Assembly: GCA_029863605.1 (NCBI GenBank)
Contig: JAOTVB010000007.1
Coordinates: 124,001 to 188,000 of the forward strand
Source of the DNA: Myxococcales bacterium
GTDB taxonomy: Bacteria > Myxococcota_A > Polyangia > Polyangiales > Houyiibacteriaceae
Length of the DNA: 64,000 nucleotides
Reading direction: 5' to 3'
Part shown: positions 1 to 64,000 of the stretch, in pieces
Layout of the letters: each line of letters starts with the position of its first letter
Numbering within the stretch: position 1 is the first letter of the stretch
Program-made: the position numbers and the translations under genes
The notes under the pieces: generated by a model
What the model was told of the DNA's origin: nothing
The model's input: the letters and a program-made list of their open reading frames with translations, nothing else
Database searches by the model: none

Positions 1-2
1 TC

Positions 3-569
3 CTCGGACTTTGGCAGTCGCCGGTCCGCTGGATGACGCGCGAGCGCCTGTATGCTCCCAACATTCCTGACTGGGTCACTACAGAAACGGGCCAGCGGTA
101 CGGGATGTATGATGGGCTCGTCGTTCGACAAGGGCCGAACTACGCGCTGGCGAAACGAATCCAAAAGTGGCGGGCGCTGATGGCGCGGACCACGGGCCAT
201 CGAGCCTCAGCCAACGTGGCTCCGGCCAGCATGACCGGTTCAGTGATTAGCAACCGCGCGTTCGCAGCGGCTTATGCTGGCGCGCGGCACTACGGGGCGG
301 AGATTTTCGCGCCGGAAACCACCAATGCGCTGATGGGCGTACTGCTCGTGCATGACCTGTGTTCCGAAAGCTCAGTGGCCAACCCCGACACACCCCTCTC
401 CAATCCGCTCGAGCTATTCATGAGCGGTGCCAATCATGGTGGGCTCTGGCGCTCACCATTGCAGATTCGCTCGGTGCTCGACGTCGCTGCGGTGCGTGGC
501 TTGCTGAGCAGACCGAGCGCCTCCCGACAGCGACCGGCATCCTACGGCAGGCTCCAGCGGGCACGGTAG
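3..569 (+). CDS. C-terminal part of a probable SDR-like oxidoreductase (5' end outside window)
   Basis: The reading frame is open to the left edge, so only the last ~189 codons are seen; the first ATG in the window (33) is internal. A YALAK segment followed about 20 residues later by SANVAPASMT resembles the Y-x3-K and following strand of short-chain dehydrogenases, and the stretch ending in NALMGVLLVHDL could be the usual C-terminal helix. The end carries a conserved-looking HGGLWRSP motif, then a low-complexity Ser/Arg tail. A fatty acid hydroxylase gene follows 95 bp downstream on the same strand, so a lipid-modifying role is possible. The SDR assignment rests on weak motif resemblance in a partial protein. 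It could be another nucleotide-binding family. Confidence 0.45.
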   Translation, partial: LGLWQSPVRWMTRERLYAPNIPDWVTTETGQRYGMYDGLVVRQGPNYALAKRIQKWRALMARTTGHRASANVAPASMTGSVISNRAFAAAYAGARHYGAEIFAPETTNALMGVLLVHDLCSESSVANPDTPLSNPLELFMSGANHGGLWRSPLQIRSVLDVAAVRGLLSRPSASRQRPASYGRLQRAR

Positions 570-664
570 CGTCCCGGAGATGCGCCTCCTTTGCAGATTA
601 GCGTCCGATCAGTCATCTTGTTGATGACGTGACTGTTTAGTCGCGTTCTTGCCGAGGCAACCAA

Positions 665-1180
665 ATGATCGGAATTCCAATAGGTCTTGTCTACTCGAAT
701 GCATGCGAGTGGTTCATTCATCGCCATGTGCTTCATGGGCAGGGTCGCAAAAAGGGAAGCGCTTGGAGCTTTCATTGGCACGAGCACCATCGGCTAACAC
801 GTCGTCATGGTTTTCGAGACCCTAACTACGAACGTTCGATGTGGGGCTGGCATGCTCAAGGCAAAGAGGCGTTGGGCGTCACCATGCTTGCTGCCGCCCA
901 TCTGCCACTCTTGCCAATTGCACCCTTCTTCACTGCAACCGTCTGTTACGGCGCGATCCGGTATCACCGGGCACACAAACGCGCACACCTCGATCCCGAC
1001 TGGGCTCGGGAGCATCTGCCCTGGCATTACGACCACCACATGGGACCGAATCAGGAAGCCAACTGGTGTGTCACGCGACCTTGGTTCGATCACTTGATGG
1101 GCACCCGTGAGCCGTATGCGGGTACGTCACGTGAGGCCCGGGATCGAGCGCGGCACTCCCCGGGCAAGACAGCGTGTTGA
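665..1180 (+). CDS. Fatty acid hydroxylase / sterol desaturase superfamily protein
   Basis: The 171-residue protein has the histidine clusters of membrane di-iron hydroxylases: HRHVLHG near residue 18, HWHEHH near 39, then HRAHKRAH and HYDHH towards the C-terminus. Such clusters bind two irons and activate O2 for C-H oxidation of lipids at the membrane. Short hydrophobic stretches (about 60-85) are compatible with a compact membrane protein, shorter than the usual 200-300 residues of the family. A GAGG sequence lies about 10 bases before the ATG. The upstream SDR-like gene is in the same direction and could supply a partner reductase. The substrate cannot be told from sequence; carotenoids, fatty acids and sterol-like lipids are all precedented. 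Confidence 0.75.
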   Translation: MIGIPIGLVYSNACEWFIHRHVLHGQGRKKGSAWSFHWHEHHRLTRRHGFRDPNYERSMWGWHAQGKEALGVTMLAAAHLPLLPIAPFFTATVCYGAIRYHRAHKRAHLDPDWAREHLPWHYDHHMGPNQEANWCVTRPWFDHLMGTREPYAGTSREARDRARHSPGKTAC

Positions 1181-1264
1181 GCCGCCGGTCCTGCCATATG
1201 GCTCGTAGGCCTCGTCTCTGTCCTGATCAGCGACGTAAGCGATGCGAGCACCGTTCGGGCTCCG

Positions 1265-1885
1265 CTACCCTCCTCGAAGATCGCGCGCCTCCTCCTGGGT
1301 ACGTCCGTCCTCCGCACTCATCGAAAGCGACGCACGGTACTTTTCGTTGCCCTTCGACCACTCTTCCTCTGCATCGCTGATTCTCTTGTCCACCACGTTC
1401 TGATGCTTGCGAACCCATTTGGCGCCGTCTTCAAGATCGGGACTGGCTGGTTTGGTGTCGCGGAGCCATTTGGCAGATTCCGCGAAACGCTCGGTGTTGC
1501 GCAAGACAGGCTCTACGATGACTCGCGCCTTGCCGAAACCCATCTTCGGCCGTGTCTCGATGATGTAAGTGCGTCCTGCGGCAAGATCAGCGCGAACTAG
1601 CCCCGCATTCTCTGAGACGATGTACAGGGTGTGTTTGCCAGGCTCGAGCGTGGCCATGACGTGTTGATTGCCCCTTAGCATCGTCAAGAACTTCTTGTTC
1701 TCATCGACGATGTAGAAGTTGATGGCTTTGCCGAGCCTCGAGTCACGGACGAAGACCACAAGGGCCTTGTCTTTCGGTGCGACAAACGATGCAGGCCCCG
1801 AAGGAGTAATGGGTTCACTCGCCGGCGGGTAGACGAATCCCAGCCACAGGACCGCGAACAACGGCAAGAGATACGGTGTCTTCAT
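1265..1885 (-). CDS. Exported protein of unknown function (DUF2846-like fold possible)
   Basis: This 206-residue protein starts with a signal peptide (MKTPYLLPLFAVLWLGFVYP) after a good ribosome binding site (GAGAGGAG). The body has strands such as ALVVFVRD, INFYIVDE and HTLYIVSE, and an R-A-D-L-x-A-G-R-x-Y motif typical of DUF2846-like and related small secreted beta-sandwich proteins. The C-terminal 60 residues are charged and helical. It is the last gene of a three-gene minus-strand operon, 14 bp after the outer-membrane barrel gene, so it probably acts in the periplasm or at the outer membrane. No catalytic motif is visible. The DUF2846 resemblance is from recall of pattern, not a search. 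Confidence 0.7.
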   Translation of the reverse strand: MKTPYLLPLFAVLWLGFVYPPASEPITPSGPASFVAPKDKALVVFVRDSRLGKAINFYIVDENKKFLTMLRGNQHVMATLEPGKHTLYIVSENAGLVRADLAAGRTYIIETRPKMGFGKARVIVEPVLRNTERFAESAKWLRDTKPASPDLEDGAKWVRKHQNVVDKRISDAEEEWSKGNEKYRASLSMSAEDGRTQEEARDLRGG

Positions 1886-1899
1886 TTGGAGCTCCTCTC

Positions 1900-2577
1900 T
1901 TAGTAGAAAGCCACTGCAACTCCGAATCGCAAAGTCGCCTGGCTCAGGGTTCCGGTCAGCTCTCCGTCAAAGCGGGCCCAACCATAGGAATACCCAACTT
2001 CGAAAAAGGGAGCGACTCGGTCTGTGACGAAGACCATGAAGCCGGGTGCGATCGCGGTGTTGAACCCAACACCAAAGCTAGAGTAGTCGAAGTTGTCAGG
2101 AACGTTGGCAAGCGACAAGCCGAACTGGAAAATCGCATAGACCTCAGTTTCCAGCCCTCGTGCGCCCATCGTGAAGGCGTAGCGACCCTTGAGGAACGGT
2201 GAGAAATCCATGCCGAGATTGCGATCGCGTTCCACCGCCCCGAAGGTGTAGATGCTCCAAAGAGCCCCCGTGGTAAGCACCTTGTGCACGGGGGCTTCGA
2301 AGCGAAGCGTGAGCCCGACGGTCGTCCTCGCGTCGAACCCAACATCGATCTCGTTGAACGCCGCTACACCGCCGCCTGGCCCAACGCGGAGGATCATGTG
2401 CATCCGCCTGGCCATGCGGAGCTCGGGTGCTTCCTCGTCGAAACTCCCCTCCGCGATGGATTCCTCAAGTTCGACTTGTGGGGCTTCCTCCGTATGTACG
2501 GGATCGTCCGCAGAGGACCGCTCCGGCCACCCGAGAATCATCAGACCTAGCGCCAAAGTAGCCGTAAACGACCGCAT
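1900..2577 (-). CDS. Outer membrane beta-barrel protein
   Basis: The 225-residue protein has a signal peptide (first ~23 residues, ending SSADD), an acidic Glu-rich linker (residues ~25-50), then alternating hydrophobic strands such as TVGLTLRFEAP, GFMVFVTDRVAPFFEVGYSYG and ATLRFGVAVAFY. The C-terminal aromatic residue (AFY) is the usual beta-barrel assembly signal. The size fits an 8-strand barrel of the OmpA/opacity type. The ribosome binding site AAAGGAG precedes the ATG. It sits between a lipoprotein gene (32 bp upstream) and an exported-protein gene (14 bp downstream), so the three are probably co-transcribed and serve the envelope. Ligand and function are unknown. Confidence 0.75.
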   Translation of the reverse strand: MRSFTATLALGLMILGWPERSSADDPVHTEEAPQVELEESIAEGSFDEEAPELRMARRMHMILRVGPGGGVAAFNEIDVGFDARTTVGLTLRFEAPVHKVLTTGALWSIYTFGAVERDRNLGMDFSPFLKGRYAFTMGARGLETEVYAIFQFGLSLANVPDNFDYSSFGVGFNTAIAPGFMVFVTDRVAPFFEVGYSYGWARFDGELTGTLSQATLRFGVAVAFY

Positions 2578-2609
2578 CGCTTGCTCCTTTCAACGAACTC
2601 TCAGTAGAG

Positions 2610-3287
2610 CTACGGGATGAACTCCCCGCATCCGCGGAAGCAGCCAAACTCGCCTTCACCGCCGTAGCGGCAGATACCGCTTTCGCAGTACCAGCAACGC
2701 CCGCAGTCGCAGTCCGTGCCGCACGACACGGGACCCGATCCTCCGCCATTCGTGCACGTCACACTCTCACAATCATCTGCGTCTACCCCTCCCTCGAGAC
2801 GCTGAAGGGGAATATCACATGCGATCTCCAGAGTGAGCACGTCGTTTGCCTGATCATAGGTGTACGGTTGCGAGACTACGTCTTCGTTCGCGGGGTCCGT
2901 GGGGTCAATGACCGCGATCAGCTGGACGTCGGAGCTGACACTGCTGGGTTCCTGTGATGTCCACGTCCCACAGACCAGGAACTCGAAACCGCCGAACGTT
3001 TCGACGCCGCGGATTCGTCCTCCCGGACAAACAAACTGGCCGATGACGACCTCGCTGCCGTCGCACGTCCCGGCGGCGCCCCATGCGCCGACAACCTGTT
3101 GCTCGAGGGTGAGCTGAGTGGCGCTTCCGCCCGAGCCTCCTGTCGCGCCACCGCTACCGGCCGAGCCACCACTGCCGGCTGAGCCACCGTCGCCGTCCTG
3201 AGTGTCGCCGCCGCAACCAGCTGCGGACCACGCCGGAAAGACAAATAACGCGCAGATACACACCCAACGTCCTACGGAGTACTTCAT
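2610..3287 (-). CDS. Gly/Ser-linker lipoprotein with Cys-rich C-terminus
   Basis: The chosen start (ATG at 3287, after GAGAGG) gives a lipoprotein signal ending WSAAGC with the lipidated cysteine at residue 25; a longer frame to 3353 adds a non-signal extension. After the cysteine comes a Gly/Ser/Ala linker (GGSAGSGGSAGSGGATGGSG), typical of surface lipoproteins in Myxococcota. The middle 120 residues look like a small beta-rich domain. The last ~50 residues contain about 12 cysteines (CGTDCDCGRCWYCESGICRYGG), probably disulphide-bonded. First gene of the operon with the barrel protein and the exported protein. Its leader resembles those of the lipoproteins at 51-55 kb (VCICAL versus VCVCAL). 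Function unknown. Confidence 0.75.
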   Translation of the reverse strand: MKYSVGRWVCICALFVFPAWSAAGCGGDTQDGDGGSAGSGGSAGSGGATGGSGGSATQLTLEQQVVGAWGAAGTCDGSEVVIGQFVCPGGRIRGVETFGGFEFLVCGTWTSQEPSSVSSDVQLIAVIDPTDPANEDVVSQPYTYDQANDVLTLEIACDIPLQRLEGGVDADDCESVTCTNGGGSGPVSCGTDCDCGRCWYCESGICRYGGEGEFGCFRGCGEFIP

Positions 3288-3506
3288 GACAACCTCTCTA
3301 TCTCCCTGTATCTCTCTGTGCTCTCGAACAAGCCCAGCTAGAGCACGTTGCATGCCAGCCTGTCAGGCTATGAATTCCGCGGCACCGAAAGAAAGGGCAG
3401 CTGAATATTCTGCGTTCAGTAGCAGATGATCGCAATACGTTCGCACGACACCAGGCAGTCAATTGGAGTTACAATCAGCCAATCCACCAGCAGGCAGGAG
3501 GATACG

Positions 3507-3986
3507 ATGGCCAACACGATTTCCTTCAGGCTCAACGGTAAACCAGTCCGTCTCCGGGTGGACGGCAACCGTAAGCTGCTGTGGGTGCTTCGGACGGAGC
3601 TGGAACTGACCGGCACGAAGTTCGGTTGCGGACACGGTGTGTGCGGCGCGTGCGCGGTGCTGGTCGACGACCGCCCGGTTCGCGCATGCATGGCGCAGGT
3701 CGCCAGCGTCGGCGGCAAGAAGGTCGTCACGATCGAAGGGCTGGCGAAGGACGACGACCTGCACCCCCTACAAAAGGCGTTCATGGAGAAGGACGCCCTG
3801 CAGTGCGGTTTCTGCACGCCGGGCATGATCCTCACCGCCTACGGCTTGCTCCGATCGAAACGCAAGCCCTCGCGTGATGAGATCATCCGGGGCATGGACG
3901 GTAACTTGTGCCGCTGTGGCGCCCACACGCGCATCGTCGATGCGATCCAGTCTGCCGCGGCGGAAGTGAAGCAGGCCGACAGATGA
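3507..3986 (+). CDS. (2Fe-2S)-binding small subunit of a xanthine dehydrogenase-family molybdenum hydroxylase
   Basis: The 159-residue protein has the plant-type ferredoxin cluster (C41-x4-C46-x2-C49 and C61) and the second helical [2Fe-2S] domain (C100-x2-C103, CRC at 135-137) of the IorA/CoxS type small subunits. It passes electrons from the molybdenum site in the large subunit to an external acceptor. The start at 3507 is preceded by GCAGGAGG; the frame upstream lacks family similarity. The gene overlaps the large subunit gene by 4 bp (ATGA), so the two are translationally coupled. There is no FAD-subunit gene, as in isoquinoline 1-oxidoreductase-like enzymes, which suggests electron delivery to a cytochrome or quinone instead of NAD. 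No signal peptide is present. Confidence 0.93.
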   Translation: MANTISFRLNGKPVRLRVDGNRKLLWVLRTELELTGTKFGCGHGVCGACAVLVDDRPVRACMAQVASVGGKKVVTIEGLAKDDDLHPLQKAFMEKDALQCGFCTPGMILTAYGLLRSKRKPSRDEIIRGMDGNLCRCGAHTRIVDAIQSAAAEVKQADR

Positions 3987-6145
3987 ACGCGAACGACGAC
4001 CTGCCGTTGGACTTCCAGGAAAACGACCCCACGTGGGCTCTGCAAGCGCACCCCCACTCTCGCCGAGAGTTTCTCAAGCGTTTGGGCGGTGGGATCGTCA
4101 TCTTCGTCGGGTTTGGTGGGAAGCTGGCCGGGGCCGATGCGCGCTTTGGCCAACGCGGTGTGCCAAACGACTTCAACGCGTTCTTGCGAATCGCCGAGGA
4201 TGGGCGCGTCACCTGTTTGACCGGCAAGATCGAGATGGGGCAAGGGCCGATCACCTCGCTCGTTCAAATGCTGGCCGACGAGCTCGACGCGCCCTACGAG
4301 AGCGTCGACATACTCATGGGCGATACGGACCTCTGTCCGTGGGACATGGGCACCTGGGGTTCGAGGACCACGCGCTTCTTCGGCGCGGCGCTACGTGCAG
4401 CAGCCGCTGAGGCTCGTGGCGTTCTCCTCGAGCTCGCATCTGAGACGTTCCGCGTGCCCGTTTCACGACTGCAAGCCAAAGATGGGGTGATCTTCGACCG
4501 CAAGAACCAGAAGAAACGGGTCACCTACGGCACACTCGCCAAAGGAAAACCGATCGCCCGACACCTGACGGTGAAGCCTGAGCTCAAGGACGTTGCCGAG
4601 TTTCGCATCATGGGTCAGCCGAAGCTCCGGCGCGACTCACTCGAGAAGGTGACCGGCAAGGCCAAGTACGCTGCCGACATTCGTCTACCGCGCATGCTCT
4701 ATGCGAGCATCCTGCGACCGCCCGCGCACGGGGCGAAGTTGAGGCACATCGACAGATCGGGCGCCCGCAAAGTGGCTGGTGTGACGGTGGTCGAAGACGG
4801 GAACTTCATCGCAGTGCTCCACGAGCTCCCCGACGTGGCGCAGCAGGCGCTCGGCCGAATCAAGGCAAAGTTCGACGTGCCCCCGGCGACTGTGACCGAT
4901 GAGAACATTCACGAGCATCTCATCCGAGTAGCCCCCATTGGCGACGTTGCGGCCGGGGGCGGCGACCTCGCGAAAGGACGCAAGCTCGCGACGCGTACGT
5001 TCGAAACGACCTTTTTCGATGGCTATGTCGCGCACGCGCCGATCGAGACGCATGCAGCCCTCGCCAACATCGAAGCCGGCAAGTGCACGGTATGGGCCTC
5101 GACGCAGAATCCGTTCGGCGCACGCGACCAGATCGCGCGGGCGATCGGGTTTCCCGGCGAGAGAGTGCGAGTCATCACGCCGTTTGTTGGCGGCGGATTC
5201 GGTGGCAAGACGGGTAACATGCAGGCGGTCGAAGCCGCGCGCCTTGCTAAGGCCGTGGGCCGGCCTGTTCAGGTGATGCGCACCCGTGAGGAAGAGTTCT
5301 TTTACGACACGTTCCGGCCGGCCGCGATCGTCAACATCCGCTCCGGCATCGACGACTCCGGCCGGATGACGCTCTGGGATTACGAAGTGCTTTTCGCCGG
5401 GCAGCGGGGTTCGGAGCACTTCTACAACATCCCGCATCATCGTACGACCGTGAGGCCGCGTGGCTGGATAGGCGGCCGGGGAACACATCCGTTCGCCACC
5501 GGAGCCTGGCGGGCACCCGCGAACAACACCAACACCTTTGCGCGCGAATCGCAGATCGACCTCATGGCAATGGCGGCGGGCGCGGACCCGATCGAGTTCC
5601 GCCTCAAACATCTCGACGATCCGAGGATGATCCGCGTGCTCAGGGCCGCGGCGAAACACTTTGGTTGGACGCCTGCCAAGTCGCCGAGCAAGCGCGGCGT
5701 CGGCGTGGCCTGCGGCATCGATGCCGGAACCTACGTGGCCGCCATTGCCGAGGTCGCCGTGGGTGCGCGCACTGGAGAGGTCGAGGTCAGGCGAGTCCTC
5801 TGCGCGCAAGAGATGGGCATCGTGATCAACCCCCAGGGCGCGACCATCCAGATGGAAGGTTGCATCACGATGGGCCTTGGTTACGCCCTCTCCGAAGAGG
5901 TCCACTTCAAGGGCGGGCAGATTCTCGATACCAATTTCAAGCACTACGAGATACCGCGCTTTTCGCGTCTACCGAAGATCGAGACGGTCATCCTCGAAGC
6001 CAACGATATTTCGCCGCAGGGCGGTGGAGAGCCGACCATCATCGTCATGGGGGCGGTCATCGCCAACGCGATCCACGACGCAACCGGCGCCCGCGTGCGG
6101 CGCATGCCCATGACCCCCGAGCGGGTCAAGGCCGCCATGCGATAA
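3983..6145 (+). CDS. Molybdopterin-binding large subunit, IorB-like, with Tat signal
   Basis: The 720-residue protein is the Moco (probably MCD) catalytic subunit of a two-subunit molybdenum hydroxylase. Visible hallmarks are GQGPITSLVQMLADEL for the substrate channel region, FVGGGFGGKTGN for cofactor binding and GGGEP near the C-terminus, whose Glu is the catalytic base in this family. Residues 26-35 (SRREFLKRLG) form a twin-arginine motif followed by a hydrophobic stretch, so the complex is probably folded in the cytoplasm and exported, the small subunit travelling with it. Start chosen by the ATGA overlap with the small-subunit stop. Substrates in the family include N-heteroaromatics and aldehydes; none can be assigned. 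No maturation chaperone (XdhC-like) gene is nearby. Confidence 0.92.
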   Translation: MNANDDLPLDFQENDPTWALQAHPHSRREFLKRLGGGIVIFVGFGGKLAGADARFGQRGVPNDFNAFLRIAEDGRVTCLTGKIEMGQGPITSLVQMLADELDAPYESVDILMGDTDLCPWDMGTWGSRTTRFFGAALRAAAAEARGVLLELASETFRVPVSRLQAKDGVIFDRKNQKKRVTYGTLAKGKPIARHLTVKPELKDVAEFRIMGQPKLRRDSLEKVTGKAKYAADIRLPRMLYASILRPPAHGAKLRHIDRSGARKVAGVTVVEDGNFIAVLHELPDVAQQALGRIKAKFDVPPATVTDENIHEHLIRVAPIGDVAAGGGDLAKGRKLATRTFETTFFDGYVAHAPIETHAALANIEAGKCTVWASTQNPFGARDQIARAIGFPGERVRVITPFVGGGFGGKTGNMQAVEAARLAKAVGRPVQVMRTREEEFFYDTFRPAAIVNIRSGIDDSGRMTLWDYEVLFAGQRGSEHFYNIPHHRTTVRPRGWIGGRGTHPFATGAWRAPANNTNTFARESQIDLMAMAAGADPIEFRLKHLDDPRMIRVLRAAAKHFGWTPAKSPSKRGVGVACGIDAGTYVAAIAEVAVGARTGEVEVRRVLCAQEMGIVINPQGATIQMEGCITMGLGYALSEEVHFKGGQILDTNFKHYEIPRFSRLPKIETVILEANDISPQGGGEPTIIVMGAVIANAIHDATGARVRRMPMTPERVKAAMR

Positions 6146-6174
6146 AGCCTAGAAAACTGCCTCGCGTGTGGATT

Positions 6175-8187
6175 TCAGCCGCTCGATGGGTCGATTGGAG
6201 CGCTCAGGGAACGACCGAGCGCTTCCTCTAACTTGCTCATCAGGGTCGCGAGCCTGAAGGGTTTTTGGAGGAACGCGGACGGGCCGGTCCCTTCGAACGT
6301 CTGGTCTTCGATGTAACCCGTACAAATGATGATGGGGATATCGGAACGGATTTCCCGAAGTCGCCGGAGCGTCTCGGCGCCACCCATCTTTGGCATGGCC
6401 ATATCGAGGATTACCGCACAGAACTCGTTCGGCGACTCGCGAAAGATGTCGATCGCCTCGATGCCGTCGCCAGCTGTCTCGACCTCAAAACCAAACGTCT
6501 CGAGCATCTCTGAGAGTACGTCACGAACATGTTGTTCATCGTCAACGGCGAGGATCGTACCCTCGGCATGCCCCTCTACGTTCAGTTCGTTCGTGTCGGC
6601 CGGAGGGGCATCTAAGCGAGCTCCGGGTGCGGCAGGAAGCAGAACGCGAAAGGTCGTGCCGGCGTCAAGCTCCGAATGCACTTCGATCGCGCCGCGGTGG
6701 CTACGGATTATGCCCGCCACTGCCGCTAGCCCAAGGCCTCGCCCCGTCGCCTTGGTCGTAAAGAAAGGTTCGAATATCTGTTCGCAGGTTGATGCAGACA
6801 TGCCGCATCCGGTATCGGAAACATCGATGAATACATAGACTCCTTCGGAGACGTCCCAGCTGGTCGTCCACTGAGCGCACTCCTCGCTGCCCAGCACAAC
6901 CGCTCCCGTTGCAATCATGATGCTTCCCGGGTGTTCGCCGATGGCCTCCGACGCGTTGGTGATTAAATTCATCAGCACTTGGCCGATCTGCGACAAATCT
7001 CCCCGAACGAGTGGCAGGTCGACGGACAGCACCATATCCAGTGACACATACTTCGAAATCGAAACTTCGAGCAAGTTCTTCATCTCGGAGACGAGCGGAT
7101 TGAGGTCAATGGTTTCGATCTGCACCCCCTCCTTCTTTCCCGAGTACGCAAGGAGTTGCTGCGTGAGCTCGGAGGCTCGTCCACCAGCCATCTTGATCTT
7201 GATCAGGGCCTTCTGAATGGGCGAGCCGGCGGACGCAAGGAGGAGCGCAAGATCGGCATTGCCCACGATACCCACCAATAGGTTATTGAAGTCGTGCGCG
7301 ATGCCACCTGCAAGCACACCTAAACTTTCGAGTTTCTGTGCGCGTTGCATTTGAGTCTCGATCCGCTGGCGCTCGGCCTCTTGCTCCTTCTCTCGGGTGA
7401 TGTCTTTGAAGAGCACCAAGGCCCCCGGCTCACCGGATCGGCTCGAAATCGCCGCAGCGGTCACCTCGAGCTGTCGCGAGTCGTCGTCTTGATCCCGGTG
7501 GCCCCTAAAGATTTGCGGTGGAGGCTCGTCGCCGTTCGATGCCGATTCGGCAATGAAGTCCTCCAACCTCTTTCTATCCGAGGGATGAAAGAAATCGGCA
7601 AATCGAGCTCCGAGGACGGTTGCCTCCGGCGCGCCGAATACCGTCGCCGCACGGCGGTTCCAGGCACGGATCTCTCCCGAGTAGTCCAACACTGCGACGC
7701 CGATTGGCGCATGGTCGAGGATTCGATCGAGATACTGTTTGGGGTTGGGCTGCCAAACCTTCGGGGCTTCGAGTCTGGTCAGGGTGGCTACGACATCATC
7801 GTGGTGTTTGCGGCGTTGTCGCGTCCTCGTCATTGCTTCGTTCAGCACCGGTCCGATGGAGCCGTTCTCGGCGATTGATTGACAGGTCACGTCTCCGCTC
7901 AAGAATGGCGCATACATCACCCGTCGTTCGATCTGCTCGAGCCGAGCGGGGTCTGCGAGGATCACGATGGATAGATCTTGGTCGATGCCACGCGCGTCCT
8001 CCGCAACGCGAATGGGATCACCTCGGCTCGCGCCGAGGACGAGCAGGTCCACGGCCCGAGGTCGCCGTGTCAGTTCCTCCTTCACCATTTCAGGATCTTG
8101 CACGCTGCGCAGTGCAGGTATGGGCTCAGGAGCAAAAAGCAGCTCGGCTGTGTTGGGCTCCACGTTGACCAAGAGGACTTCGCCCAC
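6175..8187 (-). CDS. Hybrid sensor histidine kinase (degenerate receiver-PAS-HisKA-HATPase-receiver)
   Basis: Starting from GTG 8187 (AGGAGG four bases upstream, 8 bp after the stop of the acyl-CoA dehydrogenase gene) the protein has 670 residues. Residues 1-125 resemble a receiver fold but have Gly at position 52 (DLLVLGASRGDP), where a phospho-Asp might be expected. A PAS domain covers ~150-265, the phosphoacceptor His is H298 (GGIAHDFNNLL), the ATPase domain shows N411 (NLITNASEA) and DTGCG at 458-462, and the C-terminal receiver has DD at 549-550 and phospho-Asp D595 (VILDMAMPKMGG). No transmembrane segment is seen, so it is cytosolic. No separate response regulator is adjacent. The frame is open further upstream, but that extension lies antisense-like over the neighbouring gene's end. 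Confidence 0.9.
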   Translation of the reverse strand: MGEVLLVNVEPNTAELLFAPEPIPALRSVQDPEMVKEELTRRPRAVDLLVLGASRGDPIRVAEDARGIDQDLSIVILADPARLEQIERRVMYAPFLSGDVTCQSIAENGSIGPVLNEAMTRTRQRRKHHDDVVATLTRLEAPKVWQPNPKQYLDRILDHAPIGVAVLDYSGEIRAWNRRAATVFGAPEATVLGARFADFFHPSDRKRLEDFIAESASNGDEPPPQIFRGHRDQDDDSRQLEVTAAAISSRSGEPGALVLFKDITREKEQEAERQRIETQMQRAQKLESLGVLAGGIAHDFNNLLVGIVGNADLALLLASAGSPIQKALIKIKMAGGRASELTQQLLAYSGKKEGVQIETIDLNPLVSEMKNLLEVSISKYVSLDMVLSVDLPLVRGDLSQIGQVLMNLITNASEAIGEHPGSIMIATGAVVLGSEECAQWTTSWDVSEGVYVFIDVSDTGCGMSASTCEQIFEPFFTTKATGRGLGLAAVAGIIRSHRGAIEVHSELDAGTTFRVLLPAAPGARLDAPPADTNELNVEGHAEGTILAVDDEQHVRDVLSEMLETFGFEVETAGDGIEAIDIFRESPNEFCAVILDMAMPKMGGAETLRRLREIRSDIPIIICTGYIEDQTFEGTGPSAFLQKPFRLATLMSKLEEALGRSLSAPIDPSSG

Positions 8188-8195
8188 ATCGCCTC

Positions 8196-9350
8196 CTAAT
8201 CGCTCAGAATCGGAAGGCCGAGCAAAGCGCGTCCTGTCCATGAGCGAAGCGTGTCGGTTGCCGGCGCCATGATATGCGATGCTTGAACATCTCGAAGCAT
8301 TCGATGAAGCGTCGAACCATCGCGATACCCTCGTCCACCGCTGAGGGTCATCGCTTCTCCGACGACACCGACGGCACACTCCGCCACTTCGGCCTTGGCT
8401 GAAAATAGCCCGAGCAATGCATCCGGGTCTCCTGCGTCGCCTTTGGACGTAGCGTGATAGAGCAGAGCGCGTGTTCGCTCGACGTTTGCCCAAATCGATC
8501 CCAACCGGTGCTGGATGACTTGGTTGTCGGCCAACAACGCACCGCTGTGCCGATGGCGCCGCTCCTTCACGTTCTTCCGTGCTTCATCGAGTGCAGCGCT
8601 GGCGACTCCCAAGTAAGTTCCGGCCATTGCCGCGAGGAAGTAGGGCGTGATGACGTTGAAGACGTACCATATTTGGTCTCCCTCGTTACCGAGGAGGTTC
8701 GCCTTCGGGATCTGAACGTCGTTGAGCTCCAAGGAACGCGAGGAATTCCCGCGCATCCCCATGCCGGACCACGACGGGCCCCATTGCATTCCTTTCGTGC
8801 CAGCTGGCAAGACGACACAAGAAAAGTGTCCGGGTGGCGCATCTGGGTCTGCGGACACCGTAGAGACCACGTAGGAGTTGGCGTGCCCGCCGTTCGTGAC
8901 GAAGCATTTCGTCCCGGAAAGAAGTAGGTTCGCGTTTCCGTTCAGCGAGAGTTTGGTTTGCGGATAGTAAAAATGGGTGCCCGTCCCCGGCTCGCTCAAG
9001 GCAAGCGAGGTGATGTGTTTGCCCTCGGCGATCGACCTCAACAACTGGCTGTCTTGCGTCGGGGTCGCCTTGGCGGCGATGACGGCCGTGGCGACTGCGT
9101 GCATCCCGAAACAGATCGATGTGGAAGCGCACTCGCGACCCAACTCCTCGCACACCCTCGCGAGTGCGAGCAAGCCGTGCCCCAACCCCCCTTGATCTTC
9201 GGGAATGGTCAACGCGGCGAGCCGCATGTCTTGAAGCGCGCGAATCCCAGGCTCGGGCCATCGTCGCTCTTCATCGACCGAGCGCGCTTCGGGCGCCAGG
9301 ATCTGAACGGCAACGCTGCGGGCGCGCGCAATGACAGTGTCGAGGTCCAT
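8196..9350 (-). CDS. Acyl-CoA dehydrogenase family protein
   Basis: The 384-residue flavoprotein has the acyl-CoA dehydrogenase layout: N-terminal helical domain (PEDQGGLGHGLLALARVCEE), middle beta domain (SLALSEPGTGTHF, KCFVTNGGHANSYVV, GMGMRGNSSRSLEL) and C-terminal helical domain with the GGRGYRDGSTLHRMLRDVQ stretch. It would oxidise an acyl-CoA at C2-C3 with electrons going to ETF. The ATG at 9350 follows AAGGTGG; a TTG at 9383 is possible. The gene is followed after 8 bp by the hybrid sensor kinase on the same strand, an unusual pairing. The expected catalytic Glu cannot be pinned to one residue by eye. The family also includes non-CoA substrates, so specificity is open. Confidence 0.9.
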   Translation of the reverse strand: MDLDTVIARARSVAVQILAPEARSVDEERRWPEPGIRALQDMRLAALTIPEDQGGLGHGLLALARVCEELGRECASTSICFGMHAVATAVIAAKATPTQDSQLLRSIAEGKHITSLALSEPGTGTHFYYPQTKLSLNGNANLLLSGTKCFVTNGGHANSYVVSTVSADPDAPPGHFSCVVLPAGTKGMQWGPSWSGMGMRGNSSRSLELNDVQIPKANLLGNEGDQIWYVFNVITPYFLAAMAGTYLGVASAALDEARKNVKERRHRHSGALLADNQVIQHRLGSIWANVERTRALLYHATSKGDAGDPDALLGLFSAKAEVAECAVGVVGEAMTLSGGRGYRDGSTLHRMLRDVQASHIMAPATDTLRSWTGRALLGLPILSD

Positions 9351-9422
9351 GACGGCCACCTTCTTCGATCGGGCGAATGACAAGCATCGGCTGAAACCAG
9401 CCAGCGAGTCAACCGTCTCGTG

Positions 9423-11030
9423 TCAGCCCCGGTGGGCAGGGCGGAGAGGTTTGAGCACCCAGTACAGCATGGCCAGTTGAGCCACGCCGTACAGAGCGAT
9501 GGTGACGACAGGATTGGGAGCGGGGGGCACGCTGCTGATGAAGGCCCAGCTGATGCCAAACCCCAAGAGGGCCTTGGTGGTGTCGACGCGGTCGAGCTGC
9601 AGCGTCATGAGCCACAAAACGGGGGCGACGCCGTAGATCGGCACCAAAGGGCTCCGCAGGGACGCGAGGATCAGGAGCGAGAGCCAGATCTGCACGCGAC
9701 CGACGCGATCCACGTCGAGGCGGGCCGCGAACCAGGTCGCGGCCAAGATGAGCAGGGTGTAAACCGTGGAAGCGGGGCCCAGCAGCGTATCGCCGCCCTG
9801 TATCCCGAGCAAATCCAGTTTCCATACGCTGCCCGGAACAGACAAGTTGGTGGTGATCACCAGGGTGTCGGTGACGAACGAGAACGCTTCGCCGGACAAC
9901 AGCCGCGGCAGCAGGAAGCTGAAGAACTGCACGAAGGGCTCGGTTCCCGTCACGGCCACGCTCAGCAAGGCAAACACGACGGAAAACGCTCCCGTCCAGG
10001 CGAGGTCACGCCAGCGCCTTCGTAGCAACAAGTAAAGCACCAAGATCCCAGGGAAGAGCTTGGACGCCACCCCTCCGGCCAACAGCAGACCGCCAAGGGC
10101 GGGACGTTTGGTCTCGAAAGCCAGCATCCCGGCCATGGCCGTCCATATGGTGAACAGGTGAATTTGACCAAACTGGAAGTTGAACAGCGTGGGCATGCTC
10201 GCGAGCACCAAGGGCAACATCCACAGTGCCCACGCCCCCGTGGAGCCCCCGATCCAGCGCGCGAGCAACACGGCGAAGGCGGCGAACATCAGGATTTGGA
10301 GTGCAAACCACACCGAGCGTATGACGAGATAGTCGTTGCTCAGCGCGAGCCACAGCCGGGGAAGCAACAAGAACGGCGGCGGGTAATGAAAGGAATCGTC
10401 GAGGTACGATTGAAGGCTGACCACTGACGTCTCGATGTCTTGAGCCTCGGTAAGCCCGAAGTTGGGGTAGTGCGTGGTGTCGTAAAGGTTGGGATCGTTC
10501 TGGCGTGTGAGATCGGCAGCATGCACATACGACGCCATGCACATGTGCGTCACCGTGAACTGCACCGGCGGAAACGTGGAACACCAGGTCATGTCCCGAT
10601 CCGCCATGAACACGCTCAACCTCGAGACCTGAACCAACATCACCAGCGCCAGCACCACCCAAGCGATGGTCTTGCCCCGGGAGCGTTGCCAGGCGCCATC
10701 CATGGAGTGCGGCAACGCGAGCTCGATGCGCTTGGCCAAAGTGCTCAGCAACACGCCCACCAGCAGCAGTAGAGGCAAGAAGCCCCACGGCAGCAGGCCG
10801 GCTGCAGCCATTCCGCCACCCGTGATGCCGGCCACCGCGCCTCCAACGATCCACGACGGCTTCAGCCAGTGCGCCACACCCGCCGCGATCACCGGCAGCA
10901 CCAACGCGACCGCCGCGGATGAGATCGGCGGCCCCACCGAAGAAGCCTGCAGCGTAGCCAGCGCGTGCGCGCCTACCACGCTAACCGGTGTGGCTACGGC
11001 AACGGCGACGCCTCGACGTTCCCAGGTCAT
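9423..11030 (-). CDS. GT87 / DUF2029-type polytopic membrane glycosyltransferase
   Basis: The 535-residue protein is almost wholly hydrophobic with about 10-12 membrane segments, plus an extracytoplasmic loop near residues 145-215 containing DPNLYDTTHYPNFG and the HYPPPFLLLPRLWL motif. The segment ASKLFPGILVLYLLLRRRWRDL is characteristic of polyprenyl-phosphate-mannose dependent alpha-mannosyltransferases (GT87). These transfer a sugar from a lipid carrier to an envelope glycan on the outer side of the inner membrane. The start ATG at 11030 is the first in frame after signal-like hydrophobic sequence. It lies 76 bp downstream of the STAS-like gene on the same strand. The sugar donor and acceptor are unknown. 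Confidence 0.85.
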   Translation of the reverse strand: MTWERRGVAVAVATPVSVVGAHALATLQASSVGPPISSAAVALVLPVIAAGVAHWLKPSWIVGGAVAGITGGGMAAAGLLPWGFLPLLLLVGVLLSTLAKRIELALPHSMDGAWQRSRGKTIAWVVLALVMLVQVSRLSVFMADRDMTWCSTFPPVQFTVTHMCMASYVHAADLTRQNDPNLYDTTHYPNFGLTEAQDIETSVVSLQSYLDDSFHYPPPFLLLPRLWLALSNDYLVIRSVWFALQILMFAAFAVLLARWIGGSTGAWALWMLPLVLASMPTLFNFQFGQIHLFTIWTAMAGMLAFETKRPALGGLLLAGGVASKLFPGILVLYLLLRRRWRDLAWTGAFSVVFALLSVAVTGTEPFVQFFSFLLPRLLSGEAFSFVTDTLVITTNLSVPGSVWKLDLLGIQGGDTLLGPASTVYTLLILAATWFAARLDVDRVGRVQIWLSLLILASLRSPLVPIYGVAPVLWLMTLQLDRVDTTKALLGFGISWAFISSVPPAPNPVVTIALYGVAQLAMLYWVLKPLRPAHRG

Positions 11031-11106
11031 GGCCCCCGAAGGAGTATCACATCCGTCGCGGTCGGCCGACCGAGCCGCAGCGTTGTTTGGGTGGTCGCTC
11101 TCAGGC

Positions 11107-11529
11107 TCAGCCTGTTTTCGCGCTCGGGTAGAGCTCGTTGTCCAACGAAAAAAGCCAAGCTTCAGCGTCGGCCAGGTTCGAAAACACCTTCATCGGGGCG
11201 GGGGGGCGCATCAACCAAAGGACGGCAGTCACTACGCCTGCCATGAGCTTCGAATTGGTCAGGACCGCGTAGCCGATGACGAGCTTGCGGGCCGTCGGTG
11301 AATGCAGTTTGGCCCACTGGACAAAACGGCGACGTCGGCCGGCGTCCATGCGTTGGACGCCCCTCAAATCATGAACGAAGAAGGCACGCTCATCCCTCTC
11401 GCTGAATCGATGGAACTCCTCGTAGAAGGTGTCCTGGTCGATCGACTCCGGGTCCCTGCCACCAGGCGACGGGATGATCACAAGCGGCCAACGGGTCTCG
11501 TCGAACCGATACTGAAAGGTGTCGCTCAC
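11107..11529 (-). CDS. STAS / SpoIIAA-like domain protein
   Basis: A small soluble protein (140 residues from GTG 11529; a TTG at 11553 would add 8). It has the alternating pattern of STAS-like folds: WPLVIIPSPGG, AFFVHDLRGVQRMDAGRRRRFVQW, ARKLVIGYAVLTNS and a C-terminal PMKVFSNLADAEAWLF helix start. Proteins of this shape in Myxococcota are often called STAS/SEC14 or SpoIIAA-like; they probably bind lipid or a partner protein. The central hydrophobic AGVVTAVLWLM segment is part of the fold rather than a clear membrane helix. Divergent from the crotonase gene and upstream of the GT87-like gene. Function unknown; start uncertain. Confidence 0.65.
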   Translation of the reverse strand: MSDTFQYRFDETRWPLVIIPSPGGRDPESIDQDTFYEEFHRFSERDERAFFVHDLRGVQRMDAGRRRRFVQWAKLHSPTARKLVIGYAVLTNSKLMAGVVTAVLWLMRPPAPMKVFSNLADAEAWLFSLDNELYPSAKTG

Positions 11530-11699
11530 ATCGCCATCCGCACCGCGCGACAACCTCGAGCCGCGCTACTCTCAGTATGTCGAATCGGGGCGAGGGAGCC
11601 AAATGTGGCGAGCCCGCCGTCGTTTTTCGATTTGGGCTTCGGGGTATTTCTCAATCCATGCCACGAAATCGCGTATCCTGCCTCACGAGGAGAAGACCC

Positions 11700-12464
11700 A
11701 TGGGCGTTACCTTTGAAACGAACGGACACATCGCCAGCATCACCCTCGATCGACCCGAGGCACGCAATGCCATCAACGGCGAAATGGCCAGTGGCATTGA
11801 AAGCGCGCTCGACAGATACGAGGAAGATGACGCCTTGTGGGCAGCCATTTTGAAAGCGAATGGCCCGGTCTTTTGCGCGGGCGCCGACTTGAAGGAAATT
11901 GCGGCTGGTAATGTCGTCTCGCTCAGCACCAAGAAAGGCGGCTTTGCCGGCATCACCAAGCGCGAACGGACGAAGCCGGTGATCGCGGCAGTTACTGGCA
12001 GCGCGCTTGCAGGCGGCACCGAGATCGCGCTCGCATGCGACATGATCATTTGCTCCGACAAAACGATGTTTGGTTTGCCAGAAGTAAAACGCTCTCTGGT
12101 GGCCGCTGCCGGTGGCTTGTTCCGTCTGCCCCGTGCGATTGGCATGGCCCCCGCGCTCGAAGTGATCATGACCGGCGATCCGCTGTCCGCCCAACGGGCC
12201 TATGAGCTGGGCATGGTTAACAAGGTCGTTCCCGAGGCCCAGGTGGTGGAAGAAGCACTGAAGCTCGCCGATCGGGTGGCAACCAATGCGCCCTTGGCCG
12301 TGCAGGCAAGCCGTCGCGTTGCCGTCCGCGCCTTCATCGATGAAGACGACGCCCTGTGGCGCGTCGGCTACGAGGCGACCGCTCAGATCATGAACACCGA
12401 GGACTTCAAAGAAGGCCCCCGTGCGTTCATCGAAAAACGCCCACCCAACTGGCAGGGGAAATAG
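11700..12464 (+). CDS. Enoyl-CoA hydratase / crotonase family protein
   Basis: The 254-residue protein has the crotonase fold throughout: ITLDRPEARNAING at the N-terminus, the oxyanion-hole segment VFCAGADLKEIAAG and AGGTEIALACDMIICSDKTMFGLPEVKRSL, then the C-terminal trimer helices. The Glu in GLPEVKR matches the position of a catalytic Glu of hydratases, so hydration of 2-enoyl-CoA in beta-oxidation is likely, although isomerases share the scaffold. The start is fixed by GAGGAGA eight bases before ATG 11700; upstream codons in the frame lack family similarity. It stands alone, divergent from the STAS-like gene and convergent with the GH106-like lipoprotein gene. Confidence 0.93.
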   Translation: MGVTFETNGHIASITLDRPEARNAINGEMASGIESALDRYEEDDALWAAILKANGPVFCAGADLKEIAAGNVVSLSTKKGGFAGITKRERTKPVIAAVTGSALAGGTEIALACDMIICSDKTMFGLPEVKRSLVAAAGGLFRLPRAIGMAPALEVIMTGDPLSAQRAYELGMVNKVVPEAQVVEEALKLADRVATNAPLAVQASRRVAVRAFIDEDDALWRVGYEATAQIMNTEDFKEGPRAFIEKRPPNWQGK

Positions 12465-12485
12465 CCTGGATCCGAGGACGGTCGC

Positions 12486-14816
12486 CTATCTCGCGAGCGA
12501 AAGCACGACACTGCGTGCGCCTGGTAACGTTACCGTCAGCACGTCGCCATCGAGGTTCGTTTCCAAGGCTTGACCGGTGTCCGGGTCCAACAGGCGCGCG
12601 TCTGCAAACTGCCCCTCGATGCGAAATTGATCGGTCTGCTGCTGATAGCTTTCGTTGAAGAGGAAGTAGAGATCGCCGCCGACCACTTGGCGACGCGCCA
12701 CCGACATTCGGAACCCGTCTGAGCTGAGCGGGCCGAGCGATGGGAGCACGCCGGTATCCGTGATCGCGGCTGGGATTTCGTTCGCCGACGACACCATCCC
12801 GATGTCGGACTGCAAGCGATCCACGAGCGCTGCGACCATCGCGTCGCGGGAGTCCGCATCGACCAAGCCATCGGCGCGCTCTGGGAGATTCCCCATCCAA
12901 ACTACCGCGACTCCAGCGTCGGCCGCGTCGAGAACCGCCCGAAGGACTTCTGGGTCTATTGCATCGACGTTCTCGACGACGAGAGCACGAAAAGAGGCCG
13001 CACCGGCTCGTAGCTCACCTCCATCGCTGGTGGACGCCGCTAGCGCCGAACGGCTCAGGCGCGCATACGAAAAGCCCGCCCGTCTCAGCGCCATGCTGAT
13101 CTCCGATTCGAATGCCCTAGGCTCGACACCAAAGTTCGGGAAATTCTCTGCCTCCCACTCAGGGTAGAGCCAAGCCACCTCGGCCGCCGCCGCGCCGCGG
13201 CTCATCGCGTAGCTGAGCCTCGCCACCATGCGGTTGAGAGATGGAAGTGCGGCCCAGATCGCGGCATCCGGGTGGATGTCGAACGTGAGGTCGAGCGGCC
13301 CCGTAGAGAACGCGCTGTCCTCGAGCGGATGAAAAGGAAACCAGCGCTGCCCGTCTTGGTGAAGGTAGGGATACGCGTGACCGTGATACATCAGCCGATT
13401 GACACCGGCACTGAACGCTCGCCCCATGAGCAGTCGCGCCTCATCCTCGGTCAACTCGAGCGTCCCAACCGTGGGAAACGTTTCGCTGCTCACGAAGCGC
13501 TTGCCCCCCACGTGCGCGGCCGACGCCGCCAGACGGAGGAAGTCGTAGGAACCGCCACCGTAGAGCCCCTCGGACTCCGGGACGTCGGCCATGCCGTAAG
13601 CGTCGAGGACGTCGGCGTATCCACCATGGGCTTGCAGTCGAAAGTCTATGCCTCTGTTTTGCAGCCACGCACGGAGGGGGACGATGAGCTCTTCGACGAA
13701 CAAGGTGCCACGAAACGTCTCGTAGTCTTCTCGTGCTCGGAGACCGCGCTCATCCGTTGCCCGATAGCGCGGGGACCCGGTACCGAATAGCGTCGCGTAT
13801 TCGGACTCGCCTCCTTCCAAGAACAAGAAGGGGAGCATCGGCGCGACGTCGTAGCCAAGGGTAGACTCGAACTTCGCGCCGAACGCCGTCGTCCAAGGCA
13901 GCTCTCCGACGAGCTCGAAACTGTCGACGAAAACCGCGCGTGGAGAGCAATCGGAAACCGCATCGATCCACGCCCCAAACTCGCGATCGACGAAGGCCTC
14001 GACGCCTCTGCGATCGAGGTGGTCGATGATTCGCGCTCCCTCGATCGGTCCCGGATACGCATTGCCTACTGGAAAATGTTGCGTTCGATTCTCATAGATC
14101 GCAAAGACGCGGTGCGTGCCCTCGGGGACCTCCCACGACAACGTGCCGGCCTCCACGCTCGGCCCCAAATCGACGACATTCCCGAGAATGGCGGGCGAGC
14201 TCTCAGGCTCCTCGAGCACTTCGGCCGCAAGGACCGACATCACAGTGGCGTTTTCGTCGAAGCCGGCGATTGCTGGAAGGATGCTGTTCGTGGCGTCGAC
14301 CCAAGCAGGGGGCTCCGCCTCGGGCAACGGACCTCGGTAACTCAGTGGTCCCGTGAGCGTGAGCTCGGCTGCTACCAATTGACGCGCGCCGTCCTCGTCG
14401 ATGCCTGCGCCTCCCGTGGACCATCCGCTTCCGAGCGTGAGGTCCCAGGAGAGTCCGAGCTCCCGCGCGGTACATGCAGCGGTGCGTAGCCGCTCCAAGA
14501 ACGAAGCATCGCCGACGGTACGGATGCGAGAGTCGCTACTCAGATCAGCATTCGTGACGGCCGACATGAACGGCTGAATCTCGACTGCGCTGTAGCCCAG
14601 CTCCGCAAACTGGCTCAACTGCTCGCGCAGCGTAACGTCATCTACGGCCCCCCCGGGCCACCACCACCGCGCCTGCGGACCAAACTCGAGTGGGGGGTCG
14701 GCAAATACCGCGGCTGAGAATACGTCGTCGTCGACGCTGCCTGGGCTCTCCCCGTCACTGCACCCCAAGGCTAAAACGATCGCGCTCACCGCAGAGAAGA
14801 CTCGAAGCATGCCCAT
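12486..14816 (-). CDS. GH106-like glycoside hydrolase lipoprotein
   Basis: A 776-residue lipoprotein starting at ATG 14816 with signal ending VLALGC. Right after the linker it has PPLEFGPQARWWWPGGAVDD and GYSAVEIQPFM, the N-terminal signature of GH106 alpha-L-rhamnosidase-like enzymes; a long (beta/alpha)-barrel region follows (SFELVGELPWTTAF, DFRLQAHGGYADV) and a beta-rich C-terminal domain. It would act on a plant or algal glycan or pectin side chain at the cell surface or in the periplasm. Catalytic acids cannot be assigned with certainty by eye. Convergent with the crotonase gene; the malic enzyme gene lies upstream on the same strand. The family call comes from the N-terminal motif, so an uncharacterised relative is possible. 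Confidence 0.75.
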   Translation of the reverse strand: MGMLRVFSAVSAIVLALGCSDGESPGSVDDDVFSAAVFADPPLEFGPQARWWWPGGAVDDVTLREQLSQFAELGYSAVEIQPFMSAVTNADLSSDSRIRTVGDASFLERLRTAACTARELGLSWDLTLGSGWSTGGAGIDEDGARQLVAAELTLTGPLSYRGPLPEAEPPAWVDATNSILPAIAGFDENATVMSVLAAEVLEEPESSPAILGNVVDLGPSVEAGTLSWEVPEGTHRVFAIYENRTQHFPVGNAYPGPIEGARIIDHLDRRGVEAFVDREFGAWIDAVSDCSPRAVFVDSFELVGELPWTTAFGAKFESTLGYDVAPMLPFLFLEGGESEYATLFGTGSPRYRATDERGLRAREDYETFRGTLFVEELIVPLRAWLQNRGIDFRLQAHGGYADVLDAYGMADVPESEGLYGGGSYDFLRLAASAAHVGGKRFVSSETFPTVGTLELTEDEARLLMGRAFSAGVNRLMYHGHAYPYLHQDGQRWFPFHPLEDSAFSTGPLDLTFDIHPDAAIWAALPSLNRMVARLSYAMSRGAAAAEVAWLYPEWEAENFPNFGVEPRAFESEISMALRRAGFSYARLSRSALAASTSDGGELRAGAASFRALVVENVDAIDPEVLRAVLDAADAGVAVVWMGNLPERADGLVDADSRDAMVAALVDRLQSDIGMVSSANEIPAAITDTGVLPSLGPLSSDGFRMSVARRQVVGGDLYFLFNESYQQQTDQFRIEGQFADARLLDPDTGQALETNLDGDVLTVTLPGARSVVLSLAR

Positions 14817-14877
14817 CTCGTAGCAGCCACCGTAGAACACCTCACCCCGTCATGCGACCCAGACGGGTGACCTCCCG

Positions 14878-16590
14878 CTAGCGCTCGGCGAGGATCGGGA
14901 TGTAGCTCGGGTACCAGACCGCGCTGCGGATGGTTGCCTCGATCTCGTCGTCGGGGATCACTCGCCCGAGATGCGCCTCGCGTGCCGAGCGCACGACGGC
15001 ACACGCGATGTTGAAGCTCACTTCGCGCAGATCGTCCACGCTAGGGAAGATGGCGCCGAGCGCCAGGCGCTGTTCAGTTACGCAGCTCGCCAGCGTCTGC
15101 GCAGCGATCAAGAACATTTCGTCGTTGATTTCCCGTGTATTCGAGACGATGGCGCCCAGGCCAACCCCCGGGAAGATGAAGACGTTGTTGCTCTGCCCGA
15201 TCACGTGACGCTTGCCTTCGTAGGTCACGTCATCGTACGGGCTGCCGGTGGCCACCAGCGCCCGGCCGCCGGTCCATTCGAGGGCGTCTCTTGGAGTGCA
15301 CTCTGACTTCGAGGTCGGATTGGAGAGTGGCAGGATTAGGGGGCGGTCGACGTGCTTCGCCATCTCCTCGATCATTTCCCGGGTGAAGGCGCCCGGCTGG
15401 GCCGTCGCGCCGATGAGGATGGTCGGCTTGAACGCGCGAATCATCTCCACCGGGGTTGTGTCGGAGGACTGCGCGATCCCGTAGTGCTCGAGGCTCTCCT
15501 TGCTGAGCGCGAATTCCTGTTTGAAGGGCTCCTTGATCTCACGCTCGGCGTGCAGCAGACCCTTCGAGTCGAACGCAGCGATTGCGCGCTCGATCTCGTG
15601 TTCGGTGGCTCCGGCCTGGCGCATGGCAGCCGACGCCAACCGGGCAATGCCGATGCACGCGCCACCCGCTCCAATGAAGAGAATCCGCTGGTCCCGGATC
15701 GTCTGGCCCGTGATCCGAAGCGCCGCAAAGATGCCGCCTAGCGCCACCGCGGCGGTGCCCTGGATGTCGTCGTTGAAGCTCGCCACGCGCTTCTGGTAGC
15801 GCTCGAGAAGCGGGAACGAGTGCGTCTTCGCGAAGTCCTCCCATTGGATGATGGCGCGGGGAAACACGTCACGCACCGCCTGCACGAAGCGCTCGACGAA
15901 GTCGAAGTACGCCTGGCCGGTCAGCCGGCGCCCTCGATGTCCATTGTAGAGCGGGTCGTTCAGCAGCTCCTGATTGTTGGTGCCCACATCGAGGCTCACT
16001 GGAAGGCACTTGGACGGATGAATGCCAGCGCCCGCCACGTAAAGCGCCAGCTTGCCGACCGGAATCCCCATGCCACCGGCACCGAGGTCGCCTAGCCCCA
16101 GGATGCGCTCGTTGTCGGTGACTACGAACAGCCGTATGTCGTGGAAGGGCGCGCTCTCCAGGATCTCATGCACGTGCTCGATGTTGCTCGGCGTGATCCA
16201 GATACCGCGCGCTGAACGAAGAATGTGACTGAATTGCTCGCAGGCCAACCCGACTGTCGGCGTATAAACGATCGGCAGCAGCTCCGGGAGGTTCTCGACG
16301 AGCACCCGATAGAAGAGCACCTCGTTCAGGTCTTGCAGGCTCGTGAGCCCGATGTACTTCTCGAGGTCGGTCGACTTGGCGCGGATGTGCTCCAGCTCTA
16401 GCTCGACCTGCTGCTCGATTTCGAGCACCTGTTCCGGCAGTAGACCGTCGAGGCCGAGCTCTCCGCGCTCCTCTTTCGTGTAGGCCAGCCCTTTGTTCGT
16501 GGATGGGTTCTTGAGCAGCCAGACTCCCCGCTTGCGAGTCTCGATGCGTTCTTCCCCGCCGAGCTTTTGATCGTAGGTCTCGCCCTTCAC
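14878..16590 (-). CDS. maeA: NAD-dependent malic enzyme
   Basis: Oxidative decarboxylation of malate to pyruvate. The protein carries the malic-enzyme signature in order: LPIVYTPTVGLACEQF, RGIWITP, LGLGDLGAGGMGIPVGK, LPVSLDVGTNN, WEDFAKTHSFPLLERY, ASFNDDIQGTAAVALGG (metal ligands) and the Rossmann motif ILFIGAGGACIGIARL. The size (570 residues) matches large NAD-type enzymes. A GTG at 16590 has AGGAGG six bases upstream and gives an N-terminus of normal length; the longest frame starts with TTG at 16650 without a ribosome site. Divergent from the Tyr-rich lipoprotein gene with a 225-bp shared upstream region. Cofactor preference is inferred from overall similarity to MaeA. Confidence 0.93.
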   Translation of the reverse strand: MKGETYDQKLGGEERIETRKRGVWLLKNPSTNKGLAYTKEERGELGLDGLLPEQVLEIEQQVELELEHIRAKSTDLEKYIGLTSLQDLNEVLFYRVLVENLPELLPIVYTPTVGLACEQFSHILRSARGIWITPSNIEHVHEILESAPFHDIRLFVVTDNERILGLGDLGAGGMGIPVGKLALYVAGAGIHPSKCLPVSLDVGTNNQELLNDPLYNGHRGRRLTGQAYFDFVERFVQAVRDVFPRAIIQWEDFAKTHSFPLLERYQKRVASFNDDIQGTAAVALGGIFAALRITGQTIRDQRILFIGAGGACIGIARLASAAMRQAGATEHEIERAIAAFDSKGLLHAEREIKEPFKQEFALSKESLEHYGIAQSSDTTPVEMIRAFKPTILIGATAQPGAFTREMIEEMAKHVDRPLILPLSNPTSKSECTPRDALEWTGGRALVATGSPYDDVTYEGKRHVIGQSNNVFIFPGVGLGAIVSNTREINDEMFLIAAQTLASCVTEQRLALGAIFPSVDDLREVSFNIACAVVRSAREAHLGRVIPDDEIEATIRSAVWYPSYIPILAER

Positions 16591-16815
16591 TGCAGGCCTC
16601 CTGATGTCGGGCTTAGCGTAGAAGCTGTCCCGGTCGATCGGAAGAGCCAAGATTGGCTAAAAAGGGTCGAATCAGTCCCTTCGCCCCAAGAACTGCCTCG
16701 TGGACGCGGCGCCCTTAATCCAAACGCTCCATCCAGACGTAGCCCAGACGTGACAACACTCGCGGACCTCAGACCCGCGGAACCGATTGAATAGAAAGAC
16801 GGAGAGGAGTTCAGC

Positions 16816-17151
16816 ATGTTTCAACCAAAAAAGACGATCCCAAAGCTTGCTCTTGGTGCCCTCGCTCTCACCGGCTGCGGTGATCCGGGCGTCGCTGGGC
16901 CTGACAGCCAGAGGCAGTGCCTTAACGAAAAGACCGTGGCGGGCTACGGCGACTTCTACGGTGACTACTACGGCGGCGAGGGATACGGCGATCTAAACGG
17001 CTACGCAGACGGCTGCGCCAACGGGGACAGCTACTACGGCGGCTACTATGGCGGCGGCTCCGGGGATGGCACGGTTCTCCCCGATAACGACCCCAATCCG
17101 ACCAACGATCCGTTCTTGTCGGGCGGCGATAGCTTCTACAACGGCTACTGA
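16816..17151 (+). CDS. Small tyrosine/glycine-rich lipoprotein
   Basis: The 111-residue precursor has a lipoprotein signal ending LALTGC (lipid Cys at 21) after a strong GGAGAGGAG ribosome site. The 91-residue mature part contains 12 tyrosines, mostly next to Gly and Asp (GYGDFYGDYYGGEGYGDLNG, DSYYGGYYGGGSGDG), three cysteines counting the lipidated one, and an Asn/Asp/Pro-rich tail. It looks disordered or repetitive, with no enzyme motif. It lies 44 bp upstream of a sulfotransferase-like gene on the same strand, so the two are probably co-expressed. Tyr residues beside acidic residues are the type of site modified by tyrosylprotein sulfotransferases; see the findings. Function otherwise unknown. 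Confidence 0.7.
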   Translation: MFQPKKTIPKLALGALALTGCGDPGVAGPDSQRQCLNEKTVAGYGDFYGDYYGGEGYGDLNGYADGCANGDSYYGGYYGGGSGDGTVLPDNDPNPTNDPFLSGGDSFYNGY

Positions 17152-17195
17152 TCCCTACGGCATTGGATGACAGCGAAGAGCCACGGAGGATTCAG

Positions 17196-18059
17196 ATGAT
17201 CATCGTCACTGGCACCAAGCGTTCGGGCACTTCGATGTGGATGAAGCTACTGATCGAAGGGGGCTTCCCTTCGATCGGTAGCGCCTTCCCCAAGGACTGG
17301 GGTAGCACCATCAAGGACGCCAACCCGGGCGGGTTCTATGAGTCTGATCTGCGCGAAGGCGTGTACCACGCGACCAACCCGGATCCGAAGACTGGACACT
17401 ACCTGTTCCCCGAGGCCACGCGGCAACACGCACTCAAGGTGTTCGTGCCAGGGCTGATTCGAACCGACCGTGCGTACATCGACAAGGTGGTCGCAACGGT
17501 AAGGCCTTGGCGCGAATATGTGCGGTCGCTGGACCGTCTCTACACGATGGAGCAAGAGGCCAAGAACGCGCAGCGTGGCGAAGAGAAGCCGTGCGTCCCG
17601 CCTCCCGTCTACATCCCTGCGGCGCTCGAGTGGTGGACGCACAACTTCTCGCTGATCAGCGATGTGGTGACGCGTCGGTACCCGATGTTCATGGTGGCGT
17701 ACGATGCAGTGATCGAGAGGCCTGAGGCGACTGTCGGAGACGTCTTTGAGTGGTTGGGAGAAGGTGATGTCGCCCGCGCCGTAGCGCAGGTGCGGCCTCA
17801 ACTGAGGACGCAGGTCTCCGACCGTTGCCTGGAAGTCAGTGCCGCCGAAAGTGGACTCGAGCCAGCTGTGGTCGAGGTGTTCGATGAGCTTTACGAGACG
17901 GTCTTGCGAAAGCGTGAGATCGAGCAATCTTTCGTCGACCGCCTGAACGCGACCAACGAGCTACTACAGGAGCGCATTCGCGACGCGCTCAAGGACGCAG
18001 CCGTGCGCCGGCAAGAGCGCCGCAGGGCGATCGTAGATGCAAGGCTGCGGGCAGCGTAA
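17196..18059 (+). CDS. Sulfotransferase-like P-loop protein
   Basis: From ATG 17196 (GGAGG six bases upstream; the TTG at 17163 adds 11 residues) the protein has 287 residues. The N-terminal TGTKRSGTSMWMKLL fits the 5'-phosphosulfate-binding loop of PAPS-dependent sulfotransferases, and KVVATVRPWREYVRSLDRLY fits the strand and helix that bind the 3'-phosphate (R then S). The C-terminal 60 residues are charged helix. Relatives are annotated sulfotransferase family protein. It has no signal peptide, so it would act in the cytoplasm. Upstream neighbour is the Tyr-rich lipoprotein. Acceptor unknown; it may be a kinase-like P-loop protein instead, but the paired motifs favour sulfotransfer. Confidence 0.75.
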   Translation: MIIVTGTKRSGTSMWMKLLIEGGFPSIGSAFPKDWGSTIKDANPGGFYESDLREGVYHATNPDPKTGHYLFPEATRQHALKVFVPGLIRTDRAYIDKVVATVRPWREYVRSLDRLYTMEQEAKNAQRGEEKPCVPPPVYIPAALEWWTHNFSLISDVVTRRYPMFMVAYDAVIERPEATVGDVFEWLGEGDVARAVAQVRPQLRTQVSDRCLEVSAAESGLEPAVVEVFDELYETVLRKREIEQSFVDRLNATNELLQERIRDALKDAAVRRQERRRAIVDARLRAA

Positions 18060-18449
18060 TCACGGTGTCCAATAGCTCTTCCGTTGCAAGCTGATGGGCC
18101 CACCGTTCATGCGGCGGACGCTTTCCGCCGCGACATCGACGTCCATCCCCGCCGCGGTGACGAACAGCGGCTTGTGGCTTCGGCCCCGAAGCACACGCCT
18201 TTGGCCGTGAAAATCACCAAAAGGGTTCTTGGCGATGCCGATCACGTGAATTTCTTCGTTGAGCGCACGATGGAGGATGCAGGGAAGCTCGCGTTCGTGG
18301 AACTGACCAGGAGCATACGGAGCCACCCGCAGTATGAAGGCGAAGCGCTCCTCATGGCTTTCGCTCGAATCCCAATCTTTGTACACGACGCACGAGGCAA
18401 TGGCTGGGCCTTCATCCCCCTGGTAGTCGACATCGACACAGGCAAGCAT
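18060..18449 (-). pseudogene. Endonuclease V-like gene with internal deletion, probably inactive
   Basis: The 129-codon frame starts like an endonuclease V-like protein (ACVDVDY, the first metal-ligand Asp; later RELPCIL with the second acid) and ends like one (VIGIAKNPF, KPLFVTAAGMDVDVAAESVRRM). Between residues ~63 and ~64 the family's middle part, about 50 residues with the VDG-type catalytic Asp and the LGxHL segment, is absent without a frame change. The last 14 residues (GGPISLQRKSYWTP) do not fit the family; the +1 frame there reads a more helical HQLATEELLDTV, so a small frameshift near 18105 is possible. The stop abuts the stop of the sulfotransferase gene. No ribosome site is clear. 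A short real protein cannot be excluded. Confidence 0.6.
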
Positions 18450-18519
18450 AGTCTGCAGCCTAGACGGTTCTTGTCGAATTCCCTATGCTCGATCGGCCCG
18501 CGGGTGGAGAGGTCGGTCG

Positions 18520-19095
18520 ATGTCGAACAAGGTTCCCGAAGATGAGTTGCGAAGAATCATTAGCGAGTACCGGCACACTCAGGGCGAGCACGAGCGCGAA
18601 GGGGAGTCTGGCAGTTGGCGGCGTCGGCAGAAGGCCCAGCTCGCCGACCTCGAAACGCGGTTCGAGCAAATCTTGGAGCATTGGTTCCGCGATGAAACCA
18701 CTCGAGCACAGTGGCGCGAACATTTGTTCCGCGCCGCGCCGGAGCCGGCCCCCGTCCACGAGGTGCCTCGTTTATATCGAGGGCGATCGGAAAGCGGCTC
18801 GGTCATGGATGTCTTCGAGACGCAGGGTGGCGACTGGGAATACATCGTCGATGGCACGGTCGCGAAGCGCAGCAAAGCCGGGAAATCGACAGAGGCCACG
18901 CTGCGCCTGGGCGGCCCGACATTTCAGGAGACGTTTGATGCACCTACCGAGGCGTTGGAGGTGTTGCGCACGTACGTCGCCGAGCAGCCGTCGGGTGGAC
19001 CGCCTTGGGAGTGGGCGTCTGAGCTGTTCGCCGACGGCTTGATCGACATGAACTTCTCACTTACCGAGCGCGGCCAGCGATTCATTCAGAGTTGA
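18520..19095 (+). CDS. Hypothetical soluble protein, coupled to THUMP gene
   Basis: A 191-residue protein, unrecognised. The N-terminal 70 residues are charged and helical (ELRRIISEYRHTQGEHER, AQLADLETRFEQILEHWF), probably a coiled coil. The rest looks like an alpha/beta domain (DWEYIVDGTVAKRS, TLRLGGPTFQETFDAPTEALEVLRTYV) ending in short amphipathic helices. No signal peptide, no membrane segment and no catalytic motif are visible. The ATG at 18520 is preceded by GGAGAGG. Its stop overlaps the TTG start of the THUMP-domain gene (TTGA), so the two are translationally coupled and may act together. Confidence 0.65.
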   Translation: MSNKVPEDELRRIISEYRHTQGEHEREGESGSWRRRQKAQLADLETRFEQILEHWFRDETTRAQWREHLFRAAPEPAPVHEVPRLYRGRSESGSVMDVFETQGGDWEYIVDGTVAKRSKAGKSTEATLRLGGPTFQETFDAPTEALEVLRTYVAEQPSGGPPWEWASELFADGLIDMNFSLTERGQRFIQS

Positions 19096-19661
19096 ATTTC
19101 TTGAATTGCTCAGGGTCGGCAGCAGTCACTTGGAACGTCGTTGCAACGACGTATCCGGGTTCTTATCCCGAAGCAAAGCGCTTGCTGAGGCGGTATGGTG
19201 AGGTGAGTACGACTGAGTACTTCAACGTACTGCTGCTCACTGTGCCTGACGTAGGAGAGTTCCTCCAGGAGCTCGAGGACCACACCAGCAGGGACATGAC
19301 CTTACTGAACGCAGCTTCGAAGATCATTCCTGCCCAAGAGAGTTTCGACTTCCAGTCGCCACAGGAGTTTGAAGACAAGGCTTGCAAGGCCCTGGACGAG
19401 CTGATCCCGCGGCTCAAAGGCTGTAGCTTTTACGTTCGCATGCACCGTCGTGGATTCAAGGGTCGGCTGGTGAGCCCGGAAGAAGAGCGATTCCTCGATG
19501 GTTACATTCTCAGTCGTCTGGAAGAGGCACGCTCTTCCGGCCGCGTGACCTTTGATGATCCCGATGCGATCGTCACCGTGGAAACGGTGGGCCAACGAGC
19601 TGGGCTCGCCTGCTGGAGCCGGGAAGAGCGCCAGCGCTATCCCTTTCTCAATCTGGGTTGA
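19092..19661 (+). CDS. THUMP domain-containing protein
   Basis: The 189-residue protein fits an RNA-binding THUMP domain: NVVATTYPGSYPEAKRLLRR at the start (as in TAN1-like proteins), then CSFYVRMHRRGFKGRLVSPE and DPDAIVTVETVGQRAGLACW in the C-terminal half. THUMP domains bind the acceptor end of tRNA, usually fused to a modifying enzyme; here it is free-standing, like Tan1 that helps tRNA acetylation. Translation appears to begin at TTG 19092 in a TTGA overlap with the upstream gene; no ATG is available before the conserved part. Its partner enzyme is not in the window. Role as a tRNA-modification adaptor is inferred. Confidence 0.75.
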   Translation: MNFLNCSGSAAVTWNVVATTYPGSYPEAKRLLRRYGEVSTTEYFNVLLLTVPDVGEFLQELEDHTSRDMTLLNAASKIIPAQESFDFQSPQEFEDKACKALDELIPRLKGCSFYVRMHRRGFKGRLVSPEEERFLDGYILSRLEEARSSGRVTFDDPDAIVTVETVGQRAGLACWSREERQRYPFLNLG

Positions 19662-19727
19662 CGAAGCAGCGTCGTCATTGGCCACACGTATCCGTAGGAA
19701 GTTGAAGTTGTCACCGTAGGCAGAGTT

Positions 19728-22115
19728 TCATTCCCTCGTCTTCAACACCGCAATCAAATCGAGACGGTCTAGCTTTCGTCGGACGAGAAGAGCGCTTGCG
19801 ATGCCGGAGGCGAGAATGACAGCCACCGAAAACGCATACGTCTGGCTCGAGATGAAGAATGGAATTCTGAAGATTTCCGGGTCGGCCCACGAAGCAATTA
19901 GAGCTTTGGCGCCTATGGTCCCTAGGACGAGTCCAAGGGGAATCGCGAGCACGATCTGCACCGCCTGCTCGCCGAGTAGGATCGCCGAGATCTCGCCCCG
20001 ACTGAAACCGATCACCCGCACGGTAGCCAAGTCTCTGCCCCGCATCGACACGCTCACCCGAGCGTTGTTGTACACGATCGCAATGGCGATCGCGGTCGCG
20101 AACAACGTCATGATCAATGTCATCACTCTCATCGTCTCCTCGGTCTGTTTTTCGAAGCTTTCGATCATGTCGCGCTTTCGTGACACCGCCTGAATCGCCG
20201 GGATGTCGTTCAACCGCGACTGCACCTCGCTTTCCAACGGGTCGTCGATCCGAAGCAGAGCTGACGAAAACGTGGGGGCCTCCCGTAGCAAGCGATGAAG
20301 ATTCGGTTTCGACAAGTATCCCTGGAGGCCGAAGCTTTCCTCGATCAGGCCGGCAACAGTCAGCACGCGATCACCTCGATCGCCTTCCTTGAGCTCGATC
20401 TCGACGACGTCGCCCGGTCCAACCCCGAGGATCTCCGCAAGGACGTTCGTGAGGAGAACACCTTCCTCGGGAATCGGGACGTGCTCAAACTCGAGGTTGA
20501 AGAGCCGCCGAAGCCGGGCCCCACTGGGGATGCCCATCAAGACCGTGTCGCGCCACTGGTGCCCCGATCGCATCCGGACAGGCGTCATTCGAATCCCTTC
20601 GACCTCTTCGACACCAGGGACGTGCGCGAGGTAGCTGAGGCCGCGGTCCGGCATCGCATCCACGAAGCTCACCGTCAGGTCCTCGCGTTGTTGGCGTTCG
20701 AACTGCAGCATCATCAGAGGACCGTACGCGTCGTACCCGAATCTCCCCAGGATCACGATCGCTACCGCGAGGGCTATTCCGAGGGAAGAGAGCGCTGTGC
20801 GTCCCGGCCGACGCCAGATTTCGCGAAACACCATCAAGGTAGGTTGCGTGAATCTCTTGGTTAGCCCCCATCGCTCAATCGACGCCACGCGGTACTTGGC
20901 GGGAGCCGGCGGACGCATGGCTGTGGCGGGAGGCAGAAGCACGGCAGCCCGTATCGCGAGTGACGCACCGAGAACGCCAGCCAGGAGGCTGATTAGGATC
21001 GCGTTCGCGCTGACGGTCAGGTCAACCCGTTGGGGCATCTCAGGCAGCCGGAAGAACTCCGCATAAATCCCGAGCAGGCCCTTGCCCAGCCAGACCCCCA
21101 AGCCTAGTCCGATGAGCGCCCCAAAACTCACGATCACCGCGACCATCTTGAAGTAGTGCACGGCGACGCTGGTGTTCGTGTATCCGATCGCCTTGAGCAC
21201 TGCGATCTGCGGACGCTGCAACGTGATCAACCGAGAGAACACGACGTTCAGCAGAAACGCAGCCACTCCAAGGAAAACACTCGGCAAAAAGATCACCAAA
21301 GTTTCGATTCCTTGAATTTCGCTGGTGAGAATCGAGTGAGAGAGCTGGTGCTCTCGGGTGAACGCGCCGAGGCCACCAAAGGGTTTGAGCACACGATCCA
21401 TTGCGTCGAGAACCGCGTCCTCGTGCGCTCCCGGCTCGAGCTTCACCGCGAGGTCGTTGAAGGCTCCCTCCATCTGGTACGCGGCCGCAATCGCGTCCTC
21501 GAGCATCCACAGCGGAGTGAACCGCTTGTCGTCCGTCGTGAGCAGTCCCGAGTCGACCGCAAACACATATTCCGGAGACAATGCGTACCCGACGATCAGT
21601 AATTCACGAAGCTTGCCATTGATCACGGCCTCGATGTGATCCCCCGGCTCGAGGCCGTGTGCTTTCGCAAAAGGCTCGTTGAGCAGAACCTCGTCGTACC
21701 GCCCTGGCTCGAGATGTCGTCCGGCGCGCAGCAATAGCCCGTTGAGTGCAGGTCTCCCCGTCGAAGGAATCGAGATCAGATCGCCGCGTGCCGGGGAAAT
21801 CAGGTCGTCCATCGGCAGCCGTACATGCTCGACGATGCGGGGATACACGCGCGCCACACCCGGGAGCTCGGCGACCTGCCCCGCAACCGACAGAGGTGCG
21901 CGTTTGAGGTGCACGAACACATCGGCAAACCGCTGCGTTTCGTAGTAAAGGTCGCGGGATTGGTAGAGCGCCCGCCACGCGCTTTGAAGCGAGATATAAC
22001 AAGCGACACCCGAGGCAACCACGACCGCGATGGTCAACGCCTGACCGCGCAGGCGAACCACCTCACGAAGAAGCTTACGATCGAGGACTTCGAGATTCAC
22101 AGGCCTCTTCACCAC
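19728..22115 (-). CDS. FtsX-type ABC transporter permease (two FtsX domains)
   Basis: The 795-residue inner-membrane protein has a MacB/FtsX layout: an N-terminal membrane segment (RGQALTIAVVVASGVACYIS), a large periplasmic domain, three segments around residues 270-400, then a second copy (TALSSLGIALAVAIVILGRF, periplasmic domain, three C-terminal segments). The motif ARVSVSMRGRDLATVRVIGFS is the conserved FtsX-domain coupling helix; QRPQIAVLKAIGYT is its equivalent in the first half. Such permeases move lipids, lipoproteins or peptides, or transmit force. No ATP-binding gene is adjacent, so the ATPase must be elsewhere. It follows the MDR oxidoreductase gene by 12 bp; the start codon is GTG. 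Confidence 0.9.
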   Translation of the reverse strand: MVKRPVNLEVLDRKLLREVVRLRGQALTIAVVVASGVACYISLQSAWRALYQSRDLYYETQRFADVFVHLKRAPLSVAGQVAELPGVARVYPRIVEHVRLPMDDLISPARGDLISIPSTGRPALNGLLLRAGRHLEPGRYDEVLLNEPFAKAHGLEPGDHIEAVINGKLRELLIVGYALSPEYVFAVDSGLLTTDDKRFTPLWMLEDAIAAAYQMEGAFNDLAVKLEPGAHEDAVLDAMDRVLKPFGGLGAFTREHQLSHSILTSEIQGIETLVIFLPSVFLGVAAFLLNVVFSRLITLQRPQIAVLKAIGYTNTSVAVHYFKMVAVIVSFGALIGLGLGVWLGKGLLGIYAEFFRLPEMPQRVDLTVSANAILISLLAGVLGASLAIRAAVLLPPATAMRPPAPAKYRVASIERWGLTKRFTQPTLMVFREIWRRPGRTALSSLGIALAVAIVILGRFGYDAYGPLMMLQFERQQREDLTVSFVDAMPDRGLSYLAHVPGVEEVEGIRMTPVRMRSGHQWRDTVLMGIPSGARLRRLFNLEFEHVPIPEEGVLLTNVLAEILGVGPGDVVEIELKEGDRGDRVLTVAGLIEESFGLQGYLSKPNLHRLLREAPTFSSALLRIDDPLESEVQSRLNDIPAIQAVSRKRDMIESFEKQTEETMRVMTLIMTLFATAIAIAIVYNNARVSVSMRGRDLATVRVIGFSRGEISAILLGEQAVQIVLAIPLGLVLGTIGAKALIASWADPEIFRIPFFISSQTYAFSVAVILASGIASALLVRRKLDRLDLIAVLKTRE

Positions 22116-22127
22116 ACAGTCGCTTGG

Positions 22128-23147
22128 TCACGGGTTCGGTTTCAGCAGTATTTTTCCGCCCGTCATTTGGCTCAGATATTCCTCAACGGCTTTCTTGGCT
22201 TCTTGGAACGGATACTGAGCTCGGATTTCGCTTCTCAGCTCGGTCGATAAGAGCTTTTGTGCTCGCCGCCACGTCATCAGGATTTGAAGTAGATTCTTTT
22301 CGGTGATCCAAGGGCCGAGCCAGAAGCCATCGACAGCCTTGTCATGAAAGATCAACTGGTCGGGAAGTGCCTGCGCCGCTTCAAAGGAAAGAGCACCAAA
22401 AACGGTGACTTTGCTGTGCGGCGGCAGGGCTTGTAGCAGTTGCCCAGTCAACGGCCCGGCAACAGCGTCGAAGGCTAAGTGGGCTTCATACTGATGACAC
22501 GCATCATGAAGTTGTTGGTCGAAGTTGGGCTCATTGCTGTTCAAAATGACTGCTGCGCCCTGCTGTTTGAGTAACTCCACCTGAGCGTCTCGACGAACCA
22601 CATTGATGATCTGAACTCCCTCACTTTGGCCCAAACGGTTGACCATTTGCCCGAGTGCACTTGCCGCGGCTGTGAGCACGATGGCTTTGTGCCCACCCTT
22701 CTTCGCTATCTCCACAAAAGCGCTCGCTGTCATTGGATTGATCGCAGACATGGCCCCCTGCTCTAGGCTCACCGATGCATCCAATGGGAGGGCACCACCT
22801 TTCGTAGAAGTCACCACATACTCAGCCCACACACCATCCCTTTGCCCATCCCATAAACAGGCAACCCGTTTGCCGAGGAAGTAGCGGCCCATCAGGCCCG
22901 GACCCACGGCGACAACAGTCCCCGAACCCTCTCCTCCGGGAACGAGCGGGGGCGTTGGTCTAAAACCGTATCGACCCTGCAGAACGGCCAAATCAGAGGG
23001 ATTGATCGGTGAGGCGGCGACTTTGACCAGAACCTCGTCCTTTCCCGGCTTTGGAACCGGACGCTCTTCGACCCGGAGCGCCTCGACCCCGGTATATGAA
23101 TCCAACACAACGGCGGTCATCTGATCAGGAACTCGTGTCTGCGCCAT
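22128..23147 (-). CDS. MDR-family (zinc-independent) NAD(P)H quinone/enone oxidoreductase
   Basis: A 339-residue medium-chain reductase: substrate domain with KVAASPINPSDLAVLQG and PLVPGGEGSGTVVAVG, then a Rossmann domain (IVLTAAASALGQMVNRL). The zinc-ligand cysteine and histidine pairs of alcohol dehydrogenases are missing, which points to quinone or 2-enoyl reduction with NADPH. The start at ATG 23147 has GGAGG; the 26 residues further upstream are out of character. It is upstream of the FtsX permease gene (12 bp) and divergent from the wax-ester synthase gene with 107 bp between starts. Substrate unknown. Confidence 0.9.
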   Translation of the reverse strand: MAQTRVPDQMTAVVLDSYTGVEALRVEERPVPKPGKDEVLVKVAASPINPSDLAVLQGRYGFRPTPPLVPGGEGSGTVVAVGPGLMGRYFLGKRVACLWDGQRDGVWAEYVVTSTKGGALPLDASVSLEQGAMSAINPMTASAFVEIAKKGGHKAIVLTAAASALGQMVNRLGQSEGVQIINVVRRDAQVELLKQQGAAVILNSNEPNFDQQLHDACHQYEAHLAFDAVAGPLTGQLLQALPPHSKVTVFGALSFEAAQALPDQLIFHDKAVDGFWLGPWITEKNLLQILMTWRRAQKLLSTELRSEIRAQYPFQEAKKAVEEYLSQMTGGKILLKPNP

Positions 23148-23254
23148 TCTTGTCCTCCGTGCTCGATGAAGACTACCAACGAAAGCGTTATCACTCATGC
23201 CATGACGTAGCCAGCACGGTTGCAAGCGTGCTAGCGTATCCTACCCACCTCCCT

Positions 23255-24682
23255 ATGTCGGACACATTCTACGAACGTTTGAGCGCGCTCGACGCCATCT
23301 TTCTCGACCTCGAGAACGAAACCACGTCCATGCACGTCGGCGCGGCGCTCCTCTTCGATGCAAAACCGCTTACCCTCGAACACGGCGGGCTCGATATCGA
23401 GCGCATCACCCAATACACGTTGGCAGCACTGGAGACGATTCCGCGCTACCGGCAACGGCTGGCGTGGGTGCCCGGGTTCGATCACCCAGTCTGGATCGAC
23501 GACGATCGATTCAACATCAACTTCCATCTGCGCCACACTAGGCTCCCGCTCCCTGGCGACGAGCGAATGCTCAAGCGCCTGGTTGGCAGGCTGTTTTCGC
23601 AGCGCCTCGATCGGAGCCGGCCGCTGTGGGAGTTTTGGATCGTCGAAGGCATAGAAAACGAGCAGTTTGCACTGGTCGCCAAGGCGCATCACTGCATGGT
23701 CGATGGCGTCGCGGGTGTTGGGCTCATCGAGGCCTTGCTGCAAATGGCGCCGGCGGTCGTGGAAAGGGAGCCGAAAGAATGGAGGCCGCGTCCTGCTCCG
23801 AGCGACGCGCAGCTTCTCCGGGCCGAGGTCAAGCACCGCATCGATGGTCTCCGCAAGCTTTCGCACTTCATGCCGCGCGTTCGGAAAGACTTTGGAGGTG
23901 TGATAGGTGTGCTCCGTTCGGGGATGAAGCCCGGTCCGAGAAGCGTGTTCACGGCGCCCAACATCAGCCCCTATCGTCGCTTCGACTGGGCCTCCTTCGA
24001 CCTCGACGAAGTGAAGGCGGTCAAGAACACGCTGGGAGGCACTATTAACGATGTCGTGGTCGCGACGACGACGGGCGCTATCCGGCGCTTCCTCGAAGCG
24101 CGCAACACCAACGTGGACGCCATGAGGGATTTTCGCGCCTTTCTCCCCGTCAACACGCGCAAGCCCGGCGGTGGATCGACCGGAAACCAGGTCGCGATGC
24201 TGCTTGCAGAGCTACCGGTGTCCGAGCGTGACCCAATCGAACGGCTGAAGAAGGTCATTGCCGTCACGACCGAGCTGAAGAAAGAGTCCAACCAAACGGC
24301 AGGCGCGGAGCTCCTCGAAGACGTGGCCGACCTGACGACCAAGCGCCTGATTTTAGAGATCTCCCGCGGTGCCATCAAGCGACGCGCCTACAATGTCGTG
24401 GTGACCAACATTCCTGGACCGCCGCTTCCTCTTTACATGCTCGGCGCGCCGATGAAGGCCATCTATCCCTTGGTTCCGATCCCGCCGAACCAGAATCTCG
24501 GCATCGCCCTGTTCAGCTATAACGGGGGGGTGCATTGGGGCTTCAACGCGGATTGGGAAGGCTTCCCCGACGTGCACGAGTTCGTTGAGGACCTCGAGGC
24601 GACGTTCGAGGAGTACAAACAACTCGCCGCCGCACGCGCACCTGAGGTTTCGGCAGTTCAGCAACCCTCCGAGCGCAGGTAG
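23255..24682 (+). CDS. WS/DGAT-type wax ester synthase / diacylglycerol acyltransferase
   Basis: The 475-residue protein has the HHxxxDG active site (H145-H146-C-M-V-D150-G151), the N-terminal LSALDAIFLDLENETTSMHVG typical of the bacterial wax synthase family, the PLWEFWIVEG segment before the active site and the C-terminal domain with VVTNIPGPPLPLYMLGA. It esterifies acyl-CoA with fatty alcohol or diacylglycerol to storage lipid, at the membrane. The frame extends upstream to 23051, but the ATG at 23255 matches the family start. It is divergent from the MDR reductase gene and convergent with a hydrolase lipoprotein gene. Substrate preference cannot be read from sequence. Confidence 0.95.
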   Translation: MSDTFYERLSALDAIFLDLENETTSMHVGAALLFDAKPLTLEHGGLDIERITQYTLAALETIPRYRQRLAWVPGFDHPVWIDDDRFNINFHLRHTRLPLPGDERMLKRLVGRLFSQRLDRSRPLWEFWIVEGIENEQFALVAKAHHCMVDGVAGVGLIEALLQMAPAVVEREPKEWRPRPAPSDAQLLRAEVKHRIDGLRKLSHFMPRVRKDFGGVIGVLRSGMKPGPRSVFTAPNISPYRRFDWASFDLDEVKAVKNTLGGTINDVVVATTTGAIRRFLEARNTNVDAMRDFRAFLPVNTRKPGGGSTGNQVAMLLAELPVSERDPIERLKKVIAVTTELKKESNQTAGAELLEDVADLTTKRLILEISRGAIKRRAYNVVVTNIPGPPLPLYMLGAPMKAIYPLVPIPPNQNLGIALFSYNGGVHWGFNADWEGFPDVHEFVEDLEATFEEYKQLAAARAPEVSAVQQPSERR

Positions 24683-24725
24683 ATACGCGTCGAACAGGGA
24701 CCGCCATCGCGACAGAGCACTCGCC

Positions 24726-26657
24726 CTATTGCAGATTGCGTTGCACGAACTGGAAGAGCGGCCCTACCACGTTGTTCGTCTCGTCGTCTTCGGCGGTCAC
24801 GATGTCGACGTGACTGAAGCCCTCAGACATGTGTACTTCGTAGCCGCCGGCGACGTCACCGTATGTGGGAAACGCGGTGTTCGGCTGTTCGCGATCTACC
24901 ACCCGCGGGGTTGTCCCATCGCAGCTGGGGGCAGCGCATAGCGCAAGCGTGTCCGCGTAGCCGAGCATTCTTGCGGGCACCGGCACGAGGCCGTTGCTGC
25001 CACCAAACGCGATAACCGGGATATCGACGCTGCGCGCCTGAGTGAGGTTTTCAATGTCAGACCGGCCCCGACCGGCCGGCGGCGGTGCAGACAACGCGGT
25101 GGAATCGAGCCTAAGCCCTGAAGTCACGCCGAGTCCGGAGCTTGGATAGTACCAGTCTGAAAAGTTCGTTTGCCCACGATAGAACGTCGGCATCATGCGT
25201 CCTTCGAGGTCCGTCGACTCTACCTCCTGACCCCACATGCCAGCGTCAGCAACGTCGGTTGGAGCGGGACCGTTGTCCGTTAGTACCTCTGCAGGGAGCT
25301 CATCACCGTAGTTGAGCCATGTGCGCACGCCGTCCTCGGACGGGCCGATGGTTCCGAGCGACGTGGCCACGAACGAAGCCAGGGCCGCGGCCCTGCCATC
25401 GTCATCCAGAAACAAACCGATGAGAGCAGTCGAGGTGGTGGGTTCGGTACCCAACAAGAGGGTCAATGCCGACAGCTCTGGCACCTGCGCGACGGCGTTG
25501 TTGCCGTCGACGCCATTTTGGTCTGCCTGCAAGATGGAGATTCCGGTGTCACCTTGAAGGTCACCTTCGAGTGCAGCGACTTCGGAGACCGCCAACAATT
25601 GCGGCGAGAGCAAGCCCGCGACCACCGAATAGGCGTTCGTAGGCTCCGTACATGACGTGTTGCCAAAGGCCGCGCAGTCGGTTGCCTCGGTCTCAGGAGT
25701 GCACGCGGTCTCCCCATCGATACACCTCGGCTCTCCGCTTTTCACTGCGCCATAGAGGCCACCATCGAAGGCCGCTTCAATTTGGTCGAGCACTTCGTCA
25801 CTCGGTGGATCCTCTGACAAGCTCCCGCCCCCACCTTCCAACATGATCAGACCGCGGACCTTTGCGTAGCCAGGCTCCGCCGGGCCGCCGTCGAGATTGA
25901 AGTCGGTCGCCGCGTAGCGCGCGGTATAGCCTGTGCCCGCGGAGTGGCCTCCCAGAAACACATTTGCATTGCGCGCGGTGCTCCTTGCAGCCTCGATGAC
26001 GGCATCGATGTCTTGGGAGTGCACCAGTGGCGTCCATTGAGCCATGAAAGCCAAGTCGTCTGTGGTGTTGTGAAAGATCGCGCGGCGGTTCAGCTCCGAT
26101 GCCAGTGTCTCGTTTAGAGCGAGCCCCAGCTCCTGTCCGAATAGGAAATCGAGCCCGATCGCGGGGTCCTGTTCGCGTTCCGAGAGGTCCAGCCCCGCCG
26201 TGTCTTCGAGTTGGTTGGAGCGGCGATCGATCGCCCAGGTTTCGACGATCATCGATGCGTCTTTCGCCCGCCGCGCCAGGCTCTCGGCGAGCACCGCGAA
26301 TGTCGACGCGCCGCCCTCGAAACCAGGTACCAGCACCACGATCGCATCCGGCTGGCTGCCGGCTTGGTCGGACAGGTGGTACCGGGTGTAGCGCGCGTTG
26401 TTGAGGTCGAAATCGCTGCCGCCGAACTGCGCGATCAAGCGAGGATTGGTCACGATCACCCCCGGGCTACCGGGGGTGTGGGCGGGTTGTGCGGTGCTCG
26501 GCAGGTCGACGGTCTCTTGTTCAAACGACGATGCGATCGGCGTACCGCCTGTGCCGGCGGTGCCGCCGCTCCCGCCATCGCCGGAACCGGCTTCATCGCC
26601 TGTGCAGGCGGAGACGAGGACGAGCGAAAGCGCGAATAATCTAATGATCGATGTCAT
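24726..26657 (-). CDS. Alpha/beta-hydrolase-like lipoprotein
   Basis: A 643-residue lipoprotein (signal ending LVLVSAC; Gly/Ser linker GSGDGGSGGTAGTGG). The body shows an alpha/beta hydrolase start (AIVVLVPGFEGGASTF as strand and oxyanion loop) and a nucleophile elbow GGHSAGTGYTARY; a late GFSHVDIV segment could hold the catalytic His. Long loops and an insert with paired cysteines separate these elements. It is therefore a likely cell-surface esterase, lipase or related hydrolase. The start is the ATG at 26657 that gives the lipoprotein signal; the frame runs 90 bases further upstream. Convergent with the wax synthase gene, which may be coincidental. Substrate unknown. Confidence 0.8.
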   Translation of the reverse strand: MTSIIRLFALSLVLVSACTGDEAGSGDGGSGGTAGTGGTPIASSFEQETVDLPSTAQPAHTPGSPGVIVTNPRLIAQFGGSDFDLNNARYTRYHLSDQAGSQPDAIVVLVPGFEGGASTFAVLAESLARRAKDASMIVETWAIDRRSNQLEDTAGLDLSEREQDPAIGLDFLFGQELGLALNETLASELNRRAIFHNTTDDLAFMAQWTPLVHSQDIDAVIEAARSTARNANVFLGGHSAGTGYTARYAATDFNLDGGPAEPGYAKVRGLIMLEGGGGSLSEDPPSDEVLDQIEAAFDGGLYGAVKSGEPRCIDGETACTPETEATDCAAFGNTSCTEPTNAYSVVAGLLSPQLLAVSEVAALEGDLQGDTGISILQADQNGVDGNNAVAQVPELSALTLLLGTEPTTSTALIGLFLDDDGRAAALASFVATSLGTIGPSEDGVRTWLNYGDELPAEVLTDNGPAPTDVADAGMWGQEVESTDLEGRMMPTFYRGQTNFSDWYYPSSGLGVTSGLRLDSTALSAPPPAGRGRSDIENLTQARSVDIPVIAFGGSNGLVPVPARMLGYADTLALCAAPSCDGTTPRVVDREQPNTAFPTYGDVAGGYEVHMSEGFSHVDIVTAEDDETNNVVGPLFQFVQRNLQ

Positions 26658-26812
26658 GCGGGGGACTTCTAAAATGAAAACCACGGGGAGATTGTCACGG
26701 TTGAGCCACAATTGCCAGCATACCCAGGAGAACTCGTGGAGCAGCATCGGCGCGGGATGGTGAGACGCCCCGCTCGAATCTGGCAGCCTTTTTTGCGCCC
26801 CAAAGAACGCGC

Positions 26813-27871
26813 ATGACGGTTACTATTCCGAGCACAGCCATGCATGCGTTGCCGATTGCCGTCGTGGACGATCGCCGCTTCGACCGACACCGCTCCGAAG
26901 AGCAACACCCGGAGCGGCCGGAGCGACTGGTCGCGGCAAGAGCCGGGCTGGCAAGCGCGCTGCCCCCTGCTGAGCAGGTCGAGGTTTTGGTGCGCGCCGT
27001 CAGCGAAGAAGAAGCGGAGCGCGTACATTCGTCCGAATACCTGGCGCGCCTTCAACGTATGCTGCGTACCGGCTGGGGGCACATCGATGCCGACACCTAC
27101 TTTTGTCCCGAAACCGAGGAAGCGGCGTGGCTCGCTGCGGGCGGAGCGGTCGAGTTGTCCCGCGCGCTGCTTCACGGACCCGCTCGTCGCGGCATCGCGC
27201 TACTTCGGCCTCCGGGCCATCATGCCTGCCCGTCGAAGGCCATGGGGTTCTGCCTCTTGAACAACATCGCGATTGCGGCAGCGGATTCCCTGGCCCAAGG
27301 GGCGATACGAGTGGCCATCGTCGACTGGGACGTGCATCACGGCAACGGCACCCAGGACATCTTCTACGAAGAGAAGCGAGTTCTCTACGTGTCACTGCAC
27401 CAATCCCCGTTCTACCCGGGTACTGGCGCGCCCGAAGAAGTCGGCGCGCCGGGTGCCGAAGGCACCAACGTCAACATCGCGATGCCTCCGCGAACCGGCC
27501 CCCCTGCCTATGGCGAGGCTTTTCGGACGATCGTCCTTCCGGTCCTGGATGCTTTCGAGGCCGATCTCGTCCTCGTTTCCGCGGGGCTCGATGCGCATTT
27601 CAGAGACCCGCTCGCTCAACTGGAGCTCGACGCAGACTGCTTTGGGGCGATGACCACCGCTCTCGCTCGACATGTCGACGGGCTGGGGCATGGCCGCCTC
27701 GGTTTGTTTCTCGAGGGCGGGTATGACCTCGAAGCGATCGAAGACTCGATCGCCGCGATGCTGAAGGCCTTACAGGGCGAGGAGCTCGAGCTACCCACCG
27801 GGCCTTTGCGGCCCGTCGAGCAAGAAGCGCTCTTGCGAACGACGCAGACCGTCGGATGCCTGCGGTCGTAA
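26813..27871 (+). CDS. Histone deacetylase-family (class II-like) amidohydrolase
   Basis: The 352-residue enzyme carries all zinc-deacetylase motifs: HPERPERL near the N-terminus, LRPPGHHA (H136, H137), DWDVHHGNGTQD (zinc ligands D173 and H175), SAGLDAH (ligand D260) and LEGGYDL. The family deacetylates lysines, polyamines or small amides; bacterial members often act on acetylpolyamines or acetoin-related metabolism. Full length and intact catalytic residues indicate an active protein. It stands alone, divergent from the hydrolase lipoprotein gene (155 bp) and convergent with a methyltransferase gene. Which substrate it uses is open. Confidence 0.93.
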   Translation: MTVTIPSTAMHALPIAVVDDRRFDRHRSEEQHPERPERLVAARAGLASALPPAEQVEVLVRAVSEEEAERVHSSEYLARLQRMLRTGWGHIDADTYFCPETEEAAWLAAGGAVELSRALLHGPARRGIALLRPPGHHACPSKAMGFCLLNNIAIAAADSLAQGAIRVAIVDWDVHHGNGTQDIFYEEKRVLYVSLHQSPFYPGTGAPEEVGAPGAEGTNVNIAMPPRTGPPAYGEAFRTIVLPVLDAFEADLVLVSAGLDAHFRDPLAQLELDADCFGAMTTALARHVDGLGHGRLGLFLEGGYDLEAIEDSIAAMLKALQGEELELPTGPLRPVEQEALLRTTQTVGCLRS

Positions 27872-28024
27872 CCAAAGTCTTTTCGGAGATAAGGACAATG
27901 AGACACTGACAAGGAGGGCTGCTATGCGTTACGTTGCGAGTTCTTGCCGGCCATGACGCCACAGGATTTGCAGGAAGCTGGGCTCGAGGCATTGGGCAAG
28001 CGCTGGCGCTAGCGCCCGCGGTGC

Positions 28025-28696
28025 TCAACGACCCTTGGCCGTAATGGCAAGAGCCGGCACGCCTTCCAGGCGTCCGACCGTCCAATCAGGCGGGTCGATC
28101 GACGCCAGTAGCTCCCGGGTTTCGTCGATTTCGATCCCTCGCCCCGCGACCCAGGTGCGAAACGCAGCAAGCGCGATCGGCTTGAACACGCCAGGGACAC
28201 CCACAGCATCGATGAAACTGCCCGCATCTTCGAGTGTGCAGCCACGGTCTGCCTCGACTACGAACAGGAGCCCGTTCGGCCGAAGCACGCGCAAGCACTC
28301 TCGAAGTCCGCGCGACTGGCCGGGCCAGTGCTTGATCGACGCGACGCTGTAGACCGCATCGAAGGATCGGTCCGCGAATGGCACGTCGAGGGCGTCGCCC
28401 TGCACGAACGAGACATCGATGCCTCGTTGCTTGGCCCGCCGCCTTGCCCGCGCGACCTGATGGGTATTGAGATCGAGACCGGTAATCGATAGATCGGGTC
28501 GAGCCTCAGCAAGCGCCAACGCGATTTGCCCGCCACCGCAGCCGACATCGAGCACAGCGGCACCGTGGGGTACATCCTTCATGACCGTTTTCGAGAAAAG
28601 CTCTTGGAAGAAGCGGACCGGGCCCGCCGCGATGAACCGATCGTACGCCCAAGCCTCCAACGTAGAATATGGCTTTGTGAAATCCGCAAGTGTCAT
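28025..28696 (-). CDS. Class I SAM-dependent methyltransferase
   Basis: The 223-residue protein has motif I VLDVGCGGGQIA, motif II acidic GLDLNTHQVARA, the QGDALDVPFADRSFDAV strand and LRVLRPNGLLFVVEAD, as in UbiE/Methyltransf_11 enzymes. The N-terminus (AWAYDRFIAAG) and the C-terminal part are not specific enough to name a substrate. Small-molecule or lipid methylation is likely. It has no close co-directional neighbour: a 71-bp repeat with a terminator-like hairpin lies 40 bp upstream, and the HDAC-like gene ends 153 bp downstream, facing it. Confidence 0.9.
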   Translation of the reverse strand: MTLADFTKPYSTLEAWAYDRFIAAGPVRFFQELFSKTVMKDVPHGAAVLDVGCGGGQIALALAEARPDLSITGLDLNTHQVARARRRAKQRGIDVSFVQGDALDVPFADRSFDAVYSVASIKHWPGQSRGLRECLRVLRPNGLLFVVEADRGCTLEDAGSFIDAVGVPGVFKPIALAAFRTWVAGRGIEIDETRELLASIDPPDWTVGRLEGVPALAITAKGR

Positions 28697-28736
28697 CGCG
28701 TGCCGGTAATCAAACGAACCGTTCGGGGTTGAATCC

Positions 28737-28807
28737 TGTCAACGTCAGGTCAACGGGCAAGTAGAAAGGCACTTGGCCGTTTCGCTAAGTGCCCGACTTC
28801 GTTGGTT
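28737..28807 (-). repeat. Copy of the tRNA-fMet 3' flank, with terminator-like hairpin
   Basis: About 71 bp here align with 61154-61224, the DNA just downstream of the initiator tRNA gene. The 27 bp at 28781-28807 are identical to 61198-61224 and include the AACCA end of the tRNA. A hairpin (arms 28768-28777 and 28784-28793, one G-T pair) is followed on the minus strand by TTTCTACTT, so it can act as a terminator for the minus-strand operon at 29056-30697. The identity beyond the hairpin shows common origin, not just two terminators. Confidence 0.7.
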
Positions 28808-28893
28808 TCGAGGGTGGACGATAACGACATGGAAACTCAACACGTTTTCGAGCCTAAGCTCGTCACACGGGCATCCGCACGGCTGTATTCAAA

Positions 28894-29025
28894 ATGACCT
28901 CAGAAATGCGTTACACGATCAGAGTCGCTCTCACGGTCGCGCTCGGCGGGTTCCTGATGGGCTTCGACGCGACGGTGATTTCCGGTGTTGTGGGATGTTG
29001 TCGTAGACGTTCTGGGAATCCGTGA
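28894..29025 (+). pseudogene. Truncated N-terminus of an MFS sugar-porter-type transporter
   Basis: A 43-codon frame beginning MTSEMRYTIRVALTVALGGF and continuing LMGFDATVISGVV matches the first membrane helix of sugar-porter MFS proteins (GGFLFGYDxxVISG). After VISGVV the sequence loses similarity and stops at 29023. No other part of a transporter follows before the next gene, so it is a remnant. It lies between the tRNA-flank repeat and the isomerase-like gene, in a 359-bp gap that otherwise holds nothing recognisable. This is pattern recognition from one helix only. Confidence 0.55.
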
Positions 29026-29055
29026 AGTTCGTATCGCGCGCCGCAGTTGGCCGGC

Positions 29056-29565
29056 TCAGTCGATGGCTCGGGCTGCTTTGAAGGCGGCACGCGCGAGGAT
29101 CACCACGACAATAAAAGCAAGCACCATGCCGACCACGCCTCCAACGTAGGCTAGCGCGGCCCAGACACCACCCTCGCCGTGGGTCGTAGCGGCTGGGGAC
29201 AACCCTCGGTTGGCCGAGAAATTGGCCGCCCAGTAGAAGAGCGTATTGCCCCAGCCGATGATGATTAGCCCCCATCCAGTCCAGAATGCCCTGCTTCCCT
29301 CGAGCTTGAGCTTCCCCATGAGCAGCGCGAGACCTGCGACCATCACGCCGTTGAGGATGCCGCCGACGTGAGCCGACACCCAGCCCCGAGTCGACCCGGG
29401 CACGGTGACCTCCCAGGTTGGGAAAGGCCAGAGTGCCACTGCGCCGAGCAGAGAGAACGTCAGGAGTACGCCCGCGATCAGGCCGATCAATAAGACCAGC
29501 ATCCCGTGGCCGATCACCTGGCGTTGCAGTCGTTCGGCCTCGGGTGCCGAGAGGTCAGTATTCAT
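29056..29565 (-). CDS. Styrene-oxide-isomerase-like integral membrane protein
   Basis: This 169-residue, four-helix membrane protein has the length and motif spacing of styrene oxide isomerase (StyC): GHGM at 19-22, GWVSAHVGGILNG at 61-73 (H66 and N72 are at the positions of the proposed heme ligand His and an active-site Asn), GWGNTLFYWAANFSANRGL at 104-122 (Y111). One residue recalled as acidic just before GWGN in StyC is Ile here. StyC is a heme-b membrane enzyme that turns epoxides into aldehydes. The ribosome site AAGGAAAGG precedes the ATG. It is the last gene of an operon with rubredoxin and a di-iron-like protein (26 bp upstream). Homologues also occur as unknown hydrophobic proteins, so activity is inferred. 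Confidence 0.7.
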   Translation of the reverse strand: MNTDLSAPEAERLQRQVIGHGMLVLLIGLIAGVLLTFSLLGAVALWPFPTWEVTVPGSTRGWVSAHVGGILNGVMVAGLALLMGKLKLEGSRAFWTGWGLIIIGWGNTLFYWAANFSANRGLSPAATTHGEGGVWAALAYVGGVVGMVLAFIVVVILARAAFKAARAID

Positions 29566-29591
29566 CGAACCTTTCCTTCCCTGTTTTGGCG

Positions 29592-30488
29592 CTAAGTGCG
29601 CTTCAGCATCTGCTCCACGTCGCCGTCGGTGAGACTATGGGGATCAGCGCCCCCCGCAATACGCTCCCGCCAGGCAACCGCCACGTCGTTCTGCGCTTCG
29701 TTGCAAATAGGGTGATTTCGAGGGTGGTACTTGCGAGAGAGCACTGGAAGGGCTGCATACGCCAAATCCAACCCAAAGGAGAGAAAGAACTTCCAGGCCT
29801 TCAGCGCGCGTAGCGGCTTGCGATAAAAGCCTTCGGTCCGAACCATCGCTGCATACCCCTTGAAGGTCTCACGAAGGATGTGCCCAAAGGCATAGAGCAC
29901 CATCCAGCGACGATACCATTCGTGTTTCGCGTAGAAGGCCTTGTAGAAATCGAACGCGACCGAGCCATGTTCGACTTCCTCCACCTGATGCCAAACCCAT
30001 AGCGCTCGCATTTTGGGATCCGCATCGGCCATGAACTCCTCGTAGCGATCGAGAACGATCATTCCGCCGAGATAGGTGAACGTCTCGTAGCCCGCGGTAA
30101 ATCCGATCTGAAACTTCTTGTCTCGCGTGGCCAGCGCATCTTCGAAGTGGACTCGCGCAGCCTCATCCAGCTCCGCGACCCGAGGATAGCGATGCGCCAT
30201 GGCTTTGTTCCAACCGACGAAATTGAAGGCATGAAACGCTTCCTGGCCCATGATCGCGTGCACATCCTCGGCAAGCTTCGGATCCGTCAGCTCGCCCCGA
30301 TACTTGCGCATGACTTCCACCAGGAAGCGCTCGAAGTACGGAACGTGAATCCCGAGGGCATTGATGAACATCGAGAAATCCGGACAACTGCGGCTCCAGA
30401 TCGGATGGTGCTCTTCGTGGGCGCCATCCTCGTCCAACTTGAACCGCAGCCTCCGCACCGGAATGTTGTCCATCGGGTGGGCAGACAT
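29592..30488 (-). CDS. PF10118-type ferritin-like di-iron protein (annotated metal-dependent hydrolase family)
   Basis: From ATG 30488 the protein has 298 residues and is all-helical. It carries carboxylate/histidine motifs spaced as in a four-helix di-iron bundle: E53 and E58 (FERFLVEVM), E83-x2-H86 (GQEAFHAF), E135 (AGYETFTYLGG) and E171-x2-H174 (HQVEEVEHGSVAFD). The family is labelled predicted metal-dependent hydrolase, but this arrangement, together with a rubredoxin gene 44 bp upstream, fits an O2-activating oxidase or monooxygenase better. The C-terminal half has a hydrophobic helix (FFLSFGLDLAYAALPVL) that may sit on the membrane. Middle gene of rubredoxin / this / isomerase-like. Reaction unknown. 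Confidence 0.8.
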   Translation of the reverse strand: MSAHPMDNIPVRRLRFKLDEDGAHEEHHPIWSRSCPDFSMFINALGIHVPYFERFLVEVMRKYRGELTDPKLAEDVHAIMGQEAFHAFNFVGWNKAMAHRYPRVAELDEAARVHFEDALATRDKKFQIGFTAGYETFTYLGGMIVLDRYEEFMADADPKMRALWVWHQVEEVEHGSVAFDFYKAFYAKHEWYRRWMVLYAFGHILRETFKGYAAMVRTEGFYRKPLRALKAWKFFLSFGLDLAYAALPVLSRKYHPRNHPICNEAQNDVAVAWRERIAGGADPHSLTDGDVEQMLKRT

Positions 30489-30532
30489 GTTTGTACCGTA
30501 CGGTACCGCCAGCCAAGGAATAGATCCAGCGC

Positions 30533-30697
30533 CTACCCTTCGATGGGCTCGAAGTCCGCTTTTGCGGCACCGCAGTCGGGGCAGCACCAATCGCCGGGCA
30601 CATCTTCCATCTTCGTGCCCGGCGGAATGCCGCTATCCGGATCGCCTTCGGCCTCATTATAAATGTGGTTACAGATGATGCATCGCCACTTACGCAT
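30533..30697 (-). CDS. Rubredoxin
   Basis: A 54-residue protein with the rubredoxin iron site: C6-x2-C9 (WRCIICNHIYNEAEGDP) and C39-x2-C42 (DWCCPDCGAAKADFEPIEG), and GIPPGTKMEDVP between them, as in all rubredoxins. It carries one electron to partner oxygenases or oxidases. It is the first gene of a minus-strand operon; the di-iron protein gene starts 44 bp after its stop. An extra Cys at position 38 next to the ligand is notable but outside the CxxC pair. The ATG at 30697 is the only start that gives a full-length domain. The rubredoxin reductase is not in the window. Confidence 0.95.
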   Translation of the reverse strand: MRKWRCIICNHIYNEAEGDPDSGIPPGTKMEDVPGDWCCPDCGAAKADFEPIEG

Positions 30698-30778
30698 AAC
30701 TCGGCTGGTACTATCGCCCGGGCGCCGTCAGGTCAACGCGTGGATACGCGCCATCGCAGGCTGGTATACTGCACCATC

Positions 30779-31108
30779 GTGACTGACGATTGTGCACTCA
30801 CGGCCACCATGCATGCGACCGCCGCCGAGGCGCTTCAAGCGGTCGAGCGAGCCTTCGCGAAAGCCCATGTGTTTTTGACCGAAGCTCATCAACTGGGCGG
30901 CCTGGCCTTGGTCGTGCACTGGGACATGGAGGGCGACCACCGTCAGCTGCTCGTCGACGCACTTCTCGAGGCGTCGCTCGACCTCGACGAAAGCACGTTC
31001 GAGGCCCTGCAAGGGCCTTGGGAAGGGGTGCTGACCGGCTCCCTTCACGTCACGCTCGATCACGAAGGCAGAGACAGCAAGGTACCGGTGCCAGCGGTTC
31101 CCGGCTGA
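30779..31108 (+). CDS. Small hypothetical protein
   Basis: A frame of 109 residues from GTG 30779 (or 99 from ATG 30809; the frame itself runs from 30665, over the rubredoxin promoter). It contains an amphipathic helix (ATAAEALQAVERAFAKAHVF), a strand (GLALVVHWDM) and a second half ending SLHVTLDHEGRDSKVPVP. Acidic, soluble, no signal. It is divergent from rubredoxin. Codon use looks coding and no competing frame exists, but no family is recognised and no ribosome site is clear. Confidence 0.5.
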   Translation: MTDDCALTATMHATAAEALQAVERAFAKAHVFLTEAHQLGGLALVVHWDMEGDHRQLLVDALLEASLDLDESTFEALQGPWEGVLTGSLHVTLDHEGRDSKVPVPAVPG

Positions 31109-31228
31109 GTGGCCCGACTCAAACGCGTCGGACCTCGCCAGACTGCTTGCTGGTTTCACCTTTGACAATCACCTGCCCATCCACAAACCTCGTCTGCGGA
31201 TCTGCCATCCTCAGATCCAACCGCAGCC

Positions 31229-33016
31229 ATGGGTTCGATTCTTCTTAACGACGATCAGAAAGAGCTTCTATCCGCGGTCGGTCGCGTTCTTGCCCGCCAT
31301 GCGAGTGACTGGAATGCGAAACGCTCCGGCGACGCACTGACGGATCTTCGGGCGGCACAAGAAGCTTTGGCCGCGATGCTAGGTCGGGACTCCGCGGCCC
31401 CCAAAGCGGGTGGTGCGCGAATACGGAGTTTTTGGGGATGGGGCTACGAGGGTGACGGACCAGACCCGCGGATGGTGGAGGTGTTGCTCGAGTTCATCAA
31501 GGCGCGCTTCGGTCTCGATGACTTCGTGGATACTCCGGCGCCGCGGCTCGAGGACATCACCCTGCGGGCTTCCCGGTTCGCTCTTCCCGAGCGCTTCGGT
31601 GCGTTTTGTACCGACGATAAGCGCGAGCGCGTTTCGCACAGTTACGGCTCGGCGTATCGGGACATCGTTCGTGGCCTACACGGCGAGTACGACAACCCAA
31701 CCGACTACGTCGCGTTCCCGGACACCGAAGATCAGATCCTAGAGCTAATCCGGTTTTGCGAAGAAGAGCACCTGAGCCTGACGCCCTACGGTGGGGGCAC
31801 CAGCGTCGTTGGTGGCGTCGAGCCCACCAAGTCACAGAGATACAAAGGCACCATCTCGCTCGACATGCGCAACTTCAACCGGGTGCTCGAAGTGGACGAA
31901 GTGTCGCGCGCAGCACGCGTGCAAGCGGGCATCTTCGGCCCGGCGCTCGAGGCGGCACTCAAGCCCTATGGCTTGAGCCCCCGCTTTTATCCGCAGAGCT
32001 TTGAGTTCTCGACGCTCGGCGGTTGGATCGCCACGCGCGCCGGCGGTCACTACTGCACGCTCTACACTCACATCGACGACATCGTCGAGTCGGTGCGCGT
32101 CGTCACGCCGAAGGGCATCCACACCACGCGTCGTTTGCCTGCGTCCGGCGCAGGACCGAGTCCGGAGCGGCTCTGGCTCGGCTCCGAAGGCACGCTAGGC
32201 GTCATCACCGAAGCGTGGATTCGGCTGCACGCCCGCCCGCGCTATCGCTCCTCGGTCACCGTGAAGTTCGAGGACTTCATGGATGGCGCCGGAGCGGTGC
32301 GCGACCTTTCACAAGGCAAGTTGTATCCGGTGAACTGCCGCTTGGTCAGTCGGATGGAAGCGGTCGCGATGGGCCTTGGCGACGGAAAACACGCGATGCT
32401 GATCCTCGGGTTCGAATCTGAGCACTACCCGCAGCAAGCGATGATGACCGAAGCGCTCAAGGTGTGCCGCAAGCACCGGGGCCGGTACAACCGGCGCAAG
32501 ATTCGACACACCGAACAGACCGTTCGAAAAGGCTCGGCCGGTGCCTGGCGCAACAACTTCATCCGGGCGCCCTACATCCGAGATGCGATGGCGAAGAAGG
32601 GTATGATCTCCGAGACGTTCGAGAGCGCGGTCACGTGGAATCAATTCGACCGGTTTCATTCCAACGTCCTTGGCGCTGCGCAGAAGGCCTTTGATCTTCA
32701 TTGCAGCGGGCGCGGGATCATTACTTGCAGATTCACACACATCTATCCGGACGGCCCGGCACCGTACTACACCGTCTTTGCATGGGCTGAGCCGGGTAAG
32801 CAGTTGGAGACCTGGGACGCGATCAAGGCGGCCGTGTCCGACGCGATCATCGACAACGGCGGCACGATCACCCATCACCACGCGGTCGGTCGCGATCATC
32901 AGCCCTGGTACGCACGGGAACGCGGCGAGCTCTTCGAGACGACGCTTGCCGGGCTCAAATCGACGCTCGACCCCAACTGGGTGCTGAACCCCGGCGTCTT
33001 GTTGAAGGAGAAATAG
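31229..33016 (+). CDS. AGPS-like FAD-binding oxidase (alkyldihydroxyacetonephosphate synthase family)
   Basis: The 595-residue flavoprotein has the VAO-type FAD domain (FPDTEDQILELIRFCEEEHL, LTPYGGGTSVVGGV, ARVQAGIFGPALEAAL, FSTLGGWIATRAGGHYC, WLGSEGTLGVITE) and the C-terminal ITHHHAVGRDHQPWY motif resembling the active-site His cluster of alkylglycerone-phosphate synthase. The N-terminal GARIRSFWGWGYEG is also typical of this family. AGPS swaps an acyl for an alkyl chain to start ether lipids, and homologues serve ether-lipid formation in myxobacteria. The start ATG has no strong ribosome site. Downstream is the HupE-like gene. Other family members are D-lactate-type dehydrogenases, so the ether-lipid role is inferred. 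Confidence 0.88.
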   Translation: MGSILLNDDQKELLSAVGRVLARHASDWNAKRSGDALTDLRAAQEALAAMLGRDSAAPKAGGARIRSFWGWGYEGDGPDPRMVEVLLEFIKARFGLDDFVDTPAPRLEDITLRASRFALPERFGAFCTDDKRERVSHSYGSAYRDIVRGLHGEYDNPTDYVAFPDTEDQILELIRFCEEEHLSLTPYGGGTSVVGGVEPTKSQRYKGTISLDMRNFNRVLEVDEVSRAARVQAGIFGPALEAALKPYGLSPRFYPQSFEFSTLGGWIATRAGGHYCTLYTHIDDIVESVRVVTPKGIHTTRRLPASGAGPSPERLWLGSEGTLGVITEAWIRLHARPRYRSSVTVKFEDFMDGAGAVRDLSQGKLYPVNCRLVSRMEAVAMGLGDGKHAMLILGFESEHYPQQAMMTEALKVCRKHRGRYNRRKIRHTEQTVRKGSAGAWRNNFIRAPYIRDAMAKKGMISETFESAVTWNQFDRFHSNVLGAAQKAFDLHCSGRGIITCRFTHIYPDGPAPYYTVFAWAEPGKQLETWDAIKAAVSDAIIDNGGTITHHHAVGRDHQPWYARERGELFETTLAGLKSTLDPNWVLNPGVLLKEK

Positions 33017-33098
33017 ACTGACGCTGCGCGATCCCCGTTCTCCTTCAGGAGTCGATCTGCGCGAAACTCATGCGACAATCGCTGCTTGCGCAGTCGTC

Positions 33099-34049
33099 GT
33101 GATCTTGTCTTGTGCGTCGACGGCCTCCGCGCATCCGTTGTCGCCTTCGTTGATACACATCAAAGAGCACGCACCCGGCCAGGCCGACGTCACATGGAAG
33201 ACCCCGAAGCTCAAAGTCCCTGGCAGCAAGCTGAGACCCGTCCTTCCCGATCATTGCCAATCGCTCTCGCAGCCGGAACTTCGCCAACAAGGAACGGCAC
33301 GCATTTACACGTGGCGTATCGACTGTGGTGAGCGTGGCCTGTCGAACGCATCGATTGGCGCAGACGGCATCGCCGAATCGAGAACGGATGTCATTGTGCA
33401 CATCGAGCTGCTCGACGGGCGCACCTATCGGTCAATCCTTACGGACGACGAGCCCCGGTGGAGCGTGCCCGAAGTTCAAAGCGACTGGGATGTGTTCACC
33501 AACTACGCGCGACTTGGATTCGAGCACATCCTTTCTGGATTTGATCATCTCTCCTTCGTATTTGGGCTGATGTTGTTGGTCACCCTTCGGCGCCTTTTTT
33601 GGGTCGTGACGGCGTTCACAATTGGCCACAGCATCACGCTCGCGTTGTCGGTCCTGGACGTTGTCCGCGTTCAGCAACGACCTGTCGAAATCTTGATCGC
33701 CCTGAGCATCGGTGTCGTGGCCTGGGAAGTCGTACGCTTTGCCAACGCCGAACAAACAGGCTTCACAAGACTCCCAGTAGTGATAGCGGCAACCTTCGGC
33801 TTGTTGCATGGCCTTGGCTTTGCAGGTGCACTTCGCGAGCTCGGTCTACCTCAAGGTGCAATTCCGCTTTCGTTGTTCTCGTTCAACGTCGGAATCGAAG
33901 TGGGGCAGCTCGCCTTTATCGCGGTGGCACTCGTTCCGGTGGCATTGGTCTCCTCGTCCGATTCGTTGTTGCGAACGTTTAGGATCGTCAGCGCCTATGT
34001 CATCGGCACGCTCGCCTTCTACTGGGTTTTCGCGAGGGCACTGACTTGA
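33099..34049 (+). CDS. HupE/UreJ-like membrane protein
   Basis: The protein has a periplasmic N-terminal domain (residues ~15-135) and six to seven membrane helices with the family motifs GFEHILSGFDHLSFVFGLML and FTIGHSITLALSVL, and LLHGLGFAGALRELGLP. Family members carry His/Asp motifs in the membrane and are annotated as possible nickel or cobalt transporters. The GTG at 33099 is the only standard start, but it leaves a cut-down signal peptide; in frame, a CTG at 33057 after TTCAGGAG would give a full signal (hydrophobic AACAVVVILSCASTASA). It begins a group with DUF3604 and parvulin genes, an arrangement often seen together. Function uncertain. Confidence 0.85.
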   Translation: MILSCASTASAHPLSPSLIHIKEHAPGQADVTWKTPKLKVPGSKLRPVLPDHCQSLSQPELRQQGTARIYTWRIDCGERGLSNASIGADGIAESRTDVIVHIELLDGRTYRSILTDDEPRWSVPEVQSDWDVFTNYARLGFEHILSGFDHLSFVFGLMLLVTLRRLFWVVTAFTIGHSITLALSVLDVVRVQQRPVEILIALSIGVVAWEVVRFANAEQTGFTRLPVVIAATFGLLHGLGFAGALRELGLPQGAIPLSLFSFNVGIEVGQLAFIAVALVPVALVSSSDSLLRTFRIVSAYVIGTLAFYWVFARALT

Positions 34050-34107
34050 TCGGGGGCCGGTGCTAGAGTCGCCCACAACAATTTTTGGTCCCTTTTCAGG
34101 TGTACGC

Positions 34108-36114
34108 GTGACGATTCGATCCTTCGTAGCCATTGCGAGCCCCTTCTTGGCTTTTGCCTTTTCGGCAACGTTGATTGGGTGCGGCAACTCGCCGAACGCC
34201 GACTCCTGCCCCGGTGCGGTATCCGCGGAATGCGAAGCTCAGCCAGACCCCTGCCCCGACCGCAACCCATTGCGTAACCCTTACGTTGGGGAACTTCATG
34301 TACACACGGCCTATTCGTTCGACTCAATTTTAGCGGGTGTGACGGCCGGGCCGCGCGATATGTACCGCTTTGCCCAAGGCGAAAGTCTGGCCCTGCCTCC
34401 CTTCGTGCCTGGGGCTGCCCAACGCACAACTCAGCTGCGACGCCCTCTGGACTTTGCGGCAGCGACGGATCATGCGGAGTTCTTTGGTGAGTTTCGCGTC
34501 TGCACGATCCGCGGGCGTGACGGCTTCGAGTCTGATTTCTGCGTGCGCTATCGTGAGCAGATCGAAATCGGTCAAGACGCCGACCGCTTGAGAGAGCCCG
34601 GTAGCCCGCTGCCTCGGGTGTTTTTCGAAATCGCGTTGATACTGGCTTCGCTCGATCCGACGCGCGATGCACTCTGCGGTACAAACAATGAAGACTGCAT
34701 CGCTGAAACGTCGATCGTTTGGGAAGATGAGCAGGCTGCCGCCGAAGAGTTCAACGACCGATGCACGTTCACGACGTTCGCTGCCTACGAATGGACGGGC
34801 AACCCCGGCAACGCCAACATTCACCGAAATGTGATCTTTCGAAACGACGTCGTGCCTACGTCGCCGACGTCCTATATCGAAGCCCCCAAACCTCAGCAAT
34901 TGTGGAGCGCACTCGATACACAATGCCTTAGCGGCTTGCCGGGCTGCGACGTGCTCTCGATTCCCCACAGCTCTAATTTCAGTGCGGGCTTGATGTTTGA
35001 GCCGACGAACGCCGACGGTTCACCCTTGTCCAAAGAAGACGCCGAGTTTCGAGCGGCGATCGAGCCGCTCGTCGAAATCCATCAGCACAAAGGCAACACC
35101 GAGTGCAAAACCGGCGCGCTTACAAACGACGAAGACTGCCGTTTTGAAACCTACGAGAAGGTGGGAATCCTCGACGACCCCGTGCCGAATTTTCCGGTTC
35201 CGCCACTGTCGTTCGTGCGAAACGGACTCAAAGAAGGTCTCGTTCAAGACGAGGCCATTGGCGCCAACCCTTTTGAGTTTGGCTTCGTCGGCGCAAGCGA
35301 TACCCACAACGCCACCGCCGGCGCCACGCACGAAGGCGACTACCGCAAGACTGGCCACATCGGCGCCCTCGATTGGGAGCCACGACGTTTGCTCCGCTTC
35401 CTCCCGGCCAGCGGGATGGAGTCCAACGGCGGAGGGCTCGCGATCGTGTGGGCTGAAGAGAACAGCCGCGATGCGATCTTCGACGCCATGAGGCGCCGTG
35501 AGGTGTATGCTACGAGTGGAACGCGTCCGACGCTGCGCTTGTTCGGCGGTTGGGACATGCCCAGAGACGCGTGTGATTCACCGGACTCCCTCGAAGTCGC
35601 AGATCGAAATGGCGTACCGATGGGCGGCACGCTGCCAGCGCCCCCCGCCGGCGAGAGCAGGAGCGCTCAGTTCTTTGTCTCGGCGCAACAAGATCCAGGG
35701 TCCGAAGGGGAGCCCGGGACTCCGCTCGAGCGCATCCAAATCGTCAAAGGATGGGTCGATTCCGACGGCGACGCACAAGAGAAGGTCTTCGATGTGGCGG
35801 GCGGCGATCGCACGGCAAGTGTCGACGTCGATACATGTGAAACGTCTGGCGAGGGCTACGCTTCGCTCTGCACCGTGTGGACCGACCCCGAGTTCGTCTC
35901 GGGGCAACGCGCGTTCTACTACGCCAGAATCTTCGAAAACCCAGTTTGCCGCTGGAGCACGACGCTTTGCAACGAGCTTGGTGTCGACTGCAGAGATATC
36001 GATAACGTTCCCGCCGACTTCATGGAGTGTTGTTCACTGGCTATCGAAGACCAGATGGTGATCAAAGAGAGAGCGTGGAGCTCGCCGATTTGGTACCGAC
36101 CTGAGACGCTGTGA
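34108..36114 (+). CDS. DUF3604 domain lipoprotein (PHP-like hydrolase relative)
   Basis: From GTG 34108 the signal ends SATLIGC, giving a 668-residue lipoprotein; a GTG at 34060 would add 16 residues. The DUF3604 body starts NPYVGELHVHTAYSFDS, followed by AATDHAEFFGEF, TTFAAYEWTG and FVGASDTHNA: these His/Asp/Glu sites are laid out as in PHP-type metal phosphoesterases. It likely binds two or three divalent metals and acts in the periplasm. Its stop overlaps the start of the parvulin gene (GTGA), so production of the two is coupled. Substrate unknown. Confidence 0.9.
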   Translation: MTIRSFVAIASPFLAFAFSATLIGCGNSPNADSCPGAVSAECEAQPDPCPDRNPLRNPYVGELHVHTAYSFDSILAGVTAGPRDMYRFAQGESLALPPFVPGAAQRTTQLRRPLDFAAATDHAEFFGEFRVCTIRGRDGFESDFCVRYREQIEIGQDADRLREPGSPLPRVFFEIALILASLDPTRDALCGTNNEDCIAETSIVWEDEQAAAEEFNDRCTFTTFAAYEWTGNPGNANIHRNVIFRNDVVPTSPTSYIEAPKPQQLWSALDTQCLSGLPGCDVLSIPHSSNFSAGLMFEPTNADGSPLSKEDAEFRAAIEPLVEIHQHKGNTECKTGALTNDEDCRFETYEKVGILDDPVPNFPVPPLSFVRNGLKEGLVQDEAIGANPFEFGFVGASDTHNATAGATHEGDYRKTGHIGALDWEPRRLLRFLPASGMESNGGGLAIVWAEENSRDAIFDAMRRREVYATSGTRPTLRLFGGWDMPRDACDSPDSLEVADRNGVPMGGTLPAPPAGESRSAQFFVSAQQDPGSEGEPGTPLERIQIVKGWVDSDGDAQEKVFDVAGGDRTASVDVDTCETSGEGYASLCTVWTDPEFVSGQRAFYYARIFENPVCRWSTTLCNELGVDCRDIDNVPADFMECCSLAIEDQMVIKERAWSSPIWYRPETL

Positions 36115-37073
36115 AGATGCCGAAGCCAATGAAGTGGCCTTTGGTCCACTTTGCATTGCTCGGGCTCGGGCTGTTCGTCGGCGCCAGATGGCTTTCGGCA
36201 AGTGACGAGACCGAGGAGAACGAGCGAGCACCAGCTTCTCGTATCGTTGTTTCTCAATCGCAGGTTGCTGCGTTGGTCAGTCAATACGAGGCGACGAGCG
36301 GCATGGCCGCGACCGACGAAGTGCGGGCCGAGCTGATTGCGCGCTTTGCCGAGGAAGAAATGCTTTACCGTGAGTCCCAACGATGGGGGCTGACAAAGAA
36401 CAACCAAGCCATCGATCTCAGGCTCCGCCAGAAGATGGCGTTCGTGTCAGACGAAGAGCACTCGGACGAAGAGCTCGAGCGTCAGGCCAAAGCGTTGGGC
36501 ATGGATTCAGACGACGCGGTGATTCGCAACATGCTCGTCCACAACATGCGCTTGCTCTTGTCGCGAAAAGGCGAGCAGGATCCGACCGACGAGGAGGTCG
36601 AGGCGTACTACGAAAGCGAGCGCGCCTGGTTTGCGCGCCCGGCTCGATTGACAGGCTGGCATGTCTTCTTCTCCAAAGACCTCCGGCAATCGTCGGCCAT
36701 GGCGGCTGCCCGCGCGGCAAAGGAAAAGCTGAACACGGAGGCGCTAAAGCCCGAAAGAGCGGTCGAGCTAGGCGACGCTTCTCCGTCGGGAGCCCACTTC
36801 AAGGGTCAGCTCATCCGCCAGCTCGCATCCCGCTTTGGCCAAGAGTTCGCCAAGGTCGCCGGGAGCCTTCCTGAGGGGCAGTGGTCCGACCCCGTCGAGA
36901 CTCCCTTCGGTGTTCACCTCGTGCTCGTCCAAGAGCACACGCAGCCGCAGGCACCACCGCTGGCAGAAATCCGCGCCCGCGTCGCGGCAGCGTACAAATC
37001 GAGCCAAAGACAGAAACGCCTGGCCGCCGCAATGGAAGAGCTACGAGCCCGCTACCAAGTCGTCGTAGAGTAA
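36111..37073 (+). CDS. Parvulin-type peptidyl-prolyl isomerase, membrane-anchored
   Basis: A 320-residue protein with one N-terminal membrane helix (PLVHFALLGLGLFVGARW), a SurA/PpiC-like helical region (EVRAELIARFAEEEMLYRES, DEEVEAYYESERAWF) and a C-terminal parvulin domain (TGWHVFFSKDL, PEGQWSDPVETPFGVHLVLV). It would fold or guard proteins in the periplasm. Translation starts at GTG 36111 or ATG 36117, overlapping the DUF3604 stop, which suggests that the DUF3604 protein or the HupE-like protein is its client or partner. Typical in length for a single-domain PpiC. Confidence in the catalytic type is good; client is inference. Confidence 0.87.
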   Translation: MKMPKPMKWPLVHFALLGLGLFVGARWLSASDETEENERAPASRIVVSQSQVAALVSQYEATSGMAATDEVRAELIARFAEEEMLYRESQRWGLTKNNQAIDLRLRQKMAFVSDEEHSDEELERQAKALGMDSDDAVIRNMLVHNMRLLLSRKGEQDPTDEEVEAYYESERAWFARPARLTGWHVFFSKDLRQSSAMAAARAAKEKLNTEALKPERAVELGDASPSGAHFKGQLIRQLASRFGQEFAKVAGSLPEGQWSDPVETPFGVHLVLVQEHTQPQAPPLAEIRARVAAAYKSSQRQKRLAAAMEELRARYQVVVE

Positions 37074-37206
37074 GACGTGCTTCCCTCGGTGCTGCCACAC
37101 GCCGTCATCGAGGCCAGAACGGGCGACCGTGAAAAGAGAGTTCAACAGCTCTGAGCTCATGGTATTCCTTCTATCGCTGGGGAACGTGCTGTGGCAAGGT
37201 GACGCA

Positions 37207-38346
37207 ATGCAAGCCCATTTCGTACCCCCTCACCTCGCGCGCATCGTCGCGTTCACCCTGAGCGCTCTGTTGCTGTCGTGTGACGGCTCCAGCAATGGGT
37301 CGGAGGGTCCGCTGCCGCTCGGCGAAACCCCACCCGCACCGGCCGCCGAATGTCCAAGCCCGCCGACATTCTTCTCGTCCCTCATCGAGGGTCAGATATC
37401 GGACGTCCAAGCGACCGCCGCGGAGAGACGCAACCAGCTGCTCGACCCGGACGTGATCACGGTCGTGACCTGTGGCACGGCGTCACCGATCCCGCCTCGA
37501 ACCCGTGCGCAATCCTGCACTGCGGTCTTCGTCAACGGGCTATTTCTCTTGTTCGACGCGGGCGACGGGGCGGTGCCCTCCATGGAGAATCTCAACTTGC
37601 CGCTCCCAGACCTCACCGCCGTCTTTCTCACACACTACCACTCCGACCACATCGCCGATGTCGGCGAAGTGATCAGCCGCAGTTGGATTCTCGGGCGCCG
37701 AACCCCGTTGCGGGTGTACGGCGGGGAGGCGGTCGAGCGGGTGGTCGATGGCTTCAACAGCATCTATGCGCTCGACTACAACTACCGAACGGCACATCAC
37801 GGCGAATCACTGTTCCCCCCAGACACCACGGGTGCTGATGCGCAGCTCATTCTGGATCCGGGCCCTGAGGGCTTGATCGTCTACGACGAAAACGGCGTCA
37901 CGGTCACCGCCTACACCGTCGACCATTCGCCGATCCTGCCGGCCCTCGGCTACCGCGTCGACTACGCCGGTAAGTCGGTGGCCATCAGCGGCGACACCAT
38001 AGACACAGAGGGCCTCGAAAACATGAGCCAAGGCGCCGACGTGCTCGTGAGCGAGGTCATGAACAAGTCGTTCGTCGAAGACGCGGAGTGCGCTCTCGGT
38101 CGGCTGGGCCAGGACACCAATGCGGCGATTTTCAAAGACATCCGCACCTATCACATCGATGTTGAAGAGCTCGCCCAGCTCGCACAAGACGCAGGCGTCG
38201 GCATCCTGGTTCTCACGCACCAGGTCCCGGCCCTCGACGACGACGCGCAAATCGGACTCGTGTTTCGCACGCCCATTACGGCAAGATACGAAGGCGAGCT
38301 CGTGGTCGCCGTCGATGGCACGAGCGTCACCGTACCCGTCGAGTGA
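37207..38346 (+). CDS. MBL-fold metallo-hydrolase lipoprotein
   Basis: From ATG 37207 (AAGGTGA upstream) a 379-residue lipoprotein with signal ending SALLLSC. The metallo-beta-lactamase fold is shown by GTASPIPPRTRAQSCTAVFV, THYHSDHIAD (metal ligands), VDHSPILPALGYRVDYAGKS, AISGDTIDTEG (bridging Asp) and LTHQVPA (last His). The pattern is close to RNase Z/arylsulfatase-like members. An inserted helical region with a Cys lies before the last His. Located at the surface or in the periplasm, so not an RNase. It follows the parvulin gene by 133 bp and may or may not belong to that operon. Substrate unknown. Confidence 0.88.
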   Translation: MQAHFVPPHLARIVAFTLSALLLSCDGSSNGSEGPLPLGETPPAPAAECPSPPTFFSSLIEGQISDVQATAAERRNQLLDPDVITVVTCGTASPIPPRTRAQSCTAVFVNGLFLLFDAGDGAVPSMENLNLPLPDLTAVFLTHYHSDHIADVGEVISRSWILGRRTPLRVYGGEAVERVVDGFNSIYALDYNYRTAHHGESLFPPDTTGADAQLILDPGPEGLIVYDENGVTVTAYTVDHSPILPALGYRVDYAGKSVAISGDTIDTEGLENMSQGADVLVSEVMNKSFVEDAECALGRLGQDTNAAIFKDIRTYHIDVEELAQLAQDAGVGILVLTHQVPALDDDAQIGLVFRTPITARYEGELVVAVDGTSVTVPVE

Positions 38347-38361
38347 GCCTTTGCCGTTCGT

Positions 38362-38460
38362 TTACTTCGCCATGATTTCGTAGACGCGATTACTCAAGAC
38401 GACAGGTCATGCCGATTCAAACCATTTCTCCCAGGCACCCATGATCTCTGGGGTTGGTTT
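38362..38460 (-). pseudogene. Possible remnant of a YCII-related gene
   Basis: On the minus strand, one frame reads KPTPEIMGAWEKWFESA, a stop, then a short spacer and VYEIMAK before a final stop. The first piece resembles the N-terminal region (PTPExMAAWxxWF) and the second the C-terminal VYEIM of YCII-like proteins. The ~70 residues between are missing, in frame. It lies in a 281-bp gap between the MBL-fold gene and the exported-protein gene that otherwise shows only the ribosome site of the next gene. Short fragments, so the call is tentative. Confidence 0.35.
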
Positions 38461-38627
38461 TCACTGCGCTCTCGCAGCGAGTTCTCGTTCCCAAGACCCG
38501 CGATGGCACCATCGGCGCCGCCCGGCAGTACACTGCACGACGCCATTGCGCATAAGGTCTTCGCTGCGTACTCTTCCCCCGACAAAGAGGCCATTTAGGT
38601 CAGTAAACCCTCGAAGGAGCAATGACA

Positions 38628-39119
38628 ATGACTCGTAATAATTCCATCGCGCAGGGATTGGCAGTCGCTGCGTTGTGTTTCAGTTTGCCCGCCGCCGCTG
38701 CTGATCTCCCCAAGAAGGGAAAGTACTCGGGTCACTATGGTTGGACCTTCATCGGGCAAGTACAGCAGCTGGGAGAAGACCGGACGGTCTACGCTGGTGT
38801 CGTGCCTGGGGTCATGTTCAATGACAAGGGCAAAGGCTTCATGCACAAAGCCCGAGTCGATTGCACGCTTTATAACGACGTCAACAAGGGACGTGCCAAT
38901 GCGACCGGGACGTGCGTGGTCACGGACGCAGATGGGGACAAAATCTTCGTCGAGTGGAAATGCGCGGGTGTGATGCCTGCGTGTCCGGGCACGGAACGCT
39001 TCGTGGGTGGGACCGGCAAATACAAAGGGATAACCGGCAAACAAACATTTCAGGGTAACTTCATAGGTGACACCGGCGCGGGCTGGTCCGACTGGAAAGG
39101 AGAGTACAAGCTTCCCTGA
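38628..39119 (+). CDS. Exported protein of unknown function
   Basis: A 163-residue secreted protein: signal peptide (LAVAALCFSLPAAAA), mature start at ADLPKKGKYSGHYGW. The ATG at 38628 is eight bases after AAGGAG; an ATG two codons earlier is too close. The mature part is beta-rich with glycine turns (VPGVMFNDKGKGF, GGTGKYKGITGKQTFQGNF) and two or three cysteines (DCTLYND, TCVVTD, CAGVMPAC), consistent with a small barrel such as allene-oxide-cyclase-like or DUF3224-type proteins. Function unknown. It is the only gene between the MBL-fold lipoprotein and the CoA-transferase. Confidence 0.7.
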   Translation: MTRNNSIAQGLAVAALCFSLPAAAADLPKKGKYSGHYGWTFIGQVQQLGEDRTVYAGVVPGVMFNDKGKGFMHKARVDCTLYNDVNKGRANATGTCVVTDADGDKIFVEWKCAGVMPACPGTERFVGGTGKYKGITGKQTFQGNFIGDTGAGWSDWKGEYKLP

Positions 39120-39149
39120 GCCTTGGGTCGAGCTGCCGGAACGATCATC

Positions 39150-40466
39150 ATGGACCCTGATTGGAGGGAGCAAGCAGTCGTTGCCGAAGAGGCCGTGGCG
39201 CTCGTGCCTAGCGGTAGCCGGGTGTTCGTGCACGGCGCGGCAGCAACGCCGACGCCGCTCCTCGATGCACTTGCTGACCGTACTGACCTCGAAGCGGTGC
39301 GGCTCTATCACCTTCATCTAAACGGCCCCTGCCGTTTTGCCGAGCCGCAGCATCGTGGGCGTTTTCTGTCGGTCTCGCTGTTCACTGGGCCGGCGCTTCG
39401 AGCCCCGATCGACGAGGGGCGTGCAGACTTCATGCCGATCTTTCTTTCGGACATTCCGGAACTGTTCACGAGTGGGCAGATCCCACTCGATGTCGCCTTG
39501 GTGCAGGTGTCGCCGCCGGATAGACACGGCTTCTGTACACTCGGCACGTCGGTCGACACGGCCAAGGCGGCCACCGAGTCTGCCAAGATGATCATTGCGG
39601 AGGTCAACGACCGCATGCCACGGACGCAAGGGAATACTGCGGTTCCCTTCGATCGGATCGATGCATTCATCGCCTCGGACCGCCCGCTGTACAGCCATCA
39701 GCCGGCTGAGGAATCAGAGGTCGACAAGCGCATCGGCGAGACTATCGCCGCGCTCGTCGAGGACGGGGCTACGCTGCAGATGGGCATCGGCGCGATCCCC
39801 GACGCAGTTCTGCGGCGTCTAGGCGACAAGAACGACCTGGGCGTTCACTCGGAGATGTTTTCCGACGGCGTGGTCGACTTGGCCGAAGCCGGCGTCATCA
39901 CGAACAACGAAAAGAAGGTGCACAAAGGACGTTCGGTGACGAGTTTCGTCATGGGAAGCCAGCGTCTCTACGATTTCGTCGACGACAATCTCACGGTCGA
40001 GTTTCATCCCTGCGACCGCACCAACGACACGGCGATCATCCGACAAAACCCCAAAGTCGTCGCGATCAACTCGGCGATCGAGATCAGCCTGAGCGGACAG
40101 GTCTGCGCAGACTCCATGGGGCACCGCATCTACTCGGGAATTGGCGGCCAGATGGATTTCATCCACGGGGCTGCGCTTTCCCGCGGTGGTAAGCCAATCA
40201 TTGCTCTTCCGTCGACTGCCAAGCGAGGGGCGCTTTCCCGGATCGTCCCGCAGCTCAAGCCAGGCGCAGGCGTCGTAACGACACGCGGGCACGTCCATTG
40301 GGTGGTCACCGAGCACGGAGCGGTCGATCTCCACGGAATGACGTTGCGCGAACGCGCGGAGGCGTTGATCTCCATCGCGCATCCGGACTTCCGAGGGGAG
40401 CTACGAGAAGCGCTGAAGGGCCGACGGCATTTCTCGGCGCCTCCACCTGCGCGCAGTTCCGACTAG
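39150..40466 (+). CDS. Acetyl-CoA hydrolase / CoA-transferase family protein
   Basis: The 438-residue enzyme belongs to the class I-like CoA-transferases (acetyl-CoA hydrolase, 4-hydroxybutyrate CoA-transferase). Visible motifs are GSRVFVHGAAATPTPLLDAL, LQMGIGAIPDAVLRRL, the active-site region LGVHSEMFSDGVVDLAEAG (Glu in HSEM), FHPCDRTNDTAIIRQNPKVV, and the C-terminal GIGGQMDFIHGAALSRGGKP and VHWVVTEHGAVDL. It moves CoA between acids, probably acetyl-CoA and a short-chain acid. Start chosen at ATG 39150; a TTG at 39123 would add 9 residues. Single gene with no pathway neighbours. Confidence 0.92.
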   Translation: MDPDWREQAVVAEEAVALVPSGSRVFVHGAAATPTPLLDALADRTDLEAVRLYHLHLNGPCRFAEPQHRGRFLSVSLFTGPALRAPIDEGRADFMPIFLSDIPELFTSGQIPLDVALVQVSPPDRHGFCTLGTSVDTAKAATESAKMIIAEVNDRMPRTQGNTAVPFDRIDAFIASDRPLYSHQPAEESEVDKRIGETIAALVEDGATLQMGIGAIPDAVLRRLGDKNDLGVHSEMFSDGVVDLAEAGVITNNEKKVHKGRSVTSFVMGSQRLYDFVDDNLTVEFHPCDRTNDTAIIRQNPKVVAINSAIEISLSGQVCADSMGHRIYSGIGGQMDFIHGAALSRGGKPIIALPSTAKRGALSRIVPQLKPGAGVVTTRGHVHWVVTEHGAVDLHGMTLRERAEALISIAHPDFRGELREALKGRRHFSAPPPARSSD

Positions 40467-40531
40467 CCTTCGGCGGTCTGACAGCGCCAGAGAATCTTCG
40501 AAGGCGCTTGCATCTGGTATAGGGAGAGGAA

Positions 40532-42016
40532 ATGGCGTGCACGATCCGTACCCGATGGAACCAGATGACGGTCAGCATTGGCGTCCTGGTCCTCCTCTTG
40601 GGCGGCTGCGGCGATTCGCCTGGGCTAAACGCGTCGTTCGACTATGTGGTTCCCGCGCGCTTCGCGGTTCCCGATCTCCGACCGTCCGACGAGCAGGGGG
40701 AGTACGAGATTTACACAGATGGCCCGCTCCAACCGGACACGTGGCGAGTGCACCTGAGCGCGTGCGCATCGAGCGGCTCGATCGTCAGGTATCGCTGGCG
40801 CGTCGACGGCGAAGAGGTTGGCGTCGAGACGAGGTGTGACGGCTTCGAATACGAGTTTCCGGCGGAGGGAGAGTATGAGGTCTCGCTCGTGGTCGAGGAA
40901 AGCAGCGGCGAGGAGCGGGAGCAGACCTCCATGATTGAGGTGCGCGATTTGCTCATCTTCGGCCTGGGGGACTCGTACGGATCGGGGGAAGGCAGCCCCG
41001 ACGTGAAAGAGTTCGACGAGGGCGGCGTGCAGTGGCAGAACCGGCGCTGTCACAGGTCCGCGCAGTCGGGGCAGGTGCGCGCGGCACAAATGATCGAGGA
41101 CGCGGACCCGCACACGTCTGTGACCTTCGTGCACTTGGCCTGTTCAGGAGGCCGGATACACCGAGCCTTGCTCGAGCCATACCTCGGAATCGAATGCGAC
41201 GGCGAGCCGTTCCCGGCGCAGATCGATCGGGTTGCCGAGCTCGCGGGTGACCACGAAATCGACGCGCTCTTCGTGTCGATAGGCGGCAACGACATCAACT
41301 TCTCGAAAGTGGTCGAGGCCTGCATCCTCGGTGAGGACTGTCATTTAGGCACTCCGATGATCGATCCGCTCCTCGAGCGCACGGCCTCCCTGGTCTGTGG
41401 TTTCCTGGGCTCGTTCGAAGACGAGTGCAAGTCCTACTTGGATCCGGACGTGATTAATCTGGACTCACTCGATGCGCGAACGATCTTCGATATCGGTTCC
41501 AAGGCGGAGTACGACGAAAACGGGCAGGACTTGCACCAGGACGGCCTCGACGACCTTCCGACCAACTATGATGACCTTGGCAAGGCGATCGTAGGCTCGC
41601 TTGGGATGGATCCGGCGCGGGTTTATCTGACCGAGATCCCCGACGTGACCCGCGACGAGTTCGGCGACCTCTGTGCATGGCCGACGGAGCTTCCCGGTTA
41701 TTTGGAGAGCCTGCGCATCGCCGCGCAACAGGTACCCGGGGCGACGAAGACGGAGATGGAATGGGCTAGCAGCTACGTGTTGACCGAGCTCCGCGCCGCG
41801 ATGCGGGCAGCTGCCAACAAGAATGGCTGGCAGTTCGTGGAAGGCGTGGACTCGCGCTTCGCAGGCCACGGCTACTGCTCAGACGTGGCTTGGCTCACTC
41901 GTCTCCAGAACACCTTTCAATTTCAGGGCGACCAAAATGGCGCGCTACATCCGAACCTCCCGGGATATGGGGCATATGCGGATGCCATCGTCGAGGCGTT
42001 CGACCCTGCTCAGTAG
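40532..42016 (+). CDS. SGNH/GDSL-hydrolase lipoprotein with PKD-like domain
   Basis: The 494-residue lipoprotein (signal ending LVLLLGGC, Cys 26; ribosome site GGGAGAGG) has an N-terminal Ig/PKD-like domain (residues ~40-137: WRVHLSACASSGSIVRYRWR, GEYEVSLVVEE) and a GDSL hydrolase domain starting FGLGDSYGSGEG (nucleophile S148), with block III FVSIGGNDINFS and the final block with HPNLPGYGAYADAI (His). It is a surface esterase or lipase of the SGNH type. The 3' end overlaps by 7 bp with the stop of the convergent barrel gene. Substrate unknown. Confidence 0.9.
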   Translation: MACTIRTRWNQMTVSIGVLVLLLGGCGDSPGLNASFDYVVPARFAVPDLRPSDEQGEYEIYTDGPLQPDTWRVHLSACASSGSIVRYRWRVDGEEVGVETRCDGFEYEFPAEGEYEVSLVVEESSGEEREQTSMIEVRDLLIFGLGDSYGSGEGSPDVKEFDEGGVQWQNRRCHRSAQSGQVRAAQMIEDADPHTSVTFVHLACSGGRIHRALLEPYLGIECDGEPFPAQIDRVAELAGDHEIDALFVSIGGNDINFSKVVEACILGEDCHLGTPMIDPLLERTASLVCGFLGSFEDECKSYLDPDVINLDSLDARTIFDIGSKAEYDENGQDLHQDGLDDLPTNYDDLGKAIVGSLGMDPARVYLTEIPDVTRDEFGDLCAWPTELPGYLESLRIAAQQVPGATKTEMEWASSYVLTELRAAMRAAANKNGWQFVEGVDSRFAGHGYCSDVAWLTRLQNTFQFQGDQNGALHPNLPGYGAYADAIVEAFDPAQ

Positions 42017-42756
42017 TGGATCCCGAGACCGATGATGTAGTGATTCGTCCAGACTGTGGTGGCTACGCTGCGACTTTGGAGCTGCCAGGTGGGTGTGAAG
42101 TAGGTCGCGCGGTATTCGAGGATGACCGAGATCCAGTCGGAAGCGACGAGCCTGATCCCGACGCGCGCATCGAGGCCAGGGTCGACCGAGGTGTCGCTAT
42201 CGACACGCGCGGTGCCGAGGGCAGCCGAGCCTTCGGCAAGCTTTGCGGTCGAGAGGACGAGGGACGGGCCTAAGGCCAGGTACGGTTGGGCGCGGCCGTT
42301 CGGATGCTCCGGACTTCTGACCAAGGGTGCGCGAAACATGAGGAGCGCGGAGATCGGGATCGCGGTCACCTCGTAGGGGCTCTGGATGCCCCACGATTGG
42401 ACGAAGACCGAGAAGTCCCCCGAAACGCCGAGCCACGGAAAGCGTCCGACGAACCACCCGACCCTGAGTCCTCCGACCGGTGCCTTCGTGCTCGAGCATT
42501 CCGCTCCGCACAACAGGCTCTCCTCCTGTACGACGCCGTCGAGCTTGATCGTGGCATCCGTCGTGATTGCCGCGCCGATGTAGATGTCCGAGAACACCTC
42601 TCCTCGACGCGTTCGCGTGCGGTCTTCCTGCATCGGCTGCGAGTTCGCGGTGCCCGCAGCGTCATCCTCAATGGGGTGCGCGCTCGCGGTGAGGGACCAG
42701 GTCCCGAGAAAGGCTGCGGTGATCGCTGCGAGGCAGATCGGGCTTTGGGTCATCAT
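42010..42756 (-). CDS. Outer-membrane beta-barrel-like protein
   Basis: Start at ATG 42756 gives a signal peptide (ITAAFLGTWSLTASA) and a 248-residue protein. The mature part has an acidic/polar linker with Gln/Arg, then strands such as VFSDIYIGAAITTDATIKLD, GLRVGWFVGRFPWLGVSG, PYLALGPSLVLSTA, GLDARVGIRLVASDWISVIL and the C-terminal HYIIGLGIHY with a final aromatic. This is a small OmpA-like barrel. Codons upstream of 42756 in frame are not signal-like. Convergent with the SGNH gene and divergent from KatG (173 bp). Function unknown. Confidence 0.7.
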   Translation of the reverse strand: MMTQSPICLAAITAAFLGTWSLTASAHPIEDDAAGTANSQPMQEDRTRTRRGEVFSDIYIGAAITTDATIKLDGVVQEESLLCGAECSSTKAPVGGLRVGWFVGRFPWLGVSGDFSVFVQSWGIQSPYEVTAIPISALLMFRAPLVRSPEHPNGRAQPYLALGPSLVLSTAKLAEGSAALGTARVDSDTSVDPGLDARVGIRLVASDWISVILEYRATYFTPTWQLQSRSVATTVWTNHYIIGLGIHY

Positions 42757-42806
42757 GGTGGGGGTGCGGATGCGACGAGCATACCTGGAGAGTTGGCACC
42801 GGCTGA

Positions 42807-45113
<2,307 letters not shown>

Positions 45114-45157
45114 TCCCCGGCGTACGCATCAGTTTCGCCTGACGAAAACGAGAGGCA

Positions 45158-46672
45158 TCAATCGCCGCCGTTCAGCCTACGCCGCAACGCTTCGCAGGCC
45201 GTTCGGAGCACCTTGAGCCGCGCGGCTCGCTTGTCGTTCGCTGCGATCAGCGTCCAAGGCGCGTGACGTGTGTCCGTGGCCTCGACCATGTCGTGGACGG
45301 CCTGCTCATAGTCCCACCAGCGCGCTCGATTCCGCCAATCGTCCTTGGTCAGCTTCCAGCGTTTATAGGGCGTTTCGAGGCGCGCCTCGAAGCGCTTCCG
45401 TTGTTCGTCGGGAGTAATGTGAAGGTAGAACTTCGCTAGCACGATGCCGTATTCGGTCAGCTGCTCCTCGAAGTCGTTCATCTCCGCATAGGCGCGTCGC
45501 CATTCGTCCTGCGACGCGAATCCCTCGACGCGCTCCACGAGAACCCGCCCGTACCACGAGCGATCGAACACGGTGAGGCGCCCGGCGGCAGAGACGTGTC
45601 GCCAAAAACGCCAGAGGTAGTGTTGTGCGGCCTCTTCCTCGGTAGGGGCCGCGACTTGAATCACCTGGTAGTTGCGAGCATCGAGCGTGGCAACCAGACG
45701 CCTGATGCTGCCGCCCTTGCCAGCAGCGTCAGAGCCCTCGAACACATAGATACTGGATACGCCTCGGTGCCGAGCCGTTCTCTGCAGGACATGATGCTCT
45801 GCCTGCAGCTCCACCAACTGTTGTTGATACTCGTTCTTGTCGGCGCCCTCGGATTGGTCGAGCGTGGAGAGGATCGTCGGCGGGCCGGCCGGCCGTTTCG
45901 GAAGTGGATCTTTCTTTGGCGGTCGGGCGTGATCGTCAGCCTTGAACGGCTCGATTTGTCTTTTCCTCAAGCCGTCGGCCAGCGCCTCGACGATTGTCTC
46001 TGCGATTGTGATATCGCGATAGCGCCCGTCTGCACTTTCCACGATGTGCCACGGCGCGACGCCGGTATTGGTTTTCGTGATGACGCGCTCGACGATGGAG
46101 ATATACCGGTCGTACTCGTGCCAGTGCTTCCAGTCTACGTCGGTAACGCGCCAGCTCGTCGCCGGATTGGACTCGAGCTCCTTCAACCGCTTTGCTTGCG
46201 CGTCCCGACCGAGGTGCAACCAAAATTTGAGGATCACTGCACCGTCCGCCGACAGTTCGTTTTCGAACGCAGTGATGCGGTCCAACTCGTTCTCGAGCTT
46301 GGCTTCGGTCACTTTGCCGTCGAAGAAATCCATAGTCAGTCGCCTGTAGCGGCCGCGCAGGAAGAGGCCGATGCGTCCCTTGCGCGGCAGGTCACGCCAG
46401 TAGCGCCAGTACGCCGGCCGCTGGCGTTCTTCCTCGGACGGCTCTGTGTAGGAGCGCGTAGTCAAGAAGCGCGTATCGAGCCAGGTATGCAACGCATTGA
46501 CCGCCATACCCTTTCCCGCGCCGCTCACCCCAGCGAGGTCGACGATGACCTGGAAGGCCTTGCTCCGTTGCAACTGGTCCTGAGCGATCAACAGCTTGAG
46601 CCGCAGGTCCTCGGCGCGCTCATCGAATTCGTCCTCGGACAGCGAACGGCCCAACTCAGCTGTCTTAAACAT
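45158..46672 (-). CDS. pap: Polyphosphate:AMP phosphotransferase (two-domain PPK2)
   Basis: The 504-residue protein has two PPK2 domains in tandem, the layout of class II enzymes that phosphorylate AMP to ADP with polyphosphate. The N-terminal copy has AGVSGAGKGMAVNAL, an altered Walker A; the C-terminal copy has the canonical FEGSDAAGKGGSIRRL, TVFDRSWYGRVLVERV (lid and Walker B) and KFYLHITPDEQRKRF. As in known PAPs, only the second domain looks fully catalytic. It is the only gene of its transcription unit, with an eroded SDR gene further upstream. AMP is the expected acceptor from domain number; this is a family inference. Confidence 0.92.
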   Translation of the reverse strand: MFKTAELGRSLSEDEFDERAEDLRLKLLIAQDQLQRSKAFQVIVDLAGVSGAGKGMAVNALHTWLDTRFLTTRSYTEPSEEERQRPAYWRYWRDLPRKGRIGLFLRGRYRRLTMDFFDGKVTEAKLENELDRITAFENELSADGAVILKFWLHLGRDAQAKRLKELESNPATSWRVTDVDWKHWHEYDRYISIVERVITKTNTGVAPWHIVESADGRYRDITIAETIVEALADGLRKRQIEPFKADDHARPPKKDPLPKRPAGPPTILSTLDQSEGADKNEYQQQLVELQAEHHVLQRTARHRGVSSIYVFEGSDAAGKGGSIRRLVATLDARNYQVIQVAAPTEEEAAQHYLWRFWRHVSAAGRLTVFDRSWYGRVLVERVEGFASQDEWRRAYAEMNDFEEQLTEYGIVLAKFYLHITPDEQRKRFEARLETPYKRWKLTKDDWRNRARWWDYEQAVHDMVEATDTRHAPWTLIAANDKRAARLKVLRTACEALRRRLNGGD

Positions 46673-46759
46673 CGGTCATGTCCTCAGAGCGATGTTAGCA
46701 GGAGGTGCCACTTAGGCTCCTGAATTGCGCAGAACGGCTCATGAGCTAACTCGTGGAGC

Positions 46760-47285
46760 CTACGAGAGGGCGTTTGTGGTTACTACCGGCTCAAACGTGC
46801 GCAGCCCTACCCGACAATACCCCGCCGCCTTGTCAGCAACGAAAACCCCCGGTGCAACCGAGGGCCTTGAAGAGCGGTCAACGATGCGGTGTCGCTCGAA
46901 GCGTCGTTGAAGCTCATACGCAAAGAGACGATTCGCCAGCTTGGAACGGCTGTAGGCTCTCCGCGGCGTGTAGCCACGACCGTCTCGAAAGAGCAGGTTG
47001 TCAAAGCTCATCGTTCCAGTGCGGTGCGCCGAGCTGCTGACCGTGACCACCCTCGACCCCGCGGTGCGCTTGAGCGCGCTGAGGAGTCGGCCGGTCAAGG
47101 CGAAATGCCCAAGATGATTGGTGCCCATCTGCGCTTCGAACCCGTCCCCGGTCACGCCATAGGGCGTGCCCAAGATCTCTCGTCTCGCGTTTTCGCCGCG
47201 TTCTGTCGAGCGGTAGGCGAGGATCACCTCCGCCTTGTTGCGGGCAAGCGCCTTCGCGGATTCGAAGCCCAGCCCTTCGTATGTG
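46760..47285 (-). pseudogene. Degraded short-chain dehydrogenase (retinol dehydrogenase-like)
   Basis: One minus-strand frame reads GLGFESAKALARNKAEVILAYR, i.e. the cofactor-binding start without the preceding TGAN, then after ARREI jumps to GTPYGVTGDGFEAQMGTNHL, skipping about 55 residues with the NNAG motif, and continues HFALTGRLLSALKRT, VVTVSSSAH, AYSRSKLANRLFAYELQRRF (active-site Y-x3-K). After FERHR the usual APG segment is scrambled by further indels (RGFSLLTRR in another frame). The upstream end abuts the Rieske oxygenase stop. No intact start, so it is a pseudogene. The plus-strand frame over it is a shadow. Confidence 0.75.
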
Positions 47286-47299
47286 CGGCGAGAGGACGG

Positions 47300-48484
47300 T
47301 TATTCTGCGGCGTCGTCTTGCAACACGTTCAGCGGTGTGTACTTGGTGGGAATGCAGTTCTTGCCCATCGGTCGCTCTTCGCCCAGCAGCTCCACCTGGA
47401 TCCAACGACGGAAGGCGTTGACCTTTTCGAAGCCTTTGGGCACGTCCTCGTAGAAACGGTAGGGCGCCTTTTCGAAGAACGCGCGGCGATCTTGCGTATG
47501 CAGGTAATAGACCTGTGCGAACGTCCCCCAAGGATGGATTTGACTGATGAAGTCGCGGTAGCTCGGGATAAGGCTCCACTGTCGCTTGTCCATGTACATG
47601 GTGAGCGTCCACTCTGTGACCTCGTCTTCGATCGGCGTGGTGCAGTGGATCATCAAGGCCTCGAACCCGCCGATGTTGGCCTTGGTGATGTGGATGCCGA
47701 GCCCATGGAAATCCGAGTCCATTTCCGTGACCGGGTTTTCCTTGAGGCGAAAAAACTTCTTCATGCGATCCGGAAGCTCGAAGACCATTCGGTTTCGGGT
47801 GCGAAATCGGTGCTTGTGTTGGTACGGCAAGAGGTCCGACTTGTAGCGCTGCGATCCGTGGAGGATCATGAAGTGCTGATCGTCGATGATGTTCTCATGC
47901 AGCGGCGCCATGTGTGTTGGTGTGATCGACCGCATCGTCGCCCGTCGTGGGAAACGACTCACGTCTGGCAGGTCTAGTTCCCACGTGGGTACGCCCACGC
48001 CGTCTTCGCTCTTGGCATCGAACCAAAAGAAGATGAGCCCGTTGACCTCGGTGACGGGATGACAAGGAATGCACTTGCTCGGGTCGTTGCGGAACTCTGC
48101 AGGCCCCGATCGAGGTTTGCCGTCCTCGAACGTATAGCCGTGGTACGCGCACTGAATACGACCGTCTTTGACCGAGCCCAACGGCGCGAACATGCCGTCC
48201 ATGTGCGTGCAGCGGTTGCTGTGAACGACAGGCTGCCCCTCCTTGTTACGATAGGCGACGAGGTCGAGCCCGTTGAGCTTCTTGTGAACGATCTCTCCGA
48301 CAGCGAGGTCATCAGAGGGCACGAACAGATACCAGCCGGAGAAGTAGCGGGGGAAGTCGCCGTGCCTCCGTTCGTAGTCGCCCTTCGGTAGGAAGATCTG
48401 CGAGTCCTTGAGGACATTGTGCACGAAGAGCCGCGCGAGGAACTGCGCGAAAAATGCTTTGTTCTCGACGTTTTTGATTCTCAT
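47300..48484 (-). CDS. Rieske non-heme iron oxygenase, alpha-subunit type
   Basis: A 394-residue oxygenase component. The Rieske [2Fe-2S] site is C92-x-H94 (RCTHMDG) and C112-x2-H115 (QCAYHGYTF); the mononuclear iron site is D201-x2-H204-x4-H209 (NIIDDQHFMILHG). The size matches KshA-like and related single-component-type oxygenases acting on steroids or aromatic rings. Start fixed by AGGAGGAG before ATG 48484; the frame upstream to 48850 covers the operator. The upstream region has a perfect 16-bp palindrome (48539-48554) shared in part with the P450 gene; a TetR gene is divergent. Ferredoxin reductase is not in the window. Substrate unknown. Confidence 0.92.
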   Translation of the reverse strand: MRIKNVENKAFFAQFLARLFVHNVLKDSQIFLPKGDYERRHGDFPRYFSGWYLFVPSDDLAVGEIVHKKLNGLDLVAYRNKEGQPVVHSNRCTHMDGMFAPLGSVKDGRIQCAYHGYTFEDGKPRSGPAEFRNDPSKCIPCHPVTEVNGLIFFWFDAKSEDGVGVPTWELDLPDVSRFPRRATMRSITPTHMAPLHENIIDDQHFMILHGSQRYKSDLLPYQHKHRFRTRNRMVFELPDRMKKFFRLKENPVTEMDSDFHGLGIHITKANIGGFEALMIHCTTPIEDEVTEWTLTMYMDKRQWSLIPSYRDFISQIHPWGTFAQVYYLHTQDRRAFFEKAPYRFYEDVPKGFEKVNAFRRWIQVELLGEERPMGKNCIPTKYTPLNVLQDDAAE

Positions 48485-48516
48485 TAACTCCTCCTCGACA
48501 GGCGGCGGATTCCCGG

Positions 48517-48524
48517 GACTAACG
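48517..48524. promoter_or_regulatory. Half-site of TetR-type operator
   Basis: GACTAACG occurs here and again, as the left half of the palindrome, at 48538-48545. The two copies are in the same orientation, 21 bp apart (two helix turns). It could be a secondary contact for the regulator. Inference from the repeat only. Confidence 0.4.
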
Positions 48525-48538
48525 CAAGAATGCCTGTG

Positions 48539-48554
48539 ACTAACGATCGTTAGT
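48539..48554. promoter_or_regulatory. Palindromic operator upstream of Rieske gene
   Basis: ACTAACGATCGTTAGT is a perfect 16-bp palindrome 55 bp upstream of the Rieske start and 129 bp before the TetR start. Its core CTAAC-N4-GTTAG recurs before the P450 gene at 49455-49468 and was not noticed elsewhere in the window. This spacing and symmetry suit a TetR dimer. Confidence 0.7.
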
Positions 48555-48682
48555 TTAGAGGGCTCGAATGTTCCGCACAAGCCCCTTTTCGGGGCGCCTC
48601 GACTTTCAATTCGAGGAACCGCGGGGGGCGCGCGAGTGATTGGAAGCAACGCGCACGCTGACACCAAGCGAACTGTTACGTT

Positions 48683-49318
48683 GTGTACTCCACGAATTTC
48701 GCGTTTATTGCCGAGGTGAACGGCGATCCAACCCGCCAGAAGCTTCTGCACGAGGCCGCGCGCCACTTCGCCAGACACGGCTATGACGGAGCGTCGTTGC
48801 GGCGGATTTCCGAGGGGGTCGGGATTCGGGCGGCATCGATCTACAACCATTTCCCGGACGGGAAAGAAGAGCTGTACGAGCAGATCATGTCGGCAATCGC
48901 CGAGATGCTGCTCGATCGGATTGTTAATCGGTACGGGCGCAATGTCGGCCTGTCTGCACAGGACGCCATTGTCCAGCTAGGAGCGGCGTTCTGGGATTTC
49001 TGTGAGGAGCACCCCGACTACGCGACGCTCCTCATTCGAGAGATGTTCGACAATCGCGAGCCAGACGTCGGTGCGCTCGTGGGTCGCGCACCTGAGATCA
49101 TCGAAGCAAGCCTTGGCTACATCGAAAATGCGCAGGCCAGTGGCGAGCTGCCGAAGTTCGAAGCGGAAGCGTTCATCCTGTGGAGCGCGAGCTACCTGTT
49201 GACTTACCACGGGGCCCCCGGATTACGGACGCACGTGCAGCGCAAAGCGTGGAGCAAAGAGCTCGCTCGGGACAACTTCATCTCGATGCTGCGGAAGCTG
49301 TTGCAGACAGCAGACTAG
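48683..49318 (+). CDS. TetR/AcrR family transcriptional regulator
   Basis: The 211-residue protein has the TetR N-terminal helix-turn-helix: TRQKLLHEAARHFARHGYDG, ASLRRISEGVGIRAASIYNHF, with KEELYEQIM following. The C-terminal helical domain (residues ~65-211) would bind a ligand. The start is GTG 48683. It is divergent from the Rieske oxygenase gene and 169 bp upstream of the P450 gene on the same strand, and both of these have a CTAAC-N4-GTTAG site. It is therefore the likely repressor of a small oxygenase regulon and may be relieved by an aromatic or lipid ligand. Ligand not predicted. Confidence 0.9.
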   Translation: MYSTNFAFIAEVNGDPTRQKLLHEAARHFARHGYDGASLRRISEGVGIRAASIYNHFPDGKEELYEQIMSAIAEMLLDRIVNRYGRNVGLSAQDAIVQLGAAFWDFCEEHPDYATLLIREMFDNREPDVGALVGRAPEIIEASLGYIENAQASGELPKFEAEAFILWSASYLLTYHGAPGLRTHVQRKAWSKELARDNFISMLRKLLQTAD

Positions 49319-49454
49319 CCGTGCATCTGGAACGGACCGGTCGTCGGTTTCAGGAAGATCGAGTGGCTGACAGGCCGTCGTCGCATGCGCAAGACCCAGT
49401 GCTGAACCTTTCGAGACTGCGTTGCAGACTGATGGAACATGTATTAGCTTCAGC

Positions 49455-49468
49455 CTAACAAGTGTTAG
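49455..49468. promoter_or_regulatory. CTAAC-N4-GTTAG operator upstream of P450 gene
   Basis: CTAACAAGTGTTAG has the same 5-bp arms and 4-bp spacer as the palindrome upstream of the Rieske gene. It lies 20 bp before the P450 start (TTG 49488) and just after a TATTAG that could be a -10 element, a good position for repression. Confidence 0.65.
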
Positions 49469-49487
49469 CAGCCAGGAGCCCCCCTTT

Positions 49488-50876
49488 TTGACAGCCACGA
49501 TCGCGCACAAGGCAACTCCGACCAAGGCACGACGTCCCGTCGAGCAACGCCGCCCACCGCTGGTGAAGTCGCTGCCGTTCATCGGTCCGGTTCGGCAGTT
49601 CCTCGGGGATGTTCTTCCGTTTCTCATGGAGAGTCGCGCAACTTACGGTGATGCGTTTCGCCTCCGTATGTTCAACCTCGAGATGACCTGCCTGTGTGGC
49701 CCCGAGGCCGTCGAACTGCTCGAAGCCGGGAGCTGTTTACGGACGAGCAAGTCGATGCATGTGCTCGACGGGGAGCTCGGCAGTTGTCTCCCAAGCACAT
49801 TCGACGGCCCCCAGCACTGGATGTTCCGAAAAGCACATCTCGAGTTCATGACCGCGAGCTTGGAGGCGAAGCGCCGGGACGACATTCAGAATCGCCTCGC
49901 CGAGCACACCTCGGAATGGCGCGCCGGCGATCGGGTGGACGTGCTTCACGAGGCCCAAGTCCAAACCGTCGACGTCCTGTCGGTCGTCCTCAATGGCGAG
50001 CCCTTTCCATTCAGCAAGAAGGACTTGGCCCTGGTCGTCCACACTTTGATCTGGGCAACGTTCGGGCACGCGCCTCCGTGGGTCTTGCGGAATCCGGTTT
50101 ACAGGTCTGTGCAGAAACGCATGCGTTCGCACTTCTTGGATCTAGTCGCGCGGATTCGCACGAGCCCCGAGCGCGCCGCGACGCTGGTGGGGCGTTACCT
50201 CGATCTCGAACCTCCCATCGGGCGGAAGCGTTGGGAGGATCGCGATCTCGTCGCAGTGCCTTACAGCGCCTATCTGGCAGGCTTCGATACGGTCGCGTCG
50301 GCAAGCTCCTTTCTCCTTTACCAGCTCCTCACCCACCCGGAGCATCTCGCTCGGGTCAGGCAGGAGTTCGAGAAGCTCTCTCGCGAAACCCCAGGCCCTG
50401 TCGCTCCGACCAAGCAGAAGTTTCTCCGCGCAGCGTTCCTCGAGGCCGTGCGTCTGAACCCACCGGGTACGGCGGTCATTCGCGTCGCGGATCGAGACTT
50501 CCAGTTCGCTGGCTACACGATTCGCAAGGGTGACGAGGTCCTGGTCGTCATCGCGAGCGACCACCGCAACCCGGAGGTCTTTGAGCATCCGAACGAGTTC
50601 GACCCGACGCGCTATTTCGCACCGCAGTCGGGCCCTCTGAGGCGACGGGTGTTGCCATTCGGCAGCGGCGCCCACCGCTGCACCGGCGCCGTGCTCGGCG
50701 AACTGGTAGCCGTCGAGATGGTTTCCTATTGGGTGAACAACTTTGACCTCCGGGTCGCACCATCAAGACGAAAAGTCCGTGCGGTGGCGCGCCCCTTCAC
50801 GCAGCCCGAAGGCCTGCGCGTCAAGGTGCTCGCTCGCCGCTCGAAGGACGAAGCGAGTCATAGCCTTGGCACATGA
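49488..50876 (+). CDS. Cytochrome P450
   Basis: The 462-residue P450 has the I-helix YLAGFDTVASASS, the ExxR motif (FLEAVRLNP) and the heme loop PFGSGAHRCTGAVLGEL with axial Cys 398. Soluble bacterial type, no membrane anchor. Start: TTG 49488 has AGGAG nine bases before; an ATG-less extension to 49422 would place the operator inside the gene. Binds O2 and needs ferredoxin and reductase, which are not nearby. Same strand as the TetR gene 169 bp upstream and preceded by the shared operator, so probably controlled with the Rieske oxygenase. Substrate unknown; lipid or terpenoid oxidation is plausible. Confidence 0.93.
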   Translation: MTATIAHKATPTKARRPVEQRRPPLVKSLPFIGPVRQFLGDVLPFLMESRATYGDAFRLRMFNLEMTCLCGPEAVELLEAGSCLRTSKSMHVLDGELGSCLPSTFDGPQHWMFRKAHLEFMTASLEAKRRDDIQNRLAEHTSEWRAGDRVDVLHEAQVQTVDVLSVVLNGEPFPFSKKDLALVVHTLIWATFGHAPPWVLRNPVYRSVQKRMRSHFLDLVARIRTSPERAATLVGRYLDLEPPIGRKRWEDRDLVAVPYSAYLAGFDTVASASSFLLYQLLTHPEHLARVRQEFEKLSRETPGPVAPTKQKFLRAAFLEAVRLNPPGTAVIRVADRDFQFAGYTIRKGDEVLVVIASDHRNPEVFEHPNEFDPTRYFAPQSGPLRRRVLPFGSGAHRCTGAVLGELVAVEMVSYWVNNFDLRVAPSRRKVRAVARPFTQPEGLRVKVLARRSKDEASHSLGT

Positions 50877-51180
50877 GCTTTACGGCAATGGGAATCACAA
50901 GGTCATAGTCACAAACGTTGCGGCGTCGATTCGGTCGTCTTGCCGATGTGTCCCGATGAACTTGATGAAAGCGATTTGGCGTCGCAACCGGGCGCGACGA
51001 CCTTCGGGTTATGAGGACGCGCGAGCAGTCTTGCTCATGTTGTGTGGTGCGTTTCTACCACGTCTCGCGCACGTTGTGACTTGCTGAGGTTGTGGTTCTT
51101 GTGCTGTTCGGTAGCTCTGTGGACCCAAGATGGCCCCGGTAAGTCGTTGAGTTGCGACCGTCCTCCACTTGTCCGCAGGC
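50877..51180. other. Intergenic region with tRNA-fMet anticodon-region copy
   Basis: A 304-bp gap between convergent genes (P450 and PQQ-like lipoprotein). No credible coding frame or clear terminator was seen. It contains the 21-bp match to the initiator tRNA listed separately. Confidence 0.6.
50995..51015 (-). repeat. 21-bp identity to tRNA-fMet anticodon/variable-loop region
   Basis: Bases 50995-51015 equal 61244-61264, which is the part of the initiator tRNA gene from the anticodon loop to the start of the T arm. Both are in the same orientation, 10.2 kb apart, and the sequences differ on either side, so this is not a second tRNA. A 14-bp piece (GACGACCTTCGGGT) recurs at 55234-55247. It is a candidate old attachment-site core; see the findings. 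Confidence 0.6.
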
Positions 51181-53145
51181 CTAAGGTACGTGGAAGGCGA
51201 AGAGCCCCTTGCCCCGTGTCCCGGCTACTGTCTGATAGCCGTTCCCCCAGTAGACGACCCCATCGACCACCGCCGGACCGCCGTACACGGTGGCACCGCT
51301 GGCGTAGGTCCAGAGAAGATCGCCCGTTGCCGCGTCAAGAGCGAGCATGTGCCCCTCGAGGTCGAAGGGGGCCCCGAAGACGACCCCGTTTGCAACCGTC
51401 GTTGGAGCATGGATGCTCATGTGAATCCCCCCGAAAGCGGCTGGATAATTCGCCGGCGGGAAACCCTCATCTGCGATCGGGTTGGGGACCTTCCAAACGA
51501 ATTGTCCTGTCGCGCCATCAAGAGCGGCGAAGAAGCCGTTGTCGCCCGACTCTCTAAAGCCATCCCCCAGGGGAGCATAGACGACGCCGTTGGCGACGGA
51601 CGTGCCCCAGTGAATGCCGCCAAAAAAGGACCCCGGTCCCACCTGGGTCTCCCAGCGGGGAGCGGGTCGCGGGTCTTCGGTGTCAGCCTCGACGGCGCTG
51701 TAGGTCCCGGCTTTGGAGCCAGCGCCCACGACATCGCGCCGCTCGCCACCGATCTCCACAGAGAAAAGGTTCGCCCCGGCACCGTAATCGAAGTCAGGTC
51801 CCTCCGCGCAGGAGTCGGAGTCGGTGTCCCTGCAGAAGATTTGCCAGACATCGACCAGGTTGCCGACGGGGCTGTAAGACCATTCGACGGCACCGGTCCC
51901 GAGATCCAGAGCGACGATCGAGTCCATGTAGTTCCCGGGTTGAGGCAGGTCGACAATCTCCCCCGAACCAACACCCTCCAACACGCTTTTTGGGGCGGTG
52001 TGATTGTTGCCGGTTGTTACGTAGAGCCGCTCTCGCTTGACATCGATCGCCGGCGCGCTCGACCACACCGAGTTCCCTGTGTAGCGGCGCCGGTCGCGGG
52101 GGATGGGCTGGCCGGTGTTGGGGTCCGTCTCCGGCTCCTCGCTGGTAACGTAGAGGTCATCATCGACCATGAAGCTCTGCCAAATCACGTCCCCGTTCGT
52201 GGCATCCAGGCACAAGACGCTTCCACGGTAGAAGAACCGGTAGTGCGCCCAGAATGAGAGAAACTCCGCCCAGCCCGACACGCCGACGTAAATGCGATTG
52301 TCGTGAGCAACAGGAGACGCAGTGATGACGATCTCCGAACCGTCGGGAATAGGCAAGAGCTCGTTGCCCGCTTCGTCCTTCGGGCTCGGGTCCTGGGCGG
52401 GTGTCGGCCAGAGCGGATCGCGGGGCGGCTCGGTCTTCCACTGGACGGCGCCGGTATTCTTATTCAACGAGATGATCCAGGCATTCGGTCGCGGATCTCT
52501 GAACAGCTCAGGCCGCCTCCGTTGGGTACCAATAATGACGGAGTCGCCCACGACCAGCGGGCTGGTGCGGGAGACGAGGCCCGGGATGGGAGTGCGGTTT
52601 CCTGCGGCGTCGACCTCAACAAAGTCGGCGATGTCCCAGATGTACCGCCACCACACGACCTCTCGTGTCTCCTTGTGGATTCGATAGACCTTGGCCTCCT
52701 CTAGGCCTTCCGTCCAATCGACGAAAAAGACGCCGTCGCCGACGACGCTGGGCGTAGCGGAGATGTCTCCGACCGGGTGGTGCACGTCATTCTCAGTGAA
52801 ACCGTCGAACACCCACTTCAGTTCGAGCCTAGCCGCACTCTCCGGGGAGATCTGCGTCTCGCACTTCTGCCAACGGCTATTGTCGAGGTCCCGCCCGAAT
52901 GAGGCCCATTCGGCGTCGCATGGAAAGGGGCAAGCGCCGAGCGTGTCGCCGTGATCGAGGTGCGCAGGGACCGCGCTTTCGCCGACCCAGATCTCATGTG
53001 CGTTATCGGGGTTCCCCGGTGGCACGTGGCAGATCAAAACCTCGTGGTGGCCCCCGCCGCCACCCCAGGGCGGATACAGCTCTCCGCAACCAGCGGCGGC
53101 GCCCAGCGCGCAGACGCATAAAAAGCCGACTAAGTATCGAGTCAT
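51181..53145 (-). CDS. PQQ-like beta-propeller lipoprotein
   Basis: The 654-residue lipoprotein (signal ending ALGAAAGC, Cys 20; GGAGGTT before ATG 53145) begins with a small domain CHVPPGNPDNAHEIWVGESA followed by HLDHGDTLGACP, a conserved Cys/His module of secreted proteins. The rest is a quinoprotein-type propeller with repeated strand sets (SLNKNTGAVQWKT, CLDATNGDVIWQS, ALDLGTGAVEWSY, ALDGATGQFVWKV, ALDAATGDLLWTY), about eight blades. No PQQ-ligand set can be confirmed, so it may be a scaffold instead of a dehydrogenase. ATG overlaps the stop of the beta-helix gene (ATGA), so both are made together. Leader nearly identical to that neighbour's. Confidence 0.85.
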   Translation of the reverse strand: MTRYLVGFLCVCALGAAAGCGELYPPWGGGGGHHEVLICHVPPGNPDNAHEIWVGESAVPAHLDHGDTLGACPFPCDAEWASFGRDLDNSRWQKCETQISPESAARLELKWVFDGFTENDVHHPVGDISATPSVVGDGVFFVDWTEGLEEAKVYRIHKETREVVWWRYIWDIADFVEVDAAGNRTPIPGLVSRTSPLVVGDSVIIGTQRRRPELFRDPRPNAWIISLNKNTGAVQWKTEPPRDPLWPTPAQDPSPKDEAGNELLPIPDGSEIVITASPVAHDNRIYVGVSGWAEFLSFWAHYRFFYRGSVLCLDATNGDVIWQSFMVDDDLYVTSEEPETDPNTGQPIPRDRRRYTGNSVWSSAPAIDVKRERLYVTTGNNHTAPKSVLEGVGSGEIVDLPQPGNYMDSIVALDLGTGAVEWSYSPVGNLVDVWQIFCRDTDSDSCAEGPDFDYGAGANLFSVEIGGERRDVVGAGSKAGTYSAVEADTEDPRPAPRWETQVGPGSFFGGIHWGTSVANGVVYAPLGDGFRESGDNGFFAALDGATGQFVWKVPNPIADEGFPPANYPAAFGGIHMSIHAPTTVANGVVFGAPFDLEGHMLALDAATGDLLWTYASGATVYGGPAVVDGVVYWGNGYQTVAGTRGKGLFAFHVP

Positions 53146-54866
53146 GGTCCAACCTCCAGTTCGAAAGCACCCACGTCGCACATCGCTCCCTGCGGCCGCG
53201 TTACGCCGCGCTGGTCCTCCGTCAGCAGCATGCTGTCGACGTCGACGCACTCCGTCACGGGAATTTGGTCGATAGCGAAGCTTCCCGGCCCGAGCGCATG
53301 CGTTTGAGTGGGTCCGCCGTTATCGGCAAGCGGTCCGAGGTTCAGCTGCATTTCGGTAACGCTGGTCTGGTCGGTCAGCTGGTCGAAGCCACAGGTATTG
53401 CCGGGGCTTTCGATGTTGTGGCCGTTCGAGGTGGAGGCGGCCACCCAAGTTTCACTACAGACACCGTCGATAACGGTATTCGTCAATGTACTGGAATCGA
53501 CAGAGGGGGAGAAGCAAAGGGGGCCCTCATCCCCAAAGCCCCCATAGATGTCGCTACATGCGGTGTCCCCGGACACGGTGCTGTTGATGACGTCGAACCG
53601 ACCGCAAAAAACCACACCAAACTCCGAACAGAACACCTCGAGACTTCCTCTCGAGTTGCCCGATATTGTGCTGTTTGTCAGTGTCGAAACCCCGATCCCA
53701 GTGATGCCGAATCCGTCATTGCCTGACACCGTGCTGTTGGTCAGGGTCATAAGCCCACTGTTCGAAATGCCCACTCCCGTGTTTCCCGACACGGTGCTAT
53801 TAGTTAGCGCCAACGTCGCACCCCCGGTGAAGAGCCCGCCGACGTTGGCAATACCGCCGCCCCGGTTCGCCGTATTCCCCGAGACCGTGCTGTTCGTCAG
53901 CGTTAGCTGTCCACCAAAAATATTCCAAATGCCGCCGCCCGAGTTCGCCGTGTTCCCCGAGACCGTGCTGTTCGTCAGTGTCAACCTACCGCCGAAGTTG
54001 CAGATGCCGCCGCCCTCCGTAGTGGCGGCACCTCTAGTCACCGTGAAACCTCGCAGCTCCGCCGTTACGCTCTGCGCTACGAACAACACGCCATGGCTTT
54101 CGTTTCCATCGACCGTGAGATTTCCCTCGCCGTCGAGGATGACGTCGTTGTCTATGCGGATTTCCGCAACGGTCACCACCGTCATCGGTCCGCCGCAGTC
54201 AAAGGTGTGTGGCCCACCGCCCACGGCGATCGCTTCACGAATGCCCGCTTCAGTGCAGGCAAACCTACCAACACAGCTGCCTCCCTGGCAGGTCCCTGCA
54301 CTGTCGCCGCAAGAAGTGTCATCCTGGACGGCCGTGTGGCTGCACAGCCCGCCTGCAGCGTCACACGCGTCGTCGGTGCATTGATTGCCGTCGTCGCAAT
54401 CCACCGGAACGTAATCGCAGATACCATCCGCCGGGTCGCACGTATCCTCGGTGCATAGATTCCCGTCGTCACAGTCGACGCGGCTGCAGAGTCCCTCACA
54501 GCGGCCGGACATGCATCGCCCGGGAAGTCCGCCGAGGTCGCACTGAGTATTGTCGGTGACCGCGGTGTTGCTGCACATGCCATCGGTGCACACGTCCTCC
54601 GTGCACTCATTCATGTCATCGCAACCCATGGGGCACTCGGACATCCCCCCGCTTCCACCATCGCCAGCCGTGCCACCGGTTCCAGCGGAGCCACCGTCAC
54701 CGCCCATGCCACCGGCTCCAGCGGACCCACCACCGCCACCGCTTCCACCGAAACCACCGGTTCCGCCGTCACCGCCGCTTCCACCATCGCCGCTAGTATC
54801 ACCGCACCCAACCATCGGCATGACGCCGAGCGCGCAGACACATAGAAATCCAAACAAGTACCGCAT
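53142..54866 (-). CDS. Parallel beta-helix lipoprotein with Cys-rich repeats (choice-of-anchor Q type)
   Basis: The 574-residue lipoprotein (signal ending MPMVGC, Cys 21) has a long Gly/Ser linker (~residues 25-75), then CxDxNxCTxDxC repeats (MNECTEDVCTDGMC, DDGNLCTEDTCDPADGIC, DDGNQCTDDACDAAGGLC), a beta-helix domain built of about six LTNSTVSGN-type turns, and a C-terminal GAFELE end (as in choice-of-anchor Q domains). It looks like a surface adhesin or polysaccharide-binding protein. It is the first gene of a pair with the PQQ-like lipoprotein (4-bp ATGA overlap). Transcription starts in the 0.6-kb gap upstream. Partner or substrate unknown. Confidence 0.85.
   Translation of the reverse strand: MRYLFGFLCVCALGVMPMVGCGDTSGDGGSGGDGGTGGFGGSGGGGGSAGAGGMGGDGGSAGTGGTAGDGGSGGMSECPMGCDDMNECTEDVCTDGMCSNTAVTDNTQCDLGGLPGRCMSGRCEGLCSRVDCDDGNLCTEDTCDPADGICDYVPVDCDDGNQCTDDACDAAGGLCSHTAVQDDTSCGDSAGTCQGGSCVGRFACTEAGIREAIAVGGGPHTFDCGGPMTVVTVAEIRIDNDVILDGEGNLTVDGNESHGVLFVAQSVTAELRGFTVTRGAATTEGGGICNFGGRLTLTNSTVSGNTANSGGGIWNIFGGQLTLTNSTVSGNTANRGGGIANVGGLFTGGATLALTNSTVSGNTGVGISNSGLMTLTNSTVSGNDGFGITGIGVSTLTNSTISGNSRGSLEVFCSEFGVVFCGRFDVINSTVSGDTACSDIYGGFGDEGPLCFSPSVDSSTLTNTVIDGVCSETWVAASTSNGHNIESPGNTCGFDQLTDQTSVTEMQLNLGPLADNGGPTQTHALGPGSFAIDQIPVTECVDVDSMLLTEDQRGVTRPQGAMCDVGAFELEVGP
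53570..53995 (-). repeat. In-gene tandem repeats coding LTNSTVSGN turns
   Basis: About six imperfect repeats inside the beta-helix gene; the three most similar ones keep ACCGTGCTGTT-like DNA, and unit lengths vary between about 45 and 90 bp. The conservation at DNA level suggests recent duplication or slippage, so copy number may vary between strains. Confidence 0.6.
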
Positions 54867-55323
54867 GAGCCACCTTCCCTTGCGACGCTCCCCACCGGAG
54901 CATCACCGGATGGGGTCCTGTAGGTGCATCGGACGTGCCAACTGGGAATCGTTCGCAATTACGTGCGGGCAACAAGATTGATGACGAACGCCTTGCGTTT
55001 CGACCCGTAGTCACTGCGCACGCAATGCGGCATACGTAATTTTTCACCCGTTCGGTTTTGTCGATTGACACTGGGTTCACCGTGGTTAACGAACCCGGCG
55101 CTCATCGTGAACGAAAATCAGATTGGACATCCACCTGCAGGCGAGGACCGGCGGCCCCGCAATGGCCCCAGGGAGCTGAGGCCAGAGTTCCAAGCGCTTG
55201 TGATCATGAGGCCAGAGAGGAGCTTCATCAGCTGACGACCTTCGGGTGATCAAGCTCTACACCGGTCAATTTCTTAGCTTCAGTCAACTCCAACATTTGA
55301 GATACTCTACGAACGATAACTGA
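54867..55323. other. Intergenic region upstream of the lipoprotein pair
   Basis: No intact gene was recognised. The part next to 54866 must hold the promoter of the beta-helix gene. TGAGGCCAGAG occurs twice about 34 bp apart (near 55178 and 55208), and GACGACCTTCGGGT (also in tRNA-fMet) is at 55234. A frame reading ELRPEFQALVIMRPERSFIS ends near 55236, but no start or family supports a gene. Confidence 0.5.
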
Positions 55324-55485
55324 GACTTATCGCACTGGCCGGCGCTCGGGACCGTCATCCCATATCAGGCCATTCCAGATCTCCGCGTCGAATACGCGTC
55401 AAAATCCAAGCGGCCGGAAAGCTTGTTGCAAGTCCTCCAAAAGCTGGGAATACAAACCCACGTGAGCGAGGGGTCATACGGGTAG
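55324..55485 (+). pseudogene. Orphan 53-codon C-terminal-like fragment
   Basis: After a stop at 55321 a frame of 53 codons has no usual start and reads LSHWPALGTVIPYQAIPDLR, then EYASKSKRPESLLQVLQKLG, and stops at 55483. The helix-rich, compositionally normal protein sequence looks like the end of a lost gene (perhaps a transposase or regulator), but no family is recognised. It directly precedes the membrane-protein start. Confidence 0.3.
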
Positions 55486-55967
55486 TGGCGATGGTTTCTC
55501 AGCGACCGCGTCTCCGGGGCCGTCACCGTGTCGCGGCCTTCTTGTATGCCGGCATGGCCGTCGTCAGCTTGGTGCTTGGCGCGATCTATTTGTTTCGCGA
55601 TTCTTTCATGCCGTATCACGCGGCTGCCTTGGGCAAGGATTGGGACGAGCTCGGCCCTGCGACTCAGACGCTCCTCAAGGCCCTCATGGAAGTTGCGGCC
55701 GGCGGCTGGCTGGCGCTCGGAGCGCTGGTCTTGCTGCTCGTCGCGTTTCCGATTCGGCGCGGTGAGCGCTGGGCGCGACTCGCTGCACCAGCCGCTCTAT
55801 TGCTCTTCTACGTCCCCACACTGCTTGCCACCCTGAGCGTGCTTCACGAGACACCCGCTTCGCCACCTTGGCGCTTCAATGTGTTGGCGTGTCTATGCGC
55901 GGTCGTCGGCTTCCTTCTGGATACACCGTGGCGTTCCGCTACGCAGACAGCACGCGGAAACGCATGA
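55485..55967 (+). CDS. Small four-helix membrane protein
   Basis: A 160-residue protein (GTG 55485, or ATG 55491) with four hydrophobic segments: VAAFLYAGMAVVSLVLGAIYLF, ALMEVAAGGWLALGALVLLL, LAAPAALLLFYVPTLLATL and VLACLCAVVGFLLDTPW. No family motif was recognised; length and topology resemble DoxX-like or other small inner-membrane proteins. Its 3' end overlaps the enoyl-reductase-like gene by 29 bp in convergent orientation. No strong ribosome site. Function unknown. Confidence 0.65.
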   Translation: MAMVSQRPRLRGRHRVAAFLYAGMAVVSLVLGAIYLFRDSFMPYHAAALGKDWDELGPATQTLLKALMEVAAGGWLALGALVLLLVAFPIRRGERWARLAAPAALLLFYVPTLLATLSVLHETPASPPWRFNVLACLCAVVGFLLDTPWRSATQTARGNA

Positions 55968-57129
55968 ACTCGCCGCCTTCGACAGCCGCGAGTCGCTTTC
56001 GCAGAACCGAGCCGAGCGCGAGCGCGGGAGTCAACACCCCTCCGCCTGCCGGAAGCTCGTCGCCGTCGAGCGCGAGACAGAGTCCCACCTCGCCCAGCAT
56101 CTTCGAGGTGGCGAGGTAGCCTGGATCGCCGCGTCCTTGCACTTCGACCGTCGTTGTGTGCTCGCCAGTTGCCGATGTCGCCTTGAGAACGACGCGGAAC
56201 TTGCCCGCGCGCCGCAACCACTCCGGCGGGCCTTGACCCGACTTCGGAGATAACGGAATCGGTGCGCCGACAAAGTACCCGAAGCCACGGCTCATCCACA
56301 ACCAACCCGCCTTCAGCAAGGCGCCCAGGGAAACCCCTTCTGCATAGGAGCACGGAAGACGTCCACTGAGCGCGAGGGAGCGTCGTACGTTGCGCGCGTT
56401 GATCGGCGCCATGAAGAACGGCATGCCAAGTTTTCTAAAGTCGCGGTCAAACCGAGTCTCGTCCCAACCCGTAATGGTCTCGCCTTCGACCTTGCCCTCC
56501 GCGGACGGAGCGAGAACGTACGGATCGTCGTAGAACGCCGCGTCGTACTGTCCGGACTCTCGAAGCTGCTCGAGCGACTGGAGCGTCTGATTCGTACCGC
56601 CGCTGAACGAGCCGGCGTACGCCGTGAAAAGCGCCTTGACGTGTGCGGCCTTCTCGCCGCGCTGTTCCAGTTGCTCGATGGCGAGCTGGGTACCCAAGTC
56701 CGAGGGAATGCTGTCGACCCCGGCAGAGTGCACGATCTTCGCTCCAGTGCGCTGCGCCTCTTCGTGGAACCGATCGATCATCGCGCGCTGAAACCAATAC
56801 TCGCCAGAAAGATCCGCGTAGTGGCGCCCCTGCTTAACGCAGGCTTCGACGACGACGTCACCCCCGTACTTGCTGAAGGGTCCGGCCGTGGTGAGCACGA
56901 CCCGGGCCTTCGAGACCATGGCGTCAATCGATGGTTTGTCCGCGGTGTCCGCGACGATGATCTCGGAAGCCGCGCCCGCCAAAGAGCTTTGCAGAGCAAC
57001 GAGCTTCTCGGAACTGCGACCGGCGATCGCCCAGGAGAAGCTGGTTCGGCTCGGGTGGCTCGCCAGGTACTCCGCCACCAGCTTGCCCGTGAATCCCGTT
57101 GCCCCAAACAAAACGATGTCGTGGTCCAT
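55939..57129 (-). CDS. Saccharopine dehydrogenase-like / trans-acting enoyl reductase family protein
   Basis: The 396-residue NAD(P)-binding protein has the N-terminal Rossmann motif VLFGATGFTGKLVAEYL, the TTAGPFSKYGGDVVVEACVK and GRHYADLSGEYWFQ blocks and HSAGVDSIPSDLGTQLA, as in trans-acting enoyl reductases (mycobacterial Rv2953-like) and saccharopine reductase-type proteins. These reduce lipid intermediates such as polyketide or phthiocerol precursors. A CrtI-like gene begins upstream on the same strand (stop 9 bp before this start), so a two-step lipid reduction or desaturation unit is likely. It overlaps the membrane-protein gene convergently. Substrate not known. Confidence 0.85.
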   Translation of the reverse strand: MDHDIVLFGATGFTGKLVAEYLASHPSRTSFSWAIAGRSSEKLVALQSSLAGAASEIIVADTADKPSIDAMVSKARVVLTTAGPFSKYGGDVVVEACVKQGRHYADLSGEYWFQRAMIDRFHEEAQRTGAKIVHSAGVDSIPSDLGTQLAIEQLEQRGEKAAHVKALFTAYAGSFSGGTNQTLQSLEQLRESGQYDAAFYDDPYVLAPSAEGKVEGETITGWDETRFDRDFRKLGMPFFMAPINARNVRRSLALSGRLPCSYAEGVSLGALLKAGWLWMSRGFGYFVGAPIPLSPKSGQGPPEWLRRAGKFRVVLKATSATGEHTTTVEVQGRGDPGYLATSKMLGEVGLCLALDGDELPAGGGVLTPALALGSVLRKRLAAVEGGEFMRFRVLSA

Positions 57130-57138
57130 GGATGGCCG

Positions 57139-58677
57139 TCACCAATCGAACTTCCGGTAGACCCGAGGGTCGACCGCCGCGGCGCCGAGCATGCCGCCCG
57201 CAAGGGCCCCCGCGATGCCGGGGGTCATGACGTCCTGGCCCGTCAAGAACAGGCCGGGCACGGGGGTGCGGGCGGCAAGCGCCTCCGACAACATGCGGCG
57301 CGGCGTGGTTTCGACGCCGTAGAAGCCGCCCTTTTCGTGGCGGGTGAACGCGGCGGTGGCAAGCGGGGTCCCGAGCTCGCGGTAGACGACGAGCGGCGCA
57401 AGCGCCGGGAACTTCTCTTCGAAGAACGCCATCAACTTGGCCTCGACGCTCTGCTTGAAGGCTGTCCATTCGGCGGCGAGCTCGCCGGGCTCGCGGTCGG
57501 CGAACTCGGCCACCGAGGACCAATCGGCCCACACCATCGCCTGGCCGGTGTGTTTGTTCGACGGGCCTGGGTCGTGCTCGGGATCCTTGAGAGACGGGAA
57601 CGACACGAACAGCATCGGGATCGGGCTGCCGTCGGCGACCGCCCAGATGCCGTCATCGGTGTCCCAGTTCTCGTGGAACCAATGGTTGGAGCGCGTGGCT
57701 CCGTGCCGGGCGATGTCTCCCTCGAAGCCGAGGTAGACTTCGAAGTGGCAAACCGCTGGCTTGAACGACGCGATCTCGCGGGCCCAGTCCTGCTCGCGAA
57801 TGTCCTCGGGGAGCAATCGCTTCACCGTTTCGCCGGCGCCGATTGCCGAGACGACGGCGGGCGCTTTGAATTCTTCGCCCGCGCTCGTGCGCACGCCGAC
57901 GGCTTTCCCTTCTTCAAACAGAATCGCGGCGACAGGCGTCGCAGGGCGAGCACTTCCGCCTGCCGCTTCGATCACCGGAACGAGCCCTGCCGCGATTGAG
58001 CTCGCGCCGCCCACGGGATAGCCCGCGCCCTCGAGGTAGTGGCGCATGATGATGGCATGCACGCCGAAGCTGGCTTCTTTTGGTTTGCCGCCATAAGTGC
58101 CCCACTGCGCAGACAGCACGGACGCGAGCTTCGGGTCGGTGATGATGTCCGCGATGACTTCGCCTGTAGTGCGACCGACCCAGCGCTCGATCTTGCGCCT
58201 GTTGAGCCAGCGCTGCGCGGCGCGGAACGGCTCGGGAACCGACCGCCCGCCGGCGACCATGGTTGCAGCGGTCTCCGCCGACTCTATCGCCTCGAAGTAG
58301 GTGTCGATTTCGGCGGCGTTGTCGGGGAACCGGTCTTTGAGCTCCATCTTGTAGGCGGCCTCCGGGCGCGCCACCGAGATGTCGAAGCCATCTGGGAAGT
58401 GCAGCGTGTCGTAGACCGTGCCGATCGAGCGAAACTCGATGGTCCCGCCGCTGAGCCAGTCCAAGATCTTTCCTGCGGATTGGTCACGACCAAACAAGCC
58501 GCAGTAGTGAAGGCCCACGTCCCAGCTGAAGCCCTCGCGAGAAAAGGAGTGGGTCAGTCCTCCAATCGACTGCGCCTGCTCGAGAAGCAGGACTTTGTGT
58601 TCCAACCGGGACAGCGCGGTCGCGGTCGTCATGCCGCCCATGCCCGACCCGATGACGATGACGTCGAATTCGCTCAT
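57139..58677 (-). CDS. CrtI / retinol-saturase-like FAD oxidoreductase
   Basis: The 512-residue flavoprotein begins with the dinucleotide fold DVIVIGSGMGGMTTATALSR, has LLLEQAQSIGGLTHSF and VGLHYCGLFG, and ends with VPGLFLTGQDVMTPGIAGAL, matching phytoene desaturase/RetSat-type enzymes. These reduce or desaturate polyene chains. Ribosome site GGGGGAG precedes the ATG. It is the first gene of a unit with the enoyl-reductase-like gene. Most members of this branch are not carotenoid enzymes, and no phytoene synthase gene is in the window, so the substrate may be another polyunsaturated lipid. Confidence 0.88.
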   Translation of the reverse strand: MSEFDVIVIGSGMGGMTTATALSRLEHKVLLLEQAQSIGGLTHSFSREGFSWDVGLHYCGLFGRDQSAGKILDWLSGGTIEFRSIGTVYDTLHFPDGFDISVARPEAAYKMELKDRFPDNAAEIDTYFEAIESAETAATMVAGGRSVPEPFRAAQRWLNRRKIERWVGRTTGEVIADIITDPKLASVLSAQWGTYGGKPKEASFGVHAIIMRHYLEGAGYPVGGASSIAAGLVPVIEAAGGSARPATPVAAILFEEGKAVGVRTSAGEEFKAPAVVSAIGAGETVKRLLPEDIREQDWAREIASFKPAVCHFEVYLGFEGDIARHGATRSNHWFHENWDTDDGIWAVADGSPIPMLFVSFPSLKDPEHDPGPSNKHTGQAMVWADWSSVAEFADREPGELAAEWTAFKQSVEAKLMAFFEEKFPALAPLVVYRELGTPLATAAFTRHEKGGFYGVETTPRRMLSEALAARTPVPGLFLTGQDVMTPGIAGALAGGMLGAAAVDPRVYRKFDW

Positions 58678-58844
58678 TGGTGCTCCCCCGAGCCCGCTCA
58701 GAGCCGGACCGGGCAGTCAGATAACCGCAAGAGCGGCACCGCGTCAATGCGCTTCTCGGCATACATTCGAGCCTAGGATCTTTGGTCGCGTCGTTCCGGT
58801 CAACCTCGGGTTGACAGCAGCCAACACAGATCTAGTGGACTTTC

Positions 58845-59324
58845 ATGCCAGCTCCCGTCACCTCGGACCTCGTTTGGAAAGAGATCGAAAAGCGCTCGTT
58901 CGCCGTACTCTCCTATGTGAACCCCAAAGGCCAAGCCCGCTCCTCTGGCATCGTCTATGTCCCGATCGACCGGGTCCTCTACGTGCGGGTGGCCAAGGAA
59001 TCGTGGAAGGCAAAGCACATCGGGCGGAACCCCCACGTCGCGCTCAATGTGACCATTTCCAAACGCGTTCCGTTCATGCCCTGGATCGACATCCCCGACG
59101 CGACCATCGCGTTCAGCGGCACCGCGCGCGTGCTCTCGATGAGCGAGGTCGAGCCGAAGCTCCTCGAAACGCTTCTGGGACGGATGATCGATCACGCGAA
59201 CAATGAGGAGAACTGCATCATCGAGATCCACGCGACCGGCCACTTCGCGACTTACGGGGTCGGGGTGTCTTTGCTGGACATGCGGGACCCGGAGAAGGCG
59301 CGCGGTCGCACGCCGGTCGGTTAG
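58845..59324 (+). CDS. Pyridoxamine 5'-phosphate oxidase-family (PPOX/F420-type) flavin-binding protein
   Basis: The 159-residue split-barrel protein has WKEIEKRSFAVLSYVNPKGQ, SGIVYVPIDRVLYVRVAKES and RNPHVALNVTI, the pattern of PPOX-class F420- or FMN-binding reductases. It could reduce a small substrate with a deazaflavin or FMN. It stands alone between divergent CrtI-like and convergent YdeI-like genes. Cofactor not decided by sequence; no F420 genes are in view. Confident about fold, not function. Confidence 0.85.
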   Translation: MPAPVTSDLVWKEIEKRSFAVLSYVNPKGQARSSGIVYVPIDRVLYVRVAKESWKAKHIGRNPHVALNVTISKRVPFMPWIDIPDATIAFSGTARVLSMSEVEPKLLETLLGRMIDHANNEENCIIEIHATGHFATYGVGVSLLDMRDPEKARGRTPVG

Positions 59325-59342
59325 TCGGGACAAGGGTGGCGG

Positions 59343-59918
59343 TTAGGCCGGCTTCTCTCCGCGGATGAGCATGTCCAGGAACTTGTCGAAGCGCCTCTGT
59401 CTGGTTTCGGGTCGCTTGGCCGACGCAAGTCCGTAGGCGATGGCGTATCGATTGGTTTTGTTCAACGTTTCAAAGCATTGTTTCACTTTGGGCTCGCGTT
59501 CGACCGCTGCCAGGAAATCCGCGGGCACTTTCATTTCGCTTGCCGCGTAGGCCTTCTTCCAGCGTCCGTCCGCCTTTGCGGCGCGGACCTGCACCAGCCC
59601 CGGCTCTTGCATCCGACCCTCACCGATCAGACGCTCCGCGTGCTCTCGGTTCCGCTTGGACCAACTGCTTCGAGGTTTTCGTGGCGTGATCCGTTGGAGG
59701 TAGGCTTCGCCATCGATAGACTTCCTGACGCCGTCGATCCAGCCCCAGCACAGCGTTTCGATGACGATTTCGGTCCAACTGACGCTTGGTTTGCCCGTCT
59801 TCACTTTGAATACCTTGATCCAAAGCTCATTTTCGGAGGCATGGTTTGCTTTGAGCCATTGATTCAGCTTTTTTGCTGATGCAAAGGTTTTGATTTTCGC
59901 TGGATCGGGTTCGGGCAT
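59343..59918 (-). CDS. YdeI/OmpD-associated family protein
   Basis: A 191-residue soluble protein: FASAKKLNQWLKANHASENE, SWTEIVIETLCWGWIDG, YLQRITPRKPRSSWSKRNRE, and the C-terminal RFDKFLDMLIRG are the conserved blocks of the YdeI family, which has been linked to bacteriocin or stress tolerance in other bacteria. The conserved WGWIDG may be an active or binding site. Single gene, convergent with the PPOX gene. Its role here is not known. Confidence 0.88.
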   Translation of the reverse strand: MPEPDPAKIKTFASAKKLNQWLKANHASENELWIKVFKVKTGKPSVSWTEIVIETLCWGWIDGVRKSIDGEAYLQRITPRKPRSSWSKRNREHAERLIGEGRMQEPGLVQVRAAKADGRWKKAYAASEMKVPADFLAAVEREPKVKQCFETLNKTNRYAIAYGLASAKRPETRQRRFDKFLDMLIRGEKPA

Positions 59919-60282
59919 GGGATCAGAAACCAGTGCCGTAAGAGTTATCGTGCGAAGTTACTCTAGAGCGCGAGCGGACGCCCACCGGCCGCAAGACAGC
60001 AGAGGCCGGATTTGCCTCTGCATTGTGCAATCGAACATGGCGGAACGGACGACAGTCCGTGGAGCTATTCGATTGCTAGTCAGCTGAATTCCGGCCCCGC
60101 AAGCGCAAAAATCGTCTCGGCCAATGGACAGGAACAACTTCGTAGGGCTCGAGCAGCTTGCATTCGGGCTCCTTTTCATGGAGTCTCGGGGTGGCGGCGC
60201 CCGCGTGTCAAGACCTCTGACGTGACATGGTGGCGTGACGCAGTGAACGAGCGCAGTGACACGCGCGAACGTATTCGCGCGA
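59919..60282. other. Intergenic region with several hairpins
   Basis: A 364-bp region without a gene. Three inverted repeats are visible: GCAGAGGC/GCCTCTGC (59999-60021), ACGGAC-GACA-GTCCGT (about 60050) and CGCGCGAA-CGTA-TTCGCGCG (60262-60281). The last follows the stop of the exported-protein gene directly and is probably its terminator (no strong U tract). The others may serve the YdeI-like gene's leader or be chance. Confidence 0.5.
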
Positions 60283-60747
60283 CTACGGCAAAGCAGAAGC
60301 GCAGTAGTTGTTCCAGACGAAACTCTGCAACACCGCTGCCCGACATCCGTGTCCCTCGCCGGTCGTCAGACCCTCGGCGAAACTACGAAGCTGCGTGCGA
60401 AAATTGATCGTAGGCTCGTCCTCCGTGCGATTCTCCCCGCGGACGAACGCTTCATCCGGATTGGCGTCGTTGACGTCCACCATGAAAAGACCCCCGCCGG
60501 CCGAAGGTGGGCGCTCAAAGCGGCAGTAAATGGAAGCCGCACTCGCGTCATCGCGGGCTTCGCCCATCGTTCCCGGCGGGAGACCAAAGGCCATGGCTGC
60601 CGCGTCTACCATCTCTGTCGTGAACGCGGGGCAGTTGGGGCCGCCAGCAGCCACGGGAGGAGACGAGACTAATAGTCCGACGACGGCCGCTGCGCATAAC
60701 CCGACAACAGCCAATGCCGACCACAAGAGCTTCCTCGACTTCGTCAT
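60283..60747 (-). CDS. Exported small protein
   Basis: From ATG 60747 (AAGGAGAG upstream) a 154-residue protein with an N-terminal membrane/signal segment (LWSALAVVGLCAAAVVGLLV). The mature part has three cysteines (GPNCPAF, IYCRFERPP, GHGCRAAV, later YC) and an acidic beta-rich stretch (GGGLFMVDVNDAN). No enzyme motif. Such proteins may be periplasmic. Single gene; a hairpin follows its stop. Function unknown. Confidence 0.65.
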   Translation of the reverse strand: MTKSRKLLWSALAVVGLCAAAVVGLLVSSPPVAAGGPNCPAFTTEMVDAAAMAFGLPPGTMGEARDDASAASIYCRFERPPSAGGGLFMVDVNDANPDEAFVRGENRTEDEPTINFRTQLRSFAEGLTTGEGHGCRAAVLQSFVWNNYCASALP

Positions 60748-61172
60748 GATGCACTCTCCTTGTCTGATTCTTGGGCGAATCTTCAAGCGCCATCACCATG
60801 AGCTCCCTCCGCGGCCGGGGGCCGTGACGCAGCGTCCGGCGTCCACGCACCCCAACGGATGCGAGCAGGGAGCACTCGGCGTTCTCTTCTTGCGACCGCT
60901 GACTTCACGGCCGCCTCCAGGCGTCGGATGTTACTCCGCCAACACGGCTTTTGATAGCGCGGCCGCGCCCATGTCGACCTCGCTTGCCAGCATCACGAAA
61001 ACACTGACAAAACACACGGCTCATACGTCGGAGCTTCGTCCTTCGCAGCCAGCAGCTCCTTTTCTTGGACAGCGGTTGCGTGCTGTGGACGGAACTTGGA
61101 TCGAGCGCACAACGACGTTTGGTCGAGGCGTTGGCGCCGCTCGCGCCACCTCATGTCAACCACGCGTCAACG
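60748..61172. other. Intergenic region before tRNA gene
   Basis: 425 bp between the exported protein's start and the tRNA terminator. It must hold the exported gene's promoter. Long frames over it are shadows of the tRNA gene or compositional. Nothing else was recognised. Confidence 0.5.
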
Positions 61173-61210
61173 AACAAAAAGAGAGGCACCTAGCGTCTTC
61201 GCTAAGTGCC
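61173..61210 (-). terminator. Rho-independent terminator of tRNA-fMet
   Basis: On the minus strand, nine bases after the tRNA CCA, a hairpin with 11-bp arms (61200-61210 and 61185-61195, one G-T pair) and loop of four is followed by TCTCTTTTTGTTC. This is a standard intrinsic terminator. Confidence 0.8.
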
Positions 61211-61219
61211 CGACTTCGT

Positions 61220-61296
<77 letters not shown>

Positions 61297-61302
61297 GGCG
61301 CC

Positions 61303-61330
61303 ACTATAGTCAGGGGCTTTGACTTGTCAA
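61303..61330 (-). promoter_or_regulatory. Sigma70-type promoter of tRNA-fMet
   Basis: On the minus strand TTGACA (61325-61330), 16 bp, then TATAGT (61303-61308). The six bases between -10 and the tRNA 5' end are GGCGCC, a GC-rich discriminator as in stringently controlled promoters. The -35 lies inside the inverted repeat TTTGACTTGTCAAA (61318-61331), upstream of the divergent RND genes. Confidence 0.75.
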
Positions 61331-61357
61331 AACGAGCCAACGCACTAGATTTTCCCG

Positions 61358-62449
61358 ATGATTTCGTTGGGTTCGCCGCGCCTCGGGTTGCTGTTGGCGG
61401 GGGTCTCCTTGGTGGCTCTGGGCTGCAAGGGAGAGGCGCCGGCGAAGAGCGACGCCAACGAGGGGCCGCCGCCCGCGCGCGTCCAAGTGGCCGAGGTTCG
61501 GGGCGGCAGCATCCAAGCTGAATGGTCTTTCCTCGGCGACGTTCGCGCGCTCAAGCGAGCCAAGCTCGCCGCAGGCGCTGGGGGCGAGGTGCGCGAGGTA
61601 CGAGTGCGCGTCGGGGATCACGTGAAGAAGGGCGACCTGCTCGTCGACATCGATCCCTCTCTCGCAACAGCGCGGGTTCGGGCGGCACAAGCATCCAAAC
61701 AAGCGGGGGCCGCTGACCTCGAACGAGCGCAGCGTGATGCCGAACGGCTGACTGTCGCGGGTCCCGACATCGCGGCCCGTGCCGAGATCGAGCAGGCGAC
61801 CTCCGAGCGCAAGCGCGCCGTGGCCGAACGAGGGCGACTCAAGGCCGCCGAGGCCGAGGCGCGCGCGCAGCTCGGTCGGCATCGGGTGAGGGCACCCTTC
61901 GACGGGGTGGTCGCAAACCGTGCGGTCGACCCGGGCGACTGGGTCGAGCCCGGAGTCGAGGTCATCGAGCTGGTCGACGATGCCGGGGTCGAGGTCTTGG
62001 TCTCTACCCCGCCCGACGTTGCGCTCTACCTCGAGGCTGACGACAAAGCGCTCCTTCGTTACAAAGGCGCCGCAGTCCCGGCCACCATTGTCGGGGTGGT
62101 TCGTGCGTTGGATGACGAGTCGCGGACCGTTAAGGTTCGTCTCGTTCCTGACGAGAACGCAGTGTGGCTCCTTCCAGGCGCGGCGATCGACGTGGTCCTC
62201 ACCATCGAGCGAAGCGAGCCAGGTGCGGTGGTGATCCCGCGAGACGCGTTGGTCTATGGCATCGCCGACCTTCAAGTGATCAAGGTCGCCGACGGGCATG
62301 CCGAACCGGTCCCCATCGAGATCATCGCGCGCGGCCGCGATGAGATCCTGATCAAGGCAGACGGGCTTGCGGCGGGCGATGCGGTGGTCACGCGTGGCAA
62401 CGAACGGGTCTTTCCCGGTCAGCCTCTCACGATCGTGCCGGAAGACTGA
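61358..62449 (+). CDS. RND efflux periplasmic adaptor, lipoprotein
   Basis: The 363-residue membrane-fusion protein has a signal ending LVALGC, barrel-sandwich (lipoyl) strands AAGAGGEVREVRVRVGDHVK, an alpha-hairpin (LERAQRDAERL, AAEAEARAQLG) and the return lipoyl strand VRAPFDGVVANRAVDPGDWV, then the beta-barrel and membrane-proximal domains (LVPDENAVWLLPGAAIDVVL). It bridges the inner-membrane pump to an outer-membrane channel. The permease gene begins 6 bp after the stop, so the two form an operon. The TolC-like channel is not in view. The gene is divergent from tRNA-fMet. Confidence 0.93.
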   Translation: MISLGSPRLGLLLAGVSLVALGCKGEAPAKSDANEGPPPARVQVAEVRGGSIQAEWSFLGDVRALKRAKLAAGAGGEVREVRVRVGDHVKKGDLLVDIDPSLATARVRAAQASKQAGAADLERAQRDAERLTVAGPDIAARAEIEQATSERKRAVAERGRLKAAEAEARAQLGRHRVRAPFDGVVANRAVDPGDWVEPGVEVIELVDDAGVEVLVSTPPDVALYLEADDKALLRYKGAAVPATIVGVVRALDDESRTVKVRLVPDENAVWLLPGAAIDVVLTIERSEPGAVVIPRDALVYGIADLQVIKVADGHAEPVPIEIIARGRDEILIKADGLAAGDAVVTRGNERVFPGQPLTIVPED

Positions 62450-62455
62450 TCGCGC

Positions 62456-64000
62456 ATGGCCGACGACGCGCACGCGCACGAAGAGCAGCCTGCGGGCCTG
62501 ACGTGGATTGCGATTCAGCGGCCGATCACGGTCATCGTCGGTATCGTGCTGGTGGTCTTGTTTGGGGCCTTGTCGGTCGTCGACCTCCCGATCCAGCTCA
62601 CCCCCGACATCGCCACCCCGACGATCTCGGTGAGCACGGTTTGGCCCGGCGCCGCCCCGGTCGAGATCGAAACCGAGATCCTCGAGCCTCAAGAAGAGGT
62701 CCTCAAGAATGTCCAGGGCCTGACGCTCATGGAATCGAACGCGAGCATGGACAGCGGCAGCATCACGCTCGAGTTCGAGGTCGACACCGACATCGAGGAG
62801 GCCCTGGTCCGCGTAACCAACAAGCTGAGCCAGGTCGCGAGCTACCCGACCGCGGTGCGCGAGCCGATCGTCGAAACCGCCAATAGCGCCGGCCCTCCTC
62901 TCGCGGTCATCGCGATCCGCGATCCGCGCAAGGGCAGCGTCGCGGCCTATCGCACCTGGGTTGAGGACACCATCCTTCCAGAAATCGATCGGATCCCCGG
63001 CGTCGCGGGCATTTTCTTCATCGGCGGCCAGAACAGCGAAGTGCATGTGCTCTTCAATCCTGAGGCCCTGGCCGCGCGGAGCCTGTCGGTCGAGGGGGTA
63101 GCTGACCGGGTTCGAAGCGAGCTCCGTGATCTCTCGGGCGGCGACGTCACCCTTGGCAAGCGGCGCTATCTTGTGCGTACGACCATCGCCCCAAAGAACG
63201 CCACCGCGTTCGAAGAGATCGTCCTCGGCGCGGCGACCGATGGCACGCCGATCCTGCTCGGTGACGTGGCAACCGTGAAGATGGCCCTCCGAAAGCCCAC
63301 CGGCGTCGCGATCGTGGAAGACCGGCCCGCCATGGTGATGCTCCTCTCGCGGGAGGCCGGCACCAATGTCCTCGAAGTCACCCGAGAGGTGCACACCGTC
63401 ATCGACCGACTGCAACGCGAGCACTTCGACCGAGAGGGCTTACAGATCGAGATTCTCGCGGACCAAGTCGACTACATCGAGGGTGCGCTCGATCTCGTAC
63501 AACAAAACCTTCTGCTCGGCGCGATCCTGGCCATCATCGTGCTCTTCCTCTTCTTGCGGACCTTTGGGGCGTCGGCGGTAGTGAGCATCGCCATCCCGGT
63601 GTGCGCCTTTGCAACAGCGCTTGGGATGCAAGCCTTCGGACGCACGATCAACGTCGTCTCGCTTGCCGGGATTACCTTCGCGATCGGCATGGTGGTCGAC
63701 AACTCGATCGTTGCGCTCGAAAGCATCGACACGTGGAAAAACCGGGCACCCGATACCAAGCTCGCTGCCTATCGAGGCATCCGTGAGGTGTGGGGCGCCT
63801 TGATCGCGTCGACAGCCACGACGGTCGCGGTGTTCATTCCGATCGTGTTGTGGCAGGGCGAGGTAGGCGAGCTTCTTCGAGACGTCGCCGTGGCCATCGC
63901 CCTAGCCGTCGCGATCTCGCTGGTGGTCTCGGTCTTGGTCATTCCGAGCCTGGCGGCGCGCTTGCTCTCTCGGGGGAAGACCCTCGACATCGGTGGGCTC
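62456..64000 (+). CDS. RND efflux pump permease (AcrB-like), 5' part
   Basis: From ATG 62456 the frame is open to the window end (515 codons, incomplete; full members have about 1000). Seen are the first helix (ITVIVGIVLVVLFGALSVVD), the porter domain start (DLPIQLTPDIATPTISVSTV and WPGAAPVEIETEILEPQEE) with the pattern of RND permeases, and the helices after the first periplasmic loop (LLLGAILAIIVLFLFLRTFG, TFAIGMVVDNSIVALESID with the conserved GMVVDN). Proton-driven export of drugs, lipids or metals. Forms an operon with the adaptor. A 704-codon minus-strand frame over it is antisense. Confidence 0.93.
   Translation, partial: MADDAHAHEEQPAGLTWIAIQRPITVIVGIVLVVLFGALSVVDLPIQLTPDIATPTISVSTVWPGAAPVEIETEILEPQEEVLKNVQGLTLMESNASMDSGSITLEFEVDTDIEEALVRVTNKLSQVASYPTAVREPIVETANSAGPPLAVIAIRDPRKGSVAAYRTWVEDTILPEIDRIPGVAGIFFIGGQNSEVHVLFNPEALAARSLSVEGVADRVRSELRDLSGGDVTLGKRRYLVRTTIAPKNATAFEEIVLGAATDGTPILLGDVATVKMALRKPTGVAIVEDRPAMVMLLSREAGTNVLEVTREVHTVIDRLQREHFDREGLQIEILADQVDYIEGALDLVQQNLLLGAILAIIVLFLFLRTFGASAVVSIAIPVCAFATALGMQAFGRTINVVSLAGITFAIGMVVDNSIVALESIDTWKNRAPDTKLAAYRGIREVWGALIASTATTVAVFIPIVLWQGEVGELLRDVAVAIALAVAISLVVSVLVIPSLAARLLSRGKTLDIGGL

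Follow-up and report, generated by a model that had tools for sequence, protein, structure and literature searches.

Does a tyrosine-rich lipoprotein gene that lies immediately upstream of a sulfotransferase-like gene in a member of the Myxococcota encode the substrate of its neighbour? A tyrosine-sulfation pair had been proposed here in an initial annotation of the window, by which we mean the whole 64,000-nucleotide stretch of DNA analysed. On balance we favour the reading in which a cytosolic, PAPS-dependent sulfotransferase acts on the lipoprotein whose gene precedes its own and sulfates tyrosines of that lipoprotein before export. The features on which this reading draws are the following.

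16816-17151, + strand: lipoprotein, the putative substrate (open reading frame and lipobox; purifying selection against the ortholog)
16816-16878, + strand: signal peptide through the lipobox Cys, with a PKKxIP motif, the proposed leader (common to lipoproteins upstream of other enzyme copies in the genus)
17152-17195, + strand: spacer of 44 bp with the ribosome-binding site for the enzyme (sequence)
17196-18059, + strand: PAPS-type sulfotransferase-fold enzyme, 287 amino acids, ATG start (motifs, conservation, AlphaFold model, fold search)
17196-17243, + strand: 5'-PSB region MIIVTGTKRSGTSMWM (Arg9, Gly11, Thr12, Ser13 and Trp15 invariant in 99 homologues)
17340-17342, + strand: Glu49, candidate catalytic base (the sole invariant Glu/Asp/His between the two PAPS motifs)
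17502-17528, + strand: 3'-PB motif RPWREYVRS (Arg103 and Ser111 invariant)

The upstream gene encodes a lipoprotein of 111 amino acids with the signal peptide MFQPKKTIPKLALGALALTGC and the lipobox LTGC, and its reading frame bears out the earlier count of 91 mature residues, rich in Tyr, Gly and Asp, of which 12 are Tyr. The ATG of the enzyme gene (17196) lies 44 bp beyond the lipoprotein stop codon, as had been reported, and both PAPS motifs ascribed to this second gene, TKRSGTSMW and RPWREYVRS, are indeed present in its frame. Both genes are on the + strand and each is preceded by a GGAG-type ribosome site; starting the enzyme instead at a TTG (17163) would lengthen it by 11 residues. The window lipoprotein has no Pfam or NCBIfam match, a single-sequence search of genome contigs returned a near-identical ortholog as the sole match, and a search of a plasmid collection returned none. 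A partner without a database match could point to a low-complexity reading frame that abuts an unrelated gene by chance, but this explanation is hardly credible, being contradicted by the dN/dS of 0.17 for the lipoprotein (0.14 for the enzyme, both against the nearest relative, the 96%-identical MAG Myxococcales bacterium 21_Jan_SF_Bin46, G017), by the signal peptide family and by a pairing that is repeated in genus and phylum. At these values both genes, enzyme as well as lipoprotein, evolve under purifying selection, and all 11 of the aligned Tyr residues are kept between the window and this relative.

Around the pair lie genes of other kinds. An open reading frame on the - strand (18060-18449, 129 amino acids) ends right after the enzyme gene and scores 23.7 bits against a cut-off of 23.4 bits for the Pfam Endonuclease V profile, over about 60 of its 198 positions; judged by this match, it is perhaps a truncated or diverged endonuclease V. 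On the other side, a malic enzyme gene (14878-16650) adjoins one for a GH106 alpha-L-rhamnosidase-like protein (12486-14840, - strand).

The identity of the downstream enzyme rests on its fold and its conserved residues. Known sulfotransferases depend on three residues: one that is basic in the 5' motif, a Ser in the 3' motif and, in between, a Glu or His (PMC6637879). Fitting candidates for these roles are Arg9, Ser111 and Glu49, each of them present in 99 of 99 core homologues, a set that omits 12 distant, long-branch copies. The position of the catalytic His of SULT enzymes seems, in an alignment made by eye, to correspond to Phe83. Arg53 (17352-17354) is invariant in all 47 copies that have a lipoprotein partner and in 85 of the 99 core copies, and is a candidate specificity residue. 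The Pfam profile PF13469 (Sulfotransfer_3) gives the window enzyme 17.1 bits, below the curated cut-off of 27, and is matched at E <= 0.1 by 17 of 20 relatives, the best at 1.2e-6. A sequence-profile search of the PDB found nothing better than E 0.09, with SULT1A1 and StaL at E 0.4-1, which is not decisive. The AlphaFold model of the enzyme (pLDDT 85.9, pTM 0.85) has the sulfotransferase P-loop fold, and the top PDB matches listed in a fold search are all PAPS sulfotransferases, with CurM (Z 12.1), TPST1 (Z 11.9) and TPST2 (Z 11.5) effectively tied. By modelled fold and conserved motif residues, then, the downstream gene product is a sulfotransferase, with PAPS turnover predicted. The genome also encodes the PAPS-synthesis functions that the initial annotation had suggested looking for, namely an APS kinase, with CysD and CysN/C-like genes too (named by eye from sequence). 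Because no signal or membrane anchor precedes the 5' motif, the enzyme is probably cytosolic.

A fold equally close to small-molecule and to polysaccharide sulfotransferases is also what could be cited for a different acceptor, such as a glycan, a lipid or a small molecule, with the lipoprotein binding or displaying the product through a Tyr-rich binding surface. We regard this as unlikely, although it is the explanation to which several enzyme clades without Tyr-rich neighbours, described below, would also lend themselves. It poorly explains both the conservation of signal peptides on replaced mature domains and an excess of Tyr, but not of Phe or Trp, in several unrelated lipoprotein families.

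The first of these two points is seen within the genus, where the enzyme is present in 9 of 19 genomes. Eight enzyme copies have, 19-47 bp upstream, a lipoprotein whose signal peptide is of the PKKxIP type (pattern M-x-x-PK[KR]xIP...C) and whose Cys-rich domain is very different from the Tyr/Gly-rich mature sequence in the window; the window's own genome contributes one of the eight, a paralog. The copy in G006 has the remnant of such a gene upstream, one genus copy starts at a contig end, and the Tyr/Gly-rich partner accompanies only the window copy and its ortholog. The enzyme tree places the window clade inside that of the copies with Cys-rich partners, so the mature domain was apparently exchanged, with signal peptide and enzyme retained. 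The pairing to be looked for in related genomes does recur, as one of enzyme and PKKxIP lipoprotein, whereas the Tyr/Gly-rich partner is exceptional in the genus.

The second point is the amino acid composition of the partners. At 12-13% Tyr the window lipoprotein stands well apart from 81 control lipoproteins (median 2.2%, maximum 5.9%), which were taken from 40 stretches of the same or related genomes and from the window, with a gene caller that includes a lipobox term and was applied equally to partners and controls. Tyr makes up 6.3% of 18 representative partners picked by the analyst against 2.2% in the controls (p = 6e-10), and the excess is also found when the partners are called by the control rule (20 lipoproteins, p = 7e-11). 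The p values here and below overstate independence, since the type of partner is tied to the enzyme clade (6 changes, compared with 22 on average after shuffling, on a quick tree with several long branches). Phe is unchanged in the same comparison (p = 0.57), Trp slightly lower, and Arg and His are depleted. Counted without regard to orientation, Tyr-rich open reading frames (at least 8 Tyr per 75 residues) lie near 26% of enzyme loci and in 7.5% of control windows. The Cys-rich family of the genus and its near relatives falls into three groups: median Tyr is 7.5% (5-10) in PKKxIP copies adjoining the enzyme, 8% in PKKxIP copies elsewhere and 1% in copies that have a different signal peptide and no enzyme (p = 1e-4 for the first group against the last), whereas Phe stays at 4% throughout. 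A Tyr-specific excess in several unrelated partner families favours tyrosine as the acceptor.

Thr, too, is slightly enriched in the partners, and this, together with the close pairing with lipoproteins, might be taken to mean that the partner is sulfated elsewhere, on Ser or Thr or on an attached glycan. Such a site is improbable, since the residue in specific excess across families is Tyr, and the Thr excess lies largely in Thr/Asp/Pro-rich linkers of some families (judged by eye).

One part of the original proposal is weaker than first put. Metazoan TPSTs prefer, without strictly requiring, an acidic residue just before the Tyr, and many of the lipoprotein's tyrosines had been described as lying beside Asp, Glu or Gly, a setting that such enzymes favour. 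Asp or Glu directly precedes only 1 of the 12, and across the partners it stands at -1 of 15.6% of Tyr and of 20.9% of Phe, with 1.08 acidic residues within three positions of a Tyr and 1.06 within three of a Phe. The tyrosines lie in surroundings no more acidic than those of other positions and are no nearer to Asp or Glu than are the Phe residues of the same proteins, and we have dropped local acidic context as a sign of TPST substrates.

Beyond the genus, 113 distinct enzyme loci were gathered across the phylum, and the enzyme clades adjoin several unrelated lipoprotein families: the Cys-rich lipoproteins (family A), lipoproteins with a Tyr-rich loop whose scaffold can be aligned while the loop cannot (family B), and lipocalin-like lipoproteins, upstream of or convergent to the enzyme, with one weak Lipocalin_4 match (family C). 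When 318 genomes of the class were searched, family B turned up in 23 of the 41 that have the enzyme and in 1 of the 277 that do not; these counts are not phylogenetically independent, and the family B protein of that one enzyme-free genome is Tyr-poor. In putative Nannocystis-like genomes family B lies ~70-110 kb from a related enzyme copy and is still Tyr-rich; the Cys-rich partners of these genomes have just 3-4% Tyr. PKKxIP Cys-rich copies away from the enzyme are in enzyme-bearing genomes in four of five cases. The exception is G001 (92% complete), which has a Tyr-rich PKKxIP lipoprotein and no enzyme match, as might be expected if the tyrosines served another end, such as Tyr cross-linking or metal binding, and adjacency reflected co-regulation. 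That account is decidedly improbable, given that Tyr-rich lipoproteins are also convergent to the enzyme, and so not confined to one operon, and given the distribution of family B.

Many enzyme copies lack a Tyr-rich lipoprotein neighbour and lie beside cytochrome c peroxidase, DAHP synthase or GAF-type genes; from this context, they may act on other substrates. In large-genome relatives the members of a separate enzyme clade (L126, L129-L134) immediately follow di-haem cytochrome c peroxidase-like genes, and no lipoprotein partner was seen at these loci. A distant clade (L077-L080) is flanked by a DAHP synthase-like gene and by a tetratricopeptide-type lipoprotein gene that overlaps its end. 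Large-genome relatives also carry tandem family B genes with Cys-Tyr-Tyr-rich loops (L192-L197, L207-L212), ~70-110 kb from the nearest sulfotransferase of the family B clade. One genome (G020; L023, L204) has a lipoprotein on each side of the enzyme: a Cys-containing lipoprotein gene, then the sulfotransferase, then a family B-like gene that includes a Tyr-rich stretch.

The signal peptide offers a possible means by which one enzyme could serve such different partners. Among lipoproteins near the enzyme, 20 of the 32 with at least 5% Tyr have an [IV]P pair located 8-14 residues ahead of the lipobox Cys, compared with 2 of the 34 that are Tyr-poor and with 4 of 81 controls. Within the Cys-rich family the motif separates Tyr-rich from Tyr-poor copies (11/0 versus 1/11), with one exception, L217, in whose full signal peptide the motif is present too. 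This link is exploratory, having been noticed in the same data that scored it; searches centred on other families added no further genomes. The PKKxIP signal peptide is perhaps read by the enzyme as a leader. A broader proposal, possible if somewhat doubtful, is that lipoprotein tyrosine sulfation is leader-directed throughout the phylum, with the [IV]P pair marking precursors for the cytosolic sulfotransferase ahead of Sec and mature domains freely swapped as long as they stay Tyr-rich.

We tentatively propose the following course for tyrosine sulfation at this locus. The enzyme would use PAPS in the cytosol, with Glu49 as the candidate catalytic base and tyrosines of the partner lipoprotein as the acceptor, and the PKKxIP signal peptide would aid recognition while leaving the mature part free to change. 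Because PAPS is cytosolic and the enzyme has neither signal nor anchor, sulfation would precede export of the precursor through the Sec lipoprotein pathway. The resulting lipoprotein, at the surface or in the periplasm, would be strongly anionic and could bind other molecules. The tyrosine-sulfation pair first proposed is supported in part: the pairing is conserved, the enzyme has the fold and motifs of a sulfotransferase and the partners have an excess of Tyr, while the acidic context is a weak argument and the Tyr/Gly-rich partner is exceptional within the genus.

Metazoan TPST1 and TPST2 share with the window enzyme the fold (Z 11.5-11.9) and, as proposed here, a protein tyrosine acceptor. 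The window enzyme, however, has no Golgi anchor, and Asp at -1 is mostly absent from its partners. The base of TPST2 lies 21 residues after the 5'-PSB Arg, whereas Glu49 lies 40 residues after it. The closest counterpart in bacteria is the RaxST-RaxX-RaxAB system of Xanthomonas, in which the peptide RaxX is sulfated by a tyrosylprotein sulfotransferase, RaxST (PMC6637879, PMC9372746), before it is secreted (PMC9372746). A review mentions, as an unpublished observation, that the neighbours of bacterial TPST genes are often genes for exported proteins (PMC9372746). As in the Xanthomonas system, a bacterial sulfotransferase, here predicted to be cytosolic, is encoded with an adjacent small exported substrate that we propose is modified before export, and the enzymes share an Arg in the 5'-PSB, a Ser in the 3'-PB and a base between them. 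In contrast, the putative substrate here is a Sec lipoprotein with a lipobox and many tyrosines rather than a double-glycine-leader peptide with one, no RaxAB-like exporter is encoded next door (the neighbours being malic enzyme, the endonuclease V-like frame and others), and the enzyme belongs to a separate Myxococcota family with a marginal Pfam match. The locus also resembles RiPP precursor/enzyme pairs, with a conserved N-terminal region, a replaced mature part and one enzyme, except that a lipoprotein signal peptide would take the place of the leader and the product is a full-length lipoprotein.

A literature search for bacterial or Myxococcota precedents found the Xanthomonas system alone, and no published description of a sulfotransferase paired with a Tyr-rich lipoprotein was found. 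Under the mechanism that we favour, the pairing would be a variant of the bacterial tyrosine sulfation of RaxST and RaxX. Taken from genomes and models, the evidence suggests that bacteria of this phylum sulfate tyrosines on surface proteins, a modification demonstrated to date in very few bacteria. If this is true, a whole phylum would sulfate its surface lipoproteins, the enzyme and its substrates would be identified and open to test, and a signal peptide would double as a modification leader; the enzyme could moreover supply a means of making sulfotyrosine proteins in bacteria.
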